Assembly (NCBI RefSeq): GCF_019670125.1 | Contig: NZ_AP023033.1 | Coordinates: 566,501-630,500, forward strand | Reading direction: 5' to 3' | DNA: 64,000 nt | From: Agarivorans aestuarii | GTDB lineage: Bacteria; Pseudomonadota; Gammaproteobacteria; Enterobacterales; Celerinatantimonadaceae | In this document: piece by piece, positions 1 through 64,000 of the stretch | How positions within the stretch are numbered: the stretch's first letter is position 1 | How the letters are laid out: the number at the start of each line of letters is the position of its first letter | Position numbers and translations under genes: made by a program | Notes under the pieces: model-generated | The model's database searches: none | Seen by the model: only the letters and a program-made list of their open reading frames with translations | Told to the model about the DNA's origin: nothing

Positions 1-155
1 ACAAGCTGTTCGTCGCCTATGAGTACGCCAACGTTATGGGATGGGACAACTGGAACTTCGTATCACTTTCTGGCTTGAACACCACCAGTTCAAATATCGA
101 TTTCTATGAATCAGACGACTATGTGGTAACAGCCGGCCTTAGCTACAAATTCTAA
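1..155 (+). CDS. C-terminal end of an outer-membrane beta-barrel protein (partial)
   Basis: An open frame runs from the window edge (first full codon at base 3) to TAA at 153-155. The visible 50 residues alternate polar and aromatic residues and end in Tyr-Lys-Phe. A terminal phenylalanine is typical of outer-membrane beta-barrels recognised by the Bam complex. The family cannot be named from this fragment. Confidence 0.6.
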   Translation, partial: KLFVAYEYANVMGWDNWNFVSLSGLNTTSSNIDFYESDDYVVTAGLSYKF

Positions 156-262
156 ACATAACGAAAGAACCTGCGCCTTGTGGTTGAGCTTAGACTCAGA
201 TCGAACTTAGCCACAAGTGCGCTTCCTCAACACTACCCGACATACTCATTAGAGACGACCCA

Positions 263-904
263 ATGAAACTACTTAGCAACTTAACTCGCATTCCACTCGC
301 GTTTGGCCTTGTTACCGTGCTGGCAGCCTGTAGCGCGAAGCCGGTACAAGTACAAGGTTACCAACCCGTTGCTGAAACAGACGGCCTAGTATTGGATCAT
401 AGCCATGCACCTAGTGTGGTTTACGTTCGCCCCGGTGCTGCTAGTCTCAGAGAGTACGATAACTTTATTATTGACCCGGTAATCGTGGTTGATGGCGAAC
501 GTTATGTGAACAAAGATAACGCAGAAAGTATCGCTAAGATGCAGCAATATTTAGCTAAGTCAGTCAGCGAAGAACTCTCTAAAGCTGGATACCAAATTGG
601 TGGTGAAACTACTGATAATACGCTGCGGATCACCTTTAAGATTTCAGGAGTAAGCGCGCCTTCAGCGGTAGCTAATGTCACAACGGTATTAGCCCCATTC
701 GCGCTAAGTGTGGGAGAAGTAACTATAGAGACGGTGTTCCGTGAAGCGGCCAGCGAGCGCATTGATGCGGTAGCAGTTATGCAGTCTAGAGGATCCCGCT
801 TCCTTAACTCTACTCCTTGGTCCACATGGGCTGATGTAGAACAGACTTTTGATAGCTGGGCTCAGTCCTTCCGTCAATCTGTAGACCAAGCTTATAAAGC
901 CTAA
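263..904 (+). CDS. DUF3313 family lipoprotein (copy 1)
   Basis: A 213-residue protein. The signal peptide ends in a lipobox, Leu-Ala-Ala-Cys (residues 20-23), so it should be an outer- or inner-membrane lipoprotein. The segment YVRPGAASL..YDNFIIDPV matches the start of DUF3313, a family of unknown function in proteobacteria. The gene is monocistronic, with a weak hairpin about 25 bp after the stop. A close paralogue lies at 9121-9753, and the last 75 residues are nearly identical between the two. Lipoprotein and family are well supported; no function is known. Confidence 0.85.
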   Translation: MKLLSNLTRIPLAFGLVTVLAACSAKPVQVQGYQPVAETDGLVLDHSHAPSVVYVRPGAASLREYDNFIIDPVIVVDGERYVNKDNAESIAKMQQYLAKSVSEELSKAGYQIGGETTDNTLRITFKISGVSAPSAVANVTTVLAPFALSVGEVTIETVFREAASERIDAVAVMQSRGSRFLNSTPWSTWADVEQTFDSWAQSFRQSVDQAYKA

Positions 905-928
905 CATCCTATTTGTTATTCAAATTAG

Positions 929-953
929 CCTCGGTAGTTTACTGCGCTTGAGG
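929..953 (+). terminator. weak terminator-like hairpin
   Basis: AGCCTC pairs with GAGGCT across a 17-nt loop, followed by a T-rich stretch. It lies just after the DUF3313 gene. Confidence 0.35.
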
Positions 954-1152
954 CTCCATTATTTTCGTAGAATTGCAAGCTTGGGCTAATTCCCCATTGA
1001 ATAGATAAATAATGTCCTATTCACATTAATTAACTTTTCATATTGCGCACAGGCTACTAGGTACTACCATCACAATATACTTAGCGGCGAGGAAAGCATG
1101 TTAAACCCATATACAGTTACAACATGAGTAAGCAAATGGACTTCGCCTTATA

Positions 1153-2577
1153 ATGAACATAAAAACTCGATTTATAACACTTTTCATTTTTCTTACAGCT
1201 ATGCTAACCGCTGTGTGGTTTTGCATTGAACGTATTAATCATCATAGCCAAGCAACTACCGAAGCCGAGAAAGTTAGGCTCGATTCTCTTAGGCTAGCCG
1301 ACCATCTTCGACAAAGCTCCGATGACCTCACTCGTATGGCCAGAACTTACGTCGCGACAGGTGAGCAGCGCTACGAGAAGTATTTTCACGATATTATTGA
1401 TATTCGTAACGGTAAAGCCCCGCGGCCAGCTAACTATGACGAAGTTTATTGGGACTATATTACAGCCCTTGGCGAGAACTTCGAGGTAATCACAGGTGAC
1501 GCTGTTAGTTACGTCGACTTGTTTAAACGATTAGGTGGTACGGAAGACGAATTGAATATATTAGAGCGCGCTCTGAATCGCTCCAACCGTTTAGCGGTAA
1601 TAGAAACGGAAGCGTTATACGCTATGAAAGGGGTGTATACAGATGACGAGGGGCTTTACACCCGCCATGGAGAGCCAGACCAAGCTTTGGCCATAAAACT
1701 GTTGCATAGTGTCGACTACCACCAAGCCAAGGCAGCGATAATGCATCCCATTGAACAGTTTTATGAACATATTGATAGCCGCACCGCACTATACCTAGAG
1801 CGAGCAAGAGCTCAGCAAGATAAATATGAAGCTATAGCAATGTACTTAATGGTGGGGCTTGCGCTCTACTTCTTATACTCTTTTTTTCAAGTGAGAAACA
1901 AGATCGTAAACCCCATCCTTGAACTCTCAGAAGTTGCTAAACATATTAAAGCTGGTAAATCAGATGTGCGGGCAAAAGTGTTTTCGAAAGACGAAATTGG
2001 TCAGCTAGCAAAGTCATTCAACGAGATGAATGACAACCTAAGCCAAGTCATTTCCGAACTAAAAGACCTGTCGTACATCGATCCACTCACCCAGGTCGCC
2101 AACCGTCGCGTATTCGACCAAACGCTGAGTAGAGAACTACGTAGACATAAGCGCAATCTTAAGTCTTTATCTTTATTACTAATAGATGTTGATTACTTTA
2201 AAAGGCTAAACGACTCGGCAGGCCACCAATTAGGTGACCAGTGTCTTATGCAAATAGCAGCGGCACTAGAAGCTCATTTCAAAAGAGCTGGCGACTTAGT
2301 AGCTAGGTACGGTGGAGAAGAGTTTGCAGCGATTTTATCTGAAACGGAAATAGATAATGTTGAAGATATCCCTACTAAAGTCTGTGAAGTAATAGAAAAC
2401 GCGGGTATATCTCATCCAAACTCGAGTATCTCAAAGTTCGTTACGGTGTCTGTAGGCGCTGTGAGTATGGTGCCCGAACAGGATACCACCAGTTCTAAGT
2501 TGATAAACGTTGCCGACAATGCTCTGTACAGAGCTAAAGAGTTGGGCAGGAATCGCGCAGAGCTCAAGAAGCTTTAA
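1153..2577 (+). CDS. membrane diguanylate cyclase with HAMP and GGDEF domains
   Basis: A 474-residue protein expected to make cyclic di-GMP from GTP at the inner membrane. A transmembrane helix at about 7-25 is followed by a roughly 200-residue helical periplasmic sensor region and a second helix at about 227-245. HAMP (about 246-300) and a C-terminal GGDEF domain complete it. The catalytic loop reads GGEEF (387-391), an active variant. An inhibitory I-site RxxD (R378-D381) lies five residues before it, so product feedback is expected. No EAL domain is present. The periplasmic ligand is unknown. No strong ribosome site precedes the chosen ATG. Confidence 0.9.
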   Translation: MNIKTRFITLFIFLTAMLTAVWFCIERINHHSQATTEAEKVRLDSLRLADHLRQSSDDLTRMARTYVATGEQRYEKYFHDIIDIRNGKAPRPANYDEVYWDYITALGENFEVITGDAVSYVDLFKRLGGTEDELNILERALNRSNRLAVIETEALYAMKGVYTDDEGLYTRHGEPDQALAIKLLHSVDYHQAKAAIMHPIEQFYEHIDSRTALYLERARAQQDKYEAIAMYLMVGLALYFLYSFFQVRNKIVNPILELSEVAKHIKAGKSDVRAKVFSKDEIGQLAKSFNEMNDNLSQVISELKDLSYIDPLTQVANRRVFDQTLSRELRRHKRNLKSLSLLLIDVDYFKRLNDSAGHQLGDQCLMQIAAALEAHFKRAGDLVARYGGEEFAAILSETEIDNVEDIPTKVCEVIENAGISHPNSSISKFVTVSVGAVSMVPEQDTTSSKLINVADNALYRAKELGRNRAELKKL

Positions 2578-2762
2578 TCAATGTTAAGGGGGAAGATCAT
2601 ATCTCCCAGGTGCAGTATCCGGACAGTGCTTGTTAAAGTATTGAATATGTAGCAGTCGACCATACAATGCAGTACAATTCCAGAGATATTCATGCTGTCC
2701 TCATCAACTGGAGAGGCCTGTAATTCAGCAGTTGAACACAAACGCTGGATCATAGGTATGAA

Positions 2763-3398
2763 ATGGAAAAAAAAACAATTTTACTGGCTGATGATCACGC
2801 TTTAGTGGTGGAAGGCATAAAAAAACTACTAACTGCGCAATACGATGTGCTGGATATTGCAGAGGACGGAAATCAGTTAGTTCAACTGGCTAAAAAGCTT
2901 AAGCCAGATGTTATTGTTTCGGACATATCAATGCCAATCATGAACGGTATTAACGCTGCCGAGCAAATTCTGTCCTCAGGGCTGGAGACTAAAGTGATCT
3001 TGCTCACCATGCTGCCAGAAGTCAAGTTTGCCATGAAAGCCTTAGATATTGGTGTCCATGGCTATTTGTTAAAGCACGCTGCCCCCGAAGAGCTTTTGAT
3101 CGCAATTAAGACAGTGTTGATGAACAAAACCTACATCACTCCAACCTTAGCCGCTGATATTATGGAGGCATACAAGAGTGGCAAGCGTGAAGAGTATGAC
3201 CCCTTAAATGTATTAAACGCGCGCCAACGGCAAATCTTACAACTCTTGGCAGAGAGTCAATCGATTAAGGACATAGCAAGCATTCTTAACGTTTCACACC
3301 GAACTGTCGAATTTCACAAGTACAAAATGGTTGAGATACTAAATCTGAACAATGCGAGTGAACTAGTACCTTTCGCGATCAAAAACGGCTTGGGGTAA
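2763..3398 (+). CDS. NarL/LuxR-type response regulator
   Basis: A 211-residue regulator. The N-terminal receiver has the acidic pair D10-D11 and the phospho-acceptor D54 in DISMP. The C-terminal LuxR-type helix-turn-helix spans about 145-205 (NARQRQILQLLAES, RTVEFHKYKM). AGG at 2754-2756 precedes the ATG. The next gene, 109 bp downstream on the same strand, is a large HisKA_3-type sensor kinase, the kinase class that partners NarL-type regulators. The pair almost certainly forms one two-component system. Target genes cannot be read from the sequence. Confidence 0.92.
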   Translation: MEKKTILLADDHALVVEGIKKLLTAQYDVLDIAEDGNQLVQLAKKLKPDVIVSDISMPIMNGINAAEQILSSGLETKVILLTMLPEVKFAMKALDIGVHGYLLKHAAPEELLIAIKTVLMNKTYITPTLAADIMEAYKSGKREEYDPLNVLNARQRQILQLLAESQSIKDIASILNVSHRTVEFHKYKMVEILNLNNASELVPFAIKNGLG

Positions 3399-3507
3399 GT
3401 AGTCGGTGAAGGGGTACGAATGACTTTTAGATTACTCCTTAACTGCCAGCTTGTTTAACAAACGATTTTTGTATAGGCCAATTGAAAGCAAGTAGGAACC
3501 TAGCATC

Positions 3508-6500
3508 ATGAGCTTTTCACTGCCCTTTTTTTATAAATTCCGTTCTAACTTTTCAATCCGGACACAAAAGATTTTACAACTTATTTGGCTGGGACTTATT
3601 TGCGCACCAGTGATGGCAAATGCTTCAAAAATACCATCTCCAAAAGGTGCGATAACTATCGGCGTGGCAAAAGAAGGCTGGGCACCTTTTGAGTTTGTCG
3701 AACAGAATCAGGCCAAGGGCTATCTAGTTGAGTATTTAGAACTGGCAGCAGCTAACGCGGGCTTAAACATTAATTGGGAAGTAGTGGAAGACCGAGCGGC
3801 TCAGCTAAAAGCGGCTGAGGAAGGTCATCACGATCTACTTATCTATGGTTCAAAAGTCGACGCTTATAATGAAGATTATATGTTTGGTAAAGTTGTTCTG
3901 CCTCGTTATATCGCGGCATTCTCTCGCCCGAGTAGTAAAATCGATTGGGCAGAGCTGGAGCAAAACACTCATATTATTATCGCGTCACCGAAAGATCAGA
4001 AGACGACTTCAGACTTAAAAACGCGCTTTCCCAACATTCGCTTGCTTGAGACTAATAGTGTAAGGGAGTCGTTGTCAGCGGTTGCTCTCGGAAATGCTGA
4101 CGTAACTTTTGCTGACATTGCCGTAGGTCGCTACTCTCAGCAAAAATACCTAATCCCAAATCTGAAGGTCAAACCAGCGATAAAAGAAGTTACCCAGCTG
4201 TTTAAACCCGTTCATATCCTTTATCAAAAATCTTTAGACAAAGAACTTATTCAGCGTTTAGAAAATGGCAGAGAAGCAATCACTAATAGCCAATTGGCCG
4301 CATTGAGAAATAAGTGGATAGTCAACTTTTTTGAGCAACCCAAAGCCATTAGCCTCACAGAGCAGGAACGTGTTTGGCTGGCAACGGCACCAACTATCAA
4401 TGTGCATACGTACAGTAATTTCCCTCCCTTTAGCTATGAAAAAAATGGTCAAATCATTGGTTATTCCATTGACTACTTCCGTTTGCTCGCCAGTAAGCTT
4501 GGTCTCAATGTTACTTTTGATGCCTCACATAGCTGGAGTGAAATGCTGATACTAGCGGAAGAACGCAAACTAGATGTGCTGAATTTTTTACGATATCGAG
4601 AGTCCATTGATGACTACATGGATTTCAGTCATTCATATTATGAAGGAGCCCCTTCACTACTATACAGCCGAGAAAGCAAGCCCAAGATAAATGCCCTAAC
4701 CAGTATTACAGACCAGACAATCGCTGTTCAAAGGGGTCACCTAGAGCATACTTACTTGCTTAACAACTACCCCGATATCAACACTGAAGTGGTTGATAGT
4801 ATCGGTGAGGGCATCAACGCGATTTTACGTGGCGATGCAGACTACTTTATTTGTATCCCCATGGTATGTAATACCTACATGTTTAAAAACTTCATTACCA
4901 ATGTATCGGTTAAAGGAAACTTGGGTATTAAGGAACTGGATCAAAGCCAACACGCCCGTTTAGCTATCCGCAGTGATTGGCCTTACTTATTATCTTCACT
5001 CAACAAAGCCATTGAGGCGGTCTCGCGCGAAGAGCTCAATAACCTCAGAAAAAAATGGTTTACCGAAAGCACCACTCCTCTCGCATTGAAAGAGACCTTA
5101 ACCCAAGAAGAGCAAGACTGGCTAGAGCGAAATCCTCGACTGGCTTACAGCTCGCCTCTAAAATCAGCACCATTTGGGTATTTCGATTCTAATGGCGAAT
5201 TGAAAGGAGTGGCTAAAGATATCGTGGCTACTTTTGCCGCTAAGTTCGATCTAGATACTCATGTTGAGAGGTTCAGTTCATGGAGTGAAACCTACAATGC
5301 CTTGGTAGAAGGTGAAATCGACTTTATGCCCGGCGTAATCGTAACACCCGAGCGGAAACAGCAGCTTTTATTCACCAATCCTACCTACACCTTAGATTAT
5401 GTTATTCATACGCAGCTCGGAGAGCGGCTATTCAACGAAATAGATGAGCTAGAAGGTTACAAAGTAGGGGTTGTTAAAGGCGGCGGTATAGGAGAGATAC
5501 TTAAAAAGAACCATCCATCAATTCAGTTGGTTGAATATCTCACGCTTGAAAATACCATTCTGGCCTTATCAAAAGGTCAAGTCGACGCGATTATCGAGAA
5601 TCCTGTTATCGTGCAGTACCATGTTGACTCCCTTGGACTGAGCAACCTAAAGAGTACAGGGAAAACAAAGTACAGTATGAGGCAAGCAATTGCTGTACAC
5701 CCCTCCAAACCAGAGTTGGTGAGTCTGTTAAATAAGACCTTGGCACATATAGGCTCTGATCAACTTCAGTTAATGACTGAAAAATGGAGCAATGTTCGAT
5801 TTATCCAACGCGATGAGTGGAAAAATCGCATTTTATGGCTGGTAGGGATCGCTTTGGTGATGACTTCATTGATGCTCACGTTTATCCATTTTAATCGGCG
5901 CGCTACGCTTAGCAAGATGCAGAAGATTACCGCTCAGTTAGAGAATGCTCAACGTGTTGCAAAACTAGGCAGTTGCGAAATTGCTATTGATAATAAAATG
6001 CACAACTTTAGCCCCGAAGCGTGCCGCATTCTCGGGGTGGCTCACGGTGTGGAGATATCGAATATAGACTATCTGCAAATGATTGATGAAAGAGACCGAG
6101 AACGCTATTCAACCTCATGGAGCAAGGCATTGAAGACGGGGTTAATCAATGTTGAGTATCGGCTAAAAGTGAATGAAAGCTCAAAATGGCTGAATGAAGT
6201 GGTTGAGCTTCGCTTCGATGATAATGGCAAGTTACAGAGTGGCTCCGCTATTTTGCAGGACATTAGTTTGTTTAAGGCAACCCAAGACTCTCTTATCAAC
6301 CAACAAGATGAGTTGAGAGAGCTCACATCTAAGCTGCTTCATGTTCAAGAAGAAGAACGAAGAAGGGTTGCCCGAGAATTACACGATGATTTGACTCAAA
6401 GGCTTGCCGCAATAGCCATTGATGCAGGCACCTTTATGTTAACACTCCAAGACGAAACTCAGAAAAGCGCACTGATGAAAATAAAGCAGAGCTTGGTGGA

Positions 6501-6984
6501 AGTTGCCGACGACACCCATAGCTTATCGCGTCGTTTGCACCCTTCAATACTTGATCAATTAGGACTGGTCGATGCCTTGCGCTCGGAGGTTGATAGCTAT
6601 CAACAGCGAGAGGGGATTAAGGTAGAGCTTTTCTGTTCGGTGAAGCGCTTGGCATTGGCTAAAGATGATGAGTTAGCCATTTTTAGAATTGTTCAAGAAG
6701 CCCTTAGAAACATAGCTAAGTACTCTGAAGCCTCTAGGGTTCACGTCTCGTTTACAGTAATGAAAGACACCTTAATCTTGCAGGTTAGTGACGACGGAAT
6801 GGGCTTTGACGTTGAAGAAGAACGCCAATCACCGGGCTTGGGCTTAAAAAGTATGATGGAACGCGCTCGTCTTATTGGTGGTGAACTCGTCATCGAATCA
6901 GAGATTAACAAAGGTTGCACTATCGAGCTTCATGTTCCAGGCAAGGTGAATCTTGACACTCGTTCTAAGCATACTTCTCCCTAA
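3508..6984 (+). CDS. sensor histidine kinase with three periplasmic binding-protein domains
   Basis: A 1158-residue kinase. After an N-terminal signal/anchor helix (about 24-40) come three SBP_bac_3 modules in tandem (about 50-270, 295-515 and 540-765), each starting with a GWAPFEF or FPPFSYE type motif. A transmembrane helix (about 775-795) leads to a PAS-like region (about 810-925), a HisKA_3 domain with the phospho-histidine in RELHDD (H959), and a HATPase domain ending DDGMGFD..GLGLKSM. The triple flytrap input resembles BvgS-type sensors, but the kinase core is NarX-like and there is no attached receiver. It probably senses amino acids or similar small solutes and phosphorylates the regulator just upstream. 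Confidence 0.93.
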   Translation: MSFSLPFFYKFRSNFSIRTQKILQLIWLGLICAPVMANASKIPSPKGAITIGVAKEGWAPFEFVEQNQAKGYLVEYLELAAANAGLNINWEVVEDRAAQLKAAEEGHHDLLIYGSKVDAYNEDYMFGKVVLPRYIAAFSRPSSKIDWAELEQNTHIIIASPKDQKTTSDLKTRFPNIRLLETNSVRESLSAVALGNADVTFADIAVGRYSQQKYLIPNLKVKPAIKEVTQLFKPVHILYQKSLDKELIQRLENGREAITNSQLAALRNKWIVNFFEQPKAISLTEQERVWLATAPTINVHTYSNFPPFSYEKNGQIIGYSIDYFRLLASKLGLNVTFDASHSWSEMLILAEERKLDVLNFLRYRESIDDYMDFSHSYYEGAPSLLYSRESKPKINALTSITDQTIAVQRGHLEHTYLLNNYPDINTEVVDSIGEGINAILRGDADYFICIPMVCNTYMFKNFITNVSVKGNLGIKELDQSQHARLAIRSDWPYLLSSLNKAIEAVSREELNNLRKKWFTESTTPLALKETLTQEEQDWLERNPRLAYSSPLKSAPFGYFDSNGELKGVAKDIVATFAAKFDLDTHVERFSSWSETYNALVEGEIDFMPGVIVTPERKQQLLFTNPTYTLDYVIHTQLGERLFNEIDELEGYKVGVVKGGGIGEILKKNHPSIQLVEYLTLENTILALSKGQVDAIIENPVIVQYHVDSLGLSNLKSTGKTKYSMRQAIAVHPSKPELVSLLNKTLAHIGSDQLQLMTEKWSNVRFIQRDEWKNRILWLVGIALVMTSLMLTFIHFNRRATLSKMQKITAQLENAQRVAKLGSCEIAIDNKMHNFSPEACRILGVAHGVEISNIDYLQMIDERDRERYSTSWSKALKTGLINVEYRLKVNESSKWLNEVVELRFDDNGKLQSGSAILQDISLFKATQDSLINQQDELRELTSKLLHVQEEERRRVARELHDDLTQRLAAIAIDAGTFMLTLQDETQKSALMKIKQSLVEVADDTHSLSRRLHPSILDQLGLVDALRSEVDSYQQREGIKVELFCSVKRLALAKDDELAIFRIVQEALRNIAKYSEASRVHVSFTVMKDTLILQVSDDGMGFDVEEERQSPGLGLKSMMERARLIGGELVIESEINKGCTIELHVPGKVNLDTRSKHTSP

Positions 6985-7024
6985 TAGCGGTTTAAGTCAT
7001 TTATCGATGGCTCAGAAAGTAACT

Positions 7025-7052
7025 TTATCTAGTCAGACCTGATTAGAGATAA
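7025..7052. terminator. hairpin between convergent genes
   Basis: TTATCT..AGAGATAA with an inner TCAG/CTGA pairing lies between the kinase stop and the LysR stop. No clear T-run on either side, so terminator function is tentative. Confidence 0.3.
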
Positions 7053-7095
7053 TGCTTATTGTAAGCTTCACATGCCTAACAGCCAAGTATGCTTC

Positions 7096-8016
7096 TTAAA
7101 CGCCATCGAAGTAGCTCTGTACTGCTTTGTGTATGGCCTGCGTTAGAGGAAAATCCCGCTTTGACTGCAGGTATCCGCCCACCAAGGTAAAATGACTAAC
7201 CGCACTTGGCATGAAAGGTGGTAAAGGATAGCTTTCTAGGTCTGGATTAAGTTTAGCTAGGTTTGCGCTGCCAAACATAATTGCATCTGAAACTGCTAGT
7301 TTATTGAGCAATGCAGAAATGGAGTGAGTGCTAAATACTAAGCGAGGTTTGTAGCCCTTTGCAGCAAACACATCATCGATAGGCTCTCGTTTAGAGTCCA
7401 CGCCATCAATAATCGCCTTAACCATTGGTAGCTCGGCTACTGCCTCCCAATCACTGGTTTTAGTTAGCACAGGGTGGCCTTTTTTAGCTACTAAACAGGC
7501 CGACACTTCAGTTAAAGCGGGGCAGTGAATGTCCTGTGGTAGTTGAAAATCTTGAAAGTGAATTAAATAGTCCACTTTGGTCTTCAATATATCCACTAAT
7601 GTATCTTCTTGCCAATAAACGAGTTCTAGGTTGGCGTTTGGGAAAACCGCATGCAAGGCTTCGCTTAAATTAGCGCCGTGCACTTCAAGTACAAGTAGGT
7701 GAGCCGCAATTTTAATTGTTCCGTCATACTCTTGAGCATTGAACTCTTGAAAGGAATCAATCACTCGAAGGAAAGGGGTTAGCATCTCTGAAGCTGCCTC
7801 AGCCAGTTTTTCCGCTAGCGCTGAAGGCTCCACGCCATGGGCTTTTCGAATGAACAAGCGGTCACCAAAGCACTCCCTTAATTTTGCCATGCCACGACTG
7901 ACACTGGTCTGAGAAATACCTAACTTTTCTGCGGCAATGTGAGTGTTTTTCTTTTCTACAACAGCACATAGTAAACGTAAAAGGTTTAGGTCTAGATTTT
8001 CTAGTTTCTGTCTCAT
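7096..8016 (-). CDS. LysR-family transcriptional regulator (copy 1)
   Basis: A 306-residue regulator with an N-terminal winged helix-turn-helix (LGISQTSVSRGMAKLRE, about 32-48) and a LysR substrate-binding domain. The start is supported by AAGGAG 8 nt upstream. The product is strongly similar over its whole length to the LysR protein at 18069-19016. Each copy lies beside a short degenerate alpha/beta-hydrolase-like gene. Here that gene (8203-8604) is upstream on the same strand. The inducer and targets are unknown. Confidence 0.92.
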   Translation of the reverse strand: MRQKLENLDLNLLRLLCAVVEKKNTHIAAEKLGISQTSVSRGMAKLRECFGDRLFIRKAHGVEPSALAEKLAEAASEMLTPFLRVIDSFQEFNAQEYDGTIKIAAHLLVLEVHGANLSEALHAVFPNANLELVYWQEDTLVDILKTKVDYLIHFQDFQLPQDIHCPALTEVSACLVAKKGHPVLTKTSDWEAVAELPMVKAIIDGVDSKREPIDDVFAAKGYKPRLVFSTHSISALLNKLAVSDAIMFGSANLAKLNPDLESYPLPPFMPSAVSHFTLVGGYLQSKRDFPLTQAIHKAVQSYFDGV

Positions 8017-8202
8017 GGCAAATTCTCCTTGTCTGTATCTCTGGTGGGTACTTTAGCAAGGAACATAAAGCGAAATATTTAGGAAATTTACTAACAGGCA
8101 GAGCAAGATTTCCTAAACTTTTTTGTTGAAGCTAGGAAGTGATTAGAACATTGAAATACTAAGGCTGTTTCAACGTTCATTGCTTCACTTACTTAGTTTA
8201 CC

Positions 8203-8604
8203 CTAGTCTATCGTAGTGATTTTCGATTGAAGCTCACGGATCCAAGAGGTTTGGTGGGTATTGTGGACATAGCGCTTAAACAGTAGCGGAGCCAGTTGCT
8301 CACTAAAACGGTATCCCATTGCAAATGAATCTATCAATGTTTGGTCTAGCCAATAAACATCTAATAACAAGGCCATATCACGGGCGATATCGCTCATCTC
8401 AGACAAGGTGTAATCGTGAGGCAGCTTTGACCATGCAGGGGTAAAATCTACAAGGATGAAGCGCTGGTCATTCGGCTCTGTAAGTATGAGTGTGTCAAGC
8501 CGATGATGTGTTGAACCTAGGTACATCATTATCACTGTGCAAGGCCCTTCACCTAAATCTCGTACGCTATATAAGCGGTCATTTAGTCTTAGCATACTAC
8601 TCAT
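8203..8604 (-). CDS. short alpha/beta-hydrolase-like protein lacking the catalytic serine (copy 1)
   Basis: A 133-residue protein resembling only the N-terminal half of an alpha/beta hydrolase: a strand pair and oxyanion region (DLGEGPCTVIMMY), then a Val-Asp-Phe strand end and the helix before the nucleophile elbow. At the elbow, the expected GxSxG reads SFAMG, so the serine is replaced by alanine. The C-terminal half with the acid and histidine is absent. A paralogue at 17676-18065 has the same truncation. It lies upstream of, and co-directional with, a LysR gene and may be co-transcribed with it. It is unlikely to be an enzyme; a ligand-binding or regulatory role is speculation. Confidence 0.65.
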   Translation of the reverse strand: MSSMLRLNDRLYSVRDLGEGPCTVIMMYLGSTHHRLDTLILTEPNDQRFILVDFTPAWSKLPHDYTLSEMSDIARDMALLLDVYWLDQTLIDSFAMGYRFSEQLAPLLFKRYVHNTHQTSWIRELQSKITTID

Positions 8605-9120
8605 TATCTATTCTCTAATTTGTACCTTACGTTCATTATTAATAGCGAGTAATAGTACACAAGGAATTTAAGAAATTCATATTGTGGCCTTGGCTCTTTT
8701 TTTACTGAATAGCAATGCATTGATAGTTCCACTGCACAGATGAAAATTGCATAAGCAATATTCCTCTCTTAAGGTGTCGAAGGGAAATTAAACTAGACGA
8801 ACATTATTAATGTTCTCTGTGTCTCACTCTAAAGGGGGCCTTTATAACGAGTGCGTCTTTCTTAGTTATCAATCTGCTCGCTCGCCTAGAACCCCGCTAG
8901 GTTAAAAAGAAACCTGTCCTTGTAATATCACCCCATCTAAAGTTCACAATCAGTTTAGGCAATTTTGCATTTCTCTAAACCATATTAAATATAAATCAAA
9001 ATTGTAAAATTCGTTTCGAACTTAACAGCAGCAGAAGCCTAGCACTTTTAGTAGTGATTTTGGGCTAACCACACGCTGCATTACCCGAACTAGAACATTG
9101 ACTATTAAAGAGATTAAAAG
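8605..9120. other. intergenic stretch, no gene seen
   Basis: This 516-bp gap separates the mini-hydrolase start from the second DUF3313 gene. It is AT-rich and should hold both divergent promoters. Apart from the small palindrome AAAGGGGGCCTTT near 8831, nothing recognisable is seen. Confidence 0.5.
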
Positions 9121-9753
9121 ATGAAACAATTTACCAAGCTAACCCGTATTCCTTTCGCTCTTTGCTTAGCAACCCTATTAGCTGCATGCAGTGCTAAGCC
9201 GGTTCAAGTTCAGGGCTACCAGCCAGTTGCGAACACTGATGGCCTAGAATTTGATCCCAACCATGCTCCTAGTATTGTCTATGTCCGACCTGGTGCCGCT
9301 AGCCTAAAATCCTATGACAATTTCATTATAGATCCGGTGATTATTCTAGATGCTGATAGCGAACTTGACGCTGCTAGCAGCGAGCAAATTGCCAAGATGC
9401 AAACCTACCTAGCAGAAGCCGTAAGCCAAGAGCTATCTCAAGCAGGGTACCAAATAAACGGTGATTCAACCGAAAACGCTTTGCGCATTACCTTTAAAGT
9501 TTCCGGGATGAAGGCTCCTTCGGCTGCAGCCAATGTAACTACCGTATTAGCCCCATTCGCGCTTAGCGTGGGAGAAGTCACTATTGAAACGGTATTCCGC
9601 GAAGCCGCGAGTGAGCGTATTGACGCTGTAGCGATTATGCAATCAAAAGGATCTCGTTTCCTAAATTCCACACCTTGGTCGACTTGGGCAGATGTAGAAC
9701 AAACATTTGATAGTTGGGCTAAGTCGTTTCGCCAATCTGTAGACCAAGCTTGA
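9121..9753 (+). CDS. DUF3313 family lipoprotein (copy 2)
   Basis: A 210-residue lipoprotein with lipobox Leu-Ala-Ala-Cys (residues 20-23) and the same DUF3313 domain as the product of 263-904. Most differences lie in residues 75-110. The C-terminal half, from about residue 130, is almost unchanged, and even the DNA is very similar there. This points to fairly recent duplication or gene conversion. It is followed by a GC-rich hairpin with T-run, so it is transcribed alone. Function unknown. Confidence 0.86.
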   Translation: MKQFTKLTRIPFALCLATLLAACSAKPVQVQGYQPVANTDGLEFDPNHAPSIVYVRPGAASLKSYDNFIIDPVIILDADSELDAASSEQIAKMQTYLAEAVSQELSQAGYQINGDSTENALRITFKVSGMKAPSAAANVTTVLAPFALSVGEVTIETVFREAASERIDAVAIMQSKGSRFLNSTPWSTWADVEQTFDSWAKSFRQSVDQA

Positions 9754-9771
9754 ACCCTCTTTTTTACAACT

Positions 9772-9808
9772 ACCTCGGCAGCCTAGCGCTTCCGAGGGGT
9801 CTTTTTGC
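9772..9808 (+). terminator. Rho-independent terminator after DUF3313 copy 2
   Basis: CCTCGG pairs with CCGAGG, then GGTCTTTTT. It lies about 20 bp after the stop codon. Confidence 0.75.
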
Positions 9809-9952
9809 CACAAGTAGTAGAATTTAAATCTATCACCTATCACCTTTCACCTTTTAGTTTTACAAGCCAAAACTAAAATCTGCTAGACCCAACCAAGTGA
9901 TTGAATTAGCCTAGTTATTCACTCGAATCTGCCATATGCAAGGATGTACCTT

Positions 9953-11287
9953 ATGACTCGAAGTCTGCTCCTAGCCGGGATGTCACTGCTCTTAATTGCT
10001 TGTAGCTCCCCTCCGGAGCGGAACGCTCTCCCCTTAAATAAGCTGGAGCTTAGCGGGATACTCGCCGACCACAACATTCGTACTTGGGGCGATGTTGATC
10101 CAGATATTGATAACCTTCATGCTTACAATGAAAGCTTCGACAACCAGCTACTTGTCGACGAGCAAGGTAATTTCCGCATACAAAATATCTTAACGATCTC
10201 TGGAGGTGGTGCCAACGGGGCTTATGGCGCTGGTTTACTAAATGGTATGAGTGATAGCGGGCAACGCCCAGAGTATCGTTTGGTAACCGGCATCAGTACT
10301 GGAGCTATTCTCGGATTATACGCCTTTCTCGGTTCTGACTATGACTACAAAATACGCCGTTTCTACACTGAATACTCTGACGACAACATCTATAACAAGC
10401 GCAGCTTGTTTAGATTGTTTTCTAGTTCATCTCTTCTAGATACCCAACCCTTCATACAGTTGGTACGTGATGAAATCAATCAGGAGTTAATGGCACAAGT
10501 CGCCGCTGAGCACCTGCGTGGACGTCGCTTCCTAGTCAAAACAACCAACCTAGATGCGCAGCGTGCCGTCATTTGGGATATGGGCGCTATCGCCCAGTAC
10601 AAAGGTGAAGAAGCAGAGTTACTATTTGAAAGCGTCATTATAGCTTCAGCTGCTATACCTGGTGTTTTTGAACCAGTGCTACTACCCGTAATGGTTGATG
10701 GTGAAGTCTATGATGAACTGCATGTAGATGGCGGAGTTATGGCTCAGGTGTTTTTCATTCCTGAAAACCTCGATATATCTGTTTACCGACGTTACGAAAG
10801 TCAGTACTTAGAATCCTTAGGGGTTGGTTCAGGGCATAATTTGAAAAGCAGAGTATGGGTCGTTAGTAATTCTAAGTTAGCTTCAGAATGGCAAGAAACC
10901 GATCCAGGTTTATTTGGCATCATGGGGCGCTCCATCGCCACTATGTTGCGTTTTCAAACCCAAACTAATGTTTCCTTGATTGAACGTCAGGCCAAACTAA
11001 CCAATTCAGAACTCAAGCTTTCCTACATTCACCATACCGTCCCCGGGTTCCCTGTCGACGCCCCTTTTGACAATACCTATATGCGCTGGCTTTATTGCTA
11101 TGGATACAGTCAAGGTATCAACCCTCAGCATTGGGAAACGCACGCTCCAAATTATGCTGCGCTTTACGAACAACAGATTGCAGAGGCAGAGCAACAGCAA
11201 TTAGCGATAGATATCACTAGTTTTGACTGGGAACATTTAGAGCCAGGACTGAGCTTAAAAATAGAACAATGCCTTAGCACTCTGTAG
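9953..11287 (+). CDS. patatin-like phospholipase, lipoprotein
   Basis: The ATG at 9953 is preferred over 9944 because AAGGA at 9940-9944 lies 8 nt before it. The 444-residue product has a lipoprotein signal ending Leu-Ile-Ala-Cys. All patatin motifs are present: the glycine-rich oxyanion loop GGGANGAYG, the nucleophile elbow GISTG (S115) and the DGG motif (D259). It should therefore be an active Ser-Asp acyl hydrolase of lipids anchored to a membrane, probably facing the periplasm. A strong terminator follows, so it is likely monocistronic. Substrate unknown. Confidence 0.9.
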   Translation: MTRSLLLAGMSLLLIACSSPPERNALPLNKLELSGILADHNIRTWGDVDPDIDNLHAYNESFDNQLLVDEQGNFRIQNILTISGGGANGAYGAGLLNGMSDSGQRPEYRLVTGISTGAILGLYAFLGSDYDYKIRRFYTEYSDDNIYNKRSLFRLFSSSSLLDTQPFIQLVRDEINQELMAQVAAEHLRGRRFLVKTTNLDAQRAVIWDMGAIAQYKGEEAELLFESVIIASAAIPGVFEPVLLPVMVDGEVYDELHVDGGVMAQVFFIPENLDISVYRRYESQYLESLGVGSGHNLKSRVWVVSNSKLASEWQETDPGLFGIMGRSIATMLRFQTQTNVSLIERQAKLTNSELKLSYIHHTVPGFPVDAPFDNTYMRWLYCYGYSQGINPQHWETHAPNYAALYEQQIAEAEQQQLAIDITSFDWEHLEPGLSLKIEQCLSTL

Positions 11288-11304
11288 GGCTAGCTAAACA
11301 GAAA

Positions 11305-11330
11305 CAAAAAAGCGCTCTTGCGCTTTTTTG
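11305..11330 (+). terminator. Rho-independent terminator after patatin gene
   Basis: AAAAAGCGC-TCTT-GCGCTTTTTT, a perfect stem with T-run 18 bp after the stop codon. Confidence 0.9.
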
Positions 11331-11514
11331 CTTTATGGAGTTTGGTTTTGGCCAGTAGTGATAGTTACTGGCGGGAGTAAGCTCAGTGCGCTTGAATCGT
11401 TTTCTTAAGTAGTAATAGCACCGAGCATATCGCTATTAGTTAGATAAGTATAAGCTACTCCGTGCTGGTCGAAACTAACCTAGCACAACAATTTGCTAAA
11501 ATGCTTAGTTATCA

Positions 11515-11600
11515 TGGTTGTTTGGGTTAGATAAGCCGCAAGATTATTATCTTGTCAGCACTAAGTTAAAAGCCTGCGGTTTATATATAAAAGCAAACCA
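11515..11600. repeat. long imperfect inverted repeat, possible structured RNA
   Basis: The outer arms begin TGGTT and end AACCA. The best paired part is ATAAGCCGCA (11531-11540) with TGCGGTTTAT (11575-11584), allowing one G-U. Inside lies a separate perfect hairpin, CAAGAT-TATT-ATCTTG (11539-11554). This could be a small RNA or a mobile palindrome; no promoter was identified. Confidence 0.35.
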
Positions 11601-11866
11601 CTTAGCAGTTATTTACTTTGCTATTTATTAAGCCACCCAACAAACAAGTAGAGATTAGAAAAATTAAGAAATGTAGCTGTAAACTGCAACTAACTAGCCA
11701 AACACTTGCCTTGCTGCCACAGGAAGCAGAGTAACAAGAATTTGCATAATGGCCGTAAAATTAGTTTTTTTCATAAACAAGCCCTTATAAAAAACAAACA
11801 GGGCCTTATTATTTAATTTAAAAATATGGGTAAGAAGGATTTAGAGAAATTTAAATTTGCATCAAT

Positions 11867-11896
11867 AAATCAGCCTCCGTAATTAGAGGCTGATTT
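11867..11896. terminator. hairpin downstream of gltS
   Basis: AAATCAGCCTC pairs perfectly with GAGGCTGATTT around an 8-nt loop, 10 bp beyond the gltS stop. It could act in both directions. Confidence 0.75.
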
Positions 11897-11905
11897 ACTA
11901 GAAGC

Positions 11906-13105
11906 TTATGTAAATAGCCCAATAAGGCCGTTAATAATTAGAGCATTGGCTATATCAATAAAGAAACCACACACCAATGGTACAATTATAAAGGCCTTGT
12001 GCGCCGCACCATGCTGCTGGGTAACCGCTGTCATGTTAACAATTGCTGTAGCGGTCGAGCCCAGAGTTATACCGCCGAAGCCCGAGCTGATTACCGCGGC
12101 TTCATAGTCTTTGCCCATAAGCTTGAACACTATAAACACAGTAAAGGTTATCGAAAGCACCAGTTGAGCAAACATCACTACGCTGATGAAACCAATAGAA
12201 CTTACCAGCTGCCAAAGCTGCAAGCCCATCAAGGCCATGGTTAAGAACATACCCAAACAGATATCAGAGATAAGGCTTAGACCTTTACTGGCGTTCTCAT
12301 CCATTTTCTTTTTAAGAACCAGGCTCTTAAAGTTTCCTATGCCAATACCGGCAATCAGACAGGATACAAACAACGGTACGTTAAGACCGGCTTGTTGTAA
12401 TACAAGGTCTAGCATGTAGCCCAAAATCATACTTACATTGAGGAGCAGCCAGGCGTAAAGGTAACCGAAGTGGTCTAGGTGTACCGACTGTTCGTGATGC
12501 ACACCAATATCCAGCTCATCTCCTTCAGCAGTTTTTAATTGATTACGATTGATCAAATATTTAGCAATTGGACCACCAATCAAACATGCGGCAATCAAGC
12601 CAACGGTATTACTAGCAATGCCTAACTCTGCAGCTCCCTCTATGCCCATTTCTTCAAAAGTAGGTGCCCAAGCCATGGTCGTCCCTACTCCACCAATCAA
12701 AGAAATTGAGCCAGAGAGCAGGCCAACAATAGGCTCTAGGCCGAACATAGCGGCCACGCCTAAACCTATACCGTTCTGCAGCACGATGTAGATAACTGCC
12801 AATAGGGTTAATACCAACAAGGGCTTACCGCCGGAGATGAGGGTTTTAAAGTCGGCCTTAAGGCCAATGCCCGCAAAGAAGTACAACAGCAGGTAGTCAC
12901 GTAACTCTAGGTCGAATTGCAGTTGAATATTAGCTAAATAGTAAAGCAGCGCAACACCCGTTGCGCAGACAAAACCACCAATCACTGGTTCTGGGATGCT
13001 GTAATTACGTAACACTGCAAATTTTGCAGTGGCCCATTTACCAACAAATAACAACATAATTGCCAAAGTGAAGGTAAGAAAGCCTTCTATTTCAATAACA
13101 TTCAT
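11906..13105 (-). CDS. gltS: sodium/glutamate symporter GltS
   Basis: A 399-residue inner-membrane carrier, the normal length for GltS, which imports glutamate with sodium. It has ten or more hydrophobic segments and the family's glycine-rich re-entrant loop regions (SGSISLIGGVGTT in the N-half, SSGFGGITLGSTATA in the C-half). The start is supported by AAGGA 7 nt upstream. It stands alone between the RND operon and a terminator. Confidence 0.94.
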   Translation of the reverse strand: MNVIEIEGFLTFTLAIMLLFVGKWATAKFAVLRNYSIPEPVIGGFVCATGVALLYYLANIQLQFDLELRDYLLLYFFAGIGLKADFKTLISGGKPLLVLTLLAVIYIVLQNGIGLGVAAMFGLEPIVGLLSGSISLIGGVGTTMAWAPTFEEMGIEGAAELGIASNTVGLIAACLIGGPIAKYLINRNQLKTAEGDELDIGVHHEQSVHLDHFGYLYAWLLLNVSMILGYMLDLVLQQAGLNVPLFVSCLIAGIGIGNFKSLVLKKKMDENASKGLSLISDICLGMFLTMALMGLQLWQLVSSIGFISVVMFAQLVLSITFTVFIVFKLMGKDYEAAVISSGFGGITLGSTATAIVNMTAVTQQHGAAHKAFIIVPLVCGFFIDIANALIINGLIGLFT

Positions 13106-13145
13106 TTTTTATTCCTTTCCCTTTAACGATGAGCAAGGTGCTAAA

Positions 13146-13181
13146 TAAAAAGGCGAACTTAGTTAACCGCTATGTTCGCCC
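13146..13181 (-). terminator. terminator of the RND operon
   Basis: Read on the minus strand, GGCGAAC pairs with GTTCGCC over a 15-nt loop, followed by TTTTTATTT. It lies 11 bp after the RND stop codon. Confidence 0.75.
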
Positions 13182-13191
13182 TATTTATGAT

Positions 13192-16100
13192 TTATGCGAT
13201 ATTTTCTAATTGTTCTACTGGTTGTTCTGCCTTCTGTTCTGAGGCGGCAGAGTCGGCCTTAATACGGAATATCAAAGCATAGAACAGAGGAATCACAACC
13301 AACGTCAGCAGCGTTGCGAACAATAAACCGAACATGATGGTCACTGCCATACTCTTGAAGAATGGGTCTACCAATAGCGGTGCCACACCAAGAATCGTGG
13401 TACAAGCACCTAGCAACACTGGGCGAGCACGGCTAGTCGCTGCTGCGATAATCGCATTGTACGGCGGCATACCGTCTCTAATTTCAACGTCAGCTTGGTC
13501 TACCAGTACAATCGCATTCTTCACCATCATGCCCACCAAGCTTAGGAAGCCTAAAGTGGCCATAAATTCAAACGGCGTCTGGAAGCTAACCAGACCAATC
13601 GCTACACCGATGACTGCAAGTGGCACTGTCATCCAAATAACCACAGCTTGGCGAATACCGTTAAACATAAATACTACTGCCAGTACCATCGCGGTGAAGC
13701 CATAAGGTGCTGCCGCCATTAAGGCTTCGTTGCTTTCTTTAGCCTCTTTGTATTCACCATACCAAGTTAGGCTGTAGCCCGGTGGAAGTTCCATGGCTTC
13801 AATCTTGGTGCGAGTAACCTCAAAGGCTTCAGCGGTGAGCATACCTGGTGCAGGATCTGCCTGCGCCATAATGGTCGGCACGCGGTCTATCCTTTTTAGC
13901 ATAGCGTCTTGCCAAAGCACATTCACGTCATCAACCAACTGTGCTAGCGGAATGAACTGGCCAAGGTTTTGGCTAAACACTTCGGTGTTTTCTAAAGCGC
14001 GCGCATGGTTACGCTCCTCTTGAGGTGCACGCACCACGATTGGAATTAGATCGTTACCTTCACGATAAGCACCTACATTGCGACCACTCAGGGTTTGGTT
14101 GATCGCGGCGTTGATTTCGCGAGAAGTTAGGCCGTAACGCTGGGCCTTCTCACCAGAGAACACTGGCTGAACCACTGGCACTTGTTGACGCCAATCGTCT
14201 TGAACGGCAATCAATTCCGGAGTCTCATTCATTAGCATTTTCGCTTGCTCGGCTAGGCCGCGCAGCACTGCGCTATCAGGGCCTTGGAAAGCAGCTTCAA
14301 TTTTCTTGCCGCCGCCAGGGCCGAGCATAAACTTCCACACCATGATTGATGCATCTGGATTAGCCTGTTCTAGCTCCGTTTGCAGCTCTGTTACCAATTT
14401 CTCAATCACATTGTGGTCAGCAACATCGACCAACAATTGACCGTAAGCTGGGTTACCGGGCTCTGGCGAATAAGTCAGCATAAAGCGCAGACCTCCACCA
14501 CCAATAAAGCTGGTGATATTAGTGACACCCTCTTTTGCTGCAACGTCTTGCTCAATACTGTTGATAACCTGGTGGGTACGAGAAATGTCCGAACCCTGCG
14601 GTAAACGTACATCCACCACAAACTGTGGGCGTTGCGATTCCGGCATAAAGCCAGGAGGCACATAGCCAAATACTTTAAGGCCGAGCATCAGGGCGCCAGC
14701 AATGGCAATCAGGGATACTTTGCGGTTATTTAGTACCCAATGTAGCACGCGGGTATAGGCGTTCATTGGGCGACTAACTTGGTTAGTTTTCGCTGGCTTA
14801 ACTTTTAAGTAGTCGTGACACAGCATTGGGGTAACAGTTACTGCGAACAGCCAGCTAAGTAGCATCGAGTAAAGAATTACCCAGAATAGCGAACCAGCAT
14901 ACTCACCCATGTTTGAAGGTGACAAACCAATTGCACTAAAGGCACAAATACCTACGATGGTACCGCCCAACAGTGGCCATTTAGTTGCAGCAACAACATC
15001 AGACACCACTTGCTCACGGTCTGCATTTGGATCTTTTTGTAAGCGTGCTAACACGCCATCGGTCACTACAATGGCGTTGTCTACCAACATGCCTAGGGCA
15101 ATGATCAGGGCGCCGAGCGAGATACGCTGCATTGCGATGTTATCAATCAACATCACAATCAAGGTGCCAGCAACGGTTAGTACCAATACAAAGCCAATGA
15201 TCAGGCCAGTACGTAGGCCCATAAATAGCAACAACACCACGAATACAATCGCTACCGCGGCAATCAAGTTGTTTACAAAGTCTGATACGGAAGCGGCTAC
15301 CGAATCCGACTGTAAAGAGACTTCATGCAGCTCAATACCCAGTGGGCGCTGGCTGGCTAGTTCTTCAATACGCGCCTTAACCGCGTCACCCATGGTGACC
15401 ACGTTACCGCCAGCTACATTAGATATACCAAATCCAATGGCACGCTCGCCGTTGTATTGCATCAACATGGAAACGGGCTCTTGGAAGCCACGGCTTACCT
15501 TAGCCACATCGCCTAAGCGCAGAATGGTGTTATCACTACCCAAGCCCAAGTGGATGTTGCGAATATCGTCAAAAGAGCGAATGGTAGAGCTTGGAATCAC
15601 CGGAATGTGCATATCACCACTGTCGATGGCACCGGCCACGGTAATAGTGTTCTGGTTTTCTAAAACTTGATAGATCTGCTCAGCCGAGATGCCAAGCTGC
15701 GCTAGACGCTGGTTAGAAATCTCAACAAAAATGGTTTCATCTTTTTCCGCCAAGGTTTGGGTACGCGCAACTCCCGGCACCAGCACTAACTCGCGACGCA
15801 ACACGTCTACGTAATCTTGTAGCTGCTTGTCTGTATAGCCTTCACCAGTAACTGCATAGAACTGCGAATACACATCGCCAAAATCATCGTTGACGATGGG
15901 CTGCCCAGCGCCTGGCGGCAGTTGGCGCTGCACATCATTAATTTTGCGGCGCACCTTGTCCCAGATTTGTTGAAGTTCGGCCTCGGTTTTGGCGAACTCC
16001 ATCTTCATTTCTACGGTGACTTCAGACATGCCCTGTTTTGAGGTAGAAGTAATCTCTTTTACTTCTTGTAAGCTTTGCAGCGCGCCTTCGATTACGTCGG

Positions 16101-16290
16101 TAACTTCATCACTGACTTCTTGTGCTGTAGCGCCAGAATACGGCGTTATAATTAACGCTTGGCGAATTACAAATTCAGGATCTTCAAAGCGGCCTAGTTT
16201 TTGGTAGCTGATGTAGCCACCAATCAGTATTAAGGCAATAATTACCCAAACACTGGTGCGTTTAGCAAGTGTATAACGAGCAATATTCAT
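13192..16290 (-). CDS. RND-family efflux pump, inner-membrane subunit
   Basis: A 1032-residue RND transporter, the full AcrB/MexB-like length. A first transmembrane helix (about 14-30) precedes a large periplasmic porter domain, a helix cluster (about 335-540), a second porter domain and a second helix cluster (about 850-1010). Conserved sequences include PPGF near residue 550 and the Asp-rich TM4 segment ALGMLVDNAIVV. The proton-driven pump would work with the adaptor encoded directly upstream, whose stop abuts this start. No TolC-type outer-membrane channel is in the operon, so one encoded elsewhere must be used. The exported substrate cannot be predicted. Confidence 0.94.
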   Translation of the reverse strand: MNIARYTLAKRTSVWVIIALILIGGYISYQKLGRFEDPEFVIRQALIITPYSGATAQEVSDEVTDVIEGALQSLQEVKEITSTSKQGMSEVTVEMKMEFAKTEAELQQIWDKVRRKINDVQRQLPPGAGQPIVNDDFGDVYSQFYAVTGEGYTDKQLQDYVDVLRRELVLVPGVARTQTLAEKDETIFVEISNQRLAQLGISAEQIYQVLENQNTITVAGAIDSGDMHIPVIPSSTIRSFDDIRNIHLGLGSDNTILRLGDVAKVSRGFQEPVSMLMQYNGERAIGFGISNVAGGNVVTMGDAVKARIEELASQRPLGIELHEVSLQSDSVAASVSDFVNNLIAAVAIVFVVLLLFMGLRTGLIIGFVLVLTVAGTLIVMLIDNIAMQRISLGALIIALGMLVDNAIVVTDGVLARLQKDPNADREQVVSDVVAATKWPLLGGTIVGICAFSAIGLSPSNMGEYAGSLFWVILYSMLLSWLFAVTVTPMLCHDYLKVKPAKTNQVSRPMNAYTRVLHWVLNNRKVSLIAIAGALMLGLKVFGYVPPGFMPESQRPQFVVDVRLPQGSDISRTHQVINSIEQDVAAKEGVTNITSFIGGGGLRFMLTYSPEPGNPAYGQLLVDVADHNVIEKLVTELQTELEQANPDASIMVWKFMLGPGGGKKIEAAFQGPDSAVLRGLAEQAKMLMNETPELIAVQDDWRQQVPVVQPVFSGEKAQRYGLTSREINAAINQTLSGRNVGAYREGNDLIPIVVRAPQEERNHARALENTEVFSQNLGQFIPLAQLVDDVNVLWQDAMLKRIDRVPTIMAQADPAPGMLTAEAFEVTRTKIEAMELPPGYSLTWYGEYKEAKESNEALMAAAPYGFTAMVLAVVFMFNGIRQAVVIWMTVPLAVIGVAIGLVSFQTPFEFMATLGFLSLVGMMVKNAIVLVDQADVEIRDGMPPYNAIIAAATSRARPVLLGACTTILGVAPLLVDPFFKSMAVTIMFGLLFATLLTLVVIPLFYALIFRIKADSAASEQKAEQPVEQLENIA

Positions 16291-17397
16291 CTACTTGGCT
16301 CCCTTTGTGTCAAGTTGCTGAGCGCGCACGGCCATACCTTCGGTCAATCCAGCTAAACCGGTCACCACCACTTGTTCGCCTTGAGTAAGATTTGCAATGA
16401 TTTCCACTTGGTCAATGCTAATCCCACCCACTTCAACTTCGCGGCGCTCCAGTTGCTCGTCACTATTCACCACCCAAACGAACTGCTGGCCCATGTTGTT
16501 TGGCTGCACCGCAGTAACTGGCACCATTACTGATTGAGCTTGATCTTCAAACTTATCGTTTGGAGTGACAGTCACCGCCATACCAGGGAATACTCGTTCA
16601 TCGCGAATGTCATCAAAGGTCAAGGTGATGGCATAAGTGTGAGTAACAGGGTCAGGCTCGGTAGCGTAGCGGCTCAATGAGAGATCAAATACCTGGCCCG
16701 GAATGGTGCGTAAAGTAGCATATGCTTTACCGCTACCACCGCGGGTTTGCATTACACTCGCGGGTATCTGGATAACCACCTCAAGATTGTCCAAGTCATG
16801 CATGGTCAGCACAGTTTGTTCAGCTTGAACAAGGTCGTAGTCTTCTGCTGCTCGGCGAGCAATTACACCATCAAAGTGAGCATACAAGTTAGTGTGCTTT
16901 AATTGACGTTGCGCTTCTTTAACCCGATTTTGTGCCACCAAGTAACGGCTTTCGATTTGATCCAACTCTGCCTTGGCAATCGCGCCATTATTGTCGAACA
17001 GTTGCTTGGCGCGAAGATACTCACGGCGGGTGTTCTCTTGGTCGATCTCAGCGCGAGACAGAGTAATTTGCGCATCGGTAGGGTCTAGTGTTGCCAGCAA
17101 GTCACCCTTAAGCACTTGGTCACCCTCATCGACTAGAAATTCGGCAATGCGGCCACCAGTACGAAAGCCCATCTCAGCGCGATTGGCTGACTGCACTTCA
17201 CCATAGAACTGGCTCTGGCTATTGAGCACAACCGTAGCCGCTGGCTCGGTAAACACGGGACGAATAAGTGTTGCGGCTTCTTCAACTGCTTCACTTCCAC
17301 ATCCTACTAGGAACGTAGTAGCGATAAGTGAAGTGAGTAGTCGCTTACCTTTTGGCATAGCAAACGATGTTAATGATGTGGGCTGACACAGGCGCAT
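16291..17397 (-). CDS. RND efflux periplasmic adaptor (membrane fusion protein), lipoprotein
   Basis: The reading frame is open back to 17598, but the start at 17397 is preferred because GGAG lies 7 nt upstream. The product is 368 residues. A lipoprotein signal ends Leu-Val-Gly-Cys about 33 residues in. It is followed by the usual order of split lipoyl/barrel-sandwich parts, a coiled-coil hairpin (about residues 100-150 of the mature protein), a beta-barrel and a C-terminal membrane-proximal domain. It is encoded directly before, and abuts, the RND pump gene, with which it forms a complex. Confidence 0.92.
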   Translation of the reverse strand: MRLCQPTSLTSFAMPKGKRLLTSLIATTFLVGCGSEAVEEAATLIRPVFTEPAATVVLNSQSQFYGEVQSANRAEMGFRTGGRIAEFLVDEGDQVLKGDLLATLDPTDAQITLSRAEIDQENTRREYLRAKQLFDNNGAIAKAELDQIESRYLVAQNRVKEAQRQLKHTNLYAHFDGVIARRAAEDYDLVQAEQTVLTMHDLDNLEVVIQIPASVMQTRGGSGKAYATLRTIPGQVFDLSLSRYATEPDPVTHTYAITLTFDDIRDERVFPGMAVTVTPNDKFEDQAQSVMVPVTAVQPNNMGQQFVWVVNSDEQLERREVEVGGISIDQVEIIANLTQGEQVVVTGLAGLTEGMAVRAQQLDTKGAK

Positions 17398-17675
17398 TAC
17401 AGGGCTCCAAAGAGTAAAGTTAAACTTCCTTTCAAACGAGTTCAGCGTTTGATTAGTTATATATTCAGAATCACATAGGCTTTCCCTGCCGGTGTTCACT
17501 AAATCCATGTTTGTGAAAGTTGCTGCGAAGTTTACCCACTTTAGATAAGCGTGATACGGTTTTGAGAAATTCAGATATGCAAAAGCACTATTCAGCAAAT
17601 ATGAATTTCTTTAAACCATGGTTTGCCACGCTCAGTTACCCATAATAAGCACCTCTTGCAAATAGAGGGATAACC

Positions 17676-18065
17676 ATGAAGTACCAAGTAAATCTTAATG
17701 ACCGTAGTTACCATATTACAGATTCAGGGGAAGGCGTTTGTGTACTGTTACTGGTGCACCGCAGTGCACCTGAGCAATTAAAAGAGCTAACCACATCGCT
17801 GAGCAGATTAAACTATCGACTACTAAGCGTCGATCTATCAGCAGCTTGGCCTCAGTCGCCAGCACAATTAACTCAGAGTCAATTGGGCGATATCGCTAGT
17901 GATTTACATTTACTGGCAGACATAAATTGGCTAGACGAAATTGTATTTGCTCCTTGTTTACTCGGCCCTAGCTTTTTCATCTTATTGGAGCAAAAGCTTA
18001 GAAGCCGTATTCGCCAGCTAGATAGCCGTGCAAAAAAGTCCCAATTGTTACCTCAACCTGCTTAG
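17676..18065 (+). CDS. short alpha/beta-hydrolase-like protein lacking the catalytic serine (copy 2)
   Basis: A 129-residue paralogue of the 8203-8604 product. Shared parts include LNDR.Y, GEG.C, the Val-Asp strand end before AWPQ/AWSK, and WLD near the end. At the nucleophile elbow the sequence reads PCLLG, so serine is replaced by leucine. The protein stops where the second half of a hydrolase should begin. It converges on a LysR gene with only 3 bp between stop codons, the same gene partnership as copy 1 in a different orientation. A start preceded by GAGGGA is plausible. Confidence 0.65.
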   Translation: MKYQVNLNDRSYHITDSGEGVCVLLLVHRSAPEQLKELTTSLSRLNYRLLSVDLSAAWPQSPAQLTQSQLGDIASDLHLLADINWLDEIVFAPCLLGPSFFILLEQKLRSRIRQLDSRAKKSQLLPQPA

Positions 18066-18068
18066 CAA

Positions 18069-19016
18069 CTAATCCTGCAGCTCTAGAGGAGGTGTTTCTA
18101 TATTTTCAAAGTAACTCAACAGTGTTTGATGCAAAGCTTGCGTTAGAGGGTAATCACGCTTTGTTTGTAGATAACCACCACACAGGGTGTAACGAGATAC
18201 GGCGGCGGGCATATTTGGAGGAGGAGGGTAAAATGCCACCCCGTCGTCGAGGTCTCGAAGATAGGTTGTGCCGTACATAATCGCATCTGAAGTTCTGACT
18301 TTTCTCAAGATTGCCCGTATACAATGTGAGCTAAAAGTTACATTCGTCTGAAAACCCTTTGCTTCATATATCTCATCCATCGCTTGGTGTCGTGTCACTA
18401 CTCCGTCAGTGACAATTCTGGCAACAGGCAAGTTACCCACACTATCCCATTCGCTTGTTCTGGAAAGTACTGGATGATGTTTTTTTGCCACTAAACATAC
18501 TTGATATTCAAGTACCGGAAATAGATAGATTTCTTGTGGCAGAGGAAAGCCATCAAACTGGACAAAAGCATCTACTTCCCCAGATAGCACCTCAAGGGTG
18601 GTTCTGTCTTGCCAATATAAAAGCTCAATACGAGCCTGGGGAAAATCTTCGCGTAATGCTTCAAACAAATCTGGGCCATGAACTTCAAGAGCTGCTATGT
18701 GTACCGCGATTCTCACACAGCCATCAAACTCTAAGGGGTCAAAATCTTGAAAAGACTCCAAAACCTTCACTAGCGGATCCAGCATACTGTTAGCCGCTTT
18801 CGCTAATCGCTCAGCTAGCTCCGAAGGCTCTACTCCATGAGCTTTGCGAATAAACAGTCTATCGCCAAAAGTCTCTCTGAGTTTAGCCATACCTCGGCTG
18901 ACGCTGGTTTGTGAGATGCCCAGCTTATCTGCCGCCGTATGGGTATTACGTGTTTCTACCACTGCACACAATAAACGGAGAAGGTTTAAATCTAAGTCAT
19001 CTAATTTATTTTTCAT
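18069..19016 (-). CDS. LysR-family transcriptional regulator (copy 2)
   Basis: A 315-residue LysR protein with helix-turn-helix LGISQTSVSRGMAKLRE, identical in that stretch to the regulator at 7096-8016. Similarity continues through the effector domain (CLVAKK.HPVL, YP.PP.MP.AVS). It is about 9 residues longer at the C-terminus. It lies tail to tail with hydrolase-like copy 2 and upstream of a broken outer-membrane protein gene. Both regulators may respond to related signals; none is known. Confidence 0.92.
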   Translation of the reverse strand: MKNKLDDLDLNLLRLLCAVVETRNTHTAADKLGISQTSVSRGMAKLRETFGDRLFIRKAHGVEPSELAERLAKAANSMLDPLVKVLESFQDFDPLEFDGCVRIAVHIAALEVHGPDLFEALREDFPQARIELLYWQDRTTLEVLSGEVDAFVQFDGFPLPQEIYLFPVLEYQVCLVAKKHHPVLSRTSEWDSVGNLPVARIVTDGVVTRHQAMDEIYEAKGFQTNVTFSSHCIRAILRKVRTSDAIMYGTTYLRDLDDGVAFYPPPPNMPAAVSRYTLCGGYLQTKRDYPLTQALHQTLLSYFENIETPPLELQD

Positions 19017-19041
19017 CGTTGATACTTCTTCTTATACTCCA

Positions 19042-19439
19042 CTAAAACACATATTGCGCACTCAAATAGGGGCCTTGAAAAGTGTATTTCAAGGTGACCT
19101 CATTCCAATCTACTTCCACCTGATAATAGTCATAGCTTAGATTAATTCGCCAGTGCTGGTTAGCGAGATAACGAAGCCCTGAACTAAAGTCCGTCATGTA
19201 ACCGCTCACTGCCTTTGAATCTAAATAAAAAGCATGGGCTGAGCCGTTAAGATCCCAGTCTTCGGCAAAGATCAGGTGTAAACCAAGGCTAAGTCCAAGC
19301 TCATTACGGCCTTGTTGATAATAGAAGAATCACTATTCGAAGCAAATGCACCAAGCCCAATACTCAAACCACCGGCTAAGGCTGATAAGGCGAGTGATTG
19401 AAAGCTTAGAAAAACTGCAATAAGTAGCTTATTAGTCAG
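19042..19439 (-). pseudogene. frameshifted small outer-membrane beta-barrel protein
   Basis: Read on the minus strand from about 19439, one frame encodes a typical signal peptide (LLIAVFLSFQSLALSALA) and the mature start GGLSIGLGAFASNS. That frame then stops. A second frame, off by one base, continues with FYYQQGRNELGLSLG and runs 90 residues of alternating beta-strand sequence ending in AQYVF-stop at 19042-19044. Joining the frames near 19315-19330 gives one roughly 132-residue barrel with the terminal Phe typical of outer-membrane proteins. The start codon also looks damaged (CTG or ACG where ATG is expected). Family not recognised. Confidence 0.7.
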
Positions 19440-19710
19440 CGTTGCTTAATCTCATCCATGAAATTAATACATAAGTAATTGATTCTGTTTAGCATACAGG
19501 CTTAACCAACAATTAACAGTAGCTAAGTGCTCAAGCATAAAGCTTAAGGATAATTAGCCTTCACAATCCTTCTTAGTGAACCAAGGCCACGTCCACAATT
19601 CCGCTAATTTGAATTTCTCTAAGTCCTATTCGTTAACAACCAGCTCCTTATAATCACTCGCAAATCAGGCCGAACAGCCTTCGTTAGTTACACAACCAGA
19701 GAAAATAGCG

Positions 19711-20967
19711 ATGAAATTTAGTTCGAAACTAACCAGTAACTCACGCGGGAAGAAAACAGGTAATCGAAGCATGAAAGCTTGTTTGCTGTTCGCTGCCCTC
19801 TTTACTGGGAGTTTCAATCTACTAGCAGATGAAGACAGAATTGATGTCTACGATGTGCAAGCTGTTGAGAATGGCGCAGAAACGGTAGTAATCCCCATCT
19901 TAGGTGCGATGGACAGCACTGGTTTACTAGTGGGCTCAGTTGTAACGATAACCGGTGTTGGTCAACCACAAGCACAAGTTGTTGGTTTCGGTGCTTATTC
20001 GGTTAACAACAGCTACATCAGCTACTTAGGTTACTTTAATCTAGGTTTGACAGAGCGTTGGACCATGGATATTTCTGGGCTACAGGCCGAATTTATGGAT
20101 ACACAAATGTTTATTGGCGAGCGTCCAGATGATCCCATCGATGTGCCTAACGACGCCTCTTACTTACAACGTGACTGGCTACTTACCTTTCGCTACCTAC
20201 TGTCTGAAAGCCAAGAGCAAGCCTATAAAGCTCCACTGCTTGGCCTCCCAGCAACGCATGAATATACTGCGCGAACAGTATTTGAAGTAGAACCGTTTTA
20301 TCGTAGCCGAGATTTTCGTTCAGACTATGTAAGCAATGTTGAAGGTAGAACCGCGGGCGTGCAATTTACCTTAGATCATGATGCACGTAACTATGCTCCT
20401 TCACCGAACGCTGGTCATCATAGTTATGCTCGATTGATTCGTGACTGGGGCAATGCCGAGCGAGCCAGCTACACGCGTTTAGAAGCGCAGCAAGTAAACT
20501 ACTTTGACCTTGGTAATACTTCCTGGACAAGACAGCAGAGTTTATCACTTACTGCTTATATTTCTGATATACCCACTTGGGATAAGAATGATCCTAATAG
20601 CCAACCTGCTTGGTTTGCTCAATCAGTGCTCGGCGGCGGCGATCGTATGCGTGGCTATGCCGATGATTACTTTAATGATCGAAGTGGCCTATTTTATGCG
20701 GCGGAATATCGCATGATACCTAGTTGGCAGCCCCAGACCAGCGCTCCATTTATCCGTAACTATAACTTCCCATGGTGGCAATTTGCAGTATTTGCAGAAA
20801 TGGGAAAAGTTGAAGACCAGTTAGATATTGCAAAATTGCACCAAAACATGAATTGGAGCGCTGGCTTTGGCGCACGTATTTTCATTGAGAACATTGTTGC
20901 GCGAGCAGACCTAGGCTTTAGTAAAGATGACTCAATCTTTCGCTTTACAGTAAATCAGCCTTTTTAA
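19711..20967 (+). CDS. Omp85/BamA-like outer-membrane beta-barrel protein without POTRA domains
   Basis: A 418-residue protein. An internal ATG at 19771 gives a cleaner signal peptide (MKACLLFAALFTGSFNLLA), so that start is possible. The barrel carries the Omp85 loop-6 signature Gly-Gly-Asp-Arg-Met-Arg-Gly-Tyr near residue 310 and ends ARADLGFSKDDS...NQPF, like the last strands of the bacterial surface antigen family. No POTRA domains are present in the roughly 60 residues before the barrel. A role in lipid or protein handling at the outer membrane is possible; the cargo is unknown. Confidence 0.75.
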   Translation: MKFSSKLTSNSRGKKTGNRSMKACLLFAALFTGSFNLLADEDRIDVYDVQAVENGAETVVIPILGAMDSTGLLVGSVVTITGVGQPQAQVVGFGAYSVNNSYISYLGYFNLGLTERWTMDISGLQAEFMDTQMFIGERPDDPIDVPNDASYLQRDWLLTFRYLLSESQEQAYKAPLLGLPATHEYTARTVFEVEPFYRSRDFRSDYVSNVEGRTAGVQFTLDHDARNYAPSPNAGHHSYARLIRDWGNAERASYTRLEAQQVNYFDLGNTSWTRQQSLSLTAYISDIPTWDKNDPNSQPAWFAQSVLGGGDRMRGYADDYFNDRSGLFYAAEYRMIPSWQPQTSAPFIRNYNFPWWQFAVFAEMGKVEDQLDIAKLHQNMNWSAGFGARIFIENIVARADLGFSKDDSIFRFTVNQPF

Positions 20968-21292
20968 TAACGAGTGTAAGGCCGCACTATAAGGTTTTAA
21001 ATGCAACAATGTCCGTTGCGGATTAAGAGTTGCAGTATTGTGAAAAATTAGAAATAGGCTAATCCTCTCAGACATTAGTATTCAAACTCACTTATAGCTG
21101 ATTTTGTAGAAGTCGATTGTTGTAATGCATCTCACAGTCATTAATTCAGTGTTAGTTATGAAGTAGTTTGTAGATTATACCCATACGACCACATTTGTCA
21201 GTTCTGCATATTCGTATTCAATAGGATCTTGTTCACTGAAATGACTACAGCGTTTCATGAAATTTAGAACCTAATGAATACGGAGCATTGCT
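20968..21292. other. intergenic stretch upstream of a serine recombinase
   Basis: No gene is seen. It holds a small hairpin GCAAC/GTTGC at 21003-21019 and, just before the recombinase, a 70-bp nested inverted repeat listed separately. Confidence 0.5.
21213..21282. repeat. nested inverted repeat, candidate recombinase binding or crossover site
   Basis: The outer arms are 18 nt (21213-21230 and 21265-21282) and match at about 15 of 18 positions (CGTATTCA-TAGG-TCT). Inner arms TGAAA (21237-21241) and TTTCA (21253-21257) share the same centre near 21247. The site ends 10 bp before the start codon of the serine recombinase and overlaps its ribosome site GGAG. That position suits a res/inversion site or an autoregulatory operator. 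Confidence 0.55.
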
Positions 21293-21841
21293 ATGAGCGG
21301 TCAAAATGTGGGGTATATCCGAGTTAGTACAGTTGATCAAACGAGTGAACGGCAGCTGTATGGCATTTCGCTGGATACCATTTTTGAAGATAAGATTAGT
21401 GGCAGCACCACTGACAGGCCAGGGTTAAATCAATTACTTTCCCACGTTCGTAGTGGCGATGTTGTTCACGTGCATGACATATCACGGCTGGCTCGTAACA
21501 CCGGTCACCTGCTCGAACTAGTTGAGCGTCTTCTTGGCTCTGGTGTCGCCATTACTTTTCATAAAGAACAACTAACGTTCTCCGCAGATAAGGCCAACCC
21601 AATAAACCAGCTTATGCTCACCATGTTAGGGGCTATTTATCAGTTCGAACGGTCTTTAATCCTTGAAAGGCAGCGTGAAGGGATTGCGCTTGCAAAAATG
21701 CGTGGTGTCTACAAAGGTCGGAAGCGGTCTATCGACACACATCAAGTAAAAGTGCTGCGAGAAAGCGGAATGAGTTACAGGAAAATAGCTCAGGAGCTAA
21801 GCATCAGTTTGTCGAGCGTGCAGCGAGCATTGAAGGTATAA
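21293..21841 (+). CDS. serine recombinase (resolvase/invertase family)
   Basis: A 182-residue small serine recombinase. The resolvase domain opens GYIRVST with the nucleophile S12, and the arginine-rich active-site segment DISRLARN follows at about residue 63. A long E-helix leads to a C-terminal helix-turn-helix (MSYRKIAQELSISLSSVQRAL). GGAG lies 7 nt before the ATG. There is no adjacent Tn3-type transposase, so it is an orphan resolvase/invertase or part of a decayed element. A symmetrical 70-bp sequence directly upstream is its likely binding site. Confidence 0.93.
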   Translation: MSGQNVGYIRVSTVDQTSERQLYGISLDTIFEDKISGSTTDRPGLNQLLSHVRSGDVVHVHDISRLARNTGHLLELVERLLGSGVAITFHKEQLTFSADKANPINQLMLTMLGAIYQFERSLILERQREGIALAKMRGVYKGRKRSIDTHQVKVLRESGMSYRKIAQELSISLSSVQRALKV

Positions 21842-21875
21842 ACTTAGAAAATTGTCAGTTTTTTGGTGAAATAGT

Positions 21876-22160
21876 GTGGCATTAAATAGAAGAGATAACA
21901 CTATATGCACACAAACTACATTTACTAGCCAAGAAGAAACACTCATTAACGCGTGGCTAACTGTTGATGAAGAAGCAGCAAACTGTGCCGCCAAACGCCT
22001 GTCTGACTTACGGGTATACCAGTTGCCGGGCCTATACCTAGTCTCTTTGCCAGAAGGTATTGGTTGTGAATCGTTAACTCTGGCATTGCTGACAGTCAGT
22101 GATATATCGGTTAAAACTTTAAAACACAAAGTGCGCCGAGAATGCCCTCACTGTGAATAA
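21876..22160 (+). CDS. hypothetical small protein
   Basis: A 94-residue frame starting at GTG, 34 bp after the serine recombinase stop, so it may be co-transcribed. It has no signal peptide or membrane segment. It ends with a Cys-Pro-His-Cys motif (RRECPHCE), which could bind a metal but is not part of a domain I recognise. The alternative start and lack of known relatives keep confidence low. Confidence 0.45.
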   Translation: MALNRRDNTICTQTTFTSQEETLINAWLTVDEEAANCAAKRLSDLRVYQLPGLYLVSLPEGIGCESLTLALLTVSDISVKTLKHKVRRECPHCE

Positions 22161-22594
22161 ACCAGTCGGCCCTGCGCCGGCTGTCTTTGACGGGTTATAC
22201 AAATTGAGAAGACTATTTACCAATCGAATGGCTTCAGAAGGAGGAGCTTAATCAACAGCCGCACTTCATCGACCTTCCTCTTGTTATAAATCGAAAGCTG
22301 AACTTCATTCCGTTCATCATTGTTTTTCACTGTAAGTTAACTAAATTTTATGGCCTCCAGCTAACAAACCAACATCCCTGTTGATGTTTCGTTGTTTATA
22401 TGTTTTTCAATGAATCCATAAGTAAATAAAAAAAAGCATAAAACTCCAGGTAAAAGTTAATAGGGAGGTGTGTTTTCAGAATAAATGTCTGCGAGTTAGA
22501 AGGTTGTAGAATTTTATTGTTTTTTGTTTTTTTAAAGAAATCGCCTTTAAAAGTTAAGCATTAACTAAGAGTTCAAAAGAAAAGGTAATTGATA
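22161..22594. other. AT-rich intergenic stretch before the tyrosine recombinase operon
   Basis: 434 bp with no gene. A GC-rich imperfect hairpin at about 22164-22184 (CGGC/GCCG) without T-run may end the upstream transcript. CAACATCCCTGTTGATGTT near 22369 is a small palindrome. The remainder is long A/T runs, probably the promoter of the next operon. No terminal repeats of an element were found by eye. Confidence 0.45.
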
Positions 22595-23311
22595 ATGAGC
22601 GAAAATGTAACTTCTACAGCCAGTTCTGAGCGCACAGCAAAGCTTGATAACGTTTCTAATTGTACAGAGCTGAATAAACCGATGGAAAAATATCTTTTCC
22701 ATTATGCGCAAAAGATTGATTTCGGGGGGACAGTTGTAGAATCGATAACGCCTACTGTCATTGAATACGTAAAAGCAACAGAGGGAACGGCAAAACACAC
22801 GGATTTTGTCGGTCATTTTGCGGCAGCATATGCTATGCAAAATACGGATGGTGTTATCGCTAGAATCCCAAAAACCGTCACATTTTCACTCACCAAAGAA
22901 GACCGAATTTATTTAGAGTTCAAGTCGCTACTTCATTGCTCTGAATATAACACGATTTTGACATCTTTCGCCGCTTGGGTGCACATGCATCCTGAATTTA
23001 TCTCTGGTATGAGTTCAGCCTCAGAGGCTGCTGCTCAGTTGAAATTGGCTATTGTCGGTATTCCTCGTCGCTCTATTTTAGTTATCTGTAAGAAATTAAA
23101 GAATGGCGAAACTAGTGCTTCATTGCGTAGTCATTTTGAGCGCATAGAAGAGCTGATGGTGAAGCTAAAATACCGGCCAACGCATGGGTTTGAGAAGGAG
23201 CAAAAAAGCAAAATTGATAAACAAAAGGCGCTAGTAAAAAAAGAGGAGGGGGGCAATGAAGCTGCACAAGGAGCTAGCGACAAGAGCGCTACAGATAGCA
23301 GTGAAATCTAG
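22595..23311 (+). CDS. uncharacterised first gene of a recombinase operon
   Basis: The ATG at 22595 is chosen over an upstream TTG because AAGG lies 9 nt before it. The product is a 238-residue soluble protein. Residues 1-200 look folded, with several helices; the tail is Lys/Glu-rich and low complexity (KKEEGGNEAAQG). No known domain is recognised. Its end overlaps the next gene by 56 bp, and the operon continues to two tyrosine-recombinase-like genes, so a role in integration or excision, such as a DNA-binding accessory protein, is inferred from position only. Confidence 0.6.
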   Translation: MSENVTSTASSERTAKLDNVSNCTELNKPMEKYLFHYAQKIDFGGTVVESITPTVIEYVKATEGTAKHTDFVGHFAAAYAMQNTDGVIARIPKTVTFSLTKEDRIYLEFKSLLHCSEYNTILTSFAAWVHMHPEFISGMSSASEAAAQLKLAIVGIPRRSILVICKKLKNGETSASLRSHFERIEELMVKLKYRPTHGFEKEQKSKIDKQKALVKKEEGGNEAAQGASDKSATDSSEI

Positions 23312-24519
23312 CAAACCTGGAGCAGGTTTTTTAGCTGCAACGCTGCTTACCGGTTTAACAGGTAAGCTCTATTTCACACTATCGAATAACAGTAAAGCTA
23401 TCGCTAATCATGAAGTGTGCAGTGGCTTGCACTTTATCTGCATTAATTGCAGAGCGATTGATTTGAAGCTGGATGCCGCACAAGAAAGCTCTCCGTTCGC
23501 AGGTGTTCAGCGAAAGGTTAGCCTTCGAATTCCACACTGTATTGGTGAAAAGCTACTGAAAGATATAGCGCAATTTAATTCATATGAAGATGCCAATAGG
23601 GCTGTGAGGGAACTGTTGAAAACTCATCAGTTCGCTCCGCATGTCACATGTCACATGGCACCGCTTAGCTTTGAGAGCAAGTAAAACGCTACAAAAAGAG
23701 GGACTGGTCAGTGCGCAGCTCTACGGTTCGCAAACCGATACTAGTTATAGTGCAGACGATATGGCTGTCATTAAAGAAAAGCATCAAGCTATTATTTCTC
23801 GCTGGATTGATGCGCCAGAGCTGACAGTTTTGCATGAAGAGCCAATTGAAAATCACAGTGAATATTGGGGAACGCAAGGGTTGCTCAAACACGCTGAATT
23901 GAAACAGGTTTTGAATTATAGCCAATCAACCCTCAACAACGCACAGCTCGACTATGCCAAAGCTCCGTCTTTTCATACTCACATCGCACTGCATAATGCC
24001 CACGCACTAAGGACGTCTTTGATTTGGCATTTAGCAACAGCATCGAGGCCACTTATAGATAAAGCTGTGCGGGCTAGTGATATCGATTGGAATTATCAGT
24101 GTGCATCATTGCCAAATAAGAGCCGTCTTGGTACTCGTGTGATACCGCTTTGTAGCACAGCTATAAGTGCGTTATCTGAGTATGAACGTTGGTGCGAGTC
24201 ACTAACTGGAACTATGGCGAAGCTTGTTACTGATTCATTGAACGCTAAGGTGCCACTATTTGGCCTTTTTAACTTCAAAGGGCTATCTGTCACCTACACC
24301 CCGCTTGTTCCTAAGGTGAGTGCTTCTATATACTTTCAGGGAGTCAAGGCTCCTTCTAACTGGTCAAGAAAAACCACTATTGATTACCTCTGGCCGTATT
24401 TTCATGACTCACCGGCCTTTGAAGCTTTTATTGATCACAATAAAGCACAAGCGAGCGTTAGTGAAATGAAAGAAATAGCCGATGTAATAGATAGCTGGCT
24501 TATCAAGCTGATGGAATGA
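23256..24519 (+). pseudogene. tyrosine-recombinase-fold gene split by a 7-bp tandem duplication
   Basis: Two frames, 23256-23684 (142 residues) and 23641-24519 (292 residues), overlap across a direct repeat ATGTCAC-ATGTCAC (23641-23654). Removing one 7-bp unit joins them into a continuous 418-residue protein reading HVTWHRLALRAS through the junction. The joined protein has GAGGAGG just before its ATG and an ATGA overlap with the next gene. It resembles a tyrosine recombinase core: HLATASRP resembles the first active-site arginine region, and NWSRKT sits where HxLR is usual. No catalytic tyrosine is seen, so even the intact form may be a non-catalytic partner. It could also be a reversible slippage switch. 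Confidence 0.75.
23641..23654 (+). repeat. 7-bp tandem duplication causing a frameshift
   Basis: Two exact ATGTCAC copies are followed by a near copy, ATGGCAC (23655-23661). The extra 7 bp shifts the frame by +1 inside the recombinase-like gene. Confidence 0.85.
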
Positions 24520-26966
24520 GTTTTAGTGCTATTCACCTAACGCAAGCTAACGACTACATAAGCAATGTGTTGAACTCGTCTGAAGTCAGGCCGGAGGGGG
24601 TGATCTGTGCTCTAGGTTTATCGCTGGTAATAAATGGCGGTGTACTACGACTACCACTTTGGCGGCGGTTGATGGAGCAGATAAAAAACAAAGCTCCACT
24701 CGAGGTTTGTCAATCATCGATATGGCTACAGTACACAGGGCATCCCGCTTTAAACGAGCGAGGTAACATGCGTAACGCAGACAAGAGCGAGCAATTCATA
24801 GAGGGACGATGGTATCCCGATAATGTGTCACTGAGTTTATTGCTGGCTTTGCATAAACAACAGGGGGAAATCGATAATAGCGAGGATATAGATTGGCATT
24901 CTATCCAGAAAAAATCTGGCATTAAATTCAGCTTTAGGCAGCTTAGTATTGATGTGCGACAGTGCTGGATGCGCCGCCCCGATAATACGTTAACTGAGAG
25001 TCTTGTGAAGGTTATAACAGGTGAGTACCCCACAGCCCCACTTGACCACGCTCGGCACCGTGTTTGGATTACCGGCAATGAAGAGGTGTTGCTAACACGT
25101 CGCTTTAGTGTTGATGAGGGGGAACCTGATGCTGAGCTCAATCTTACAAATGCAGAGCAGCTTGCGAGGCATGATTTAAAGCTGATTAAATCCTGCTTTA
25201 GGAAATACCAAGATAATGCCGAAAAGTATAACACTCGCACCAATGCCGCCAAGCTGGTCAAGCAAGTGCTACCTCAGCTCTCTGCGCCGGGGCGCTGTAT
25301 CGCCGCTTGGCTTAGCTGGAAAATAACCGAGGGCAGAAAAGTTCTGGTATCCACAGCTCAAAAATATGCGGTATTACTCGGTGAAGAGTGTTTCCACTTA
25401 CTTGCGGGAATAATCGAAGAATCCGAAGGCTCTGTGGCTGACTTAATTAATGAAAATATCCCCGCCCTTCGAGAACGTTTAGATGAGCTTTGTGGGGGAG
25501 GTGTCGCTGAAGATAGAGTGCAATGTATACGCCGCTTTTTAAATGACTTGCACTCACTCAGTGATGAGAAAAACAGCACTAAAAGACCATTTAGAGGGGC
25601 GGCATTTGCCGCCAAATTTGTCAACGCAGGGCTGATGAGCCGTGGTCAGTTTTGCAAAATTCTTCGAATCCAACCTGGAGGCATTGGGCCTCTCGAGTGG
25701 TGGTCGTGGCTATCAACCTTGCGCCAGCAAGGCTTACGCTGTGGGGAGCTCAGTTTAATCAAGCCTGCGGATGGGGAGTTCTATACCGACGGCCTGCTTG
25801 AAACGCATATCCACGGACGAGTTAAAACGCGCTCGGCTAATCGTTTGGTTACAACGCAGGATGAATGTGTAAAGCTCTTCTATGCTATGCGCAAATGGCT
25901 TTTGTCTAAAGATACTAGGCTATTAATGCCATTAGGAGGCTACAAGGGGGAAAAATCTATTGTTTCAAAAGTGGTTAATGAGGTTATTAATCAAGTTCTA
26001 GATGATGAAGATATGGTCGCCCATACACTCCGGCATACTTATGCCAGCGAAGCATTTGAAGATATTTTAGATAGTTACTCTTTCGCAACATTTAAACTAG
26101 AGGAGAGGCTAAGCGAGCTGTCGACAAAGTTGGGGCACAGTTCGATAGCGGTGACCTTTGCTAGCTATATACACAATAGTGACAGCCTCATTGCAAAACG
26201 CTTAAATGCTATGACAAAGCCTTTAACGGCAGAGCAGATGGCTGCATTAACTCACACTCGCTTTATTTCTTCAGCTAAATCAAATCAAATGAAAATAAAC
26301 GATCAGCGCAAGCAATTGATGAATGCATTCCTTCGTCTCGATACTGTTATTGTTCACCAGCACAGGCAAGGGCGAATGGCGCTAGAGATCCCACCGATTA
26401 ATGATGTCTCTCATTTAATTGCTGTATTTAATGCGTTAACGTTGCTGCCGTTTTACAAAGAGGAAAAAAACTGGTTTGAGCAGAAGTTACGGTATGTATG
26501 TGAACGCTTTCCAAACCTAGATAAATCGAGCAAAGTTTTGGGGGTGAGCAAGCCTAGATCAAAAGCCGATTCAACGTTGTTTGAGCATGTGTTCGTTAAT
26601 GCATTAATGCTGCTTCAAAGAAAACCAACCGCAGAGCTTGATCTGTTCACGTTAATAAAGTGCTATCGTGTTAACGCGAGTCCGAACGGTTTCTATTGCT
26701 GCACACTTAAAGAAGCGAGAGGAGTGCTGAAGTGGCTCGCTCGCTTATTACCTGCTGATACTGAACTAAACATTAAAGTCGTTCCATGCGAACACGCTTT
26801 GATTTATCACAGTGAGTGGCAACGAGCGCTGAACGGGTTTGCTTTGAGCCCCGATGGGGCAACAAAAGGTGAACTGATGATCCAAGTTTACTCAAAAGTG
26901 GGCAACAACAGCGGTTCAGGAATGCTCCCAGCGCTAACATGTATTGCTCTTCATTTGCTACGGTAG
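24516..26966 (+). CDS. very large tyrosine recombinase/integrase
   Basis: An 816-residue protein starting in an ATGA overlap with the previous gene, so translation is coupled. The catalytic set of phage integrases is visible: Arg in GLRCGEL (R408), His-x-x-Arg in HTLRH (H503, R506), His in LGHSS (H541) and the nucleophile Tyr ten residues later (Y551). About 400 residues precede the catalytic domain and 265 follow it, far longer than a typical 300-450-residue integrase. It resembles large recombinases found in multi-recombinase integrative elements. It probably cuts and joins element ends with the upstream gene products as partners. Confidence 0.9.
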   Translation: MSFSAIHLTQANDYISNVLNSSEVRPEGVICALGLSLVINGGVLRLPLWRRLMEQIKNKAPLEVCQSSIWLQYTGHPALNERGNMRNADKSEQFIEGRWYPDNVSLSLLLALHKQQGEIDNSEDIDWHSIQKKSGIKFSFRQLSIDVRQCWMRRPDNTLTESLVKVITGEYPTAPLDHARHRVWITGNEEVLLTRRFSVDEGEPDAELNLTNAEQLARHDLKLIKSCFRKYQDNAEKYNTRTNAAKLVKQVLPQLSAPGRCIAAWLSWKITEGRKVLVSTAQKYAVLLGEECFHLLAGIIEESEGSVADLINENIPALRERLDELCGGGVAEDRVQCIRRFLNDLHSLSDEKNSTKRPFRGAAFAAKFVNAGLMSRGQFCKILRIQPGGIGPLEWWSWLSTLRQQGLRCGELSLIKPADGEFYTDGLLETHIHGRVKTRSANRLVTTQDECVKLFYAMRKWLLSKDTRLLMPLGGYKGEKSIVSKVVNEVINQVLDDEDMVAHTLRHTYASEAFEDILDSYSFATFKLEERLSELSTKLGHSSIAVTFASYIHNSDSLIAKRLNAMTKPLTAEQMAALTHTRFISSAKSNQMKINDQRKQLMNAFLRLDTVIVHQHRQGRMALEIPPINDVSHLIAVFNALTLLPFYKEEKNWFEQKLRYVCERFPNLDKSSKVLGVSKPRSKADSTLFEHVFVNALMLLQRKPTAELDLFTLIKCYRVNASPNGFYCCTLKEARGVLKWLARLLPADTELNIKVVPCEHALIYHSEWQRALNGFALSPDGATKGELMIQVYSKVGNNSGSGMLPALTCIALHLLR

Positions 26967-27215
26967 CGTCCCCCTTCCGCAATCTGTGTAAGTAGTTTTT
27001 AAGCCGTGACTGAGCAAAAGAGGCGATAATGCTGCGCGTTTTTGGGTCTTATTTTACGCAAAATAGGTTCAAAGCGTGGTTCGTAGCGTTTTGATATTTA
27101 TTGAAGCTTGACGGTATTTATTTTTGTAAAGACAAAAGCTGTTATGTAAAAAACCTTCGTAAACAATGATTTAGATAGTTGCACTTGAAATCGCAAAACT
27201 ATAATTACGCTTTAT

Positions 27216-28064
27216 TCAATTCAATCTATATTGGGTGGGGGTTTTTCCTGTTTTCGATTTAAATACTCGGCAGAAATAGTTAGGGTCTTGAAACCCTGAG
27301 CGGCGAGATATTTCATCAAGTTTAAAGGGGTAGTTTTTTAGCAAAAACTTAGCACGTTCTAGTCTTACCCAAGAAATGTAATCAGCAAATCTCATATGGC
27401 CTTCTAGTCTAAAAACTCTTGATAAGTGACTGGCTGAAACATTGAAACGTGTCGCTACGGTGTCTCGAGTAATATTTTTATGAAAGTTCTCTTGCACGTA
27501 GATGCAAATACTTTTGTAAAGCTCTTCACTGCGGTTCTTCACTTTTAACTTTGGTCTATCTACTAGAGTTTTCGACGCCCCAACCAAGGCTAAAATTAGC
27601 GCTTTTAGGGTGACCGTATTGTCAGATGTTTCTTGGTAATTTAATGCGGTTAGCGCGGCAAGTATATGCTCTACTGGACTACCTGGATGGCGTGGAACGC
27701 TATGCTTAATAACATCGTAGAACCCTTCATCATTTGCATGCTTGCTCACTAAGCTAAAACCTAGTTGGCTTTTACCAAACAATAAGCTCAAAACGGAGCA
27801 TTCTTGCTGCCAGTTGGGTTTATTCCAAGCATTGGCGGGTATGAACAGCGCATCACCAGCCTTTAAGTTTGTATGTAGTACTCTACCTGTGCTGTCTTCA
27901 ATTGCGTTTTCATAGTTGCCTTTAAATACTAATTCCAAGCGCGGGAAGCTTACTTGGTAGCATTCCTCAAGCGGGGAGTTATGACCACTTGCACAATAAA
28001 CATTAGTAAGTGATGAAGGTTCACTTAATACTGCATCGAATAGAAAGGTAAAAGTATTTGGCAT
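27216..28064 (-). CDS. AraC-family transcriptional regulator
   Basis: A 282-residue regulator. The N-terminal cupin-like sensing domain contains GDALFIPANAWNKP. The C-terminal AraC double helix-turn-helix spans about 180-282 (VATRFNVSASHLSRVFR, ISRRSGFQDPNYFCRVFKSKTGKTPTQYR). It lies beyond the end of a divergent fructose-family PTS cluster, its probable target. A palindrome ATCGTAACGTTATCAT (28083-28098), shared with the mannan operons, sits 18 bp before the start, so this gene may belong to the same regulon. No good ribosome site is visible. Confidence 0.9.
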   Translation of the reverse strand: MPNTFTFLFDAVLSEPSSLTNVYCASGHNSPLEECYQVSFPRLELVFKGNYENAIEDSTGRVLHTNLKAGDALFIPANAWNKPNWQQECSVLSLLFGKSQLGFSLVSKHANDEGFYDVIKHSVPRHPGSPVEHILAALTALNYQETSDNTVTLKALILALVGASKTLVDRPKLKVKNRSEELYKSICIYVQENFHKNITRDTVATRFNVSASHLSRVFRLEGHMRFADYISWVRLERAKFLLKNYPFKLDEISRRSGFQDPNYFCRVFKSKTGKTPTQYRLN

Positions 28065-28082
28065 AGCTATAACGAAAGTTAA

Positions 28083-28098
28083 ATCGTAACGTTATCAT
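28083..28098. promoter_or_regulatory. LacI-type operator (mannan-regulon palindrome) upstream of araC-like gene
   Basis: ATCGTAACGTTATCAT matches the inferred consensus ATCGTAACGTTACGAT at 14 of 16 positions. Confidence 0.65.
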
Positions 28099-28140
28099 AA
28101 ATTGTGGGGTTTAAATAAGTTAAACCCCACAAAAGCTGTA

Positions 28141-28455
28141 TTATTGTGTTGCTAGATGTTTCTCTATTTTTTCCATTATTTGTGGTGCTTTTTTTACTGC
28201 ATCAGCAACGCCAACTCTTACAATTTTTTTGCCTTCAAATCGCTGCTCATTCTTAATGGCGATGTCTTTGGTGAGAATAATAATGTCGGCCTCTGATACT
28301 TCTGAGGTGCTAATTTCATTTTCAATCCCAATTGAGCCTTGGGTTTCTACTTTTACTTGCCAGCCCTTTCCTTTCGCTGCAGTTTCTAAAGCTTCTGCGG
28401 CCATGTAGGTGTGTGCCACGCCTGAAGGGCAAGATGTTACTGCTAATAGTTTCAT
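28141..28455 (-). CDS. PTS fructose-family EIIB component (first copy)
   Basis: A 104-residue EIIB domain protein. The phospho-accepting cysteine is C9 in TSCPSGVAHT, the fructose-family signature. It takes phosphate from EIIA and passes it to the sugar held by EIIC. AAGGAA lies 6 nt before the ATG. The gene follows the EIIC gene by 15 bp on the same strand, so the two form one operon with separate rather than fused subunits. The sugar is not evident; fructose, mannose or a mannosyl compound are all possible given the neighbours. Confidence 0.93.
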   Translation of the reverse strand: MKLLAVTSCPSGVAHTYMAAEALETAAKGKGWQVKVETQGSIGIENEISTSEVSEADIIILTKDIAIKNEQRFEGKKIVRVGVADAVKKAPQIMEKIEKHLATQ

Positions 28456-28470
28456 GGTGTTTCCTTTGAG

Positions 28471-29529
28471 TTAGTCGAATTCTAGTTCTAGTGAGTCATC
28501 GACTTTGGTGTTATTGCTAGACTCTGATTGTTCAGTAATTGGTTTCTTAAGGCTGTTTACCATTACAGCTGTAACCACAGCTCCTGCTAATGTTGCTAGT
28601 AGGTAGTACATTCTTCCATCGACCACCGGCAGAACAATTAGCCCGCCCCACGGCGCGTGGTTGGCTACGTTAAACATGAAAGCAACGACGTTGCCTACCA
28701 TTCCGCCAACCACAATGGATGGAATTACGCGAATTGGATCTGCAGCTGCAAAGGGAATTGCGCCTTCTGTAATACCGATACAGCCCATAATGCCTGCGGC
28801 TTTTCCGGCTTCTTTTTCTTCTGCAGAATAGCGTTTAGGTGACAATAGTGTTGCTAAGAACATTCCTAGAGGAGGTACACAAATTGCGACGCCTACACCA
28901 CCCATAAGTTGCGGGTTTTCGAATACTTGTGTTTGAGCGAATAGGGTTGCTACTTTGTTAATAGGGCCGCCCATGTCGAATGCGGTCATACCGCCTAAGA
29001 TCATACCTAATACCGCTTTTGAAGCACCAGCCATGCCTTGCAGCCACTCGTTTAAGTTGGCCATGGCGAATGCGATGGGGCCTCCGATAACCCAAATGAC
29101 TAAGCCGGATACGATGAAGGTGCCACCAATAGGTAAAATAAAGTATGTCGATAAGGCTCTAAGTTTGGTAGATAGTGGGATCTTTTTAAGGTAAAGCACT
29201 ACGTAACCCGCTAAAAAGCCAACGATAATGGCACCTAAGAACCCAGCACTAACTTGGTTTGCTAGGTAAGCGCCAATCATACCTGGTGCTAGGGCGGGTC
29301 TATCTGCGATTGAGTAGGCAATATAGCCGCCTAATACAGGTATAAATAAAGTAAAACCAGCAATACCCATATCCCATATCCCGGTGAGTAACGCGCCTTC
29401 AGGCACAGCACCTTCACCATTTAACATTACCGATAATGCGAGTAGCACACCGCCGGCAACAATAAATGGCAGCATATGGCTGGTACCTGTGAGCAAGTGC
29501 CTTTTTAGTTCCGATATTTTGTCTTTCAT
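28471..29529 (-). CDS. PTS fructose-family EIIC permease
   Basis: A 352-residue polytopic inner-membrane permease of the fructose EIIC family. About eight to ten hydrophobic helices are present, together with the conserved DMGGPINK motif near residue 185 and GCIGITEGAIPFA near 250, both part of the sugar site. GGAG lies 7 nt before the start. Transcribed with its EIIB and divergent from the second EIIB and the phosphotransfer fusion gene, which should supply the phosphate. Confidence 0.94.
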   Translation of the reverse strand: MKDKISELKRHLLTGTSHMLPFIVAGGVLLALSVMLNGEGAVPEGALLTGIWDMGIAGFTLFIPVLGGYIAYSIADRPALAPGMIGAYLANQVSAGFLGAIIVGFLAGYVVLYLKKIPLSTKLRALSTYFILPIGGTFIVSGLVIWVIGGPIAFAMANLNEWLQGMAGASKAVLGMILGGMTAFDMGGPINKVATLFAQTQVFENPQLMGGVGVAICVPPLGMFLATLLSPKRYSAEEKEAGKAAGIMGCIGITEGAIPFAAADPIRVIPSIVVGGMVGNVVAFMFNVANHAPWGGLIVLPVVDGRMYYLLATLAGAVVTAVMVNSLKKPITEQSESSNNTKVDDSLELEFD

Positions 29530-29664
29530 TTTGTCACTCCATGTTTTTATTTAGAGGGATGTAATCCCTTGTTGTTTTTCTAAACAAATTATCTGCAGCT
29601 GAGCGCACGCTTAAAATGAGAGAATTGAGGCTTAAACTGGACTTTTGTAGCAGAAAGGAAGGGC

Positions 29665-29680
29665 TGTGATAGAGGTCTCA
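29665..29680. promoter_or_regulatory. CRP-like site
   Basis: TGTGATAGAGGTCTCA fits TGTGA-N6-TCACA at 9 of 10 positions. The same TCTCA variant is seen at 44786 and 57211. Confidence 0.6.
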
Positions 29681-29712
29681 GTTGATTTCGTATCGTTACT
29701 ATTTGGTTGTGT

Positions 29713-29728
29713 GGTGATCTGGTTCACA
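29713..29728. promoter_or_regulatory. CRP-like site
   Basis: GGTGATCTGGTTCACA fits TGTGA-N6-TCACA at 9 of 10 positions, 48 bp from the previous site. Confidence 0.6.
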
Positions 29729-29838
29729 AGGTGTGTTTTCGGGTACAAATGTCCAGTTTTTAGCGACTAAATCCTATTTAACTTGCTTAAAATTTGACGA
29801 ATAGTGAGCACCATTACGCAAGCAATTTAGGACGACTA

Positions 29839-30147
29839 ATGAATGTTGTAGCTATTACTGCCTGTCCAACAGGTATCGCTCATACCTATATGGCAGCAGA
29901 CAAACTGGTAGAAACTGCAAGGAAGCTGTCGATTGGTATTAAGGTGGAGACTCAAGGTGCAATGGGAGTGGAGAACAAGTTGACTCCTCAGGATATCTCC
30001 CATGCCGATGTAGTGCTAATCGTGGCTGATATTCGCATTCAAGGTGCTGCTCGTTTTGATGGAAAACCGCAAGTTAACGCCAGTATTCAAGAATCTTTAC
30101 AGCAAACCCAAAAGCTTATTTTGCGTTGTAAATCCATGGTTTCTTAA
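29839..30147 (+). CDS. PTS fructose-family EIIB component (second copy)
   Basis: The ATG at 29839 is chosen because AGGA lies 6 nt before it; the open frame begins earlier at 29794. The 102-residue product has the EIIB signature TACPTGIAHTY with phospho-cysteine C9. It is similar but not identical to the EIIB at 28141. It lies 18 bp before the HPr-EI-EIIA fusion gene in one operon. Two EIIB proteins with a single EIIC gene suggest either an accessory phosphate carrier or an EIIC paired with both. Confidence 0.9.
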   Translation: MNVVAITACPTGIAHTYMAADKLVETARKLSIGIKVETQGAMGVENKLTPQDISHADVVLIVADIRIQGAARFDGKPQVNASIQESLQQTQKLILRCKSMVS

Positions 30148-30165
30148 GATAGATAAGGTAGTAAA

Positions 30166-32658
30166 ATGTCTTTCCAACAACAATTTAAATGTGTGCTGCC
30201 CAATGGTATCCATGCACGACCTGCTAGTTTATTAGAAAGTGTTTGTAACCCGTATTACTGCGATATTAGTTTGCATAATCTGCGAAATGGTAACGTAGGG
30301 AATGCAAAAAGTATGTTGAGTTTAGTGGGCACGGACACACTCTTAAACGATGAGTTTGTCTTAATGTTTGAGGGAGAAGATAGCCAAACGGCTATGCTAG
30401 CGCTTACTCAATTTATGAATGAGCGTTTTCCATATTGCGATGATGATATCACGCCAGTAGAGGTACAGCGATCAGTACCTATTCCGCAGTCTTTGTCGCG
30501 GCACCAGCCTTTTTTACTGCGCGGAAAATCATTGGTTAACGGCATTGCTAAGGGAAAGCTAGTTGCCAGTTCTGAGGCTGATCTAAGTTTGTTTTTGAAT
30601 TGCTCATCAGATCAGGGAAAACCGTCTTTCCAGCAAGTGCATAAAGCTGTAGTAGCAGAGTTAGAGGCTGAGAAGTTGCAAGCCTCTGGTAAAGAGTCTG
30701 AGATTCTAGCTGCGCACCTATCTATTTTACAGGACCGAGAGTTTCTTGAATATATAGAAGAACAGCTGGTTCATCAGCCTATTGCTCATGCCATATTGGC
30801 TGCCTTAGAAAGCTTTAAGGCGATGTTGGAGAGATCAAATAGTCAATACCTTCGTGAGCGAGTATTAGATATCAAAGATGTCGCGTTGCGTTTACTGGTG
30901 AACGCATACCCGAATGTGAATATTGAGCAGCAAAGCCAACTGAGCGAAGCTACTATTTTACTCGCTAGTGAACTAACCCCTTCTCAGTTTCTAGCACTTG
31001 ATAAACGTTACTTAAAAGGGCTGGTATTAAGTGACGCAGGTAGTACTTCTCACACTGTTATTCTAGCCAGGGCTTTTGATATTCCTACCTTGGTGAATGT
31101 CGATTACGAGTTATGCCATGCCGAACTCAACTCGGAAGTGTATTTGGATTGTTTGTTAGGTGTTGTTGCGATTAAAGCTGATGACAATGTAAGCGTATAT
31201 TTTGAGCGGGCGTTGAAATTACAGCAACAACAGAAGCAACGATTTAGTGAGCATACCGACAAACTAGCAATGACTACTGACGGTCATGAGGTAGAAATAG
31301 CAGCGAACATCGCGTGTTCAATAGAGGTTGCTCCGGCTATAAAAGGCGGGGCTCAAGGAGTGGGGCTTTTTAGAACAGAAATGCTCTTTATGGACCGGAG
31401 TGAAGCCCCTAGTGAACAATGTCAGTATCAAGAGTACCGTGAAGCGTTAATCGCTGCTCAAGGTAAGCCTGTTATTATTCGTACAATGGATATTGGTGGT
31501 GATAAACCACTCGACTATTTAAACCTACCTAAAGAAACCAACCCGTTTCTTGGCTACCGTGCGGTAAGAATCTATCCTCAATTTTTAGAATTGTTTCATT
31601 CACAGCTTAGGGCAATATTAAGAGCAGCTTGCCATGGTGCAGCCAAAATTATGATCCCTATGGTGCACAATGTTGAAGAGATTCGCTGGGTAAAGCAGCA
31701 GATTAGCCTAGTTGAAAAGCAGCTTAAAGAGGCAGGACTTGAATACAACAACAGTGTGCCACTGGGGATTATGGTAGAGGTTCCCGCGACCGTGTTTATT
31801 ATTGATAAGCTTGCTCATGAAGTTGAATTTTTCAGTATAGGTTCTAACGACATGACGCAATATCTGTTAGCGGTGGACCGAGATAATGATGCAGTGTCTT
31901 CTCTGTATAACAGTCTGAGCCCTGCTTTTTTAAGAATGTTAGGGCAAATTACCTTAGTTGCCAAACAATACGGCCGCTGGGTAGGAATGTGTGGTGAGCT
32001 TGCTGCCGATCCTAAAATACTCCCACTTTTGGTTGGGGCAGGCTTAGATGAGTTAAGCATGAGCTCGCCAAATATTGCTAAAACTAAACAGCAAATTGCC
32101 GGTTTGAGTTTTATTGAATGCGAGGCCTTATACCAACAAGCCTGCGAGTGCTCTACTCGGGCTGAAATAGAAAAGCTTTTGAGTGATGCAGAGTCTGAGA
32201 AAACGGCGCTACCACTGCTCGACGAGGCTTGTGTATTTACTCAGCTGGACGTGATAAACAAGGAAGAAGCTATTCAAGCGCTAGTTGGGAATATTGGTGT
32301 GCTTGGTCGTAGTCAAAACGCACTATTACTGGAAGAAGATATTTGGGCTAGAGAAGAAATTTTTTCTACCGGCTTAGGAAATGGTTTCGCTATTCCTCAT
32401 ACTAAATCAGACAATATAGAACACTCGACCATTAGCATTGCGCATTTAGATCATGCAATTAACTGGCATTCTGATTCGGGGGATGTCGATTTCATTATTA
32501 TGCTTACTTTAAATAAGGCTCATAGTGACCAGCATATGCAAATTTTTTCTAAATTAGCGAGAAAACTAATCCACGAAGACTTTCGTGGTCAACTTAAAGC
32601 AGCAACTGAACCAAGCAAGATAATTACGATATTACAAAACGAATTATTCTCTAGTTAG
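30166..32658 (+). CDS. PTS multiphosphoryl transfer protein (HPr-EI-EIIA fusion)
   Basis: An 830-residue cytoplasmic fusion that carries phosphate from phosphoenolpyruvate to EIIB. The HPr domain (about 1-90) has GIHARPAS with H16. Enzyme I (about 120-670) has the phospho-histidine in SDAGSTSHT (H296), the PEP-binding segments MVEVPATVFI and SIGSNDMTQY, and the active cysteine in GMCGELAAD. The fructose-type EIIA (about 690-830) has H745 in AIPHTKSD. The domain order matches the FryA/FrwA class of E. coli. AAGG lies 7 nt before the ATG, and two terminators follow. With the neighbouring EIIB and EIIC it makes a self-contained PTS. Confidence 0.95.
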   Translation: MSFQQQFKCVLPNGIHARPASLLESVCNPYYCDISLHNLRNGNVGNAKSMLSLVGTDTLLNDEFVLMFEGEDSQTAMLALTQFMNERFPYCDDDITPVEVQRSVPIPQSLSRHQPFLLRGKSLVNGIAKGKLVASSEADLSLFLNCSSDQGKPSFQQVHKAVVAELEAEKLQASGKESEILAAHLSILQDREFLEYIEEQLVHQPIAHAILAALESFKAMLERSNSQYLRERVLDIKDVALRLLVNAYPNVNIEQQSQLSEATILLASELTPSQFLALDKRYLKGLVLSDAGSTSHTVILARAFDIPTLVNVDYELCHAELNSEVYLDCLLGVVAIKADDNVSVYFERALKLQQQQKQRFSEHTDKLAMTTDGHEVEIAANIACSIEVAPAIKGGAQGVGLFRTEMLFMDRSEAPSEQCQYQEYREALIAAQGKPVIIRTMDIGGDKPLDYLNLPKETNPFLGYRAVRIYPQFLELFHSQLRAILRAACHGAAKIMIPMVHNVEEIRWVKQQISLVEKQLKEAGLEYNNSVPLGIMVEVPATVFIIDKLAHEVEFFSIGSNDMTQYLLAVDRDNDAVSSLYNSLSPAFLRMLGQITLVAKQYGRWVGMCGELAADPKILPLLVGAGLDELSMSSPNIAKTKQQIAGLSFIECEALYQQACECSTRAEIEKLLSDAESEKTALPLLDEACVFTQLDVINKEEAIQALVGNIGVLGRSQNALLLEEDIWAREEIFSTGLGNGFAIPHTKSDNIEHSTISIAHLDHAINWHSDSGDVDFIIMLTLNKAHSDQHMQIFSKLARKLIHEDFRGQLKAATEPSKIITILQNELFSS

Positions 32659-32688
32659 TTATTTCTTTAACTAAGCTTTGTAATTAAG

Positions 32689-32710
32689 AAAAGGGGCTTT
32701 TACCCCTTTT
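32689..32710 (+). terminator. terminator of the PTS operon (first)
   Basis: AAAAGGGG-CTTTTA-CCCCTTTT, 31 bp after the stop. Confidence 0.75.
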
Positions 32711-32742
32711 CCCACCTTCGCTTCATCGTTAAATCATATACA

Positions 32743-32771
32743 CGGCAGCTCAATAGTGAGCTGCCGTTTTT
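32743..32771 (+). terminator. terminator of the PTS operon (second, strong)
   Basis: CGGCAGCTCA pairs perfectly with TGAGCTGCCG around ATAG, followed by TTTTT. Confidence 0.9.
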
Positions 32772-32916
32772 CGTATTTCAATTGAAGTATTTCACAAGCA
32801 AAATTGGATGCGATTTAATCAGTGAATTGTGTTTATGTCGTATAAATTGCGATTGCCTCGCTTGCATAGAGTTAAATACTGACAAAAGCCTGTTTAGTAA
32901 ATTTTTGTGATCTATG

Positions 32917-32932
32917 ATCGAAACGTTACGAT
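32917..32932. promoter_or_regulatory. LacI-type operator, distal site of mannanase promoter
   Basis: ATCGAAACGTTACGAT, 15 of 16 to the consensus. A TGTGA half-site precedes it. Confidence 0.75.
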
Positions 32933-33076
32933 TTTTATTTGGTAGCGTATAAATAGTCAAATGAGCGGACTACAGATTGTTTTACCGCTGCAGTCATTGA
33001 TTTAACTCAGGTCTTGGTATCTGAGTTTTATGCATCTAACCAATAGTGAATTGTTAATAAATAACCTTATCGATAA

Positions 33077-33092
33077 ATCGTAACGTTATTTA
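33077..33092. promoter_or_regulatory. LacI-type operator, proximal site of mannanase promoter
   Basis: ATCGTAACGTTATTTA, 42 bp before the start codon. The left half is perfect and the right half degenerate. Confidence 0.65.
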
Positions 33093-33133
33093 TTGGCTTA
33101 GTTTGTCCGAATTTAAGGAATAAAGAGGACCTG

Positions 33134-36100
33134 ATGAAAATCAAAATAGGATATTTTTTGGTTATGGTCGCTCCTACAGCATGGGGAGCGAGCATTTGTG
33201 ATTCAGCCAATTGGGATACTAACATTCAATACAAAAATGATGAGTTAGTAGTATTTCAAAATGCTGAGTACAAGGCCAAGTGGTGGAATAAAGCAACTAC
33301 ACCTGATAAGTCTGAACAGTGGGGCGCCTGGCAGTGGTTACATGATTGTGAGCTAGCAGAAACTCCCCTACCAAGCCCTGGTACTCCTGCCAGTGAGTTT
33401 GTATTAGTTCCAGCTGATGCAGTTTTAGACGGCGCGGATCTAACTGATAACGCGGTAAGCTTGAAGAATGGTTTAGCAACTTGGCATATAAATGTAGCTA
33501 ATGCTGGTCAGTACGCTGTGGAGTTCGACTATCGCTCCCCTCATGGTGATAAAACCAATACTTTTTTTGCAGGGAGTTACTCCGAGCAAGTTTTAACGCC
33601 ACAGTCTAGCAGCACACAAACGCTGAGCTTTGACATAGACCTAGCGGCCGGCTCAAACTCTATTGGTGTAAATGGCTCAAATGGAAACTGGGGTTACATT
33701 TTCATCGAGCAGGTTCGAATTACGGCTAAGTCTACGCTGCTAACACCACCACAACTGAGTCAAACTCAGATAGACTACGACTTAGCCAATAATGTCCCAT
33801 TAGCCCTTAGCTTAAGTGCTGGAAGCTACCAACTTACCCATGTAACAATCAACGATACTCAAGTAAGTGACTATAGTTTTGATGGTTCGCAGTTAGTATT
33901 ATCAGCTTCATTGATGGCGACATTGAGTGAAGCAGAGCACAATGTCGAGTTAGTGTTTTCAGCTGAAAATGCCGAAGATGTTGCTTTAAGCCTAACGCTC
34001 AATGTTAGTGATTCTGATACTAGTAATAATCAAACTTATACCTTAGTTCCAGCTGATGCCGTTTTAGGCGGCGAAGCTCGAATTACCAATGGTTCGGTTG
34101 ATGTTAAACATGGTGTGGCAACTTGGTCATTAGAGCTTGCTAGCTCTGGTAAGTACACCGTAGAGTTTGATTATCGCTCGCCCTATTCAGCTAAAACTAA
34201 TGGTTTGTTCATTGGCGATTACCAAGAGCTCTTCACCTCTGAACACAGTAGTGAAAAGTTAACCCATTCTATTGAATTGGATTTGGCTGCTGGGCGAACT
34301 GAGTTGGGCGTTCAAGGAGAAGGCAACGAAGGCTACATTTTTATCGATGAGATAAGAGTGATCAGTGAAGCCCCTACACAACCAATTCCTGATAAACCTA
34401 GTACTAGTGTTAGTACTGTTAGTTTCGACTTAGCAAACCCGACTAATGTAGATGTATCTGTAACATCTGGGGACTACCAACTATCAGCACTTATGGTGAA
34501 TCAAAACCTTCTAAGTGCTGACCAGTACAGCTATGTAAATCAACAACTGATTCTAGAAAATAGCTGGTTAGAGGGGCTAAGCCTTGGCCGTTACACTGTT
34601 AACCTAACTTTCAGTTTAGATAGCTATGCAGATCAACAGATAAGTTTCACCTTAAACGTTATTGACTCAGATAGGCCAAAGCCTGATTACCCTGGCTCAG
34701 AAGTCACCGATAGTACCAAAGAAAACTATGCTGATTATGCGGATACAATCGCTCATGTAGATCTTAACGACTACATCTCACAGCAAGACCAAGATAAGCA
34801 ATTTGCTAGCTACGGTAACTTATATGATAAATCTCTTTACGCTACTGGCTTAGGGGAGGATGTTGGTATTGCCTGGGCTGGCTGGAATCCTGCTCACTAC
34901 GAAGCAAATAAAGCCACTAAAATGGCGATTATCGACGAGATGAATATTAAGCGGGTGTCGTTCATTCCTACTTACTTCATAGATACCTACAGTGAGGGAG
35001 TACGTTGTGAGGATACAGCAAATACCTTAAGTGCGAGCAAACAAGTTGATTTACTTAACGAGTTGATGGGTAAAGGTGTGCGTATTAACTACCGCCCACA
35101 TATCGACCCGATGAAGTTTTCATGGGTGCAGGCAAGCCCGAATGCTGATCCTGGGCAACTTAACTGGCGAGGTTTGTTCGATAAACTAGACCCAATGAGT
35201 GATGGCTATGTATGTATTGTTGATAAAGGTCTAGATATTCTGGAGCAGGTTTTAGCAAGCTCAGCATTGCCGCTAAAAGAACCCATTCGCTTTGATATTG
35301 GCGCCGAGTTGATGGAGTCAACTAAAAAGTTCCCTCATCGTTGGGTTGAGCTGGTAAATCATGTACGAGCAAGAATTGCAGCTAGTTCTGAGCTGCAAGC
35401 TAACGTCACTGTGAGTCATAACTTTAGTCATCACATTCAGTACTTGATGGAGATTGAAGAGCATCCAGAGTACTTTACGCGTATTGTCTCTGGAGACACT
35501 TTCCACAACTATCCTAACTTGTTGTTTGTTGATGATATGACTCAACAGCAACGTGCTGATTTGGCAGACTATATTCGTGCACTAGATATTGTGACGGTAT
35601 CTCAGTACATGCCAATGGATGTAGTAAATCCTATCTCTGATCCAAAATCGACCAATGTCCCAACAACGGCTGAAGACGTAAAAGTTGCGCTGCAAAAACA
35701 TGAGCAAAACTTTATTCAAAAAGTGTTAATGGGCAAATTGGGTATTGATAAAGATGACATACCTTCATTCCACCTTGGTGAATACGGAATGGGCATTAAA
35801 GGTTTGGTAACGCCTAATGTATGGGACGCAACCGCTGTAACCAATGAAGAAATGGTTAGCTATGAAGCACATCAAGTGCATGCTCAAATCGCAATCAATG
35901 GCTTGCTGGCGTATATGCAAGATCCAGAAACTATCGCTAAATCATTGATGATTTGGGTAAGTGGTGCACCTTATGACGTGATTGGTTTCTATGAAGGAGA
36001 TGGTCAAGGTTTAGATGTGGGTGATGCAGGGCATGGCTACCCTGGTAAAAAGCCTTATAACGCCAATGCTGCCAACGACTTGAAGAACTATTGGACGGAG

Positions 36101-39100
36101 TCTGGAAGTGTCGATCCAGATCCACAAACACCACCTAAAACTATTAGCTATCAAGGACAAGAGCTGTTTTTAAATGGGGTAAATGTTGCTTGGTTTAACT
36201 TCGCTAACGACATAGGTAATGGACTTGATGAAGCGTCTTTACGTGCTGCTTTGCAAGATGTAAAAGACTCCGGCGGTAATACACTTCGTTGGTGGATGCA
36301 TACCGATGGTGCTTATACACCTGCTTGGGAAGTTGTTGATGGAAAAGCATTAGTTGCCTCACCGGGCGGAAGCTTTATTGCTGACCTGAAACAGGCTTTA
36401 GATATTGCTGCTGAATATGATGTTTACATCCAGCCAAGTCTTTGGTCGTTTGACATGTTGCGTTACAACGATGTACGTAATAATCCTGTTGCTAACAACT
36501 TTAGCTTGTTAAGTGACGATACAGTATTACAAAGTTATATCGATAATGCGCTTGTTCCTATGGTCAATACGCTAAATAGTCATCCTCAGCTGATTGCTTG
36601 GGAACTATTTAATGAACCTGAGAATATGACAGAAGGCTGGTTTACTGGTTTAGATGTAGTGAATCACTTTCCTAGCTTAAATCAGTTACAGCGAGTGCAA
36701 GCAAAAATGGCTGCCGCTATTCATCGCGCCGCAGAAGCTAATGGAGAAATTGCATTAGTAACAACGGGTTCTAAGTCGATGGGGAAATATAACTCAGATG
36801 TAGCTGGTGGTAGTAATTTGTATTCAGACGCGGCATTAATTAGTGCTGCCGATGGAGACCAACTGGCAACTTTCGACTTTTATCAGCCGCATTACTACAA
36901 CAACGAAGGTAAAAATGGTGCGTGGTCGCCATTTCATCATGACGCAAATTACTGGGGTGTATCAAAACCAATCGTATTGGGCGAATTTTACCTAACCGAT
37001 TTAACGGTAAATGGCGAAACCCTAACTGCAGCTGATATGTGTAAGCGTTTATATGATAACGGTTATGCAGGAGCTTGGGGATGGCAGTGGAATAAATACC
37101 CTGAACAAGCCAAAGCTTGCATGGCTGGCGTATTGAGCGAGCCTGTTGACCCAACGGACCCAACGGACCCAACGGACCCAACGGACCCAACGGACCCAAC
37201 GGACCCAACGGACCCAACGGACCCAACGGACCCAACGGACCCAACGGACCCAACGGACCCAACGGACCCAACGGACCCAACGGACCCAACGGACCCAACA
37301 CCGGTAGACCCCATAGAAACTACAGTGCTAAGTGGCACTGACGCAGCTCTAGAAGGTGATGCAGTATTAAGTGGCGCTGACGTAAGTTTGCAAGGTGCAG
37401 GCTCTAAAGCCAGCTGGCATTTTAGTGTGGCTGAAGCTGGTGAATATCAAATAACTCTGCACTACAGCGCACCACATGGGGCTAAATACAATACGGTGAG
37501 TCTAGATGGTTTAGGCTCTAGTATAAACTTTAGCGCTGAGGCGAATGGTGAATACACTCAAACACTAAGCCTGGAAGCGGGAAACCATGTTCTTGTGGCT
37601 GAGGTGTTAGGTAGTGATTGGGGCTACATTGACCTACATGGTGTAAGCATCAGCTTAATGGGCAGTTTGAACATAAGTAGCCCTGCTAACCTAGCGCAAT
37701 TGCCTTCTGGAAGCGATATTGAAATTGTCTTCAGTAAGCGTGGTGAAGGAGCGGTTACTTACAGCCTAAATGGTAGTGATAGTGAGCTTTACTATGGTGA
37801 TAGCCCGTTAGTTATAGCTAATCAAGGGGATGGAGTATATCGTATCTCCTTGGGGCTAGAAGGCACTAAAATTAGTGAGACATTAAGATTGAATGTTGGT
37901 GAAGTAGCAGTTAGCGCCTTTGTCGAAACTGATGGTACTAACTTCATCTTAGATGGAAAACCTTTCTACTTTAATGGTACCAACCAATACTACGTAATGT
38001 ACAAGCCTGAGCCAATGGCCAAAGACTTCTTTGATCGTGCCGCTCATATGGGCTTAACTGTTGTTCGCACTTGGATGTTCTGTAACGATGATCGCACCCA
38101 CGATGGCGTTTGCATCAACCTAGAAGACAATGGGCAGTTTATTTTAAGCATTCCAGAAGAACAACGTAGTGATAGTCAGAAGGCCATAATCAAGCGTAGT
38201 TTTGAGTTGTTTGACAACTACGTCGCATTGGCCGAAGAGCGTGGTATTCGTCTCGTTCTATCATTAGCTGACCATTGGGACTACTTTGGCAATGTGGATA
38301 GCTACGGCGGTTACGCAAGTGTGAGCGGGCGGGAAACATTTAAAGCCTTTATCACTAACTTGTTAAATCATACTAATGCGCTTACTGGCGTTAAGTACAA
38401 CGAAGACCCCACTATTATGATGTGGGAACTGGCTAATGAACCGCGTATTGGTAGTGACTTAAACGGCTTCAAAGCGTGGGTAGACGACATTGCTGCACAC
38501 CTAGCAGAACAAGCACCAGATCAGTTGCTATCAATTGGTATGGAGTCATCGTTTGGTTTTGGAGGTTCGGGTGATGACTACGAGAACTTGAAAATCGTTA
38601 ACGCTAACCCACACATTGACGCGATTAGTGCTCACTTATACCCAACGTGGTGGAATATGAGTGACAATCAAACCTTGGGTAACTTTGATAGTTTGGCTGC
38701 GTTAGCTACAGAGCTCAATAAACCTGCCTACATTGGTGAGTTTAGCTGGCCTGCTAATGTAGTTCGCGCTACTAACTCTGCTGATGATAAGAGTTATTCG
38801 ACAGGTACCGTTGAAGCAGGCTTAGCCAAGCGTACTCAGTTGTTTGAAGCTTGGTATGACAAGGCTTGGCAAAACAAAGATACTATTGCAGGTATGCTAA
38901 GTTGGCAATTATCAGGCTTAGAGTGGGGTAATGGGAATGGTACTCCAGGTAGCTGTCAGTGGTGTTCTGGCCCATATGGCGAGTACTCGGGCGGTTGGAC
39001 TGCAAACAATGACGGTTTCCAGTTCTACTGTGTAATGGATAGCTCCGAACTCTCTATTACTGGTGTAGGCGCACCTGGAAATAATGTAGAAGGGGATGGG

Positions 39101-39181
39101 ATTCGCTTAGATTTACACGAGCCAGTTTGTGAGCTTATTCATACATACTCAGATATGTATAAACAGGCCTCAGGCATGTAA
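33134..39181 (+). CDS. giant secreted beta-mannanase with three catalytic modules
   Basis: A 2015-residue secreted enzyme with a signal peptide at 1-19. Domains in order: CBM5/12-type module (about 20-75), CBM35/6-like module (about 92-198), X2-like module (205-300), a second CBM35/6-like (305-410) and X2-like pair (415-510). A GH113-like TIM barrel follows (525-985; RPHIDP, WRG, candidate glutamates E725 in IGAELM and E883 in LGEYG). Next is a GH5-like domain (1000-1335; E1161 in WELFNEPE, E1284 in LGEFY). A linker of 17 Asp-Pro-Thr repeats (1339-1389), a CBM35-like module (1395-1512) and an Ig-like module precede a GH5_7-like mannanase (1597-2010; E1769 in WELANEPR, E1869 in IGEFSW). GAGG lies 5 nt before the ATG, and two operators lie upstream. 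Confidence 0.9.
37148..37300 (+). repeat. 17 tandem copies of a 9-bp unit encoding Asp-Pro-Thr
   Basis: Sixteen exact copies of GACCCAACG and a last copy ending ACA give a (DPT)17 linker between the second and third catalytic halves of the giant mannanase. Identity at the DNA level, including codon third positions, implies recent expansion by slippage; copy number is probably variable between strains. Confidence 0.97.
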
Positions 39182-39204
39182 CTGGTAACAAACAACGTAT
39201 AATG

Positions 39205-39229
39205 ATAAAGGCGCTTCTAGCGCCTTTAT
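39205..39229 (+). terminator. terminator after the giant mannanase
   Basis: ATAAAGGCGC-TTCTA-GCGCCTTTAT, 24 bp after the stop. Confidence 0.8.
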
Positions 39230-39296
39230 TACGTTCTAAATCACATTTTTCTCGTTTTCTTTTTTTTTACTCTGAATAGCGTGTTTTCGCCAATGG

Positions 39297-39312
39297 ATCG
39301 TAACGTTACGGT
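39297..39312. promoter_or_regulatory. LacI-type operator upstream of the first GH5_7 lipoprotein gene
   Basis: ATCGTAACGTTACGGT, 15 of 16 to the consensus, 46 bp before the start codon. Confidence 0.75.
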
Positions 39313-39358
39313 TTGCTAGTGTTTAACTAAGAGAAGTATTATTAAAAAAGGAATTTAC

Positions 39359-41383
39359 ATGGCGTTAAAGCGATTTATATTAAAGAATGCGGCTATTGGT
39401 ATTTTGTCAATATTAGGCTTGGCGGCCTGCGGAAGTACTGCTACTCAGCATGAGGAACCAGTGGTTTCGGTGCCTCAGGCTGAGCCTATCGCACAGTTCG
39501 TAAAGCAATCAGGCAAACAGCTTACGTTGTCAGGGCAGTCCTTTCGATTTGCTGGTGCAAGTAACTTCTATCTTCATCGCAGTGACAACGTAACGATTAC
39601 TTCATTTTTAGACGATGCAGAAGCAATGGGTCTAAACAGTGTACGTATTTTTGGCTTTTTGGATGGCGAAGACTACAACATGAGTTTACAACCAGAGCTA
39701 GGTGTCTTTAAAAAAGCTGGCCAAAAAGATGCTTTAGAGCGTATTGATTTTATTGTTCATCAAGCCTCTCTTAGAGGTATTAGATTAGTGATTGTACTTA
39801 CTAATAATTGGCCAGAATATGGGGGAGTTCCTCAGTACGTTAAATGGTTGGATTTAGAGAGCCACGATGAGTTTTTCAGCTCCAAGCAAGCCAAGGAGGC
39901 GTACAAGAAGTACGCCGCTCACTTAATTGGTCGTGAGAATCAGTATACCGGTAAGCGCTATAGTGACGATCCCACGATAATGACTTGGGAACTCATTAAT
40001 GCTCCTCGAACTCAAGATACCAGTGGGCAACTGTTGGTTGAATGGGCTGATGAAATGAGTCGATACGTTAAGTCTATTGCCCCTCAGCAATTAGTGGCGC
40101 TGGGCAGTGAAGGATTCTTTAATCGACCTGGTAACACAGATTGGAACTATAACGGTAGCGAAGGTGTTGATTGGGAGCGCCTAATTCGGTTACCAAATAT
40201 CGACTACGGAACTTTCCACCTTTACCCCGAATATTGGGAGAAAGCAGATGCTGAAGCTTGGGGGACGCAATGGATTGTAGAGCACGCTGAGGCCGCAAGC
40301 TTAGCTAATAAACCTTTTGTGCTGGAAGAGTATGCGATTTTAGCCAATGACATTAATAATCGTGATTTTGTTTACGACAAATGGCATAGAACGGCATACG
40401 CACAAGGTGCATCAGGAACCATGGTATGGGGCCTAAACAGCTTTAAAGATGCGGCTAAGAAAGAGCTTTACCCAGACTATGATGGCTATAGAGTACTGGC
40501 TGACCGAGGACGTACTCATCAGCTATTAGCACAACACTCTTTGGTTATGCGTGGCTTATTGCCAGGCTATGACGCACGCAGCTACATAACTACGCCTTCG
40601 CCATTACAGCGCATAGATAACCAGTGGTTAACTGTTAAAGCGAATGTATTGGCCGCATCATCGTCGGCTAAAAGCATGTCAGTTCGAACCAGTGTGGACC
40701 GCTATGAGTTAGATGGGCCTGACGCAGAGGGGTATTACACTGCTTACGTGGAGCTCGATCCTAGCACTTTGGGTGAGCAGCAAATATCGTTAGTCACTAA
40801 GTTGGACAATGGACAGCGCCTTAGTGATAAGTCCTCGGTATTGTACAACCCAACTGTGGTGGGTTATGAGCGAACTTTCACCTATGATTTTTCAAGTGGC
40901 TTAAAACAAGGCTGGCATAGTGATGGGGCTTGGCAAGCTAAATGGAATAAGCCGGCATTAACGATCAGCGATGATCTTGGCAAATCAATGTTGAAACTTA
41001 ATGGTGAACTACCGGGTTTGGAAGAATGGGAAGAACTAAAAATTAGAAATAGTCGTATTCAAAACCTTAATCGCCAAGACCGTATTGTGTTCACTGCTTA
41101 CATACCTGCTGATGAAACGGGTGCCGGCGGGGTACGACCTTACGCTGCTTTAGCTGATGGCTGGGTAAAGTTGGGCATTGATCAATATAGAGAGTCTGTT
41201 TCGTCGTTAGAAAAGGTGATTGTTGACGACCAAGTATATTACAAACAGCTTGTAGAAATAGAGCTAGGCAATACCGCCGGTAAGCAGCCAGACATTTACA
41301 TATGTTTTGTGGGTGAAAAGTTGCCTTTAAGCAAACCGGTTTATCTTGATGATATTCATTTCGAAAAGGCTTTATATAAATAA
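39359..41383 (+). CDS. GH5_7-like surface lipoprotein lacking the catalytic acid/base (probable mannan-binding pseudoenzyme)
   Basis: A 674-residue lipoprotein (lipobox Leu-Ala-Ala-Cys near residue 24). The N-terminal GH5_7 barrel (about 45-400) keeps VRIFGF, the LTNNW strand, FHLYPEYW and the nucleophile in LEEYA. The acid/base motif reads WELINAPR, so glutamate is replaced by alanine at residue 215. The paralogue at 44929 has intact WELANEPR. The C-terminal part (about 500-674) looks like a CBM27 mannan-binding module. AAGGA lies 6 nt before the ATG. With its substitution the protein should bind but barely hydrolyse mannan; this is an inference from one residue that is clear in the DNA (GCT). 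Confidence 0.88.
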   Translation: MALKRFILKNAAIGILSILGLAACGSTATQHEEPVVSVPQAEPIAQFVKQSGKQLTLSGQSFRFAGASNFYLHRSDNVTITSFLDDAEAMGLNSVRIFGFLDGEDYNMSLQPELGVFKKAGQKDALERIDFIVHQASLRGIRLVIVLTNNWPEYGGVPQYVKWLDLESHDEFFSSKQAKEAYKKYAAHLIGRENQYTGKRYSDDPTIMTWELINAPRTQDTSGQLLVEWADEMSRYVKSIAPQQLVALGSEGFFNRPGNTDWNYNGSEGVDWERLIRLPNIDYGTFHLYPEYWEKADAEAWGTQWIVEHAEAASLANKPFVLEEYAILANDINNRDFVYDKWHRTAYAQGASGTMVWGLNSFKDAAKKELYPDYDGYRVLADRGRTHQLLAQHSLVMRGLLPGYDARSYITTPSPLQRIDNQWLTVKANVLAASSSAKSMSVRTSVDRYELDGPDAEGYYTAYVELDPSTLGEQQISLVTKLDNGQRLSDKSSVLYNPTVVGYERTFTYDFSSGLKQGWHSDGAWQAKWNKPALTISDDLGKSMLKLNGELPGLEEWEELKIRNSRIQNLNRQDRIVFTAYIPADETGAGGVRPYAALADGWVKLGIDQYRESVSSLEKVIVDDQVYYKQLVEIELGNTAGKQPDIYICFVGEKLPLSKPVYLDDIHFEKALYK

Positions 41384-41518
41384 TGTAGAGACTCCGTTAG
41401 TAGAACATTGAGTCTAGAGCAACAACGACATTTATTTGCCCTGAACTGATAGTTGCGTGAAACAGTGTTCGCGCAATTATCATTCTCGAATCTTAGGTTT
41501 AAGTGTAATAAGACGGAT

Positions 41519-42064
41519 ATGGAGTACACAGGATTTTGGAAACGGTTTTGTGCTTATTGGATAGACGTAATCATTTCTCTTCCCATTATGTTTTTATCCC
41601 TATGGGGGTGCGAGCAATCTCGTTTGTTTCAGTTGTATTGGTTACTACCAGGACTGGTGATTGGCCTTGGGTTTCATGTGTATCTAGTAAGAACTTATGG
41701 TGGTACACCCGGTAAGCTGCTGCTTAACATTAAAATAGCCAAAGTTGACGGCACGGATGTGGGGTATAAAGAAGCGGTACTTCGCTATGCAGTGTTGTTT
41801 ATCTGTTCTTTAGTGATGTCTATAGCGCTAGTTATAGTGGCATTAGATATGACAGATGCTCAGTATTTTTCGATGACATGGCTAAAGCGTCAAGCGTATA
41901 TGGTCGAGCATACTCCTGTTTGGTACAACGTAGCCAATATCACCATGAGCATATGGATATGGAGTGAGTTCATCGTGATGCTTACAAACAAAAAGCGTAG
42001 GGCATTACATGATTTTGTTGCTGGAACTGTGGTCGTTCGCAATTCGCAGGTCACTGATAATTAA
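41519..42064 (+). CDS. RDD-family membrane protein
   Basis: The frame opens with TTG at 41453, but the ATG at 41519 gives the usual RDD start (FWKRFCAYWIDVII, Arg and Asp in place). The 181-residue product has three or four transmembrane helices and the conserved GGTPGKLLLNIKI and RALHDFVAGTVVV segments. RDD proteins are poorly understood; some have been linked to sodium or proton transport. It lies between mannan genes but has no operator of its own. Ribosome site weak. Confidence 0.8.
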   Translation: MEYTGFWKRFCAYWIDVIISLPIMFLSLWGCEQSRLFQLYWLLPGLVIGLGFHVYLVRTYGGTPGKLLLNIKIAKVDGTDVGYKEAVLRYAVLFICSLVMSIALVIVALDMTDAQYFSMTWLKRQAYMVEHTPVWYNVANITMSIWIWSEFIVMLTNKKRRALHDFVAGTVVVRNSQVTDN

Positions 42065-42137
42065 GGGCGGATTTGTTATTTGCCTGATTGATAGCCAAGT
42101 ACAACTGAGCAGCTTTAGCTTGAAGGTAATTGAAATA

Positions 42138-42163
42138 AGCAGCTATTTATAGCTGCTTTTTTT
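42138..42163. terminator. terminator between convergent genes
   Basis: AGCAGCT-ATTTAT-AGCTGCT then TTTTTT. It follows the RDD gene and overlaps the stop codon of the opposite gene. Confidence 0.75.
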
Positions 42164-42955
42164 ATCTTCTTCAGAATCGACATTTAGCCCTTCACATAAG
42201 CTCGTATCAGGGCTAAATGCATCTAGGCAGTAGTGCATTAGTAAACCTTCATCTTTCATTGCGCGTAAGTGTGCAGTTAGTTCGTCTGCCAGAGCTCGGT
42301 GTTTGCTGTGGATGTAGGGGTAAATAGTGACTGAGTCCAAGTTACCCGAGTCCATGATATGACCTTTAAATTCCTCGCTGTTTAATAGATGGCGAACCCC
42401 GATATCAGCTTGTACAAACATGTCTACGCGACCATATTTTACTTTCAATAAGCCTTGGCGAATGGATGTTACAGTGCCTAATTTAGATACTGGTAAAACT
42501 TTCTCTAGGTTCAGTTTGTTGATTAGGGCTCCTCTTTTATATACCACCGTGTAGTTTGTGTTCTTAAAGCTTGCCCAGCCACTGTTTAACGTAGTGCTAT
42601 TGCTGGTGTGGGAGTAAGCGTTAATATTTATCTTATAGAGAGGAACATCTATCCTGATTTGGTTCGGGAAGTTATCTTGGTATTCATATACTCGTCCAAA
42701 TTGACCATCTATCGAGCCCGCTACTGCTTTTTTGGTGGCTCTTGCTTCTGGCAAATAAGTGATAACGAGAGGGATGTCTAGGCGTTTGAACAACTCTTTG
42801 TAAATAGCAGTAAGCCATTGGGAAGCACTAGAGTCTTCGACTTGATTCGAATACATCACAAAAGGGTCGGGTTTGGCAGGATTACTAGGTGAAGCGGAGG
42901 CGAGTTGAATAGTTAGGAGACTAGACCAGATAAATAGCATTGGAGTGTTTCTCAT
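42143..42955 (-). CDS. periplasmic SBP_bac_3-type solute-binding protein
   Basis: A 270-residue protein with a signal peptide (about 1-22) and the two-lobed family 3 binding-protein fold (LPEARATKKAVAGSIDGQFGRV; RQGLLKVKYGRVDMFV). Such proteins usually bind amino acids; solitary copies without permeases are common in Vibrio and Alteromonas relatives. No transporter partner is adjacent, so its link to mannan use is doubtful. No operator palindrome precedes it and the ribosome site is weak. Confidence 0.8.
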   Translation of the reverse strand: MRNTPMLFIWSSLLTIQLASASPSNPAKPDPFVMYSNQVEDSSASQWLTAIYKELFKRLDIPLVITYLPEARATKKAVAGSIDGQFGRVYEYQDNFPNQIRIDVPLYKININAYSHTSNSTTLNSGWASFKNTNYTVVYKRGALINKLNLEKVLPVSKLGTVTSIRQGLLKVKYGRVDMFVQADIGVRHLLNSEEFKGHIMDSGNLDSVTIYPYIHSKHRALADELTAHLRAMKDEGLLMHYCLDAFSPDTSLCEGLNVDSEEDKKSSYK

Positions 42956-43288
42956 AATAGGGTAACTATGCTCTCGTCTTTTATGCCTAGCGCCCTTTAG
43001 TCTAATTACTTGATTCTGTTTGTGTGTCTAAAGCGGGTGATTGGCTTAAGTTAATCTCTCTATGAGTTTAGTTCAGCATTAGTGTTTGTAAATATTAGCT
43101 AGCTTGTTGGAAAGAGGCTTAGAAGCGAGTTTGGCAGGAGAGATGAAATTAGAAAGTGAAAGTATAGGAGTATTTGTCTCTTCAACAGCTATATGAAATC
43201 GGAGTTGTGAGCAGAATTATTTTATGTTTAGTCGTTTAGTTCTTCGTTCAGTATATAAAAAAGCCACCCGTAGGTGGCTTTGTAGGCT
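42956..43288. other. intergenic stretch between two minus-strand binding-protein genes
   Basis: 333 bp without a gene. It should hold the promoter of the family 3 binding protein; a terminator for the ABC binding-protein gene lies at its right end. Nothing else recognisable. Confidence 0.5.
43258..43281 (-). terminator. terminator of the ABC binding-protein gene
   Basis: On the minus strand, AAAGCCACC-TACG-GGTGGC is followed by TTTTTT. Confidence 0.9.
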
Positions 43289-44557
43289 CTACTTCATAAC
43301 GCGTTTTTTAGCACGATTCCAACGGCCGTCTAACTTTTCTAGTGCTTCGTTAAAGTCAGACGCAGTCATTACATCTTGTACGTAACCGCCAGAGTAAAAG
43401 TCGATCTGAGAACGGTTAGTTACTTCAATAAAGGTAGATGAGTTAGTTGGAGTTTGAATGATTGTAGGGTTGTAGCTCATAAACTCATTAAGCTGAGGAA
43501 GTGTAGGTTTCTTCGCTTTAATTGTTGGAATGAAACCTGCTACCTCGTCAAAATCAGATTCTTCTAGAATGAACTTAATGTAAGCTTTCGCAGCTGGTTT
43601 GTTCTTAGAGTGTTTGCTTACCGCATAGCCCCAGTCGTGGTTCATTTGAGCGCGAAGCTCACCAGACTCTCCCGCAGGAATAGGCATGAAGCCAACTTTC
43701 TCGCTTGCAATACCACGATCAATTACTTGAGGAATGAACCAGTTACCTAGATAGAACATACCCGCATCACCTTCGGCAAGTAAAGACTTAGATTCTTCCC
43801 AAGAATTGGTGATTAAGTCTTTTTCTGTCCAACCTTTATCGATCAAGGTTTTCAATAGAGATAGAGATTCATGGTAAGCGGTATCGCCAGAGAATGCTTT
43901 ATCTTGAGTTAACATCTTCTCGTACACACCAGCATCGCCTTCTGCAACAATTGGGTATTTATCCCACTGCTGTAATGGCCATTGCGCACCAAAGTTCACA
44001 TAGAAAGGAATCTTGTTCTGAGCGGCGATCTTTTCAGATGCTGCATATAAATCAGATAAGGTTTTAAGTGGTGTTTTTACACCGGCTTCAGCAAGCACAT
44101 CTTTGTTATAAACTAGGCCCTCTACTGAGTTACCCATTGATACGCCATACACTTTACCGTCGTTTGACCATGCGTCATGGAAGTAAACTTCATCAGGACC
44201 GTACATGTCTAGTGGCTCGTAGAAATTACCATATTGCTCAGATGGAACCGAAGGCAAAATTAGTACTACATCGCCGTAGTCTCCAGTGTTCATGCGTGGG
44301 CGAACACCACCTTGGTAATCGGCAAAGCCAATAACTTTTACTGAAGTAACTCCAGGGTACATCTTTCTAAATTCTTTGGTGTAGCGGTCATATACGCCTG
44401 CTTCTACTAAGTCGGTACGGTTAGTAAAAAAGGTAATTTCGCCTTTTACTTCCAAATTGGTAAGGGGATTCCCTTCAGCAAAAGCTTGTGCACCAAATAA
44501 AACACTGCTGGCAACGGTTGATGCTAGCAGCGTTTTAGTAATGATTTTATTCTTCAT
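43289..44557 (-). CDS. ABC transporter sugar-binding protein (family 1), probable manno-oligosaccharide binder
   Basis: A 422-residue periplasmic protein with signal peptide 1-27 (ending AQAFA) and the SBP_bac_1 fold (NSWEESKSLLAEGDAGMFYLGNWF). It would deliver oligosaccharides to the permeases encoded at 47490-49300, although it is transcribed separately and in the opposite direction. AGGA lies 8 nt before the ATG. The divergent upstream region shared with the GH5_7 lipoprotein gene contains two operator palindromes and a CRP-like site. Manno-oligosaccharide as ligand is inferred from context. Confidence 0.9.
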   Translation of the reverse strand: MKNKIITKTLLASTVASSVLFGAQAFAEGNPLTNLEVKGEITFFTNRTDLVEAGVYDRYTKEFRKMYPGVTSVKVIGFADYQGGVRPRMNTGDYGDVVLILPSVPSEQYGNFYEPLDMYGPDEVYFHDAWSNDGKVYGVSMGNSVEGLVYNKDVLAEAGVKTPLKTLSDLYAASEKIAAQNKIPFYVNFGAQWPLQQWDKYPIVAEGDAGVYEKMLTQDKAFSGDTAYHESLSLLKTLIDKGWTEKDLITNSWEESKSLLAEGDAGMFYLGNWFIPQVIDRGIASEKVGFMPIPAGESGELRAQMNHDWGYAVSKHSKNKPAAKAYIKFILEESDFDEVAGFIPTIKAKKPTLPQLNEFMSYNPTIIQTPTNSSTFIEVTNRSQIDFYSGGYVQDVMTASDFNEALEKLDGRWNRAKKRVMK

Positions 44558-44635
44558 TTTATAAGTCCTTTAGGTCACTGAGGTGATCATATATTGGTTA
44601 TACGGAGATAACACCTTCCTAATCTCCTTGAATAA

Positions 44636-44651
44636 ACCATAACGTTACGAT
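44636..44651. promoter_or_regulatory. LacI-type operator upstream of the ABC binding-protein gene
   Basis: ACCATAACGTTACGAT, right half perfect, 78 bp before the binding-protein start. Confidence 0.7.
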
Positions 44652-44785
44652 TTGTGCTTTTCAATCCGCTAATAATCATATCGTTAAGATACGTGAGGGT
44701 GATCACTCTCTGTTTTATAATTGTGTTAACTAGGTTCTCCATTTATTGCTTTGTATATGGTTTCTTAGCCCGTATACAACAATAT

Positions 44786-44801
44786 TGTGATAGCGCTCTC
44801 A
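44786..44801. promoter_or_regulatory. CRP-like site
   Basis: TGTGATAGCGCTCTCA, 9 of 10 to TGTGA-N6-TCACA. The core TAGCGCTCT also resembles a LacI-family half palindrome, so a second regulator cannot be excluded. Confidence 0.6.
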
Positions 44802-44851
44802 TTTATAGTATGAATTTCAATTCAAATCGATAAGTTCGTCCTATTCATCGA

Positions 44852-44867
44852 ATCGAAACGTTATCAT
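44852..44867. promoter_or_regulatory. LacI-type operator upstream of the second GH5_7 gene
   Basis: ATCGAAACGTTATCAT, 13 of 16, 61 bp before the start codon. Confidence 0.7.
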
Positions 44868-44928
44868 TTGTGGCGAATGGTGAAACAATGTGTACGTCTG
44901 TTAGATGTGATTTGATAAGGATTTGATA

Positions 44929-46938
44929 ATGAAGAAAACATTAATCTGGTTAGGCACGGTTGGCCTAGGTACTGCAATTTTAGCTGGGTGTGGAAGTACC
45001 ACCGGAGGAGCGGATGCCCCAGTTATCGCAGCTGAACCAATTACTGATTTTGTAAGTCAATCCGGAGAACAACTGCTATTAAATGGCGAAGCTTTTCGGT
45101 TTTCGGGCACCAACAACTACTACATGCATTACGGTGATAACAAGGCTATTACCACAGTATTGGATGATGCTCAAAAGATGGGCCTCAATGTAATTCGTGT
45201 TTGGGGGTTCATGGATGGTATAAGCCATGGCCATACTATGCAGCCAGAGATGGGAGTGTATAGCTCGACTGAAGCGAAAAGTGGCTTAGAGCGATTAGAT
45301 TTCACCATCGCCGAAGCAAATAAACGAGGCATACGTTTAGTTATTGCATTAACCAACAACTGGGGCGACTTTGGTGGTATGCCACAGTATGTAAATTGGA
45401 TTGGTGGAGACCACCATGATGACTTTTATCGCGAAGCTGAGGCGCGCGAGGCTTATAAAAACTATGTAGCACATGTATTAAGTCATACTAACAAATATAC
45501 CGGCGTGGCTTACGTCGAAGACCCAACTATTATGACATGGGAACTGGCTAATGAGCCGCGCGCCCAGTCTGATACGAGTGGTGAGCTGCTTTACGCTTGG
45601 GCAAAAGAAATGAGCGACTACGTCCGTGAGCTAGCTCCTAAGCAGCTAATTGCTTTAGGCAGTGAAGGCTTCTTTACAAGACCTGGAGAAGAAGACTGGG
45701 CGTATAACGGCAACGAGGGGGTAGATTGGGAGCGGATCCTAACTCTCTCAAATATTAACTATGGTACTTTCCACTTATACCCTGAACATTGGGGAAAGCA
45801 TAACGCCGAGCAGTGGGGGACACAGTGGATTCTTGATCACATTGATGCTGGTAAAGTTGCTAATAAACCTGTGGTTTTGGAGGAGTACGGGATTGGTGCA
45901 GCAGAACCATTTAACAGAGACTTTATCTACGACAAATGGACTCGCACCGCTTATGAAAATGGCGCGGCAGGAACGATGTTCTGGATTTTAACCAGCTACG
46001 ATAAGAATGCTAGCGACAAGCTGTATCCAGATTACGACGGCTTCCGAGTGCTTGCCGATGGCGGAAGAACCAATCAAGTTCTTACTCGTCATACTAAGCA
46101 AATGTTAGGGCAACCAGTAGAGCTAAAAGACTCGGTTTACTTTACTTATCCTGTTGATAATTTATCGGTAACTGACCAGACAGTAACGGTTCAAAGTTAT
46201 GTAATGAGTTATAAAGAGCAGCCTACCGAGTTACTGCTACGCACCCCAGCGGGTAACTACCCAATGGAAGACAGTGACAAAGATGGCTACTACAGTGCTG
46301 AGATCAAAGTTGAAGATATAGGCTTTGGTGAGCAACAATTAATTACCGTAGCCACAATGGAAAGCGGCAAGCGTATTACCGATAAAATTACAGTTAAGTT
46401 TGATCGTCCTATAACAGGTTATAAAATGGGTCCTAGCTTCGACTTCTCTAGTGGTGATTTATTAGGTTGGCAAAAAGAAGGAACTTGGCAAGCCAAGTGG
46501 AAGAATCCTGCTTTAGAAGTAAGCTCTGATTTGGGCTCGCCAATGCTTAAGTTAAACCTTGTTTGGTCGGGCAAAAATGATTGGGAAGAGCTTAAGTTGC
46601 GCAATATGCGAATTAAGAACTTCCAACAGCAAAACCGTTTCACTTATGATTTATACATCCCAGTAAATGATGGGGACAAAGGTGGTGTTCGACCATACGC
46701 TGCCCTAGGAGACGGCTGGGTTAAGTTGGGCGTAGATAAATACCGCAAACAGGTTTCTGAGTTAGAAAAAGTAACCAAGAACGGTAAGCAATACTATAAG
46801 CAAGAAGTGGTGATAGAGCTTGGTGATATATCGGGTAAAGCGCCAGACATTTTCATTGCAGTTGTTGGAGATAAGCTGCCAATGGATGGTTCTGTGTATC
46901 TCGACAATATCCGGTTTGAGGAAGCTACATACGACTAG
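44929..46938 (+). CDS. GH5_7 beta-mannanase, surface lipoprotein (catalytically intact)
   Basis: The ATG at 44929 is preferred over an upstream TTG because AAGGA lies 7 nt before it. The 669-residue lipoprotein (signal ending Leu-Ala-Gly-Cys) has a GH5_7 barrel with acid/base glutamate in WELANEPR (E209), FHLYPEHW, and nucleophile in LEEYGIG. A CBM27-like C-terminal module (about 500-669) should bind mannan. It is a close paralogue of the product of 39359-41383, which lacks the acid/base. It should cut mannan or large manno-oligosaccharides at the cell surface before uptake by the porin. Confidence 0.92.
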   Translation: MKKTLIWLGTVGLGTAILAGCGSTTGGADAPVIAAEPITDFVSQSGEQLLLNGEAFRFSGTNNYYMHYGDNKAITTVLDDAQKMGLNVIRVWGFMDGISHGHTMQPEMGVYSSTEAKSGLERLDFTIAEANKRGIRLVIALTNNWGDFGGMPQYVNWIGGDHHDDFYREAEAREAYKNYVAHVLSHTNKYTGVAYVEDPTIMTWELANEPRAQSDTSGELLYAWAKEMSDYVRELAPKQLIALGSEGFFTRPGEEDWAYNGNEGVDWERILTLSNINYGTFHLYPEHWGKHNAEQWGTQWILDHIDAGKVANKPVVLEEYGIGAAEPFNRDFIYDKWTRTAYENGAAGTMFWILTSYDKNASDKLYPDYDGFRVLADGGRTNQVLTRHTKQMLGQPVELKDSVYFTYPVDNLSVTDQTVTVQSYVMSYKEQPTELLLRTPAGNYPMEDSDKDGYYSAEIKVEDIGFGEQQLITVATMESGKRITDKITVKFDRPITGYKMGPSFDFSSGDLLGWQKEGTWQAKWKNPALEVSSDLGSPMLKLNLVWSGKNDWEELKLRNMRIKNFQQQNRFTYDLYIPVNDGDKGGVRPYAALGDGWVKLGVDKYRKQVSELEKVTKNGKQYYKQEVVIELGDISGKAPDIFIAVVGDKLPMDGSVYLDNIRFEEATYD

Positions 46939-46976
46939 TGGCATAGTCATCTGGATTAGGCGTAAGCCGCTATCTA

Positions 46977-47002
46977 AAACCGAGCCGATTGGCTCGGTTT
47001 TA
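46977..47002 (+). terminator. terminator after the GH5_7 gene
   Basis: AAAACCGAGCC-GATT-GGCTCGGTTTT, 38 bp after the stop. Confidence 0.9.
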
Positions 47003-47106
47003 GTCGTTTAGGTAGCTCTGGACGTTGTTTTAGACTGTTGATGGTCCTGTTTTAGTCTCCGCGTCATTCTAAGCTATATAGGGATTGGGTCATTAGACCT
47101 TTGGTT

Positions 47107-47122
47107 ATAGTAACGTTGCTAT
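47107..47122. promoter_or_regulatory. operator-like palindrome, distal
   Basis: ATAGTAACGTTGCTAT keeps the central TAACGTT and is itself nearly palindromic. It lies 186 bp from the stronger site at 47293. Confidence 0.5.
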
Positions 47123-47236
47123 TTTTGTCTTTTTTCAATCCATTTTGTACAAGAAGTGGTGCGTTACCATTTTGTGAAAAAACTGTTCATGTTCAATTAC
47201 ATTTTTTTCTACCAGTATCTACGCGGTCTAGCTTAG

Positions 47237-47252
47237 AGTGATCGTTTTCACA
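47237..47252. promoter_or_regulatory. CRP-like site
   Basis: AGTGATCGTTTTCACA, 9 of 10 to TGTGA-N6-TCACA, 56 bp before the operator at 47293. Confidence 0.65.
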
Positions 47253-47292
47253 CTTCGATATTCCAGACTTCATTTTATCTTGTGAATATCAA

Positions 47293-47308
47293 ATCGTAAC
47301 GTTACCAT
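47293..47308. promoter_or_regulatory. LacI-type operator upstream of the ABC permease operon
   Basis: ATCGTAACGTTACCAT, 15 of 16 to the consensus. Confidence 0.75.
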
Positions 47309-47489
47309 TATTTCGGTTGGTAGCATGATGGTTATCTTTTAAACCTAGGGCATTTTAGTTTTACGTCACTATTGGTTAGAGGGTATCCCTGATTTTTGCC
47401 TAACCTAAGAAGGCTAGTCTTTTTTAGCCAAGGAAATTGTTCTTAATTGAAGTAAGTCTCGAGTTATGTCGGGCAGCATCGGAGAAACC

Positions 47490-48362
47490 ATGTTTAACCT
47501 TACTCTTAAGCAGCAGCAGCGAATAATCATCGTAGCTTTTTTAGCTATACCGTTAGGGTTGTTGTTTACCTTTTCATACTATCCCGCGAGTCAGTTGTTC
47601 TACATGAGCGTGACCGATTGGGATGGATACGCGCCCGTTAAAAACTTGGTTGGCTTAGACAACTATCAATATATGGTTGAAGAGCCGGATATCTTGGGAC
47701 CTTTACTAAACACTTTGTACTATTTTGTTGGTGCGGTGATTCAGCTGGTGTTGTCTTTGTGGTTTGCTGTTTTAGTTAATACAAAACTCGCAGGCCGAAA
47801 CTTCTTTAAAACGCTGCTATTTATCCCCTTTGTTCTAAATGCCGTTGCTGCGTCGATGGTGTTTCAAATTTTTTATCAAGTGGATGGCGCATTCGATAAC
47901 TTCTTAGCTGCTTTAGGTTTAGACGCTTGGATCATGCCCTGGTTGATGGACAGCGATGTTGTGAATTGGTCATTGGTTGGCGCTTCAGTGTGGCGTTACC
48001 TTGGTTTTAATTTAATCCTGTTTTTTGGTGTGTTGCAGTCTATTCCTCAAGACCAATACGAAGCGGCTAAAATCGAAGGCGCGGGTGAATGGGATCAGTT
48101 CCGCTACATAACTTTACCTTCTATTAAGTTAATTATCGGCCTTCAGGTATTACTCGCTTTTGTTGGTTCGCTATCTGTGTTTGAAATTCCAATGATCATC
48201 ACCAAAGGCGCAAATGGTACTAAAACCTTTGTAATGGCAACTTTAGAAACAGCATTTAACTTCAACGACTTTGGTTTGGCGTCTGCAATGGCAGTATTTC
48301 TATTGTTGATAGTGGTGTTGTTTATGATTCTTCAAAAAGTATTGTTCGGAGATAAGGCATAA
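47490..48362 (+). CDS. ABC sugar transporter permease (MalF/UgpA-like)
   Basis: The ATG at 47490 is preferred because GGAG lies 5 nt before it; the frame also allows 47466. The 290-residue product has six transmembrane helices and the EAA loop (QYEAAKIEGAGEWDQFRYITLP) that docks to the ATPase. It is the first gene of an operon continuing with the second permease, a DUF624 protein, the epimerase and the ATPase. It imports manno-oligosaccharides by inference from the operon. Confidence 0.93.
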   Translation: MFNLTLKQQQRIIIVAFLAIPLGLLFTFSYYPASQLFYMSVTDWDGYAPVKNLVGLDNYQYMVEEPDILGPLLNTLYYFVGAVIQLVLSLWFAVLVNTKLAGRNFFKTLLFIPFVLNAVAASMVFQIFYQVDGAFDNFLAALGLDAWIMPWLMDSDVVNWSLVGASVWRYLGFNLILFFGVLQSIPQDQYEAAKIEGAGEWDQFRYITLPSIKLIIGLQVLLAFVGSLSVFEIPMIITKGANGTKTFVMATLETAFNFNDFGLASAMAVFLLLIVVLFMILQKVLFGDKA

Positions 48363-48364
48363 TT

Positions 48365-49300
48365 ATGAGTAGTCAGCAAGTTTCCTCTATGGCTCCCTCG
48401 GCCTCTTTACCTGCTCAGGTTAGAACTGAGGACGAGATAAAAAAAGCTCGCTTTATCGGTAAGTTGAAGCAGCCTCGCTGGGTATTCTGGACACTGTTTA
48501 AGTACATGACCTTAATACTGGCTTCTGTGGCTGTATTAGTGCCGCCGTTCGCTGTGCTATTGGCGTCATTTAAAACCTCAAAAGAGTATTACACCACCAG
48601 TAAAGTTGCGTTGCCTGAAAGCTTCATGAACTTTGATAACTACATCAAAGTGTTCGCTGACGGAGACTTAGGGTTGGCGTTTACTAACACCGGTACCATC
48701 TTAATTATTTCTCTGTTCTTTACGGTCGTTTTTGGTACCCAAGTTGCGTATGTATTATCGCGATTCAACTTTAAAGGCAAAAAGTTAGTGCTTCTTGCTT
48801 ATGTTATTGCAATGGTGGTGCCCGCGGTAACTACCCAGGTTGCTACATTTGAGGTAATTAAAGCACTTAATTTAATCAACCATAAAGGCTCGGTAATCAT
48901 GTTATACATCGGCGCCGATGTGGTCATGATTTACATCTTCTTGCAGTTTATGAAAGGTATCCCTGTTGAGTTGGATGAGGCTGCCAAAATTGAGGGTGCA
49001 TCTTATTTCCTTATCTACAGGAAGATAGTTCTACCATTGTTAAAGCCCGCTATTGCTACGGTAATTATTCTGCGAACCATCTTCATTTATAACGACTTTT
49101 ACTTTCCATTGCTTTATTTGCCAGAGAAGTCTCAAGTGACTGTATCTACTGCCTTATATAAGTTTACTTCGGTATTTGGCACCGAGTGGACCACTATTTC
49201 AGCTGGCATCATTATTATTTTGATTCCTTCTATCGTGGTGTTCCTTCTGCTGCAGAAGCAAATTTACGCTGGTGTAACAAACGGCGCAGTAAAAGGGTAA
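48365..49300 (+). CDS. ABC sugar transporter permease (MalG/UgpE-like)
   Basis: A 311-residue second permease starting 2 bp after the previous stop, with AAGG 7 nt upstream of the ATG. It has six hydrophobic helices and the EAA loop ELDEAAKIEGASYFLIYRKIVLP. An unusually long hydrophilic N-terminus (about 45 residues) precedes the first helix. It pairs with the preceding permease. Confidence 0.93.
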   Translation: MSSQQVSSMAPSASLPAQVRTEDEIKKARFIGKLKQPRWVFWTLFKYMTLILASVAVLVPPFAVLLASFKTSKEYYTTSKVALPESFMNFDNYIKVFADGDLGLAFTNTGTILIISLFFTVVFGTQVAYVLSRFNFKGKKLVLLAYVIAMVVPAVTTQVATFEVIKALNLINHKGSVIMLYIGADVVMIYIFLQFMKGIPVELDEAAKIEGASYFLIYRKIVLPLLKPAIATVIILRTIFIYNDFYFPLLYLPEKSQVTVSTALYKFTSVFGTEWTTISAGIIIILIPSIVVFLLLQKQIYAGVTNGAVKG

Positions 49301-49308
49301 TTGTAATT

Positions 49309-49914
49309 ATGAGTCAAGCATCCCCACTAATAACTTTTTGCAACTGGTTCAGCCAACTGGTTGTGATGAATTTGTGTTGGATGCTGATGGTTGTATTGGG
49401 AGCTGGAGTGTTTGGTGTGATCCCTGCAACCAGCACCTTGTTGTTAATGCTCCGTCGTTACATGAATAAGGACAACAAAACCGGTTTTATTGATTTTTTT
49501 GGGGAATGGCGCAAAGAGCTAGTGGTTAGCAACATAGTTGGTTTACCCGTTGTGTTGATAATGTTTTCTCTAGGTTGGTATTTAAATTGGGCACTAGGCA
49601 GTGATATCGAATTATTGCAGCTGCTTAGTTTAGCTATTTTACCGTTGCTGGCATTTTTGCTGATGTTATTAAGTGCGTCAATTCTTCAAGGAAGCATATA
49701 TCGAGCATCAGCAAAACAAAGATTTTCGCTAGCGCTGAGCCTATTGCGCAGCCATCCAGGCTTGCCATTTACGCTACTTTTAGTGAGTGCGTTGTGTGTT
49801 TTAGTGGGCCTGTTGTCACCCATTGTGTTTTTGTTGTTTGGCTTAACGCCAGCCGCCTTATTGGTAATGGCATGGTATATCCACAAATTTCCTGATTTAA
49901 AAAAAAGTAAATAA
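49309..49914 (+). CDS. DUF624 (YesL-like) membrane protein
   Basis: The ATG at 49309, 8 bp after the permease stop, gives a 201-residue protein with five or so transmembrane helices. The sequence starts FCNWFSQLVVMNLCWML and contains GVIPATSTLLLMLRRY, typical of the YesL/DUF624 family. These genes often sit inside sugar ABC operons; their role is unproven but may be a transport accessory. Its stop is 5 bp before the epimerase gene. Confidence 0.85.
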   Translation: MSQASPLITFCNWFSQLVVMNLCWMLMVVLGAGVFGVIPATSTLLLMLRRYMNKDNKTGFIDFFGEWRKELVVSNIVGLPVVLIMFSLGWYLNWALGSDIELLQLLSLAILPLLAFLLMLLSASILQGSIYRASAKQRFSLALSLLRSHPGLPFTLLLVSALCVLVGLLSPIVFLLFGLTPAALLVMAWYIHKFPDLKKSK

Positions 49915-49919
49915 AAAAT

Positions 49920-51137
49920 ATGAAACTACAAGACTTTAAGCAAGAAATGGCGCACGAGGTAGATAATAATATCTTGAGCTTTTGGCTTGAAATGATAGAC
50001 AAAGAAAATGGTGGTTTTCACTGTTTTGCTGATTTCAACGGAACTGTTGATAAAGAGCATGACAAAGCCGTGTTGTTGCATTCTCGCATACTATGGAGTT
50101 TTTCTGCTGCCCATCGAATTCTTCCAAATGATAAGTATTTAGCAGCCGCTAAACATGCCTATTTGTTCATAAAAGAACAAGCTTTAGATCGCGAGAACGG
50201 CGGAGTTTACTGGATGCTTGATAGTAAAGGTAAGGTGAAAGATCCGCAAAAGCATATCTACAATCAAGGCTTTGCCATTTATGCTCTAACTGAATACTTT
50301 CGCATAAGCAAAGATCTAGAGGCGCTTGATATTGCCAAAGGCTTATTTGAGCTTATTGAGTCAAACGCATACGACAAGGTCAATGGTGGTTATATTGAAG
50401 CGTTTGACCAGCATTGGCAGCCCATAGAAAACCACCTTGTATGTGATACCTCAGAAGAAGTTCTCGCTGAGAAATCGATGAACACCCACCTTCATATATT
50501 GGAAGCTTACGCAAATCTGCATCGAGTATGGCCCGATGAACTGGTTGAGCAACGCCTTAGCGAGTTACTAGTGTTGTTTCGCGACACCATTGTCGATGAA
50601 GATTTACACTTCGGGCTGTTTTTTAGTCGTGAGTGGCAGTGTGTATCTAAAGATGTGTCTTACGGGCATGACATTGAAGGAACGTGGTTATTAGACGACG
50701 CTGCCGCATGTATCAGCGATAAGCAACTCTCCGCGAGTATTTATGCGCTAACTACTAAAATGGCCGACGTGACCCTGCAGCAAGGTAGAGACGCTGATGG
50801 TGCTATTTTTAATGAGCTACAACACGGGAAAATGTTAGACAGCGACCGTATTTGGTGGGTTCAAGCGGAAGCCATGGTGGGCTTTTATAACGCCTTTCAA
50901 AAAGACTTTGACCCTAGATATTGGGCGGTCGCCCAAGACTGCTGGAAGATCATCAAAAACCAAATTGTAGATACAGAAAATGGAGAATGGCATTGGAAGA
51001 CTGATCGCCAGGGTAACCCTTATACCGGCGAAGCAAAAGTTGAACCATGGAAATGCCCTTATCACAATGGCCGTGCGTGCCTAGAAATTTATTCAAGAAT
51101 CACCAGTTATGAGGAAAATAGCTATGCATGCTGTTGA
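49920..51137 (+). CDS. AGE-family epimerase, probable mannobiose 2-epimerase
   Basis: A 405-residue (alpha/alpha)6-barrel enzyme of the N-acylglucosamine/cellobiose 2-epimerase family. Diagnostic residues include YGHDIEGTWLLDDAA (H250), WWVQAEAM and CPYHNGRACLE (H382), which form the His pair and pocket of cellobiose/mannobiose 2-epimerases. In bacterial mannan pathways this enzyme converts beta-1,4-mannobiose to mannosyl-glucose, the substrate of GH130_1 mannosylglucose phosphorylase, whose gene is at 55927. The context strongly supports mannobiose as substrate. It overlaps the next gene. Confidence 0.9.
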   Translation: MKLQDFKQEMAHEVDNNILSFWLEMIDKENGGFHCFADFNGTVDKEHDKAVLLHSRILWSFSAAHRILPNDKYLAAAKHAYLFIKEQALDRENGGVYWMLDSKGKVKDPQKHIYNQGFAIYALTEYFRISKDLEALDIAKGLFELIESNAYDKVNGGYIEAFDQHWQPIENHLVCDTSEEVLAEKSMNTHLHILEAYANLHRVWPDELVEQRLSELLVLFRDTIVDEDLHFGLFFSREWQCVSKDVSYGHDIEGTWLLDDAAACISDKQLSASIYALTTKMADVTLQQGRDADGAIFNELQHGKMLDSDRIWWVQAEAMVGFYNAFQKDFDPRYWAVAQDCWKIIKNQIVDTENGEWHWKTDRQGNPYTGEAKVEPWKCPYHNGRACLEIYSRITSYEENSYACC

Positions 51138-52206
51138 AGTTAAAGCGTTAAATAAAACCTACGGTAAAAATGTAATTATCGACGGTATTGACCTAGAGAT
51201 GGAAGCCGGCGGGTTTACTGTTCTGCTTGGCCCGTCAGGTTGTGGTAAGTCAACCTTATTGCGCCTAGTTGCAGGCCTAGAAGATGTAACTGCAGGCGGC
51301 GTTTTTATCGGGGATAAAGACGTCACTTTAGAAGACCCGAAAAACCGCGATATAGCTATGGTGTTTCAATCTTATGCGCTCTTCCCGCATATGACTGTTT
51401 CTGAAAATATTGGCTTTGGCATGTTAATCAACAAAAAACCAAAGGCAGAAATAGAGAAGCGTGTTAAAGAAGTTGCTCAGCTGCTACAGATTGAACCTTT
51501 ATTAGGTCGTACTCCGGCTCAATTGTCCGGGGGGCAACGTCAAAGGGTCGCAATTGGTCGCGCATTAATGCGTAATCCTAAAGTATTTTTATTTGATGAG
51601 CCACTAAGTAACTTGGACGCGAAACTGCGTGGTGAGATGCGCTTAGAACTTAAAAACCTGCACGCTAAATTAAACGCTACCATTTTGTACGTAACTCATG
51701 ACCAAATCGAGGCGATGACTTTAGCTACCAAGATTGTGTTGTTAAATAAAGGAGAGATCCAACAAATTGGTACTCCTTATGAAATTTACAACCAGCCTAG
51801 CAATGTATTCGTCGCGAAATTTGTTGGTTCTCCTCAAATTAACTTATTAAAAGGTGAGTTAATGGGAGGCGAAGGTGACTGGAGTGTATTAGTTAATGAT
51901 ATCCAGATCCCTATTCCAAGCTATGAGTTTACTAAACAGCCCAAAAAGGGCATGCAGGTGTTGCTAGGTATTAGACCAGAGCATATTACCCAATCGCCGC
52001 TTAATAGTGCTTTTGAAACTGAGCTAACTGTATCAGCGTTTGAAATGACAGGCTCTGAAACATTAGCTGAGTTCGATATGCACGGTCAGCCAGTGAGAGC
52101 CAAGTTAGACGCAAATATTCAAATTAAGAATGGTGATAGCTTTGGTCTGCACTTTAATCTGCAAAATATTTCGTTATTTAATGCAGAAACAGAGACCAGA
52201 TTGTAA
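51124..52206 (+). CDS. ABC sugar transporter ATPase (MsmK/UgpC/MalK-like)
   Basis: The ATG at 51124 is preferred because GAGGA lies 8 nt upstream, inside the end of the epimerase gene. The product has 360 residues: Walker A GPSGCGKST, Q-loop FQSYALFPH, signature LSGGQRQR, Walker B VFLFDEPLSNLDA and switch His in VTHD, followed by a regulatory C-terminal TOBE-like domain. It powers the importer formed by the two permeases. Last gene of the operon. Confidence 0.94.
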   Translation: MHAVEVKALNKTYGKNVIIDGIDLEMEAGGFTVLLGPSGCGKSTLLRLVAGLEDVTAGGVFIGDKDVTLEDPKNRDIAMVFQSYALFPHMTVSENIGFGMLINKKPKAEIEKRVKEVAQLLQIEPLLGRTPAQLSGGQRQRVAIGRALMRNPKVFLFDEPLSNLDAKLRGEMRLELKNLHAKLNATILYVTHDQIEAMTLATKIVLLNKGEIQQIGTPYEIYNQPSNVFVAKFVGSPQINLLKGELMGGEGDWSVLVNDIQIPIPSYEFTKQPKKGMQVLLGIRPEHITQSPLNSAFETELTVSAFEMTGSETLAEFDMHGQPVRAKLDANIQIKNGDSFGLHFNLQNISLFNAETETRL

Positions 52207-52356
52207 TAATCATTCCTTATGGAAAGTTTGTTTTTCGGTTAATCGAACAAGTATTAACCGAAAACTTTGACATGATTCGTAACTTTTGCATTTATAGGTG
52301 AGTATTCTATCCATACCCTTGTTACTAAAGGGGGGGTGTGAGACCATTTTGGTTGA

Positions 52357-52372
52357 AATCGTTACGAATTTA
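52357..52372. promoter_or_regulatory. degenerate operator-like site before the lacI-type gene
   Basis: AATCGTTACGAATT has an ATCG and TACGA portion but lacks the central AACGTT. Another partial match is near 52275 (ATTCGTAAC). Possible autoregulation; weak. Confidence 0.3.
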
Positions 52373-52394
52373 TGTAGAGGAAGTGAAGGTAATC

Positions 52395-53399
52395 ATGGCA
52401 AAGGCAACGTTAAAAACTATTGCAGAATATACGGGTTTGTCTGTCACTACAGTGTCAAGGGCACTGAAAGACGGTGATGATGTAAAGCAACCTACCAAAG
52501 AAATAGTTAAGGCAGCCGCTAAAAAGCTTGGTTATCGACCCAATCCCTCTGGTGTTGGCCTACGCACTGGCATTAACTACAATATTTGTGCAATTTTGCC
52601 TGTAACCAAGCCAGGCGATATTGTGGGCGACGTAGGCTCACTTGCATTGATTGAAGGTTTCACCGCTGCACTTAAGGGAACGCCTTACCATCTAACTGTA
52701 TTGCCAATGGCTCCGGATGAAGACCCTATGGAGCCGGTTAGGTATGCATTCGAAAATAACCTTTGTGGTGGCATGATCTTCAACTTGACCAAAACTCAAG
52801 ATGAGCGGGTAGCTTATCTGCATGACAACGAGATTCCGTTTGTCACTTTTGGCCAAACTGAAATGAGTATTGAGCACCCATATGTCGATATCGACAACCA
52901 CGATATGGCTTATAGAGCGGCCAGGCAGCTTTACGAGCAAGGGCGCAAAAATATTCGTCTGTTAAGTTCTTCTCATGATTATACCTACGCATGGCATAAG
53001 TACTATGGTGCGCGTCGAGCCGCTAGAGAGTTTGGTTACGATTTTGAGATTGAAAAAAACATCATTTTCGATTCGGACGTTGATGACTATCGCAAGCTTG
53101 GCAACAAGCTTATGTCGGGCGAACAAGCTCCTGATGGCTTAATTTGTGGTTCTGAAATAAGTGCCTGTGGTTTGTTGGCTGGGATCCAAGATACAGGCAA
53201 GACTATTGGTGACGATATTGATGTGGTGTTGGTAGAGACCTGTGACCTACCAAGCTTTTTTATGCCGCCAATCTCAGGCTACAGACAAGACTTTCACCAA
53301 GTGGGCCGAAAGTTGATTCAACACTTGCTGCGCCGAATTAACGGCGAACCGGTTAAGCATCTGCAAACCTTACAAAAAACGGTTTATTATCAACGCTAA
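52395..53399 (+). CDS. LacI-family transcriptional regulator of the mannan locus
   Basis: The ATG at 52395 (AAGG 5 nt upstream) gives a 334-residue protein with an N-terminal LacI helix-turn-helix (TLKTIAEYTGLSVTTVSRAL) and a hinge KKLGYRPNPSG. The C-terminal periplasmic-binding-like domain should bind a mannose-derived inducer. It sits between the ABC operon and the manB-GH130 operon. Palindromes with a central AACGTT, a plausible LacI-type operator, occur upstream of almost every operon in the locus, so this protein is the best candidate to bind them. Confidence 0.92.
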   Translation: MAKATLKTIAEYTGLSVTTVSRALKDGDDVKQPTKEIVKAAAKKLGYRPNPSGVGLRTGINYNICAILPVTKPGDIVGDVGSLALIEGFTAALKGTPYHLTVLPMAPDEDPMEPVRYAFENNLCGGMIFNLTKTQDERVAYLHDNEIPFVTFGQTEMSIEHPYVDIDNHDMAYRAARQLYEQGRKNIRLLSSSHDYTYAWHKYYGARRAAREFGYDFEIEKNIIFDSDVDDYRKLGNKLMSGEQAPDGLICGSEISACGLLAGIQDTGKTIGDDIDVVLVETCDLPSFFMPPISGYRQDFHQVGRKLIQHLLRRINGEPVKHLQTLQKTVYYQR

Positions 53400-53513
53400 A
53401 CGGTATAGTGAACTGATTCGCGTGACTTGTCGTTTTAAACGAAAACGAGTTACAAGTCACATTCCCTAGTTTTTAGCTTACATTCTCTTGAATTAAGCTT
53501 TTCATATCGTAAA

Positions 53514-53529
53514 ATGGTAACGTTACGAT
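53514..53529. promoter_or_regulatory. LacI-type operator upstream of manB
   Basis: ATGGTAACGTTACGAT, 15 of 16, ending 18 bp before the chosen manB start. Confidence 0.75.
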
Positions 53530-53547
53530 TTTGGAGTGAATAAGACC

Positions 53548-54912
53548 ATGCATAATACATCTGCTTTTAAAGCTTACGACATTCGAGGTAAGTTACCTGA
53601 GCAACTAAATAACGATTTGTCTTATCGAATAGGTAGGGCGTATGCGGATTTTCTTAAACCTAAAAAAGTTGCTGTAGGCTACGACATTCGCCTTAGTAGC
53701 CCAGAGTTGGCCGAGTCAGTTATCAAAGGCTTAAACGATAGTGGTGTAGAGGTTTTGGAGTTAGGTTTAGTTGGCACTGAAGAGGTATATTTTGCCACCG
53801 ACCATCTAAACCTAGACGGCGGAATAATGGTTACAGCTAGTCATAACCCTAAAGATTACAACGGCATGAAGCTGGTAAAGGAATCTGCTAAGCCGATTAG
53901 CGGAGATAGCGGCCTCAATGAAATTAGAGCCTTAGTCGAAAGTGCTGATTATTCTGCCCCTGTAGAGTCTATTTTTGCTGGGAAATCGAAACGTTACGAC
54001 ATTTCTGAAGAATATACTCAACACCTACTAAGCTTCATTGAAGCTGCTAAATTAAAGCCGCTTAAAGTTGTTGTTAATGCTGGCAATGGTGCGGCGGGCC
54101 ATATGCTTGACAACTTAGAAGAGCATCTTCCGTTTGAGTTTATCAAAGTAAATCACCAACCTGATGGCAATTTCCCAAATGGAATCCCTAATCCATTATT
54201 GCCGGAAAATCGTGAAGACACTCGCAAGGCGGTGGTAGCGCACAAGGCAGATTTTGGTGTCGCATGGGACGGAGATGTAGATCGTTGTTTCCTGTTCGAC
54301 GAAAACGGCGATTTTATCGAGGGGTATTACATCGTTGGTTTGTTGGCCAAAGCATTTTTAACTAAACAGCCTGGTTCTAAGATCATTCATGACCCGCGTT
54401 TAACTTGGAACACCATTGATATCGTGGAAGCAGAAAAGGGTGAGGCAATACAAAGTAAAACCGGTCACGCCTTTATTAAAGAGCGGATGCGAGCCGAAGA
54501 CGCAGTATATGGTGGTGAAATGAGTGCGCACCATTACTTCCGTGATTTCGCTTATTGCGACAGTGGCATGTTGCCATGGTTGTTGATCGCAGAGCTGGTA
54601 TCCAATGGAGAGCAATCTTTATCGCAATACGTAAAAGAGCAACAAGCCAACTTCCCTATTTCTGGGGAAATCAACAGCACCTTAGGTTATGCAAAAGCTG
54701 CGGTTGACGCTGTACTGGAAGCATTCAAAGAAGAAGCCTTAGTTGTAGACAAAACCGATGGCATCAGTCTTGAGTTCGAACAGTGGCGCTTCAACTTACG
54801 AAGTTCTAACACCGAGCCGGTGGTGAGGCTGAATGTGGAGTCGCGTGGCGACCAAGAGTTGATGAAACAAAAAACACAACAAATTTTGACTATTTTACAA
54901 AAATTTAAATAA
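53548..54912 (+). CDS. manB: phosphomannomutase/phosphoglucomutase
   Basis: The ATG at 53548 gives a 454-residue enzyme; an upstream GTG at 53536 is less likely. It interconverts mannose-1-phosphate and mannose-6-phosphate. The phosphoserine loop is [13 protein letters not shown], the magnesium loop DGDVDRCF, and the phosphate-binding end RSSNTEP. It resembles CpsG/ManB in length and start ([10 protein letters not shown]). Here it receives mannose-1-phosphate from the GH130 phosphorylases encoded directly downstream, so its role is catabolic. The gene contains a mannan-regulon palindrome at 53985. Confidence 0.93.
53985..54000. promoter_or_regulatory. intragenic LacI-type operator in manB
   Basis: ATCGAAACGTTACGAC, 14 of 16, inside the manB coding sequence and 471 bp from the promoter operator. 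It encodes part of KSKRYDIS. Confidence 0.5.
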
Positions 54913-54925
54913 GCTGGAGTAAGCA

Positions 54926-55918
54926 ATGACTGTAAAAATTTTGGGAGCATCCCTACCAAATATTCCTTGGGAAGATCGCCCGGCAGATTGCCAAGATGTA
55001 ATGTGGCGCCATAGCAAAAACCCGATTATTGGTTGGAATCCGTTTCCAGCTGCAGCCCGTGTTTATAACAGTGCTGTAGTACCGTTCAACGACGGTTTTA
55101 TTGGTGTATTCCGCTCAGACTACAAAAACGGTCGCCCACACTTGCATGTTGGTTACAGCCAAGACGCTTTAAGCTGGGAATTTGAAGAGGAGGCTATTCA
55201 GTGGGTAGATGCTGAAGGTAAACCTTTCCAGCCAAGTTATGCTTATGACCCTCGCGTAGTTAAGCTAGATGATACCTATTATGTTACCTGGTGTACTGAT
55301 GACCACGGTGCAACCTTAGGTATGGGCATGACTAAGGACTTTAAAACCTTTACTCGTCTAGAGAATGCTTGCGTGCCGTTTAACCGTAATGGTGTGTTGT
55401 TCCCACGTAAAATTAACGATCAATATGTTTTGCTTAACCGCCCCTCAGACAGCGGTCACACACCGTTTGGTGATGTGTTCTTAAGCCACAGTAACGACAT
55501 GGAGTACTGGGGTAAGCACCGCCATGTAATGGGTAAAGGCGGAGAAGGTTGGTGGCAAGGTACTAAAATTGGTGCCGGTCCAATTCCGATTGAGACTAGT
55601 GAAGGTTGGTTGATGATTTATCACGGTGTTTCAGGTACTTGTAATGGCTTTGTTTACAGTATTGGTGCTGCCATTCTAGATATCGATGAGCCTTGGAAAG
55701 TTAAGTACCGTACTCGTGATTACTTATTAACTCCAGAAAAAGAGTATGAAACAGCTGGCTTTGTGCCAAACGTTGCCTTCCCTTGTGCTGCTTTAGCAGA
55801 TGCAGATACTGGCCGTATTGCAATTTACTACGGCGCAGCAGATACCTATTCAGCTGTTGCTTATACCCAAGTTGATGAGTTGGTTGAGTACATCAAGAAC
55901 AATTCTGAAGTTTTCTAG
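54926..55918 (+). CDS. GH130 beta-1,4-manno-oligosaccharide phosphorylase (GH130_2-like)
   Basis: A 330-residue five-bladed propeller enzyme. GGAG lies 6 nt before the ATG, 13 bp after manB. The catalytic aspartate is D108 in AYDPRV, the GH130 general acid. Length and motifs ([25 protein letters not shown]) fit the phosphorylases that shorten manno-oligosaccharides with phosphate, giving mannose-1-phosphate. The alternative, a phosphorylase for N-glycan mannosyl-chitobiose (also GH130_2), is less likely in this locus. Confidence 0.88.
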
Positions 55919-55926
55919 AGGTTAAT

Positions 55927-57096
55927 ATGTCGGTATTTCAACAACGATTAACAATGCTGCAGGCAGAGCACCAGCACTTACACGCTAAAGTAAATCAAGC
56001 AGAATTGCCTGGGAATGGGGTATTTTTACGCTACAAAGATCCTGTTTTGACAGCCGCGCATGCACCGTTAACTTGGCGCTATGACTTAAATGCTGAGACC
56101 AATCCTTATTTAATGGAACGCCTTGGAATTAATGCAGTGCTTAATCCTGGTGCAATTGAATTAGATGGCAAGTTTTACATGGTTGCCCGCGTTGAGGGCC
56201 ATGACCGTAAGTCATTCTTCGCAGTGGCCGAAAGCAGCAATGGTATTGATGGTTTTACCTTTTGGGATAAGCCCTGTGAGATTGGCGAAACAGAAGTGCC
56301 TGATACCAATGTGTACGACATGCGTTTAACGCGTCATGAAGATGGTTGGATTTATGGCTTGTTCTGTACAGAACGTAAAGACCCAGAAGCTGCTCCTGGA
56401 GACGAGTCGTCTGCAGTAGCGCAGTGTGGCATCGTTCGAACAAAAGACTTAAAAACTTGGGAACGTCTTGCTGACCTAAAAACTAACTCTGCACAGCAAC
56501 GAAACGTAGTTCTGCACCCAGAGTTTGTTAATGGCAAGTATGCTCTTTACACTCGCCCTCAAGACAGCTTTATTGAAGCCGGCAAAGGCGGTGGTATTGG
56601 GATGGCGTTTGCTGACTCAATGACTGAATGTGTAGTAGACATTGAGCATGTGATTGAGCCAAAAACCTATCACACGATCAAAGAGTCAAAAAATGGTCAA
56701 GGGCCTGCACCGATGAAAACCGATAAGGGTTGGTTACATATTGGTCATGGTGTTCGTAATACAGCAGCCGGTTTGCGTTATGTATTGTATTGCTTTATGA
56801 CCGACCTTAATGACCCGATGAAAGTAACTCATCGACCAAGTGGCTACTTCTTAGCTCCGGAAGGAGAAGAGAGAGTGGGCGACGTTTCTAACGTCGTGTT
56901 CTGCAACGGCATGGTAGCGCGAGAGAATGGCGAAGTGTATATCTATTACGCTTCTTCAGATACTCGTTGCCATGTACTTACTACTAGCATTGACCAGCTA
57001 GTAGATTATGTGACCAACACGCCAGAAGATCCGTTAACCTCTGCTGGTTGTGTTAAGCAACGAATTGCCTTGATTGATCGCAATTTAGCGCTTTAG
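55927..57096 (+). CDS. GH130 4-O-beta-D-mannosyl-D-glucose phosphorylase (GH130_1-like)
   Basis: A 389-residue phosphorylase starting 8 bp after the previous stop, with AGAGG 5 nt upstream. The general acid is D131 in VYDMRL, and RNVVLHPEF and [13 protein letters not shown] line the substrate site. The length is that of characterised GH130_1 enzymes, which split mannosyl-glucose into mannose-1-phosphate and glucose. Together with the AGE-family epimerase this completes intracellular mannobiose use without a mannosidase. A strong terminator follows. Confidence 0.92.
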
Positions 57097-57117
57097 TAAG
57101 TTCCTTTGTATCTAACA

Positions 57118-57140
57118 AAGCGGCCACTGGCCGCTTTTTT
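57118..57140 (+). terminator. terminator of the manB-GH130 operon
   Basis: AAAGCGGCC-ACT-GGCCGCTTTTTT, 22 bp after the stop. Confidence 0.92.
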
Positions 57141-57210
57141 CGTATCGATACCATAGGCGCTTCAATCCTCATGAAATAATCGTAATTAAAGTCATTACTG
57201 TTGTGAATGG

Positions 57211-57226
57211 TGTGATCTGCATCTCA
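57211..57226. promoter_or_regulatory. CRP-like site
   Basis: TGTGATCTGCATCTCA, 9 of 10 to TGTGA-N6-TCACA, directly adjoining the operator at 57227. Confidence 0.65.
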
Positions 57227-57242
57227 TTCGTAACGTTGCGTT
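57227..57242. promoter_or_regulatory. LacI-type operator, distal site of porin promoter
   Basis: TTCGTAACGTTGCGTT keeps the central CGTAACGTT; 12 of 16 to the consensus. Confidence 0.6.
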
Positions 57243-57361
57243 GTGTTTTGTTTTTGTCATGCTTATTTATATTTTGTTTTTATTTTACAGTTGCTTAGGT
57301 GGATTCCTTATAGTGTTTTTGTTTTTGTGACATTTTTATTGAATGAAAAATGTGATCAGAG

Positions 57362-57377
57362 ATCGTAACGTTGCCAT
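57362..57377. promoter_or_regulatory. LacI-type operator, proximal site of porin promoter
   Basis: ATCGTAACGTTGCCAT, 14 of 16 to the consensus. Confidence 0.7.
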
Positions 57378-57484
57378 TTTTTGTTGTTATTATGGCTTTG
57401 CCTTTTTCAATAGGTCCGCTGCGCAGTACTAATAGGGAACATAGCAGCGGGTTGAATTTTTCCTTAACGATAAGATGGAACGAT

Positions 57485-58774
57485 ATGAAAAGATCAATTC
57501 TAAACAAAAGCATATTCCTCGCATTAGCTTGCGCTGCTGGTTCTGCTTCTGCTGTAAGCACCGACTTTGGCATGCATGGCTACATTAAAAGTGGCTTGTT
57601 AATTAACTCTGACGGCACCCGTGCGGAGCGTATCGGACTTTGGAGCGATACTGCGAAATTCCGTTTAGGTAACGAACACAATACCAAAATTGAGTTACTG
57701 CCAACCGTTACTATGACAACTGACGACGGTGTAATTGCCCGCGTTCGCGCTAACTTAACCCACGAAACAACCTGTACTGCAGATTGGAACTGTGTTGATG
57801 CAGATGGCCATGAAATACAATTCCGTGAAGGTTTTGTAGAGCTTGAAAACGTTGCCTTTGCACCAGGTGTTGTTTGGTGGGCGGGTAAGCGTTACAGCTC
57901 AAGCAATGCTTCAAACCACCAATATGACTGGGAGTACATTCAATACAACGGTACTGGCGGTGGTGCAGATAAAATCGACCTAGGTTTTGCTCGCTTAGAT
58001 GTAGGTGTATACGCGTTTATGCCTAGCGACCGTAACTCTGAAGATCCAGTAGATGGAACGGTTCAGGGATATTCTGACGATTTCTCGCTAAATGTTTGGC
58101 TTAAGGACATTGGTGGCATTGGCTTAGATTTACAAGCTGTTGGCCACACAATGGAGCAACACCCTTGGCATTCAAACGCAGCAGAAGATGGCTTAGGTCT
58201 TACTGCCATTTATAACTTCAATGGTTTCTACAATTTTGCTAACGGTTACTCACGTGCAGTACTTCAATATGGTGAAGGTTTAGCTGCTGGCGATTCACTA
58301 GGTAAAAATGGTTGGGGCTTTGCTAACAGCAAAGGCACTAAATCATGGCGTGGTGTGCTAGATGGCCTAGCAAGCTTTGGTAACTGGGATGTATCAACTT
58401 TTGCTTTCTACCAGCAAGACAAAGACTACAAACCTTGGAGCAACGTTGTTGAGGGCGAAGGTGACGACGTAAATCGTTGGGCTGTAGGTGTGCGTCCATT
58501 CCACCAAATCGCACAAAACTTCGCGATGCAATACGAAGTAGGTTACGAGTACTTCGACAACACAACCACAGACCAAAAAGGTGGATTAGTTAAAGCGACC
58601 ATCGCGCCAACTATCACCTTCGAATCTGGCTTCTGGAGCCGTCCACAAATCCGTACTTTCGTAACTTACGCTAAGTGGGATGACGAAGTAGGTGATCGCA
58701 TTGGTTCTAGCTATACACGTGATGGCCAAACTGACACTTGGAACTTTGGTGTGCAGGGTGAAGTTTGGTTCTAA
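57485..58774 (+). CDS. LamB-like carbohydrate porin
   Basis: The ATG at 57485 starts a normal signal peptide (ending GSASA); the open frame begins at 57371. The 429-residue product begins FGMHGYIKSGLL, contains VWWAGKRYSS and ends GEVWF with the terminal Phe of an outer-membrane barrel. This matches the maltoporin (LamB) family of 18-stranded sugar porins. With two mannan operators upstream it most likely admits manno-oligosaccharides released by the GH5 enzymes. Confidence 0.9.
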   Translation: MKRSILNKSIFLALACAAGSASAVSTDFGMHGYIKSGLLINSDGTRAERIGLWSDTAKFRLGNEHNTKIELLPTVTMTTDDGVIARVRANLTHETTCTADWNCVDADGHEIQFREGFVELENVAFAPGVVWWAGKRYSSSNASNHQYDWEYIQYNGTGGGADKIDLGFARLDVGVYAFMPSDRNSEDPVDGTVQGYSDDFSLNVWLKDIGGIGLDLQAVGHTMEQHPWHSNAAEDGLGLTAIYNFNGFYNFANGYSRAVLQYGEGLAAGDSLGKNGWGFANSKGTKSWRGVLDGLASFGNWDVSTFAFYQQDKDYKPWSNVVEGEGDDVNRWAVGVRPFHQIAQNFAMQYEVGYEYFDNTTTDQKGGLVKATIAPTITFESGFWSRPQIRTFVTYAKWDDEVGDRIGSSYTRDGQTDTWNFGVQGEVWF

Positions 58775-58807
58775 GCCAGCAAACACCTAATACCTAATAA
58801 AAATAAT

Positions 58808-58830
58808 GGGGAGCCCATGAGCTCCCCTTT
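58808..58830 (+). terminator. terminator after the porin gene
   Basis: GGGGAGC-CCATGA-GCTCCCC then TTT, 33 bp after the stop. Partial read-through into the next gene is possible. Confidence 0.75.
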
Positions 58831-58860
58831 GCGCTCTCAGCAACAACTTTGGAGAGTTCT

Positions 58861-60861
58861 ATGCGTATTACGATTCAAATTCTCATCTCATTCGCCATCG
58901 TATTAGGCTTATATGCAGTATCTACCGGTATTGCTGTTAAGCAGACTAATCAAGCTAAACAAGACATTCTTGTGCTGATGGAAGATTCAGCTAAGTTAGA
59001 CCAAGCCTCGAATCAACTACGACTAAACCTATCTAATTTTCAACAATCCATTCTAGAGCTGGTTCAAGCTAAAGACGTTTCTTTGCAGGCAAGTTTTGCA
59101 GAAAAGAACAAGCAGATACTCAATGCCATTAGCGAGGTATATCAGCAAGGGTTATTGCAGGTTTATCTTAGTGAAGACCAACAACAACAATTTACCCAAG
59201 ATTTAACCGAGCTTCGCTCGCTGGCCAAGTCTATTCAAAGCGAACATTTTGAAAGCTTAGTCTTAGCAGAGCAAACGCAAACACTTCGTAATGAGTTATC
59301 TAACCAGGTAGCAACTGCCGATTCAGTGCTTGATAGAGTCACAGCTAGATACATTAAAGACGACTATTTTTTACGAAAAGAGCTTGAGGAATATACAGAC
59401 TTAAGGGATGCCCTGCTCGACATGAGCTACCGAGCATTCTTTGCCGATAGCAGTGAAGACGCTCTACAGCTTGACAATGCTATTAGTTCAGCCGAAGAGA
59501 ATTACCTAGATCTGCTGGAAATCATCTTAGAAGACTTCCCAGCCTTAAATAGCGAAAAAGACTTTTTAAACGCCAGTCAACAAATCACCAAGTTCCTATT
59601 TAGTGAGAATCGACTCACCTATTTGTTGGTCGCTCAAACCTCCGCCAGCGAAGATGCAGAACTCGAGTTGGCTGAGCAACAAGGCATTTTGTTCCGAATG
59701 AACGAACTGGTTGGCAATGTAAGTGCACAGCTTAAAACAGAGAGCCAACAAAATAGCCAACTAATTGCAGGGAGCCTCGATACTGTTAGCAATATTCAAC
59801 TAGCCGTTATGCTGCTTTGCTTGCTAATTGTATTGGTTATTGGCTTTGTGCTTACTAGGAGTATTCGCCAGCCACTAAACTATTGCTTAGAGAAAATGAG
59901 TTTGTTGGCGGCAGGTGATTTTAGTCAACAAATTAGCACACATTGGCCTAAAGAGTTTTCTGAACTTACTCAACAATTGCAAAAAATCATACACACCAAC
60001 AGTCGATTGTTTGAACAGATCAAACATCATGGTAGTGATATTTATGACATCTCCTTAAACAATGCAGAACAAACAACCAAAGTAAAAGAAAGTGGTGATG
60101 AACAGTTGGCTGCGGTTTCTAGGATCTCAAGTGCTGTTTGTGAACTAGAGCAAACCAGTAGCCACGTTAGAGAGCTTACTCAAAACCATCTGGAGCAAAG
60201 TCGCGAAATTAGCAAGATAGCTGAATCGGGCGGTGTGGCTATTGAAGCAAACAACCAAAGTAATACTGAGCTACAAAGCCAAATCGAAACCAGTTCACAA
60301 GTTATTGATGAAGTTTTCCAACAGAGTCAAGACATCAGTCAGATCTTAGAAGTCATCGAAAACATCGCCAATCAAACTAATTTGTTGGCGCTTAATGCGG
60401 CTATCGAAGCAGCCAGAGCAGGCGAACAAGGGCGTGGTTTTGCGGTGGTTGCTGAGGAAGTGCGTGACTTGGCAAAACGCACCACCCAGGCAACGGGTCA
60501 AATTCAAGACATGATTGAGCAATTACAAACCGCATCGCAAAAGGCGGTGAGTAATATGCAGCAATGTGACCAGCACATGAAAGTTAATTTTGAAGCCGTG
60601 CAAGACAGCAAACAAAGCATTTTCGACATCAATGAATTGCTGCACTCCTTAGAGAAAGACGTGAATTTTATTTCTCAATCAACCCAAGAGCAACACAGTG
60701 CTTGTGCAGAGATTTCCGAGTCTTTAGAGGGCATCGCTCTAGCGTTTTCTGAGAGTACCGCCACCTCAGCAGATGTGGCAGAGCAAAGCCAAATTCTGGC
60801 TCAACGCACTCAAGAACAGCAAGCTGAATTAACCCAAATACGAACCCTCAAGTCTACTTAG
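58861..60861 (+). CDS. methyl-accepting chemotaxis protein
   Basis: The ATG at 58861 (GGAG 6 nt upstream) gives 666 residues. Transmembrane helices at about 7-27 and 313-333 bound a roughly 285-residue helical periplasmic domain, long enough for an HBM-type sensor. HAMP and the signalling domain follow, with the hairpin tip containing [27 protein letters not shown] in shortened form typical of MCPs. There is no C-terminal receptor pentapeptide. Its place between the porin and manA suggests it senses a mannan product, directly or through a binding protein. Confidence 0.93.
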
Positions 60862-60925
60862 GCGCATTAAGTAAAAAGACTTTGTTAACACACTTTTGAA
60901 TTACTCCATATTTAACGAGGAAAAG

Positions 60926-62107
60926 ATGATAGAAATTAAGGGTATTGAACAACATTATGATTGGGGTGGGGAGTTCTATATTCCTTTATTAACTGGTCAA
61001 GAACACGCCTCGGGCGAGCCGATGGCCGAACTTTGGCTTGGCGATCACCCTAATGGCGTGGCAACCTTGACCAATGGTATACCACTTACCGATTGGATGG
61101 CCGCAGATTATCAGGGGCGCTTGGGAGACTCATGTATAAAACACTATGGGAAGCGTTTACCATTTTTGCTTAAAGTGTTAGATGTAAAAGCTCCGCTTTC
61201 TATTCAGGTTCATCCGACTAAAAAGCAAGCTGAAAAGGGTTATGACCTAGAGCAAGGCTTATCAATTGAGCCTAGTAAACGCAATTATAAAGATGCTAAC
61301 CATAAGCCGGAGTTAATGCTGGCCCTTTCCGATTTTTGGCTGCTACATGGCTTTAAATCAGAGAAAGAAATTACCGCATTGTTAAGCAAAGAACAAAGCT
61401 TAGAAAGCTTATTGTCTCCATTTACCGAGGGTGGAACCAAGCAGCTAGTGAGTTACATTTTTGCATTGTCTGCTAGCGAGCTAGCCCCGCTTATTATGCC
61501 AATTGTGAATCGATATTTAGATGCTTATCAGGAGAATCGTTTATCTAAGAATAATGCCTACTTCTGGATGATGAGAGCCTATATGAGAGCCGCTTCAGCA
61601 AACGCTCAACTCGAGGCAGGTTTGCTGATGGTACTGCTACTTAACCTTTGTTATGTAGCTAAAGGCGGCGTTATTTTTCAGGATGCCGGTATCCCACATG
61701 CTTATTTAGAAGGTCAAAACATTGAGTTAATGGCAAATTCCGATAACGTGTTGCGTGCAGGTTTAACCAGTAAACATGTTGATCCGAAAGAACTATTAAG
61801 CATTGTTAACTTTGATCCCGTTAAAGCAGAAAGTATTTCGCCTATTGCTAAAGACGGCGGCTTAGAGTACCCCGTTCCGGTAAATGATTTTTGCCTAACC
61901 GAGTATCGCTTACAAGCCGGAGAGTCATTATCTCTTCCCGAGAATCCAGGCCCCTGTATTTGGTTTGTTTTAAGTGGTGAAATGACAGTGAATGGGCAAG
62001 ATAAGTATTGGCGTAATGGTAGCGCTTTTTACCAAGAACCCGGCAATACAAGCACTATTTACGCGCAAACCGAGTTGGTTATATACAGGTCTTCCGCCAA
62101 ACTATAG
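60926..62107 (+). CDS. manA: mannose-6-phosphate isomerase, class I
   Basis: The ATG at 60926 is chosen because GAGG lies 5 nt upstream; the open frame starts earlier with TTG. The 393-residue zinc enzyme has QVHPTKKQA (metal ligand H96) and the active-site segment NSDNVLRAGLTSKHVD typical of type I enzymes. It converts mannose-6-phosphate from ManB to fructose-6-phosphate, feeding glycolysis, the last step of the pathway encoded here. It lies 64 bp after the chemoreceptor gene and may share its transcript. No operator is seen directly upstream. Confidence 0.94.
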   Translation: MIEIKGIEQHYDWGGEFYIPLLTGQEHASGEPMAELWLGDHPNGVATLTNGIPLTDWMAADYQGRLGDSCIKHYGKRLPFLLKVLDVKAPLSIQVHPTKKQAEKGYDLEQGLSIEPSKRNYKDANHKPELMLALSDFWLLHGFKSEKEITALLSKEQSLESLLSPFTEGGTKQLVSYIFALSASELAPLIMPIVNRYLDAYQENRLSKNNAYFWMMRAYMRAASANAQLEAGLLMVLLLNLCYVAKGGVIFQDAGIPHAYLEGQNIELMANSDNVLRAGLTSKHVDPKELLSIVNFDPVKAESISPIAKDGGLEYPVPVNDFCLTEYRLQAGESLSLPENPGPCIWFVLSGEMTVNGQDKYWRNGSAFYQEPGNTSTIYAQTELVIYRSSAKL

Positions 62108-62140
62108 TCTAAGTGTTAATGATAAACGCGAGAGGGAATT

Positions 62141-62776
62141 ATGAGCAAAAAAGGATGGATAACGGCCTTACTGTTAACGGCTCCTTGGGTTCATGCTGCG
62201 GAACAAGGTTCATTGAATCGTTGTGTTGCCGTGGTTGACCATTTGGAGCGCTTACAATGCTATGACAGTACAATGAGGGAGCTGCAGAATAAAGATAGTA
62301 GCGCTCAAACTGAAGCTGTTGACAATACTGCTGTTGTGGCTGTTGCTCCGCTTGTTGCAACTGGAGCGTGGACCTTAAAGCGCGATGCTGAGGATGAGGA
62401 AAACAACTTAATTGCTCAGTTAAAAGTCGACCCGACTGATTCAAGCGCGCCTCAAGGCACAAGCTTGAGCATAAAATGCCGGAAAGGAAGCGCTGAGATT
62501 AGTATCGCTTGGCTGGCTTATATAGGGCGTGACGTTTATGTCACTTCCGGAGAAAAAGGCCAAAAGGGCAAGCGCGAGAATTGGCGTTTAAAAGATAATG
62601 ACACCACCAGTGTTTATCCATTCGATAGCCAAGACTTAATTAATCGATTATATGGAATGGATTACTACTTAGCGCAAGTGCAGCCGGTGAGTGACGGTGC
62701 TTTGGTTGCTAGCTTTAATGTCTCCGGTCTAGAAGAAACCCTTAGACCACATAAAGACTTATGTGGTTTAAAATAA
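62141..62776 (+). CDS. TagO/VasI-like periplasmic protein
   Basis: A 211-residue protein with a signal peptide (about 1-19). Cysteine-containing segments RCVAVVDHLERLQCYD, IKCRKG and DLCGLK, a central WTLKRD and a YPFDSQDLINRLYG segment match the VasI/TagO family, first named as type VI secretion accessory proteins. No type VI secretion gene is nearby, and the homologue is probably an orphan with unknown role. It is 33 bp after manA. Confidence 0.7.
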   Translation: MSKKGWITALLLTAPWVHAAEQGSLNRCVAVVDHLERLQCYDSTMRELQNKDSSAQTEAVDNTAVVAVAPLVATGAWTLKRDAEDEENNLIAQLKVDPTDSSAPQGTSLSIKCRKGSAEISIAWLAYIGRDVYVTSGEKGQKGKRENWRLKDNDTTSVYPFDSQDLINRLYGMDYYLAQVQPVSDGALVASFNVSGLEETLRPHKDLCGLK

Positions 62777-62780
62777 AGCC

Positions 62781-62805
62781 AAAAGCGTCTACGGGCGCTT
62801 TTTTT
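62781..62805. terminator. terminator between convergent genes
   Basis: AAAAGCG-TCTACGGG-CGCTTTTTTT; serves the TagO-like gene and reaches the MATE gene stop. Confidence 0.8.
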
Positions 62806-64000
62806 AGCCTACTTGCTCTGCAGTAAGATTGTTTTGCCAAGCTTTGGTAAAATAATGTCTAAAGCACAGTACTATTTTAATCGCCTCTTCAACAAACATC
62901 ACTGCATATACCCAATGAAATGGCCATTCCGCCCAGAAAGCGGCTATAGCAGTGAGTGGCAAGCCAAACAACCACATAGCTAAAAAGTCGGTGCGTAAAC
63001 AAAACTTGTTTTCGCCTCCTGCTCTAAGTACTCCGTGAATAACCATTAAATTGAGCATTTTCAACCACATAGCGCCGGCCATAATTAATAGTGCAGGTTT
63101 GGCTATAGGTAGCACCTCAGGCTGATCGAGGTTCAACCAGCTCAAAATAGTAGCATTGTTTAGTATTATTACTAAGCCAATGGCTAAACTACCAACTAGA
63201 GCAATTGCGATGAATTGAATAGATACTGAGTAGGCTTGGTCAAAATTGTCTTGCCCTAATTGCTGTCCTACAACTACTGAGCAAGCCACTCCCATACCAA
63301 AAAATAAGGAATGACTTAAAGACTCAAATGGACCAAGCATACTGAATACGGCAAGCTCTTCTGTTCCCATTCTTCCAAAGATTATTTGATAGCTAAGTGT
63401 GCCTATAGCCCAAAGCAGCGAGTTAAAGACTAACGGAACGGCGAGTTTTCTGTATTTAGTACGCAGTGCCGGCATTGTGCCTGTGCAGGGAGTAAATAGT
63501 AGCCAGTGTTTCATCCGAAGAAGTACCAACCCCAATACCATTAATTGGATTACTCGCGCGACTGTTGTTGCTAGGGCTGCTCCAGCAACTCCGAGCGCCG
63601 GCACACCTGCTCCTCCATGAATAAACCAATGATTTAAACCAATATTCAAAAAGATGGTAAAAGCAGCCATGAATAATGGTAGCCAAGTTTGACCGCTAGC
63701 TCGCATACTAGATTCTGTGCCGATCACAAAGTGGGTGAGAATTAGCATTGGCAGGCTAACTAGCAAGTACTCACTCCCCACAGATATGACTAGGCTGGAA
63801 TCGCTTTGCATACTCATCATCTGCTTAGAAAATAGGCCAACACATAAAGATATTGGGAGCAGTAACTTAACACCGTTTATGAGTGTGATAACGGTGATTG
63901 ATTTGGCTTCACCTATGTTTCCTTTTCCCCAATATTGAGCGACAAGAGAGCCGTTAGCATTGGCTAGCCCTGCCATTATCATTATGATTACAAAATGCCA
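62804..64000 (-). CDS. MATE-family multidrug/sodium antiporter (5' end outside the window)
   Basis: The reading frame stays open to the window edge, and the protein begins in the middle of a MATE N-domain (AGLANANGSLVAQYWGKGN), so about 55-60 N-terminal residues lie beyond base 64000; an ATG at 63982 is internal. About ten hydrophobic helices of the usual twelve are visible, including the second-half repeat GPFESLSHSLFFGMGVACSVVVGQQLGQ. It should be a sodium- or proton-driven exporter of unknown cargo. Confidence 0.9.
   Translation of the reverse strand, partial: WHFVIIMIMAGLANANGSLVAQYWGKGNIGEAKSITVITLINGVKLLLPISLCVGLFSKQMMSMQSDSSLVISVGSEYLLVSLPMLILTHFVIGTESSMRASGQTWLPLFMAAFTIFLNIGLNHWFIHGGAGVPALGVAGAALATTVARVIQLMVLGLVLLRMKHWLLFTPCTGTMPALRTKYRKLAVPLVFNSLLWAIGTLSYQIIFGRMGTEELAVFSMLGPFESLSHSLFFGMGVACSVVVGQQLGQDNFDQAYSVSIQFIAIALVGSLAIGLVIILNNATILSWLNLDQPEVLPIAKPALLIMAGAMWLKMLNLMVIHGVLRAGGENKFCLRTDFLAMWLFGLPLTAIAAFWAEWPFHWVYAVMFVEEAIKIVLCFRHYFTKAWQNNLTAEQVG

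Follow-up and report, generated by a model that had tools for sequence, protein, structure and literature searches.

Non-catalytic GH5 proteins have been described since 2012, when Aspeborg et al. reported such modules in several subfamilies, some of them in lipoproteins and on long branches (PMC3526467). In the available text of that paper the cases are assigned to GH5_30 and to GH5_1-, GH5_8- and GH5_48-related groups, the lipoproteins form a GH5_8-related group, and neither GH5_7 nor CBM27 appears among the examples given in the section on non-catalytic modules. Rsi24C-GH5 of Clostridium thermocellum, which has lost its acid/base residue, binds its polysaccharide, cellulose, and is the extracellular sensor part joined to an anti-sigma factor (PMC3526467). 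In GH26, the glucomannan locus of Segatella copri encodes a dead mannanase homologue, GH26B, with a predicted surface location; it has lost both catalytic residues, this loss is conserved in some 64 genomes and MAGs, and the inactive protein bound none of the mannans tried (PMC12704710, in the part available). For GH5_7, neither hydrolysis nor transglycosylation could be detected with the E186A mutant of the soybean enzyme GmMAN19-1, whose CD spectrum had hardly changed (PMC12512182, in the part available). By their titles, PDB entries 4nrr and 4nrs are sugar complexes of a GH5 mannosidase mutant, E202A, E202 presumably being the acid/base residue. Among the matches listed in our partial coverage of the literature there was no natural GH5_7 protein without its acid/base.

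Here we analyse P0001, encoded by Agarivorans aestuarii in a stretch of 64,000 nucleotides (contig NZ_AP023033.1, positions 566,501 to 630,500; hereafter the window), which adds a GH5_7 plus CBM27 case to the non-catalytic GH5 proteins. It has in common with the proteins of Aspeborg et al. a barrel without the full catalytic pair, a long branch and a lipoprotein signal, and differs from them in subfamily (PMC3526467, as far as available). Like Rsi24C-GH5 it has lost the acid/base; unlike it, P0001 has no anti-sigma factor part, carries a CBM27 module and is a lipoprotein. The parallel with GH26B is that of a mannanase homologue, here very probably inactive, in a mannan locus and with a possible place at the surface, with the differences that P0001 belongs to GH5 and has lost one catalytic residue, not both. 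The closest known counterparts include the GH5_7 endo-beta-1,4-mannanases with CBM27, here the Thermotoga petrophila mannanase (6tn6/3pz9), with which P0001 shares domain order, predicted fold and most cleft residues, and from which it departs at the acid/base (Glu to Ala), at mapped glycone-side positions and at W98. Features are collected in Table 1.

Table 1. Features of P0001 and of the surrounding mannan locus (window coordinates).
Feature	Position	Strand	Basis
P0001, GH5_7-like barrel, linker domain and CBM27, lipoprotein	39359..41383	+	ORF, Pfam, model
Signal peptide of P0001, lipobox LAAC (Cys24, Gly at +2)	39359..39430	+	sequence
GH5 barrel of P0001, residues about 46-399	39494..40555	+	alignment
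Codon 215 of P0001, GCT (Ala), acid/base position	40001..40003	+	sequence
CBM27 module of P0001, residues 508-668	40880..41362	+	Pfam, alignment
Family-invariant columns changed in or near the P0001 cleft: S68, F70, R74, F98, Y106, E153, Y154, A215, Y377			
Operator palindrome GTAACGTTAC	39300..39309 (12-bp palindrome 39299-39310)	+	motif scan
P0003, 2015-aa multi-modular protein, C-terminal GH5_7 with NEP	33134..39181	+	Pfam, sequence
Sugar-binding protein of ABC importer, divergent from P0002	43289..44557	-	Pfam
P0002, paralogue with intact NEP, conserved family member	44929..46938	+	sequence, homologous loci
AGE-type 2-epimerase	49920..51137	+	Pfam
LacI-family regulator	52338..53399	+	Pfam
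Two GH130 proteins	54926..57096	+	Pfam
LamB-type porin	57371..58774	+	Pfam

P0001 carries alanine at the GH5 acid/base position

All 674 codons of P0001 are open (674 aa), and a Pfam scan found both GH5 (PF00150, E 1.1e-13) and CBM27 (PF09212, E 2e-34; 119.7 bits against a gathering score of 20). At the alignment column where the paralogue P0002 reads WELANEPR, P0001 reads WELINAPR; the C-terminal GH5_7 module of P0003 has NEPR, that is, Glu at the acid/base column. The nucleophile E324 is present, and P0001 is thus a GH5 module with one of its two catalytic residues replaced (A215). An initial annotation of this DNA had proposed the Glu to Ala exchange, in an intact frame with CBM27 and nucleophile retained, and ORF, Pfam and alignment data bear all of this out. 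Its description of the motif was incomplete, since the paralogue's Ala213 is also replaced, by Ile, and one residue is deleted shortly past the motif.

Glu occupies the acid/base column in 16/16 of the other full-length GH5-CBM27 proteins in a 17-sequence alignment (nine Vibrio, Aliagarivorans, a Hahella MAG, three of a Succinatimonas-type genus, a spirochaete and the two window copies), and in all 29 other GH5 modules compared, P0001 alone having Ala. The 13 modules added to reach 29 were those of P0003, L005, L013, L015-L018, L023, L037, L038 and L054-L056. These stand outside the 17-sequence set as a gene with in-frame stops at the same place as L033 (L005), as a gene in two frames (L013, like L053), as matches without the CBM27 part (L015-L018, L054-L056), or as more distant proteins with a GH5 module only (L023, L037, L038 and P0003; L037 is weak, at 26% identity).

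Because E186A, the same substitution at the same position, abolished the activity of GmMAN19-1 (PMC12512182, in the part available), there in a laboratory mutant, we consider P0001 very probably inactive as a catalyst.

The predicted fold is that of a GH5_7 mannanase and the cleft is partly altered

The AlphaFold2 model of P0001 (19 sequences) had a mean pLDDT of 86.8, and that of P0002 87.3. The P0001 model matched the T. petrophila mannanase 6tn6 (Z 48.5, 440 residues, 3.0 A) and, tied with it, 8gf3 (Z 48.3, 349 residues, 2.2 A), followed by GmMAN19-1 (Z 46.8, 344 residues, 2.1 A), a GH5_7 enzyme matched to P0001 by sequence as well as by fold. P0001 belongs to GH5_7 by both sequence and fold, its best solved matches being GH5_7-type mannanases. 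Its CBM27 part matched TmCBM27 (1of3; Z 26.3, 172 residues, 2.2 A). Loop 364-374, which adjoins the cleft in relatives, had pLDDT below 50, compared with 70 to 76 in the matching ten-residue blocks of P0002.

By our placement, P0001 retains six (R96, N214, H287, Y289, E324 and W357) of the seven residues that the available text of PMC4237917 singles out as highly conserved across GH5. The mannopentaose contacts of GmMAN19-1 (PMC12512182, available part) were then mapped onto P0001, hand-counted from the printed alignment with an offset of four; W118 of GmMAN19-1 falls one off in this mapping, W357 was placed by family conservation, and F354, D356 and Y358 of GmMAN19-1, near the C-terminal loop, are unmapped because the printed alignment ends before them. 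Eight mapped contacts are retained (W151, N214, R217, E251, Y289, W293, E324 and W357). The altered ones are Y70F (Y37 of GmMAN19-1), Y74R (Y41), D153E (D119), F154Y (F120) and E215A (E186), together with H106Y (Y77), for which the mapping is less sure. Outside the mapped contacts, P0001 has Phe in place of W98, which all 16 other rows share.

By this mapping P0001 appears to keep the -1/+1/+2 core near the cleavage point, and four or five outer glycone-subsite positions appear remodelled. The earlier claim that all other active-site segments are kept therefore holds for the core and for six of the seven signature residues, and not for the outer glycone positions or W98. With the contacts equivalent to Y37, Y41, D119 and F120 altered, the affinity of the cleft may fall or shift.

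Overall, at columns on which the other 16 proteins all agree, P0001 departs from them at 17 of 95 in GH5, once by a deletion, and at none of 15 in CBM27. A greater conservation of CBM27 than of GH5 was considered and dropped, the difference in changed invariant columns giving p 0.12. When every other row was left out in turn, the changed invariant columns over all domains numbered 0 to 8 in 15 rows, the counts of 0 for L010 and L046 being uninformative since these two are nearly identical, and 42 in the distant spirochaete (30/108 in GH5, 10/25 in CBM27). Changes in P0001 fell on 6 of the 14 invariant columns that are mapped contacts and on 11 of the other 81 in GH5 (one-sided p 0.017), a weak indication of an excess at the contacts, as p rises to 0.053 if position 106, whose mapping is unsure, is dropped, to 0.042 if column 215 is dropped and to 0.118 if both are.

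An old duplicate on a long branch retains constraint

P0001 and P0002 are identical at 345/672 columns, and the genes are 48-49% diverged. In the tree P0001 stands beside P0002 plus Aliagarivorans with support of 93/87, which is below the tool's mark for a firm branch, and a single clade of P0001 and P0002 was not rejected (AU test, p 0.19). The P0001 branch, at 1.43 against 0.18 and 0.38 for the nearest rows, is eight-fold that of P0002 and agrees with the long branches of other non-catalytic GH5 proteins. Acceleration over P0002 was about equal in the barrel, the middle part and CBM27 (7.1, 5.5 and 6.1 fold). Between the two genes pN was 0.32 and pS 0.77; synonymous sites are saturated, and pN and pS are for this reason reported in place of dN/dS. 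These values suggest that the duplication is old.

The sites at which P0001 and P0002 differ follow the constraint of the family. From invariant to most variable, in classes defined by the 15 other rows, they make up 16/94, 23/92, 62/107 and 46/63 of the GH5 sites (17% to 73%) and 1/16, 8/36, 29/71 and 37/47 of the CBM27 sites (6% to 79%). Substitutions at invariant columns were mostly conservative (10/16 with BLOSUM62 above 0, where single-base changes would lead one to expect 4.6; p 0.002), and so, to a lesser degree, were those at the 171 columns where P0002 equals Aliagarivorans and P0001 differs (67 conservative, 55.3 expected; p 0.024). As judged from these substitution patterns, P0001 has continued under purifying selection on its long branch. 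Moreover, a random substitution in this frame yields a stop with a chance of 5.1%, and after 57 neutral ones less than a 5% chance of an open frame would be left, so that the open frame argues against neutral drift over most of the branch, though not over a very recent stretch.

P0001 lies under an operator of a mannan locus

A perfect GTAACGTTAC lies about 50 bases upstream of the P0001 start codon. Allowing at most one mismatch, there are 12 sites in the window against 1.7 expected. The whole genome holds five perfect sites, compared with three for the pattern read backwards as a control; three of the five are inside the window and a fourth is about 4.8 kb past its end. The LacI-family regulator of the locus likely reads these operators. 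Sigma-70 and terminator scans gave no more matches than shuffles. The intact frame and the operator of its own had been put forward earlier as arguments against decay of P0001, and the retained constraint and the perfect site ahead of the gene support that argument.

Besides the genes in Table 1, the neighbourhood encodes a phosphoglucomutase/phosphomannomutase (Pfam), a mannose-6-phosphate isomerase and, judged by translation, permease and ATPase ORFs. Among the 13 window proteins scanned with Pfam there is the LamB porin and no SusC, and the scan of P0001 found no SusD domain.

P0001 is an addition to a conserved gene pair

No orthologue with the same Ala was found, and P0001 was seen in this genome only, among 197 relatives, 12 genomes of the family (which includes Aliagarivorans taiwanensis), 227 of the Vibrio genus, 19 of another genus and 13 named entries, and among samples of larger groups (394 of the order, 369 of the class and 388 from the class of a Parageobacillus genome), these sets overlapping. 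Contigs were scanned by two short peptide patterns, a procedure that misses much, and plasmids by tblastn; of 26 plasmid records the catalytic site was read in the Vibrio one (L008) alone. All matches that were compared directly with P0001 stayed at or below 52% identity, and no other genome had a second full-length copy at the cut-offs used. The initial annotation had suggested looking in homologous loci for the same substitution beside an active copy; it did not turn up there, each of the seven loci read with flanks having a single copy. In all seven the solute-binding protein and the P0002 orthologue adjoin and are divergent, so that P0001 comes on top of a conserved pair and shares its operator type.

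Proposed function and alternative explanations

CBM27 is a mannan-binding family. Lipoproteins with a lipobox and no Asp at +2 are sorted to the outer membrane, and P0001, whose sequence reads LAAC-G without Asp at +2, is predicted to be located there. Since P0001 has lost the acid but retains CBM27 and the -1/+1/+2 residues, its simplest role would be to bind mannan or its fragments without cutting them. We therefore regard P0001 as probably a pseudo-mannanase, an old duplicate that lost its acid/base and was kept as an outer-membrane lipoprotein binding mannan or manno-oligosaccharides. The GH5_7-CBM27 lipoprotein of the locus was duplicated long ago and the P0001 copy lost its acid/base (Glu to Ala); it would no longer cut mannan, and it would bind mannan or manno-oligosaccharides through CBM27 and the remodelled cleft at the outer membrane, holding substrate close to the intact enzymes (P0002, P0003) and the LamB porin. 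A SusD-like role, as raised by the initial annotation, with chains held near these proteins, is possible judging from position and from the LamB porin and sugar ABC importer of the locus. More tentatively, P0001 may be a natural substrate-trapping capture protein of LamB/ABC-type mannan uptake, with its acid/base lost and its outer glycone cleft reshaped; if so, a capture protein does in a gammaproteobacterium what SusD and surface glycan-binding proteins do in Bacteroidota. The lack of mannan binding by the inactive GH26 of Segatella counts against a binding or SusD-like role. Also weighing against the pseudo-mannanase reading are the altered glycone-side contacts, an acceleration spread over all three domains instead of being confined to the barrel, and the failure to find, in the genome sets searched, an orthologue in which the Ala is conserved.

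Alternatively, P0001 might be a binding protein whose cleft now recognises a partner protein or some ligand distinct from linear beta-mannan, such as a branched or an algal manno-glycan. The share of changed columns among mapped contacts and the loss of W98, invariant in 16 others, point that way, but the statistic is weak, the contacts were hand-counted and the mannan-binding CBM27 is kept, and we think this unlikely. That P0001 is still an enzyme, with an alternative acid/base or with substrates that need none (activated leaving groups, transfer), is quite improbable in our judgement. Acid/base-free retaining glycosidases such as the myrosinases are known, and at the -1 site P0001 still has the nucleophile along with the His, Tyr, Arg and Trp; however, GmMAN19-1 E186A neither hydrolysed nor transglycosylated in the assays used (PMC12512182, in the part available), and E153, a carboxylate not shared with the relatives, is a D-to-E swap at the position mapping to D119 in subsite -3 and should be too far from the scissile bond to act as acid/base.

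Slow decay toward a pseudogene, the frame being open by chance alone, would fit the eight-fold branch, the acceleration across all domains and the presence of P0001 in one of 12 genomes of the family. It is at odds with the small chance of an open frame after 57 neutral substitutions, with the gradient of site constraint and the conservative changes at invariant columns, and with the perfect operator; we consider it improbable, while a very recent onset of decay is compatible with the data. As for the possibility that an ordinary active mannanase was misread or misassembled, the initial annotation took NEP in all close homologues as a sign of a sequencing error. Glu is indeed found in 29/29 other modules, but the inference fails, as GCT is two base changes from both GAA and GAG, which disfavours a single-base error, and the whole gene is diverged from its paralogue; P0001 also departs from the other 16 proteins at 16 further GH5 columns on which these all agree, and the genome is a single contig with 100% completeness. 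We give an error almost no credence.

The observation is real, ordinary in kind and useful as a test case. Here nature has produced a substitution that experimenters introduce into such enzymes to trap sugar, beside two copies with an intact catalytic pair and the same operator type. This provides a clean case for asking how a glycosidase becomes a lectin, and whether a surface capture protein is part of mannan loci in gammaproteobacteria.

Other features of the locus and of homologous loci

P0003 has a signal-like start, CBM5/12 (just under the Pfam cut-off), CBM35 and X2 modules, a DPT repeat linker, a GH5-like part and the GH5_7 module. Its stretch 34691-36088 (466 aa) had no clear match to a solved structure (best E 0.96) and no Pfam match of its own. 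Directly downstream of P0001, 41453-42064 encodes an RDD family membrane protein, for which the eight homologous-locus stretches compared gave no match at E 1e-15. The 270-aa ORF at 42143-42955, without a Pfam match, looks by eye like a periplasmic binding protein and shares 45% identity with part of the Aliagarivorans locus. In genome G124 a GH5_7-CBM27 gene (L005, 1495-3555) is broken by two in-frame stops with NEP kept, and in Parageobacillus caldoxylosilyticus (L013, 8001-9943) the GH5_7 and CBM27 parts are two separate adjacent frames. The mannanase gene of Vibrio sp. HDW18 (L008) lies on a 599-kb plasmid, a possible route of transfer. Inside the mannan locus, 58849-60861 encodes a chemotaxis-receptor-like protein that matched NCBIfam models below their cut-offs and has matches of 30-43% in three other loci (L010, L012 and L051), and it may mediate chemotaxis to manno-oligosaccharides.
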